From Clostridia bacterium (GTDB lineage Bacteria; Bacillota; Clostridia; Oscillospirales; CAG-272): a DNA stretch of 15,321 nucleotides. The first letter of the stretch is position 1. Each line of letters begins with the position of its first letter. Of the stretch, positions 1-15,321 are shown one piece after another. The stretch is from contig JAFQNM010000228.1 in assembly GCA_017395885.1 (NCBI GenBank), positions 1-15,321 on the forward strand. The letters run 5' to 3'. A program made the translations under genes and the position numbers. The notes beneath the pieces are model-generated. The model ran no database searches. It was given only the letters and a program-made list of their open reading frames with translations, and was not told the DNA's origin.

Positions 1-256
1 TAACAAATTCAAGCTTCACCTTCTCGCGCTCGAAGCTCTCTCTAAAAATGGGGCCCATCCCATTTTTGTTCCTATCGGAACCCGATCGAGCTTCCCAAGT
101 GAGCTTTTGTAGCCAAGCGAGATAAAGAATAACAAATTCAAGCTTCACCTTCTCGCGCTCGAAGCTCTCTCTAAAAATGGGGCCCATCCCATTTTTGTTC
201 CTATCGGAACCCGATCGAGCTTCCCAAGTGAGCTTTTACTGTAGCCGCGCGAGATA
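1..256. repeat. Two tandem copies of a structured ~127-bp intergenic repeat
   Basis: Positions 1-108 are repeated without change at 130-237, a period of 129 bp. Weaker similarity continues to 124 in copy 1 and 256 in copy 2, where copy 2 has ACT inserted after GAGCTTTT and two substitutions. Each copy can fold. In copy 1 the stems are TCTCGC 22-27 with GCGAGA 117-122, GAAGCTC 32-38 with GAGCTTC 88-94, AAAAATGGG 44-52 with CCCATTTTT 59-67, and GTTCC 68-72 with GGAAC 77-81 around a TATC loop. In copy 2 the outer stem lengthens to 8 bp (TCTCGCGC 151-158 with GCGCGAGA 247-254). There is no open reading frame of note. The array may continue left of the window. It could be a dispersed intergenic repeat family, a non-autonomous mobile element or a structured RNA; the sequence does not decide which. 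Confidence 0.85.
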
Positions 257-373
257 TCTTTAATTTCGGTTTTAACAGTAAGCTTTAATTTATATTAACC
301 GTAGGGGCGGATTATCCTGCCCGATAAACTGAAATTTGAAGCCCAAACCATCAAATAAACGGAGAAATGACCC
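257..373 (+). promoter_or_regulatory. Leader of recF with a weak promoter candidate
   Basis: This is the gap between the structured repeats and recF. A possible promoter is TTAACA at 272-277 with TATTAA at 293-298, but the 15-bp spacing is short, so support is weak. A G/C-rich piece at 303-323 can form a small GGGC/GCCC hairpin and looks like degenerate intergenic repeat material. The recF ribosome-binding site GGAG is at 361-364. I see nothing else. Confidence 0.3.
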
Positions 374-1507
374 TTGAAATGTAACAGTATAGCGTTCTCC
401 AATTTCCGCAACGTTGAATCTGAGAAATGCAATTTTTCTGACGGTGTCAACGTCCTTTGGGGCAAGAACGCACAGGGAAAATCGAATATACTTGAGGGAA
501 TCTATTTCTTCGCTCGCGGCCGCTCCTTTCGAGGCGCCAAGGAAAAGGAATTGATCCGTTTTGGAGAGAAGGAGGCCGCCCTCTCACTTGAATTTTTAAA
601 GGAGGGAGACCGATATCCCGTCTCCCTCTCCGCCGGCATCCCTCAGGACGGCAGAAAGACCCTTTACCGCAACGGTGCAAAGCTCTCCGGCTCCAAGGAG
701 ATGATGGGCTCATTCAGGGCAGTTCTTTTCTGCCCCGCTCATCTGACGCTTGTGAGCGGCGGACCCGCCCTTCGCAGAAGCTTTCTGGATATTGCCCTCT
801 CCCAGCTTTATCCCGCCTATCTGGACAGCCTCTCTCGCTACAACCGTGCCCACCTGCAGCGCAATGCCCTTATAAAAAAGGCTCAAAGCACAGGAAAAAA
901 TACCTACGACAGCATCATATGGGAGACCTATGCCGAGCAGATGGCCACCTTCGGTGCAGATATTTTTGCCCGCAGGCTGGAGTATATGAACGAGCTCTCC
1001 GCCTCGGTGGAGGAGCTATTCCTACGGATGACGGAGGGCAGAGAAAAGCCCTCTCTCTCCTATCGCTCCTCAGCTCTCGGAGAGGATGCCTCAGAAATAA
1101 CCCGGGCGGCAAAAACAAAGCTCTATGACGCTCTCCTCTCAAACCTTGACCGTGAGATAATTATAGGCTCAAGCCTTTACGGCGTTCACAAGGACGATAT
1201 TTCCGTCCGCCTGAACGGAAAGGAGGCAAAGGTATTTGCCTCTCAGGGCCAGCAAAGGAGCCTTGCCCTTTCAATGAAGCTTGCAGAGGGCGAAATGTCT
1301 AAGAAAATAAGCGGTGAATACCCTGTTTTTCTTCTTGACGACGTGCTCTCGGAGCTTGACGGCGACCGCCGTGCATTTATTCTCAGAAGCCTTTCCGACC
1401 GTCAGCTTATCGTTACCTCCTGCGAGCCTGAAATATTCCGCTCAATGGACTCATCCTCCCGCCTTATTCACGTGAGGGACGGCAAAATTGCCGAGGTGGA
1501 CGGATGA
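374..1507 (+). CDS. recF: DNA replication and repair protein RecF
   Basis: RecF is an SMC-like ATPase that works with RecO and RecR to load RecA onto single-stranded gaps. The 377-residue product has the expected length and motifs. Walker A is GKNAQGKS at residues 30-37. The ABC-type signature SQGQQRS is at 290-296. Walker B with the D-loop, VFLLDDVLSELD, is at 318-329, and a late VTSCEPE motif at 347-353 follows it. The start is TTG, with GGAG nine bases upstream. This start gives MKCNSIAFSNFRN, which matches the usual RecF N-terminus. The stop overlaps the recX start as ATGA, so the two are translationally coupled. In most Firmicutes recF follows dnaN; here it lies about 13 kb before dnaA, with no dnaN beside it. 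The assignment is secure. Confidence 0.97.
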   Translation: MKCNSIAFSNFRNVESEKCNFSDGVNVLWGKNAQGKSNILEGIYFFARGRSFRGAKEKELIRFGEKEAALSLEFLKEGDRYPVSLSAGIPQDGRKTLYRNGAKLSGSKEMMGSFRAVLFCPAHLTLVSGGPALRRSFLDIALSQLYPAYLDSLSRYNRAHLQRNALIKKAQSTGKNTYDSIIWETYAEQMATFGADIFARRLEYMNELSASVEELFLRMTEGREKPSLSYRSSALGEDASEITRAAKTKLYDALLSNLDREIIIGSSLYGVHKDDISVRLNGKEAKVFASQGQQRSLALSMKLAEGEMSKKISGEYPVFLLDDVLSELDGDRRAFILRSLSDRQLIVTSCEPEIFRSMDSSSRLIHVRDGKIAEVDG

Positions 1508-2142
1508 GAAGCTACGTGGTCGCAAAAATAGACGACACAACAAGGGGAATTTTTTGCGAGTTTATTCCCCGTGATGAATACGGCGAGGGCGAGGCTATGA
1601 CCCTTCTCCTTCGCATATCGGATTTTTACGATGCCCACATATCTGTGGGAAAGATCATATCGGACGATGAGTTTGAAGCGCTTTACGAGGCTTCGGCCAT
1701 TGCCCGTGCCACAGCAAAGGCCGAGGCTTTTCTTTCCGGGGGAGATCACTCGAAAAAGCAGCTCGTGCAAAAGCTTGTCAGAGCAGACATTGACCGCTCA
1801 TATGCCGAAAAGGCCGCTCTTATTATGGAGGAGCGTGGCTTTATCGACGAGGATGGCCAGGCAGAGCGCCTTGCCCGTGCCTACAACAGGCGAAAGGGCT
1901 GGGGACAGCGCCGCATACTCACAGAGCTTCTCCAAAGGGGATACGAAAGGGAAGCGGCTCTCGCAGCCGCCGGCTTTATATCTCCCGAGGAATATATGGA
2001 GACCTTAAAGGCTGTTATAGAAAGAAAATTTCCCGACCCTCCCGAGGATAAAAAGGAGCGTGACCGACGGATCGCCTCACTACTTCGCCTCGGTTACTCC
2101 CTCTCGGAGATAACGGAGGCTTTTCGGGAGAGCTATAGATAA
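1504..2142 (+). CDS. recX: RecX family regulator of RecA
   Basis: RecX proteins bind RecA filaments and limit recombinase activity. This 212-residue product is recognised by its three helical RecX-type repeats, roughly at residues 70-115, 120-165 and 170-212. Typical residues include HSKKQLVQKLV near 82-92, the GFIDEDGQAERLARAY stretch near 112-127, and KGWGQRRILTELLQRGY near 131-147. An extra N-terminal region of about 65 residues precedes the repeats, as in other Gram-positive RecX proteins. The ATG lies inside the recF stop (ATGA) and has GAGGTGGA at 1493-1500 as its Shine-Dalgarno site. Pairing with recF is notable because RecF is known to antagonise RecX in E. coli. The family call is firm; direction and strength of regulation here are inferred. 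Confidence 0.88.
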   Translation: MRSYVVAKIDDTTRGIFCEFIPRDEYGEGEAMTLLLRISDFYDAHISVGKIISDDEFEALYEASAIARATAKAEAFLSGGDHSKKQLVQKLVRADIDRSYAEKAALIMEERGFIDEDGQAERLARAYNRRKGWGQRRILTELLQRGYEREAALAAAGFISPEEYMETLKAVIERKFPDPPEDKKERDRRIASLLRLGYSLSEITEAFRESYR

Positions 2143-2149
2143 AAAATCC

Positions 2150-2167
2150 CCTGTTTAAAGTTTTTTG
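2150..2167 (+). repeat. 18-bp dispersed repeat, copy 1
   Basis: CCTGTTTAAAGTTTTTTG occurs here just after recX and again, identically, at 12033-12050 before dnaA. Both copies are intergenic on the same strand, and the flanking sequence differs. It is probably the conserved edge of a short dispersed intergenic repeat. Confidence 0.7.
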
Positions 2168-2221
2168 AGAGTGCCCGCGGACATTACGCTTACCTTGATT
2201 GTATGTTTGCGTGTCCGCTCT

Positions 2222-2245
2222 GACTTCACGCCAAAGCGTGAAGTC
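2222..2245. other. Perfect 10-bp stem-loop between recX and rimO
   Basis: GACTTCACGC (2222-2231) and GCGTGAAGTC (2236-2245) pair fully around a CAAA loop. No T-run follows, so this is not a standard terminator. A second inverted pair, GCGGACA and TGTCCGC, flanks a loop just upstream at about 2178-2220. The rest of the 165-bp gap holds the 18-bp repeat and the rimO ribosome-binding site GGAGG at 2296-2300. I found no convincing promoter. Possible roles are transcript end, RNA processing or attenuation. Confidence 0.6.
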
Positions 2246-2307
2246 CTAAATATACACTTCCCCTAAAAAAGTTCTTTGCAAATATTTTCCCCTATGGAGG
2301 CTTTCCA

Positions 2308-3651
2308 ATGAACAGAAAGAATTTTAAAGTCGGCTTCGTTTCTCTCGGCTGCGCAAAAAATCTTTGCGATACGGAGATCATGCTTCACCATATTATGGAG
2401 GCAGGCTATCAGCTCACCCCCGAGGAGACCGAGGCAGACTGCATCATTATAAACACCTGCGCATTTATCGAGAGCGCTAAGCGTGCGTCTATCGACTCTA
2501 TACTTGATATCGCCTGGCTCAAGGCCCATAACGGCCTCAAGGGCATTGTTGTTTGCGGCTGTCTCTCCGAGCGCTACCGTGAGGAGCTTCTCAAGGAGCT
2601 TCCCGAGATCGATGCAGTTATCGGCGTTGGCTCCATACACAATATCGTTGACGCCGTTGACAGCGTTTTTGAAAGCTCAGAAAAGAAGTATACCTCCTTT
2701 GAGAACAAGGAAGCTCTTAAGCTTGGCGGCGACAGGATCATCACCACAGGTGAGGTATATGCCTACATCAAGATCGCCGAGGGCTGCAACAACCGCTGCA
2801 CCTACTGCGCTATTCCCTCCATCCGCGGCTCTCTCCGTTCAAGAACCATTGAGGATATCGTTGAGGAGGCAAAGGGCCTTGATGAAATGGGCATTCGTGA
2901 GCTTGTTGTTATCGCTCAGGATACCTCCGTTTACGGCCTTGACATTTACGGAGAGTATGCCCTGCCAAGGCTTCTCCGTGCAATTACAGACAACACCTCT
3001 ATCCCCTGGGTACGTGTGCTTTACTGCTATCCCGACAAGATAACCGACGAGCTTATCGCTGAGATGAGAGACAATCCCCGCATCGTTCACTATCTCGACC
3101 TGCCCATTCAGCACATTTCTGATAAGATGCTCACCGCCATGAACCGCCACGGTGACCGTGCCTGCATTGAGGATGCCGTTGCACGTCTTCGCCGTGAGAT
3201 ACCCGACGTTGTGCTCCGCTCCACCGCCATCGTAGGCTTCCCCGGAGAGACTGAGGAGGACTTCCGCGAGCTTTGCGAGTTCATAAAGGAGGTTAAATTC
3301 GAGCGCTTCGGCGCATTTACATACTCCCGTGAGGAGGGCACTGCTGCATATGACCTGCCCGAACAGATAGACGAGCAGACAAAGCAGGACCGCCTTGATA
3401 TTCTTATGCGCACTCAGCTTGATAACTCAGAGGCTTACAACGAGGGGCTTGTTGGCAAGGTGCTTCACGTTCTCTGCGAGAGCTTTGACCCCGTAAGCGA
3501 GGCTTACGTGGGACGCAGCTACCGTGATGCCGTTGATATTGACGGCAAGGTTTGGTTCACCTCTCACCGCCCTGTAGCCGAGGGCGAATTCGTTGACGTT
3601 CGCATTACCGAGGCTATGGACTACGATCTCGTTGGTGAAACTATAGTATGA
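2308..3651 (+). CDS. rimO: Ribosomal protein S12 methylthiotransferase RimO
   Basis: RimO is a radical-SAM enzyme that adds a methylthio group to the conserved aspartate of ribosomal protein S12, using two iron-sulfur clusters. The 447-residue product has all three parts. The N-terminal domain carries cluster cysteines C15 (SLGCAKN), C51 (NTCAF) and C85 (GCLSERY). The radical-SAM motif is CNNRCTYC at 160-167. The C-terminal TRAM domain covers about the last 65 residues. GCAKNLCDTE and LDLPIQHISDKML fit RimO better than the related tRNA enzyme MiaB. The ATG is seven bases after GGAGG. The stop overlaps the next gene's start as ATGA. Arg codons are mostly CGT/CGC, which would fit good expression. 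Confidence 0.95.
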   Translation: MNRKNFKVGFVSLGCAKNLCDTEIMLHHIMEAGYQLTPEETEADCIIINTCAFIESAKRASIDSILDIAWLKAHNGLKGIVVCGCLSERYREELLKELPEIDAVIGVGSIHNIVDAVDSVFESSEKKYTSFENKEALKLGGDRIITTGEVYAYIKIAEGCNNRCTYCAIPSIRGSLRSRTIEDIVEEAKGLDEMGIRELVVIAQDTSVYGLDIYGEYALPRLLRAITDNTSIPWVRVLYCYPDKITDELIAEMRDNPRIVHYLDLPIQHISDKMLTAMNRHGDRACIEDAVARLRREIPDVVLRSTAIVGFPGETEEDFRELCEFIKEVKFERFGAFTYSREEGTAAYDLPEQIDEQTKQDRLDILMRTQLDNSEAYNEGLVGKVLHVLCESFDPVSEAYVGRSYRDAVDIDGKVWFTSHRPVAEGEFVDVRITEAMDYDLVGETIV

Positions 3652-4424
3652 TAGAAATATCCACCCTGTTTTCAGGCTCATCAGGCAATTCCACCCTCAT
3701 CAGAACGGAAAGCTGTGCCATTCTTATAGATGCAGGCCGGAACTGCAAGGCAGTTTGCGAGGCTCTCCACAAGCTGGGCATGACTCTTGACGATATACGT
3801 GCCGTTTTCGTTACCCACGAGCACTCCGACCATATATCAGCCCTTGACGTTATGATGAGAAAGAGAGCCATACCCATACACGTAACGGAGCCCAGCTCCC
3901 GTGAGCTTTGCAAAAAAGCAAGCGCGGCACAATGTGCCGTTATCCACAAGGAGCTTTGCTTTACGGAAAGAGTAGGTGACCTGACGGTCACAGCCTTTCC
4001 CCTGCCTCACGACAGTGCCGCAAACGTTGGCTACGTTATCACCTGCGATGACGGCGACTGCGCAGGAGTTGCCACCGACATGGGATACCCAACCCAGCTC
4101 TGCTTTGAAAGGCTCAGGTGCTGCAGACAGGCCGTTCTGGAGGCAAATCACGACCCGGGAATGGTGAAAAACGGCCCGTATCCCAGAGCCCTGAAGGAGC
4201 GTATCCTCTCAAGGGGAGGCCACCTTTCCAATTCCGATTGCGCCCAGCTCATTATGGGCCTTTGCGAGTGCGGAATGGAGAAAATAATGCTGGCCCACCT
4301 TAGCCTTGACAACAACACCCCCGATAAGGCGAGAGAGGCTGTCAGCGAGGGGCTTTCCTCCATTGGTCTCGATGATAAGGTTACCGTTAAGGTAGCCTGG
4401 AGAGACGGCCCCAGAACACTTTAA
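3648..4424 (+). CDS. Metallo-beta-lactamase fold hydrolase, WalJ/YycJ-like
   Basis: This 258-residue protein has the metallo-beta-lactamase fold. The metal-binding motif THEHSDH is at residues 56-62. The N-terminus has LFSGSSGNST at 7-16, which is typical of the YycJ/WalJ subfamily. Further likely metal ligands are H141-region and D166-region residues (PLPHDSA, VATDMGY), and a late AHLSLDNNTP motif follows. In Bacillus and relatives this gene ends the walRK operon near oriC and has been linked to cell-wall and DNA-repair phenotypes; its substrate is a nuclease-type target only by inference. No walR or walK is present here. The start overlaps the rimO stop by four bases, with GGTGA at 3634-3638. 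The family call is firm and the function uncertain. Confidence 0.85.
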   Translation: MIEISTLFSGSSGNSTLIRTESCAILIDAGRNCKAVCEALHKLGMTLDDIRAVFVTHEHSDHISALDVMMRKRAIPIHVTEPSSRELCKKASAAQCAVIHKELCFTERVGDLTVTAFPLPHDSAANVGYVITCDDGDCAGVATDMGYPTQLCFERLRCCRQAVLEANHDPGMVKNGPYPRALKERILSRGGHLSNSDCAQLIMGLCECGMEKIMLAHLSLDNNTPDKAREAVSEGLSSIGLDDKVTVKVAWRDGPRTL

Positions 4425-4444
4425 TTATTTTTCTTACTTTATTT

Positions 4445-4927
4445 ATGCTTAAGATCAAATTTATAACCGTAGGCTCACTTGCCGAAAGGCATTGGCGTGA
4501 GGCCTGCGATGAATACAAAAAGAGGCTCTCGCAGTCCTTCAAGGTGGAGGACTGCGAGCTTAAGGAAACGAGGATCGCCAAAAATCCCACCGAGGGTGAC
4601 ATTGCCCGTGTTCTTGATGACGAGGCAGACCGTATCCTTGCACAGATACCCCAGAGGGCATTCACCGTTGCCCTTTGCATTGAGGGCAAGCAGCTCTCAA
4701 GCGAGGAGCTTGCTCACTTAATTGATTCCAAGACCACGGAAGGCTTTTCTGATATCTGCTTTATCATCGGCTCATCCCACGGCCTCTCAGACAGGGTAAA
4801 GTCTGCCGCAAACGCAAGGCTCTCCATGTCCCGCCTGACATTTCCCCATCAGCTTGCCCGTGTTATGCTCCTTGAGGCAGTCTACAGAGCAGGCGAGATC
4901 AACAAGGGAACTAAATACCACAAATAA
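4445..4927 (+). CDS. rlmH: 23S rRNA pseudouridine-1915 N3-methyltransferase RlmH
   Basis: RlmH is a small SPOUT methyltransferase that methylates pseudouridine 1915 in helix 69 of 23S rRNA on the assembled 70S ribosome. The 160-residue product has the normal length. Family motifs are the CIEGKQLSSEELA stretch at 78-90, FIIGSSHGLS at 106-115, LSMSRLTFPHQLARVMLLE at 126-144, and the C-terminal YHK that reaches the active site. The usual GG of the SAM-binding loop is GS here (109-110), a mild change. No Shine-Dalgarno sequence is visible in the 20-bp gap after the upstream gene, which is mostly A/T. The start was chosen because MLKIKFITVG matches the family N-terminus. The next gene starts 11 bp later. 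Confidence 0.95.
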   Translation: MLKIKFITVGSLAERHWREACDEYKKRLSQSFKVEDCELKETRIAKNPTEGDIARVLDDEADRILAQIPQRAFTVALCIEGKQLSSEELAHLIDSKTTEGFSDICFIIGSSHGLSDRVKSAANARLSMSRLTFPHQLARVMLLEAVYRAGEINKGTKYHK

Positions 4928-4938
4928 AGGTGATCTAA

Positions 4939-6747
4939 TTGAAGCTATCCGAACTTATTAAGCTCCATATCGTGAAACGCTTGCCCGCCATTATAGGGAC
5001 GGTTTTTTTAACTGCGCTCTTTTTCTCCTACTACGTTGGCATTCTTGACGTTTCATTTATCGAGAGACCTGAAGGATGGAAGGAGAACTTCACTGCCTTT
5101 TCTCAGCTTTTCTTTCCCGATACTGCAGCAAATGGCCCCGAAGAGGACACACCTGTGTCCGATCAAGGCACAAATTCTCCCTCCGGAGATACTGTCCCCA
5201 CTCCTGACAGCAATAAGCCAAGGCCTGAAAAAAATGAGGCGATAACCGGTCAGGTGCTGAAATTCTCTCCCGTTTCCGCCCTCAAGGCGGAGGGCTACCG
5301 CCTGACGGACAGCCCCTATGGCGAGGGGTATGTTTTCGGCATTCTTGATGCCCCCTATGCCTGGCCTGAGAAATTCAGCTATACCTGGAAATCCTACGAT
5401 AAGGAAAAGGCCACATTTTATGACGACGGCACAGAGACCACCGTTGAAAACGTCCGCTATTCGGGCGAGCGTGCCGCTCTTGAGCTCTATATGGGCTATA
5501 TTATTTACGACGATAACGGAACTCTCTATATCATCGGCCCCGACGGAGCAGTTCTGACCACATATGACGATACTCAGTACCGTCCTGCTTACACCAGAGA
5601 CAGAGAGGGCAGGCCCCTTTTCTACAAGGAGGTCACCGTTACGGAGGAGTATCCCACCCTTCTCGGCCCCGAGGACGAGAACGGCAACCGCCCCTGGGAG
5701 CAAACGGCAAAGCTTAAGAGAACCGTTAAGGAATACTACTACCTGGCTCCCGACGGAAGGACCTTTAAAAGATCTGATTACAACGACAGCACCGATAACA
5801 GAGGCCTCTACTTCGATTATCCCTCCTACTACGGCACCACAACCTCAAATCTTGGCCGTTATTATCTGAACACCACCAAATTCGTTACAGACCTTGAGGG
5901 TAAGACCTCAGTTATTGACGATCTCTACTGGGCATACTCTGTAGATCCCATCGATCTCAGCCTTCTCCGCTTCGATCGTGACGGCATCCTTGTGAATGAG
6001 GACGGCACTCAGAAGGGAGATGAGCCAAAAACAAAGAGAGACCTCTTTCCCTACACGATGGCATATAACTACTCAGGGGGCTATGCCACCGTCTTTCAGG
6101 ATATAGACTGGTCCTATGACCACGATATGGAGCACGACGGCATTGACGAGATCAAGACCTACGACGTTACCACAAACGAGCTCCGTATCGTAGATAAGGA
6201 GGGCAAGGTAATGTTTGAGTCCAGAAAGAACTGGTACTCAGACCTTAGCTGGACAGCTCACGAGAAGTTCTCCCGCCCCCTCTACTCCGATATCCGCTCT
6301 CTCGGCAGCTATTATTTTGACCACGGCCTTATGAGGCTTCGTATCCAGACCTGGGACTGCTACTATTTTGCCCAGTTCGATACGGTCAAGATCGTAACGG
6401 ATGAGGACGTTCTCGTAGACCCAAAGGGAGAGATCTTCCAGCTACCCTCCGAGTATACCATGGTCTCCTATTCCGACGGCGTTATCCTGCTCGAAAAGGA
6501 TAACACCTACGGCTATATGAACTACCTCGGTAACTGGGTGAAGGACCCCGTGTTTACTGACGCCAGACCCTTTCTTGAGGGTGTTGCCGCCTGCAAAAAT
6601 GCCGAGGGCTACTGGGGAGTTATAGATACTGACGGAAACACCGTTATCCCCTTTAACTATACCTATATTTCCGATATCTCCGGCGGCACCATAGCTGCCT
6701 ACAGCGAAACTGCCGGCTGGACGGTCTATCAAAAACTTTCAAAATAA
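4939..6747 (+). CDS. Membrane-anchored WG-repeat protein
   Basis: This is a 602-residue protein of unknown function. It starts with TTG, five bases after AAAGGTGA. Basic residues (K7, K13, R14) precede one hydrophobic segment at about 16-37, so a membrane anchor with the rest outside the cell is likely. Residues 60-100 are low-complexity and rich in Pro, Asp, Ser and Thr, like a surface linker. The body is rich in Tyr, Asp and Trp. The clearest WG (tryptophan-glycine) repeats are at the C-terminus: DNTYGYMNYLGNWVKDP from 521 and GYWGVIDTDGNTVIPFNY from 557. Less regular repeats may fill 120-520. It sits between rlmH and mnmG in the same transcript direction. WG-repeat proteins have no single known role. 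The domain call is good; ligand and job are unknown. Confidence 0.75.
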   Translation: MKLSELIKLHIVKRLPAIIGTVFLTALFFSYYVGILDVSFIERPEGWKENFTAFSQLFFPDTAANGPEEDTPVSDQGTNSPSGDTVPTPDSNKPRPEKNEAITGQVLKFSPVSALKAEGYRLTDSPYGEGYVFGILDAPYAWPEKFSYTWKSYDKEKATFYDDGTETTVENVRYSGERAALELYMGYIIYDDNGTLYIIGPDGAVLTTYDDTQYRPAYTRDREGRPLFYKEVTVTEEYPTLLGPEDENGNRPWEQTAKLKRTVKEYYYLAPDGRTFKRSDYNDSTDNRGLYFDYPSYYGTTTSNLGRYYLNTTKFVTDLEGKTSVIDDLYWAYSVDPIDLSLLRFDRDGILVNEDGTQKGDEPKTKRDLFPYTMAYNYSGGYATVFQDIDWSYDHDMEHDGIDEIKTYDVTTNELRIVDKEGKVMFESRKNWYSDLSWTAHEKFSRPLYSDIRSLGSYYFDHGLMRLRIQTWDCYYFAQFDTVKIVTDEDVLVDPKGEIFQLPSEYTMVSYSDGVILLEKDNTYGYMNYLGNWVKDPVFTDARPFLEGVAACKNAEGYWGVIDTDGNTVIPFNYTYISDISGGTIAAYSETAGWTVYQKLSK

Positions 6748-6771
6748 GGATAAACAAATAAGGATAAACAA
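6744..6771 (+). repeat. 14-bp tandem duplication carrying the mnmG ribosome-binding site
   Basis: ATAAGGATAAACAA occurs twice in a row at 6744-6757 and 6758-6771. The first copy includes the stop codon of the WG-repeat gene. Each copy holds an AAGGA Shine-Dalgarno core. The second copy is about nine bases before the mnmG ATG, and the first is too far away to act directly. A replication-slippage duplication is likely. Confidence 0.8.
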
Positions 6772-6773
6772 AA

Positions 6774-8663
6774 ATGTCACAGTACTCCTTTGACGTGATA
6801 GTGGTGGGCGCAGGCCATGCAGGCATAGAGGCAGCTCTTGCCACCGCCCGCACAGGCCTGAAAACAGCCCTCTTTACCATCAGCCTTGATTCTGTTGCAA
6901 ATATGCCCTGTAATCCCTCTATAGGTGGTACAGGAAAAGGACATCTTGTATTCGAAATTGATGCTTTAGGCGGAGAAATGGGATATCAGGCCGATCTGGT
7001 AACTATCCAGTCCCGAACACTCAATACGGGAAAGGGTGCAGCTGTCCGCTCAAAAAGAGTCCAGGCAGACCGCCACATCTATTCCGCCAATATGAAAAAG
7101 CTCCTTGAAAGGGAGAGGAATCTTTATCTTATCCAGGGCGAGGTGGGAGACATTCTCACAGAGGAAAGGGACGGCAGAAGGAGAGTAACCGGAGTTACCC
7201 TTTTTCCCGGCGGCAACTACTATGCAAGGGCCGTTATCATCTCAACCGGCACCTATCTCGGAGGCCTGACCCACGTTGGCGACGTCAGCCGCTCCTCAGG
7301 CCCCGACGGACTTCTTCCCGCCGGTGCCCTTACACAGAGGCTGATTGACCTTGGAATCCGTATGATGCGCTTTAAAACGGGAACTCCTCCCCGTATCCGC
7401 CGTGATTCGATCGACCTTGAAAGCCTTGAGATACAGTACGGCGAGGAGAAGATAACACCATTTTCTGTAAGAACACCCAGAAATTCCCTTGAAGGAATAA
7501 CTCAACTCCCCTGCTATATTACCTATACTAATGAAACTACACATAATATAATACGTGAAAACCTCCATAGATCTCCCCTGTATTCAGGTAAGATACACGG
7601 AACAGGCCCACGTTATTGCCCCTCCATTGAGGATAAAGTGGTCAGATTCAGCGAAAAGGAGCGCCACCAGCTCTTTGCAGAGCCTATGGGATGGGATACT
7701 GAGGAGGTTTATCTTCAGGGCTTTTCTTCCTCTCTGCCTGCAGACGTGCAGTACCTGATGCTGAGAAGCCTTAAGGGATTTGAGAACGCAGAGATCATGA
7801 GATATGCCTACGCTATCGAATATGATTGCATAGACCCAACACAGCTATATCCAACTCTTGAATTTAAGGAGATCGACGGTCTTTACGGCGCAGGTCAGTT
7901 CAACGGCTCCTCAGGATATGAGGAGGCGGCGGCACAGGGCCTTGTTGCCGGTATCAATGCATCCTGCAAGCTGAGAGGCCGGGATCCTGTCATTCTTCCC
8001 AGGTATTCCTCCTATATAGGTACGCTTATAGACGACCTTGTTACAAAGGGAACAAACGAGCCGTACCGTATAATGACAAGCCGAAGCGAGTACCGTCTGC
8101 TTCTGAGACAGGATAATGCAGACAGAAGGCTCACCGAGTACGGCTACCGTGCAGGCCTCATATCTGAGGAAAGATACGGCGCATTTATTGAAAAAATGAA
8201 GCAGGAGAGTGAGGAAACGGAAAGGCTCAATAGCTTAAACGTATCTCCCACCTCAGCCAACCCTCTGCTTGAAGAGCTTGGTCAAGCTACTCTCTCATCC
8301 GGCGCAAAAATGGCAGATCTCCTCAGAAGACCGGGAATAACCTACGGTGATCTTGCACCTATCGACGCTTTTCGCCCTCAGCTCCCTCCAGAGGTGATCG
8401 AAACGGTAGAAACTGAGATCAAATACGAGGGATATATAAAGCGTCAGCTTGCTGAGGCGGAGAAGCAGAAAAAGATCGAATCACGACTGCTGCCTGCAGA
8501 CCTTGATTATTCAAATATTAAAGGCCTTCGACTTGAAGCGGCACAAAAGCTCTCTGAGATCAGACCAGCCTCTCTTGGACAGGCAGCAAGGATCTCCGGA
8601 GTTAATCCTGCAGATATATCGGTGCTTGTGATCTATCTCTCAATGAGACCTGACGATAATTGA
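6774..8663 (+). CDS. mnmG: tRNA uridine-34 carboxymethylaminomethyl modification enzyme MnmG
   Basis: MnmG (GidA) is an FAD- and NADH-dependent enzyme that acts with MnmE to modify the wobble uridine of several tRNAs. The 629-residue product has the normal length. The FAD dinucleotide motif GAGHAG is at 12-17. CNPSIGGTGKGHLVFEIDAL starts with the conserved C46. The second conserved Cys is C282 in GPRYCPSIEDK. GFSSSLP and the C-terminal helical region for MnmE and tRNA binding (IKYEGYIKRQ) are present. The ATG follows the duplicated ribosome-binding site. mnmG is a common oriC neighbour, usually with mnmE, rsmG and parAB. Those genes are absent here, yet the parS sites that usually accompany this neighbourhood directly follow the gene. 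The assignment is secure. Confidence 0.98.
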   Translation: MSQYSFDVIVVGAGHAGIEAALATARTGLKTALFTISLDSVANMPCNPSIGGTGKGHLVFEIDALGGEMGYQADLVTIQSRTLNTGKGAAVRSKRVQADRHIYSANMKKLLERERNLYLIQGEVGDILTEERDGRRRVTGVTLFPGGNYYARAVIISTGTYLGGLTHVGDVSRSSGPDGLLPAGALTQRLIDLGIRMMRFKTGTPPRIRRDSIDLESLEIQYGEEKITPFSVRTPRNSLEGITQLPCYITYTNETTHNIIRENLHRSPLYSGKIHGTGPRYCPSIEDKVVRFSEKERHQLFAEPMGWDTEEVYLQGFSSSLPADVQYLMLRSLKGFENAEIMRYAYAIEYDCIDPTQLYPTLEFKEIDGLYGAGQFNGSSGYEEAAAQGLVAGINASCKLRGRDPVILPRYSSYIGTLIDDLVTKGTNEPYRIMTSRSEYRLLLRQDNADRRLTEYGYRAGLISEERYGAFIEKMKQESEETERLNSLNVSPTSANPLLEELGQATLSSGAKMADLLRRPGITYGDLAPIDAFRPQLPPEVIETVETEIKYEGYIKRQLAEAEKQKKIESRLLPADLDYSNIKGLRLEAAQKLSEIRPASLGQAARISGVNPADISVLVIYLSMRPDDN

Positions 8664-8669
8664 TTCAAA

Positions 8670-8685
8670 TGTTTCACGTGAAACA
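8670..8685. promoter_or_regulatory. parS: parS centromere site 1 (ParB/Spo0J binding)
   Basis: TGTTTCACGTGAAACA is a perfect 16-bp palindrome and an exact match to the parS consensus of Bacillus and most bacteria. ParB binds and spreads from it, loading SMC and helping to place and segregate the origin. It lies seven bases after the mnmG stop and about 5 kb from the presumed unwinding region. Confidence 0.95.
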
Positions 8686-8763
8686 AGTTCAATGACAAAG
8701 CTTATTTAGTTCGTCTGAGCTTGTATTTAGTCTTTGAAAAATATTGGTTGACTACTCACATAC

Positions 8764-8779
8764 TGTTTCACGTGAAACA
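8764..8779. promoter_or_regulatory. parS: parS centromere site 2 (ParB/Spo0J binding)
   Basis: This is a second exact TGTTTCACGTGAAACA, starting 94 bp after the first and 22 bp before the rbfA start codon. Between the two sites there is no open reading frame and no clear promoter; TTGACT at 8748-8753 resembles a -35 element, but no -10 follows at the right distance. ParB bound here could affect rbfA transcription. Confidence 0.95.
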
Positions 8780-8801
8780 ATTAAAAAGAAAGGACATTAC
8801 A

Positions 8802-9197
8802 ATGTCAAAATACAGAAGAAACAGAGTTAACGATGCTGTGGCACTTGAGCTGGTAAGCATTCTGAGAAACGTTAAGGACCCAAGGGTATCAGGTGCTTTT
8901 ATAAGCATAACCTCCGCTGACGTTACTCCCGACTTTAAATATGCAAAAATCTTCTATTCCGTCCTCGGTATGGACGACGATGCAGAGGGCATCAAGGAGA
9001 TAGCAAAGGGCCTCAAGAGCGCACAGGGCTTTATCAGAGGCCAGCTTGCAAAAACTCTTAACCTCAGAGTTACTCCCGAGCTCACCTTTATCCACGACGA
9101 TTCTATGAAGCGCGGTGTTGAGATCGCTGCAATGATCAATAGCCTTGAATTTACTGACGATGAGGAAGAGTCAAAAGAAGAGGACGCCGATGAATAA
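8802..9197 (+). CDS. rbfA: 30S ribosome-binding factor RbfA
   Basis: RbfA is a KH-domain protein that binds immature 30S subunits and helps form the 5' end of 16S rRNA. The 131-residue product begins MSKYRRNRVND, as in the family. It has ISITSADVTPDFKYAKIFYS near 35-54 and LRVTPELTFIHDDSMKRG near 86-103, then an acidic tail of about 15 residues. The ATG at 8802 follows AAAGGA at 8789-8794. An in-frame upstream start at 8721 would add 27 residues, place parS site 2 inside the gene and lack family similarity, so I rejected it. In most Firmicutes rbfA follows nusA and infB; here it stands after mnmG. It overlaps the next gene by eight bases. Confidence 0.95.
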   Translation: MSKYRRNRVNDAVALELVSILRNVKDPRVSGAFISITSADVTPDFKYAKIFYSVLGMDDDAEGIKEIAKGLKSAQGFIRGQLAKTLNLRVTPELTFIHDDSMKRGVEIAAMINSLEFTDDEEESKEEDADE

Positions 9198-10224
9198 TAC
9201 GGACTATAAGGCACTTTCTGTTGCAGAATGTGCCGATATTCTCAAAAGCTCAGCAAAAGAAGGGAAAAAAGCTCTGATAATCGGCCACCGCAATCCTGAT
9301 GGAGATGCAGCGGGCTCTGTTCTTGCGCTCAAAAGGCTTTACGAGGCACTGGGCGGAAGCGCAGATTGCGCCTGCTGCGATAAAATACCTGATTATCTCA
9401 GCTTTCTTCCGGACAGCGATCATTTAATTACTGAAATAAAAGAGGAATACGGTCTTTACGTAGCAGTTGACGTGGCATCGCCACAGCAGCTTGGTGAGCT
9501 TGAGTATTTGAAGGATAAAATTTCGATCACCATCGACCACCACGCAAGCTACACGCCCTTCTCAGACAACTTGAGAGATCCGTCAGCATCTGCTGCAGGA
9601 GAGCTAATATACATGATCTACAGTGTTTTTATTTGCTGTAAGCTCACAAAAGAGGACGCTGATATCGCAAGACTTTTGTATGCAGCTATCTCAGCAGACA
9701 GCGGCTCATTCAGGTACTCTAACACATCGCCTAAGACCCATATGATAGCCGCAGATCTGATGAAGACCATAAACTCAGATAAGGAGGGCATGAGCACCTC
9801 CTATATTTCTATGCTCCTTCACGATCAGAAATCAATGAAGGAGATACGGGCAATGGGTATGTGCATCGAATTTCTTGAGACCTGTGAGTGCGGCAGGATA
9901 GCCTACGTCATAATAGAAAAGGCTGAGGCGGAAAAGCTTGGTCTCAGTGATGAAGATTTCGGCTCTGCAATCGATATTCCCAGAAAGATCAAGGGCACGG
10001 AAATTGCCTTTACAGTTAAGGAAACGGGAAAAACAGGAGAAAACGGCCTTAATATATATAAGATCTCGGCAAGGTCAAACACTGAGGCAAACGTTTCAGA
10101 AATCTGCGCAGCCTTTGGCGGCGGCGGTCATCCAAAAGCAGCAGGAGCTTCAGTTCAAGCCAAAAGCGCAAAAGAGGCAGCAGAAATACTTTGCAGTGAG
10201 TTCAAAAAGGCCTTGAGGAGCTGA
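9190..10224 (+). CDS. nrnA: DHH/DHHA1 phosphoesterase, NrnA-type nanoRNase/pAp phosphatase
   Basis: NrnA enzymes degrade RNA oligomers of a few nucleotides and dephosphorylate pAp. The 344-residue product has the full DHH order: HRNPDGDA at 33-40, the motif II aspartate D94 in VDVAS, DHH at 116-118 and D170 in AISADSGSF. These are the usual Mn2+ ligands. The DHHA1 substrate domain ends with FGGGGHPKAAG at 309-319. The ATG at 9190 lies in the end of rbfA and has AGAAGAGGA just upstream. A longer in-frame start at 9145 is less likely because the family begins near this point. truB starts one base after the stop. rbfA-nrnA-truB is a conserved Firmicutes order, which supports the call. Confidence 0.92.
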   Translation: MNNTDYKALSVAECADILKSSAKEGKKALIIGHRNPDGDAAGSVLALKRLYEALGGSADCACCDKIPDYLSFLPDSDHLITEIKEEYGLYVAVDVASPQQLGELEYLKDKISITIDHHASYTPFSDNLRDPSASAAGELIYMIYSVFICCKLTKEDADIARLLYAAISADSGSFRYSNTSPKTHMIAADLMKTINSDKEGMSTSYISMLLHDQKSMKEIRAMGMCIEFLETCECGRIAYVIIEKAEAEKLGLSDEDFGSAIDIPRKIKGTEIAFTVKETGKTGENGLNIYKISARSNTEANVSEICAAFGGGGHPKAAGASVQAKSAKEAAEILCSEFKKALRS

Positions 10225-10225
10225 A

Positions 10226-11143
10226 ATGGGCAGAAAAGATAAAATAGATATAGCAACAGGCGTTATTATAATAAACAAGCACGAGGGTGTGACCAGCCAC
10301 AGGATAGTTCAGATACTGAGAAGGCTTTTCGATACGCCGAGGATAGGCCACACCGGCACCCTTGACCCTATGGCAACGGGAGTATTGCCCATTCTTGTGG
10401 GCAGAGCTGTAAAGGCCTCAGATTTTTTGGTTGCCGAGGACAAGGAATACGTTGCTGAAATGACTCTCGGTATAGTAACAGATACAGACGATATTACAGG
10501 TGAAGTTCTCACAAAAACTGATATCATCCCCTCAGAGGAGGCTGTTTTTGAGGCAATTGACAGCTTTATCGGTGAAATCGAGCAGATCCCGCCTATGTAC
10601 AGCGCAATAAAGGTAGACGGAAGAAAGCTTGTTGACCTGGCAAGAGAGGGTATCACAGTTGAGCGAAAGTCAAGAAAAGTAAAGATCAACAGCATAAAAG
10701 CTGAAAAAATCGAAGAAAACAGGTATAAAATGGTAGTTTCCTGCTCAAAGGGAACATATATAAGAACACTTTGCCACGATATTGGCGAAAAGCTCGGGTG
10801 CGGAGCCGCCATGAGCGCCCTTAACAGAACAAGATCAGGCAGCTTTACTCTTGAAGCATCCCACACGGTGGAGGAGCTTGAAGCACTAACTATAGAGGAA
10901 AGGGCAGCTCTCATTAAGCCAACGGAGGAGCTTTTTGCAGATTGCCCTGCTATTTCAGTTAACGATTTTTATGCAAAACTCATCCGGGGAGGTACTGAGC
11001 TTTATCAGAAAAAGTTAAGTACCTGTTATGAAATAGGACAGTATGTAAGAATTAAACACAACGGTGTTTTTATAGCTCTTGGTCAGGTAGCAGATTTTGA
11101 GAGTGGAAGTGCCGTTCGGCCCGTTAAATTATTCGTTCTTTGA
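10226..11143 (+). CDS. truB: tRNA pseudouridine-55 synthase TruB
   Basis: TruB makes pseudouridine 55 in the T-loop of almost all tRNAs. The 305-residue product has the catalytic motif GHTGTLDPMATGVLP, with catalytic D47. KEYVAEMTLG follows near 72-81, and the SCSKGTYIRTLCHDIG stretch near 172-187 completes the active-site region. The C-terminal 65 residues form the small PUA-like domain. The ATG is five bases after GAGGAG at 10215-10220. The first ten residues (MGRKDKIDIA) are a short extension before the usual start of homology. It lies one base after nrnA. The usual next gene, ribF, is missing, and a nitroreductase follows instead. Confidence 0.97.
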   Translation: MGRKDKIDIATGVIIINKHEGVTSHRIVQILRRLFDTPRIGHTGTLDPMATGVLPILVGRAVKASDFLVAEDKEYVAEMTLGIVTDTDDITGEVLTKTDIIPSEEAVFEAIDSFIGEIEQIPPMYSAIKVDGRKLVDLAREGITVERKSRKVKINSIKAEKIEENRYKMVVSCSKGTYIRTLCHDIGEKLGCGAAMSALNRTRSGSFTLEASHTVEELEALTIEERAALIKPTEELFADCPAISVNDFYAKLIRGGTELYQKKLSTCYEIGQYVRIKHNGVFIALGQVADFESGSAVRPVKLFVL

Positions 11144-11155
11144 GGTATTATAACA

Positions 11156-11722
11156 ATGTTACGTGAATTACTGGAGAAAAACAGAAGCATCAGAAGCTTT
11201 GACCGAAGCGTTAAGCCCTCCGAAAGCGAGCTTCTCGATATGATAGAATGCACAAGGCTTTGCCCCTCAAGCGCAAACCTTCAGGCCTTGAAATTCAAGC
11301 CTGTCACAAACGAGGAAGAGTGCAGAGCGGTGTTTTCTGCAACAAAATGGGCAGGATATTTAAAAGATATGGAGATTCCTCCGAGGGGACACGAGCCTAC
11401 GGCATACATCATTGTTGCAAACGATAAAGAGATAGCAAAAAACACAGTTCCGTTTTATAAGGATACGGGAATCGTATCTCACACTATTCTCCTGAGAGCA
11501 GCGGAAATGGGATACGGCGGCTGTATGATAGGCTCCTTTGACGAAAAGGCAGTAAAGGAAACCCTTGGCCTTTCCGATACGCTTGAAATAACTCTTGTGC
11601 TGGCACTGGGAAAAGCAGACGAGAGCTCAAAAATAACGGAAAATAAGGGAGATATCAAATATTTCCGTGAAAACGGAGTACATTACGTTCCCAAAAGAAG
11701 CCTTAAAGAGATATTGATATGA
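11156..11722 (+). CDS. Nitroreductase family protein, FMN-dependent
   Basis: This 188-residue protein belongs to the nitroreductase family of small, usually dimeric FMN- and NAD(P)H-dependent oxidoreductases. It shows the N-terminal NRSIRSFD at 9-16, PSSANLQALKF at 37-47, which fits the FMN-contact region, and RAAEMGYGGCMIGSFD near 114-129. It is slightly shorter than the classical ~215-residue enzymes. The ATG lies 12 bp after truB, with GAGG overlapping the truB stop, so it is probably the last gene of that operon. A strong hairpin begins three bases after its stop. The substrate cannot be told from sequence, and the place it holds is where ribF normally lies. Confidence 0.88.
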   Translation: MLRELLEKNRSIRSFDRSVKPSESELLDMIECTRLCPSSANLQALKFKPVTNEEECRAVFSATKWAGYLKDMEIPPRGHEPTAYIIVANDKEIAKNTVPFYKDTGIVSHTILLRAAEMGYGGCMIGSFDEKAVKETLGLSDTLEITLVLALGKADESSKITENKGDIKYFRENGVHYVPKRSLKEILI

Positions 11723-11724
11723 TA

Positions 11725-11746
11725 AAAACCACCCTCCGGTGGTTTT
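11725..11746 (+). terminator. Terminator-like hairpin after the nitroreductase gene
   Basis: AAAACCACC (11725-11733) pairs fully with GGTGGTTTT (11738-11746) around a CTCC loop, three bases after the stop. The U-run is part of the stem end, so it could act on either strand. It probably ends the rbfA-to-nitroreductase transcript. Confidence 0.75.
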
Positions 11747-11799
11747 CAGACTGTAAAAAAGGCGCAGACCGCAGATGTGTCAAAAAAAAGACAGCCGGA

Positions 11800-11833
11800 A
11801 GCCTTGAAAAGCTTTTGCTTTTCAAGGCTTTTT
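11800..11833 (+). terminator. Strong rho-independent terminator
   Basis: AGCCTTGAAAAGC (11800-11812) pairs perfectly with GCTTTTCAAGGCT (11817-11829) around a TTTT loop, and the T-run continues to 11833. This is a textbook 13-bp terminator. It is the second hairpin after the nitroreductase gene. Confidence 0.85.
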
Positions 11834-11866
11834 ACTGCTGCAAATTCCGATTTATCGGTGAGATAT

Positions 11867-11898
11867 GTAGGAGGCCTTTTTGTAAAAAGGCCCCCTAC
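11867..11898. other. Long stem-loop, 15 bp with one mismatch
   Basis: The arms 11867-11881 and 11884-11898 (GTAGGAGGCCTTTTT and AAAAAGGCCCCCTAC) pair with a single A-C mismatch around two bases. It could act as a terminator or be the remains of a palindromic repeat. It lies within a gene-free stretch of about 600 bp (11723-12329). Confidence 0.65.
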
Positions 11899-11975
11899 GA
11901 CCCCCGAAAAACTTCAAAAAGGGAATGGTTATAATTCGGCTTATCGGCAAGGGGCGTCCACTTCTTTGAACAAAG

Positions 11976-11993
11976 GCCCCGCGAGGGGCTTTT
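11976..11993 (+). terminator. Short GC-rich terminator-like hairpin with a possible competing stem
   Basis: GCCCC (11976-11980) and GGGGC (11985-11989) pair around GCGA, followed by TTTT. The same GCCCC could instead pair with an upstream GGGGC at 11951-11955. CGGCAA at 11945-11950 can pair with TTGCCG at 11992-11997. Two exclusive folds are therefore possible, as in attenuators, but no leader peptide or ligand site is evident. Confidence 0.5.
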
Positions 11994-11998
11994 GCCGG

Positions 11999-12032
11999 TT
12001 TATATAAAGGGAGCACCCTCCCTTTATATAAA
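11999..12032. other. Perfect 15-bp inverted repeat upstream of dnaA
   Basis: TTTATATAAAGGGAG (11999-12013) and CTCCCTTTATATAAA (12018-12032) match perfectly around a CACC loop. There is no following T-run. It directly abuts the second copy of the 18-bp dispersed repeat and may be part of the same repeat element. Confidence 0.8.
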
Positions 12033-12050
12033 CCTGTTTAAAGTTTTTTG
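12033..12050 (+). repeat. 18-bp dispersed repeat, copy 2
   Basis: This is identical to CCTGTTTAAAGTTTTTTG at 2150-2167. It is followed by an A/T-rich hairpin (GCTTTTTT 12055-12062 with AAAAAAGC 12065-12072). The combination looks like a fuller copy of an intergenic repeat family, of which the first site keeps only the core. Confidence 0.7.
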
Positions 12051-12069
12051 CGGAGCTTTTTTTCAAAAA

Positions 12070-12091
12070 AGCGACCGTTCAGCGACCGTTC
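12070..12091 (+). repeat. 11-bp tandem duplication
   Basis: AGCGACCGTTC occurs twice with no gap, at 12070-12080 and 12081-12091. It lies between the hairpin cluster and the dnaA promoter. It may be simple slippage; a protein site is possible but unsupported. Confidence 0.7.
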
Positions 12092-12131
12092 TCCCCTCCC
12101 CGAAAAATCGGGAAAAATATTATAATTTACA

Positions 12132-12151
12132 TTCAACAAATCTGTTGAAAA
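12132..12151. promoter_or_regulatory. DnaA-box pair overlapping the dnaA promoter region
   Basis: TTCAACA (12132-12138) and TGTTGAAAA (12143-12151) form an inverted pair with four bases between. The right half is an exact reverse-strand TTTTCAACA, the box type that fills the origin downstream. It ends four bases before the -35 element, so DnaA binding here could repress dnaA, as known for other bacteria. Confidence 0.65.
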
Positions 12152-12154
12152 CTC

Positions 12155-12200
12155 TTGTAAATGCAGGCAGATTGTGCTATAATTTTGAGTGGATTATAAT
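12155..12200 (+). promoter_or_regulatory. dnaA promoter, possibly two overlapping
   Basis: P1 has TTGTAA at 12155-12160 and a perfect TATAAT at 12178-12183 with a 17-bp spacer. A second set, TTGTGC at 12172-12177 and TATAAT at 12195-12200, also has 17 bp between its parts, but its -35 is weak. Either would give a leader of about 120-145 bases before the dnaA start chosen here. That leader (12201-12329) is A/T-rich and shows no known riboswitch. Confidence 0.75.
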
Positions 12201-12329
12201 ATATATAAGGAAATAAAAATTTATTGCTCTTTTCGGCATTTTTTTGTATTTCCGCGAATAAATTGATAGATACAATGCATTGAAAGGCTGTTTAAATACA
12301 TGGACGGATCAACACCCAAGGAGCTGACT

Positions 12330-13697
12330 ATGTTCTTCGAGTCCATTTATGCAATGATGAAGGAAAAATCCAGTATGTCCGAAACGGCATTCGATCTCTG
12401 GTTTAACGATTTTCATCTGCTTTCCATAAATGACGAAAAGGTAGTTCTGGCCACCCCACATAATTTTAAAAGAAAAACTATTGTTGAAAGATATTTTTCC
12501 CTCGTTGAGGAGAGCGTTTTCGATGCTCTGGACTACAAGCCTAAGGTAGAGATCATTTGCGACGGTATCGTTGAGCTTCAAAGCTTCATCCCCACCACCG
12601 GAAAGGTCACCCTTTCTAAGGGAAGATACGGCACCGCAAGCGAGGAGGAAACTGACGAGGAGGATATGGTCTCCTACGGTCTCAACGATGAGTACACCTT
12701 TGAGAACTTCGTTGTCGGCTCATCAAACCAGCACGCTCACGCCTGCTCGGTTGCCGTTGCCAACGACCCCAGCGGTGAGATTGACTACAATCCCCTCTTT
12801 ATCCACGGCCCCAGCGGCCTGGGAAAGACCCACCTTATGTACGCTATCGCAAACGAGGTCCACAAAAACGATCCCTCAAAGATCATTATCTGCGTTAAGA
12901 GCGAGGAGTTTCTTAACGAAATGATCGACTGTCTCTCAAAAAAGAATATGAAAAAGTTCCGTGAGAAGTACAGAAGAGCAGATATGCTGCTTATTGACGA
13001 CGTTCAGTTTATTGCAGGCAAGCAGTCTATTCAGGAGGAATTTTTCCACACCTTCAATACCCTATACGATGCAAAAAAGCAGATAGTTCTCACCTCTGAC
13101 CGCCCACCAAAGGAAATGTACACTCTTGAGGAGCGTATCAGAACGAGATTTTCTCAGGGTATAATAGTGGACGTTCAGCCTCCCGAATATGAGCTCCGTC
13201 TGGCAATTCTGAAAAAGAAGGCCGATAAGGGCAACATCAATATTCCAAATGATGTTATTATTTTCCTCGCAGAAAGGCTTAACTCCAATATCCGTGAGAT
13301 AGAGGGCGCCCTCAAGAAGATCGGTGCAGTTTCTCTCATTTCCGGAAAGCCCGTTACCCTTGAAATGGTAAAGAGCTCGATCCCCGATTATTTCCGTGAA
13401 AATAAGCCGGTGGCGGAAACGGTCAACACCATCCTTGAGGTAACTGCAAGAAAATATGACGTTTCTGTTGAGGCCATCCTCGGAAAAAGCAGAACAAAGG
13501 TCATAAAAACTGCTCGTAACGTTTCTATGTACGTTATCAAGAAGGTGCTTGACCTTTCTCTCGGAGATATCGGTAAAATGATGGACCGTGACCATGCCAC
13601 GGTGCACTCAAACATCAAGACCGTTGAGGCTGAAATGAAAACGGACGATAAGCTTAATAACGATATTTTCGAAATAATGACGGAGATAAAAAGCTGA
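12330..13697 (+). CDS. dnaA: Chromosomal replication initiator DnaA
   Basis: DnaA is the AAA+ initiator that binds oriC and melts it. I chose the ATG at 12330 (455 residues) because AAGGAG lies six bases before it; an in-frame ATG at 12300 would add ten residues but has only a poor site. Domain I covers about 1-80, and domain II is a short acidic linker. The AAA+ core has Walker A GPSGLGKT at 160-167, Walker B LLIDDVQF at 220-227, an arginine-finger region ending R273 in RTRF, and sensor 2 R322. Domain IV is altered: the usual GGRDHTTV is MDRDHATV, one residue shorter, with Ala at 423 where DNA-contacting Thr is usual, and the usual PRQ is ARN at 395-397. The minor-groove Arg (R388) is kept. 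The gene is intact. Confidence 0.97.
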   Translation: MFFESIYAMMKEKSSMSETAFDLWFNDFHLLSINDEKVVLATPHNFKRKTIVERYFSLVEESVFDALDYKPKVEIICDGIVELQSFIPTTGKVTLSKGRYGTASEEETDEEDMVSYGLNDEYTFENFVVGSSNQHAHACSVAVANDPSGEIDYNPLFIHGPSGLGKTHLMYAIANEVHKNDPSKIIICVKSEEFLNEMIDCLSKKNMKKFREKYRRADMLLIDDVQFIAGKQSIQEEFFHTFNTLYDAKKQIVLTSDRPPKEMYTLEERIRTRFSQGIIVDVQPPEYELRLAILKKKADKGNINIPNDVIIFLAERLNSNIREIEGALKKIGAVSLISGKPVTLEMVKSSIPDYFRENKPVAETVNTILEVTARKYDVSVEAILGKSRTKVIKTARNVSMYVIKKVLDLSLGDIGKMMDRDHATVHSNIKTVEAEMKTDDKLNNDIFEIMTEIKS

Positions 13698-14062
13698 TTT
13701 CAACAGCCGTTTTTCAATTATCAACACAACTGAGTTTCCCTTTGAAAAGGCTGTGAAATTATTGTTGAAAAAGAAGATATTTCCTTAATTATAAGGGAGT
13801 TGAGGTTTCGAAAAGGTTTTCAACAGCTTGTTGAAAACTCTAATATTTTCTTTTAATTTTAACTTTTCAACAGCAGCCTCGAATGTTGAAAAATCGGGCC
13901 TTTTCGAAAATGAAATTTTTTTTCGAAGAATCTGAAATTTTTAAGTCCCAAAGAGCAGAATTTTCAACCGGAGCAAACCGGGATTCAACCTGAAAAATTG
14001 AAAACAATTTCATTATTTCCCCTGATCCTAAAGGCCTCCCGGAGATTTCAACAGTTTCAACC
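13697..14062. promoter_or_regulatory. oriC DnaA-box cluster with variant consensus TTWTCAACA
   Basis: The dnaA-dnaN gap holds many copies of TTWTCAACA. Exact forward matches are at 13718-13726 (TTATCAACA), 13817-13825 and 13864-13872. Exact reverse matches (TGTTGAAAA) are at 13763-13771, 13829-13837 and 13884-13892. One-mismatch copies are at 13697-13705, 13961-13969 and 14045-14053, and a weaker one is at 14054-14062. The classical TTATCCACA does not occur in the gap. Position, number and orientation show an origin. That these are DnaA sites is inferred from their closeness to the known consensus and from the dnaA neighbour. Confidence 0.85.
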
Positions 14063-14066
14063 GCCT

Positions 14067-14081
14067 CTACAACTACTACTG
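14067..14081 (+). promoter_or_regulatory. DnaA-trio-like element of the origin unwinding system
   Basis: The top strand reads CTA CAA CTA CTA CTG, so the lower strand carries repeated 3'-GAT-5' triplets, the form described for DnaA-trios in Bacillus subtilis. It follows two box-like repeats (14045-14062) and a short GC-rich piece (14063-14066) and precedes an AT-rich tract. This is the known order of box, GC-rich spacer, trios, unwinding region. Confidence 0.7.
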
Positions 14082-14113
14082 TTTTATTTATATTATTATT
14101 ATTATTTATTTCA
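14082..14113. other. AT-rich DNA unwinding element
   Basis: About 30 bases are almost pure A/T, with a run of five ATT triplets and no internal GC pair. It lies next to the trio-like element and is the most easily melted part of the gap, so it is the likely start of strand opening. Confidence 0.7.
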
Positions 14114-14124
14114 CTGTAATGACC

Positions 14125-14134
14125 TTCACGTGAA
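14125..14134. promoter_or_regulatory. Degenerate parS-like core
   Basis: TTCACGTGAA is the central ten bases of the parS palindrome, but the outer bases do not match (11 of 16 overall). It lies 67 bp before dnaN. It may be a weak ParB site or chance. Confidence 0.3.
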
Positions 14135-14200
14135 AATACGGAAAAGGTCGCCATTATTTAATTTTTCACGTTTTTGAAGGAAAGGAAAGTTGGTATTATT

Positions 14201-15321
14201 ATGAAAGTTGTATTTGACAGAGATAAGCTTCTTGCATCTCTCGGCCCTGCGGCCGCAATAGCTCCCGGTAAAAAAACCATTGCAAGCGTTGAGGGTATCC
14301 TTTTTGAGTGCCCCGGCGAGGAGCCCGGAACCTGCCGCCTCACAGCATACGATATGGAGAAGGGTATGCGTACATTTGTTGAGGCTAAGTCTATGACAGA
14401 CGGCAGCTTTATTATCAACAGCCAGAATATTCTCCAGATCGTCAGAAGCATGCCCTCCGGAGATATAACTATAGATATAGACGATAAGAACCGTGCAAAG
14501 ATCACCGGCGGCGGCGGATTTTTCGAGATAGGCTCCATTCCCGGAGAGAGCTATCCCAGCCTTCCCCTCCTCTCAGGTGACAGAAACTATACTATTCCCC
14601 AGTATATTTTCAGAAGCCTTATCTCTAAAACTGCCTTCGCTATCGACCAGAATGCTCAGAAGCCTATTTTCAACGGCGTTTATTTCTCCGTTGAGGAGGG
14701 CAAGCTGAAGTGCGTTGGCTGCGACGGTAACAGACTGGGCTTTGCTGAATACGAGATAGGTGACGATGCTCCCGATGCATCCTTCATCGTTCCCGGCAAG
14801 ATCCTTATGGAGCTTATGAAGATGATCCACGATACGGAGGATGATATCACCATCTCCCTTGCAAGAAAGCACTGTATCTTCAGAGTTGGCGATTATACAT
14901 ATTTTTCAAGACTTATTGACGGCGAGTACCTTAACTATAAGAGGATCATTCCCGAGGAGTTTGAAAGGTGCGCCTATATCAATACTGATATGATGCTCGG
15001 TGCAGTAGAAAGAGCCTCTATCGTAACTGAGGATAAGCTTGGCGGAAGCACCTCAAAGACGTATATCAAGCTTGAGTTTGAGGAAAAGGTGCTGAAGATC
15101 TCCTCCGCTTCCACAGGCGGAAGCGTTTATGAGGAGATACCCATTGCCATGACAGGAGAAAATCTTGTGATCGCCTTTAAGTGCCGCTTCCTTCTTGACG
15201 CTTTAAAGGCCTCTGAGAGCTGCTCAACGGTCAAATTCAATATGAACGGACCTCTTATGGGTATATGCATTGAAAACGGCGAGAGCGGCGAGGGAGACGA
15301 AAAGGATCCCGTTAATTACAA
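14201..15321 (+). CDS. dnaN: DNA polymerase III sliding clamp, beta subunit (3' end cut by window)
   Basis: The beta clamp encircles DNA and holds polymerase III and many partner proteins. The reading frame is open from the ATG to the window end, giving 373 codons without a stop. The N-terminus MKVVFDRDKLLASLGPAAAIAP, broken here only by the strand turn, and PIFNGVYFSVEEGKLKCVG near 162-180 are typical of clamp domains 1 and 2. IPGESYPSLP near 121-130 also fits the family. Family length is about 365-385, so probably only the last 10-15 residues, including the C-terminal strand next to the partner-binding pocket, are missing. AAGGAAAGGAAAG upstream (14177-14189) supplies the ribosome-binding site. 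There is no separate promoter that I can support; it may be co-transcribed with dnaA. Confidence 0.95.
   Translation, partial: MKVVFDRDKLLASLGPAAAIAPGKKTIASVEGILFECPGEEPGTCRLTAYDMEKGMRTFVEAKSMTDGSFIINSQNILQIVRSMPSGDITIDIDDKNRAKITGGGGFFEIGSIPGESYPSLPLLSGDRNYTIPQYIFRSLISKTAFAIDQNAQKPIFNGVYFSVEEGKLKCVGCDGNRLGFAEYEIGDDAPDASFIVPGKILMELMKMIHDTEDDITISLARKHCIFRVGDYTYFSRLIDGEYLNYKRIIPEEFERCAYINTDMMLGAVERASIVTEDKLGGSTSKTYIKLEFEEKVLKISSASTGGSVYEEIPIAMTGENLVIAFKCRFLLDALKASESCSTVKFNMNGPLMGICIENGESGEGDEKDPVNY

Follow-up and report, generated by a model that had tools for sequence, protein, structure and literature searches.

A predicted replication origin with A at position 6 of its DnaA boxes, from a clostridial genus with two box states

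Replication origins, like DnaA itself, are essential and as a rule well conserved, which raises the question of how a signal present in many copies can change along with its reader. For the Mollicutes, the DnaA box consensus is given as TTWTC(C/A)ACA (Cordova 2002, as cited in PMC3322544), and for the Epsilonproteobacteria, a C-to-A change at position 6 is called tolerated (PMC5043019). According to PMC4674748, domain IV of Cyanothece DnaA bound a pair of oligonucleotide boxes including TTATCAACA, more weakly than a TTTTCCACA pair, the two pairs differing in spacing too. As quoted in PMC7561715, an oriC has at least three DnaA boxes with a mean spacing below 100 bp. The basal unwinding system, as set out in PMC8287927, consists of a box or tandem boxes and then, after at most 16 bp, at least three trios with a middle A.

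We compared these systems with the dnaA-dnaN locus of a Clostridia bacterium (GTDB CAG-272; assembly GCA_017395885.1, contig JAFQNM010000228.1). The whole 15,321-nucleotide stretch analyzed is called the window; it is contig C139 of a 1.68-Mb genome in 303 contigs that is 72% complete. A preliminary description of this DNA had proposed that its origin uses a variant DnaA box, TTWTCAACA, with A at position 6.

Genes and predicted boxes of the dnaA-dnaN region

The predicted dnaA product matched PF00308 (E 1.1e-66), PF08299 (E 9.4e-20), and PF11638 (E 1.2e-5). The first two scored above their cutoffs, so that both the AAA+ domain and the C-terminal DnaA helix-turn-helix domain by which a DnaA is recognized are present. 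The features of the region are listed in Table 1. A putative recF-like ORF, named from the look of its translation, lies upstream of dnaA at window positions 374-1507; the usual place of recF is after dnaN.

Table 1. Annotated and predicted features of the window around the dnaA-dnaN gap
Feature	Position	Strand	Basis
Near-box CATTCAACA, faces the 12143 box	12130-12138		near-match
DnaA box TTTTCAACA (predicted), upstream of dnaA	12143..12151	-	exact match
Sigma-70-like promoter for dnaA, TTGTAA-17-TATAAT, TG before second hexamer	12155..12183	+	consensus match only
dnaA, 465 aa, DnaA_N, AAA+, and C-terminal HTH domains	12300..13697	+	Pfam, PDB sequence match 8btg
Near-box ATTTCAACA, overlaps final base of dnaA stop codon	13697..13705	+	near-match
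DnaA box TTATCAACA (predicted)	13718..13726	+	exact match; slot holds a box word in 11/11 aligned genus origins, letters vary
DnaA box TTTTCAACA (predicted)	13763..13771	-	exact match
DnaA box TTTTCAACA (predicted), left arm of inverted pair	13817..13825	+	exact match
DnaA box TTTTCAACA (predicted), right arm of inverted pair	13829..13837	-	exact match
DnaA box TTTTCAACA (predicted)	13864..13872	+	exact match
DnaA box TTTTCAACA (predicted)	13884..13892	-	exact match
Near-box TTTTCAACC	13961..13969	+	near-match and slot alignment
Box-like word ATTTCAACA, first of tandem two, adjoins trio	14045..14053	+	sequence and alignment
Box-like word GTTTCAACC, second of tandem two	14054..14062	+	sequence and alignment
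DnaA-trio-like repeat, 3'-GAT GTT GAT GAT GAC-5'	14067..14081	-	sequence; motif per PMC8287927
AT-only tract	14082..14111	.	sequence
dnaN, truncated by window end	14201..15321	+	Pfam PF00712, PF02767, PF02768
Exact TTWTCAACA inside dnaN, absent from the preliminary description	14412	+	exact match

An exact motif count of the gap found six copies of TTWTCAACA and none of TTWTCCACA. The six copies amount to about 12 per kb (6 in 0.5 kb) against a mean of 0.03 copies in dinucleotide shuffles, none of 1,000 of which reached six. The whole window held eight copies against 0.23 expected, a number reached in 0 of 200 shuffles. No exact TTWTNCACA was present in the gap, all six copies deviating at position 6; the two in the window (3940 and 13042) both lie within ORFs outside the gap and are no excess, since 36 of 200 shuffles reached two. 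These counts bear out the preliminary description, which had reported the six gap copies and the missing classical box. The further copy that it placed by the dnaA promoter is the minus-strand one at 12143, which directly precedes the promoter-like site. The eighth copy, in dnaN, may be due to chance.

The preliminary description would be contradicted if the variant were equally common in all AT-rich intergenic DNA of this genome. We sampled 40 of the 303 contigs, chosen by contig number (244 kb of the 1.68 Mb). The sample contained 19 copies of TTWTCAACA, 16 in ORFs and 3 in the 30 kb outside ORFs, and none in its 6.2 kb of AT-rich intergenic blocks (GC ≤0.36). In this sample, therefore, the word is not a general property of such DNA, given the density in the gap.

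If TTWTCAACA counts as a box, the six copies within 175 bp agree with the published spacing rule for oriC. The two tandem words are followed by a spacer of 4 nt (14063-14066) and by the trios GAT, GTT, GAT, GAT, and GAC (14067-14081), the arrangement of the basal unwinding system. The second trio, GTT, has no middle A, and the strict run of three begins at 14073, 10 bp past the second tandem word. Judged by this layout, DnaA domain IV would bind the TTWTCAACA boxes and DnaA would load onto the trio strand, starting at the tandem words. The AT-only tract would open and is likely the DNA unwound first.

The usual place for DnaA autoregulation is a box just upstream of the dnaA promoter. We found no clear counterpart of the 12143 box in all relatives: 5 of the 11 compared had a T[AT]TC-N-AC word upstream of dnaA, with two of the stretches as short as about 90 bp. 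One genome of the C clade described below, G003, has a TTTCAACA word there. The back-to-back boxes at 13815-13839 make up a hairpin of 11 pairs, with T-rich DNA after it, and might double as a dnaA terminator. An Rfam search of the window gave no match.

Box states in the genus and the family

The genus set comprised 17 genomes, 11 of which gave a dnaA-dnaN gap, the other 6 having no usable dnaA locus. Counting boxes in the gaps of relatives, as the preliminary description had suggested, separated seven origins with A at position 6 from four with C. Among T[AT]TC-N-AC words of the seven A-clade gaps, position 6 was A in 50 and C in 2, with no G or T, and both C words belong to G008; in the four C-clade gaps it was C in 23 of 23. 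TTWTCAACA was in excess in six A-clade gaps (0 of 1,000 shuffles each). The seventh, G011, has a single TTWTCAACA, a count reached in 51 of 1,000 shuffles. This origin is a poor fit, with degraded words on the trio side and TTTTCAAAA as the majority of its box words.

Alignment of the 11 gaps showed that many A-type and C-type boxes share slots, among them the first box, those at window positions 13829, 13864, and 13961, and the tandem words by the trio; not every slot is filled in each A-clade origin. At 13829, all four C-clade origins carry TTTTCCACA and six of the seven A-clade origins carry TTTTCAACA. At 13864, TTTTCCACA is again present in all four C-clade origins, and TTTTCAACA in three of seven A-clade origins. 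The 13961 slot holds TTTTCCACA in three C-clade origins and ATTTCCACA in the fourth. The inverted pair at 13817 and 13829 is present in 3 of the 11 origins (the window's, G015, and G008).

In a tree built from DnaN and from DnaA with domain IV left out, the genomes with A boxes and those with C boxes formed sister groups (support of 94/91 for the A group and 100/99 for the C group), and therefore one switch of box state suffices for the genus. The order of the two states is not fixed by the tree, because near relatives of the genus have mixed boxes with C in excess, and a single switch means that the genus alone cannot show the cause. In this genus, an essential signal appears to have been rewritten in a coordinated way.

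Genome-wide, TTWTCAACA outnumbered TTWTCCACA in seven of nine A-clade genomes (the exceptions being G005, 79 to 80, and G011, 74 to 86), and the reverse was true in all seven C-clade genomes. The counts for G012, for which no tree placement was possible, were 30 to 70. We set these counts aside as evidence, because most sampled copies lie in ORFs, where codon use can cause such a skew, and a reversed-pattern control does not remove this explanation. We also dropped TTWTCAAAA, which genome-wide counts showed to be common everywhere.

A dnaD-like gene (Pfam DnaB_2) was found in 13 of the 17 genus genomes, with no match in the window's own genome. About 120-190 bp upstream of it lies a DnaA-box triad conserved across the genus (L260-L272), made of two boxes in direct orientation, spaced 12 bp apart, and a third word in inverted orientation. 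Five of the 13 genomes had no origin in hand (G001, G002, and G009 of the C clade; G007 and G013 of the A clade), and we assigned their clade from protein trees of neighboring genes, independently of the boxes. The direct boxes are TTTTCCACA twice in six of six C-clade genomes and TTTTCAACA twice in four of seven A-clade genomes; the remaining three have TTTTCAACA and TTTTCAACT (G007), TTTTCCACA twice (G005), and TTTTCCAAA and TTTTCAAAA (G011). The third word reads TTTTCCACA in six of seven A-clade genomes and TTTCCCACA in six of six C-clade genomes. The triad suggests that DnaA may control helicase-loading genes.

In G000 and G015 (L248:457-562 and L249:1494-1610), another group of four DnaA-box words lies in the intergenic DNA that separates an aminotransferase gene from a gene of unknown family. 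It consists of three TTTTCAACA and one TTTTCCACA in identical order and could be a titration or regulatory site. Its counterpart has two words in G007 and two in G005; the full 1,450-bp upstream stretch held none of the words in A-clade G010, G011, G013, and G014 or in C-clade G006, G009, and G016. The presence of both TTTTCCACA and TTTTCAACA at these loci speaks for a single protein that reads either form, and the letter of the box may set its affinity grade.

We extended the comparison to the family, where 353 of 395 genomes searched had a match and the best 154 family loci of the match list were examined. At least three boxes were present at 118 of 152 loci, the set used for correlations and classes; the residue scan below used 112 of 130 usable loci with at least two. 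Of the 118, 14 were mainly CA, 54 mainly CC, and 50 mixed. At 136 His434 loci, TTWTCCAC was seen 432 times against 11.2 expected and TTWTCAAC 213 times against 21.0. Gaps belonging to a His434 or Tyr434 DnaA (129 in all) contained 348 TTWTCCACA, 178 TTWTCAACA, and 8 TTWTCTACA. On a FastTree tree of the family, A-majority changed 24 times over 116 rows, or 7 times under a stricter label (59 of 152 rows). Of 79 named loci examined from the genome collection, which may or may not belong to the family, 29 had at least three boxes, and 3 of these were mainly CA (L039, L045, and L060). To judge from these words, position 6 is a flexible C/A position across the family.

We therefore favor, as the likely explanation, that the gap is oriC, that TTWTCAACA is the DnaA box of the window's clade, and that its DnaA accepts C or A, the origin boxes being nearly all fixed on A. 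At position 6, DnaA of the family would accept either C or A and, in rare cases, T. In the window's clade, A would have become fixed at nearly every origin box, perhaps alongside a small shift in DnaA preference, and C would have been kept at a few regulatory boxes.

DnaA domain IV and the alternative explanations

The base-contacting positions of DnaA are 399, 423, 432-435, 438, and 439 (PMC5043019), and none of these eight showed a fixed difference between the A and C clades. In part of the A clade such positions have changed: P423G and S435A occur in three of seven genomes, the window's subclade, and H434Y (G011) and H438Y (G005) each in a single genome. Eight domain IV positions do differ in a fixed way between the clades: 398, 404 (K/R), 415 (K/R), 429 (M/L), 443, 449, 452, and 453. 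These eight, the two base-contacting changes of the window's subclade, and origins that are almost purely A6 would all fit a stricter form of co-evolution, in which the recognition surface of A-clade DnaA changed so as to favor A6 and no longer read C6, with every box following suit. We consider this unlikely. The third word at the dnaD-like promoter is still TTTTCCACA in nearly all A-clade genomes, as is one of the four boxes in the G000 and G015 cluster, and a co-evolved pair of reader and site would have a base-contacting residue fixed together with the box change, of which there is none. The TTTTCCACA words at fixed places in A-box genomes argue that A-type DnaA probably still reads C.

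A residue scan for position 6 gave low raw p-values at 426, 429, and 431, from many tests on related rows. We then counted independent pairs, as means over 200 pairings of 19 pairs, with results covering residues 426, 429, 431, and 404. A went with the residue in 1.5 pairs and against it in 1.0 for 429M, 2.7 and 0.3 for 426G, 3.2 and 0.8 for 431N, and 1.5 and 0.3 for 404K. None of the four had a median p below 0.05, which also counts against strict co-evolution, and we do not retain 426, 429, and 431 as readers of position 6.

The preliminary description had suggested that the site and its reader co-evolved. The site half holds, in that the boxes changed in concert across matching slots and also, for most of the genomes, upstream of the dnaD-like gene. 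The reader half finds no support at the base-contacting residues, none of which is fixed differently between the clades, and a matched change of the reader is unproven.

A clearer link between reader and site appears at position 8. It was mostly non-C at 10 of 14 Tyr434 family loci versus 6 of 117 His434 loci; the tendency was noted in the family f1 loci L009, L158, L215, L220, L233, L119, L126, L145, L185, and L191. The box form with Tyr434 is TTTTCAAA in genera g1 and g38 and TTTTCCAT in g47. In g47, TTWTCCAT was seen 23 times against 0.6 expected with Tyr434 and 2 times against 0.6 with His434, and in g38, where 8 of 8 sampled loci have Tyr434, TTWTCAAA was seen 25 times against 3.1. Exceptions exist: L016 (g5) has Tyr434 yet C8 in most words, and L142, L158, and L161 (g38) are mixed, retaining several words with C8. 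Outside the family, four loci have Tyr434 and one to three words apiece, and C8 predominates in three of them. His and Tyr interchanged four times on the tree, and by the independent-pairs mean, position 8 followed in 2.2 of the 4, went the opposite way in 0.1, and was equal in 1.7; four changes are too few for significance in a sign test. His434Tyr thus tends, in these sequences, to go with loss of C at position 8, with exceptions. We put forward only tentatively, as somewhat less than an even chance, a wider reading in which the box code of the family evolves fast, its position 6 alternates between C and A from clade to clade, CA origin and CC regulatory grades coexist, and His434Tyr has turned C at position 8 into A or T in two or more separate lineages.

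Another alternative is that AT-biased mutation turned C6 to A at a position that hardly matters. Over the 118 family loci, A-share rises as gap GC (rho -0.45) and dnaA GC3 (rho -0.36) fall, and because of the correlation with low gap GC, AT drift contributes to the family pattern. Within genera, with g1 left out, the link persisted for gap GC (rho -0.31, p 0.005) and was lost for GC3 (rho -0.17, p 0.13). Mean dnaA GC3 is also lower in the A clade (0.32-0.58) than in the C clade (0.41-0.70). However, these ranges overlap, with A-type G000 and G015 at 0.55 and 0.58 and C-type G016 and G003 at 0.41 and 0.48. A change of C to T is absent, with 0 T and 0 G among the 75 core words of the genus, and C5 and C8 of the same boxes stay. 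Low gap GC went with A in 5.8 and against it in 1.9 of 19 pairs (median p 0.29). Base composition explains the box state of the window's genus poorly, and we give this alternative little credence. That the repeats serve as transcription terminators or bind a protein other than DnaA is hardly believable, since, even though the inverted pair at 13815-13839 scores as a terminator-like hairpin and window positions 13698-13860 fold better than shuffles (z -3.95), most copies lie outside such hairpins, the hairpin pair is confined to three origins, the tandem words adjoin trio-like repeats, and many slots match TTTTCCACA in sister species.

If a tolerant DnaA is the right explanation, A-type domain IV should bind the CA box TTTTCAACA and the CC box TTTTCCACA and not the CT box TTTTCTACA. 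A genus with both box states at matching sites, together with the repeated His434Tyr change in the family, supplies ready-made pairs for direct experiments. Genomes of this kind would probably be under-scored by origin finders that rely on TTATCCACA.

Comparison with known systems

The closest layout is that of DnaA-boxes 6 and 7 and the trios of Bacillus subtilis (PMC8287927), which likewise has tandem words, a short spacer, GAT trios, and an AT-rich tract beside dnaA and dnaN; the window's box letters are TTTCAAC instead of the usual CCAC core. By alignment, Thermotoga maritima DnaA, like the window's, has one residue missing before the recognition helix relative to B. subtilis, but its box is a 12-mer (PMC7561715) and the box here a 9-mer.

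For position 6 itself, the Mollicutes resemble the window's clade in having C or A there and boxes that flank dnaA. Theirs is a mixed consensus over species, whereas here a near-pure A clade stands beside a pure C sister clade. The Epsilonproteobacteria, with a TTCAC core (PMC5043019), have class-specific boxes beside changes in helix 5 of domain IV and are said to tolerate A at position 6, as here; their hallmark is T at position 5 and binding was shown by footprints, and the change here is at position 6 and known from comparison. The linear-chromosome origin of Cyanothece has one predicted box TTATCAACA, within the oligonucleotide and the origin that domain IV bound (PMC4674748). That is one odd box, the main origin having TTTTCCACA, whereas nearly all origin boxes are variant here.

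The contrast with the known consensus drawn in the preliminary description is correct in that position 6 differs and was too sharp in that C or A at this position is already published. Our searches of the open-licence literature turned up no clade-wide, near-complete switch inside a single genus whose sister clade has the other state at corresponding sites. The kind of variant box is thus already known from these systems, and what appears to be new, judged from the aligned origins, is a near-complete switch within one genus at matched slots.
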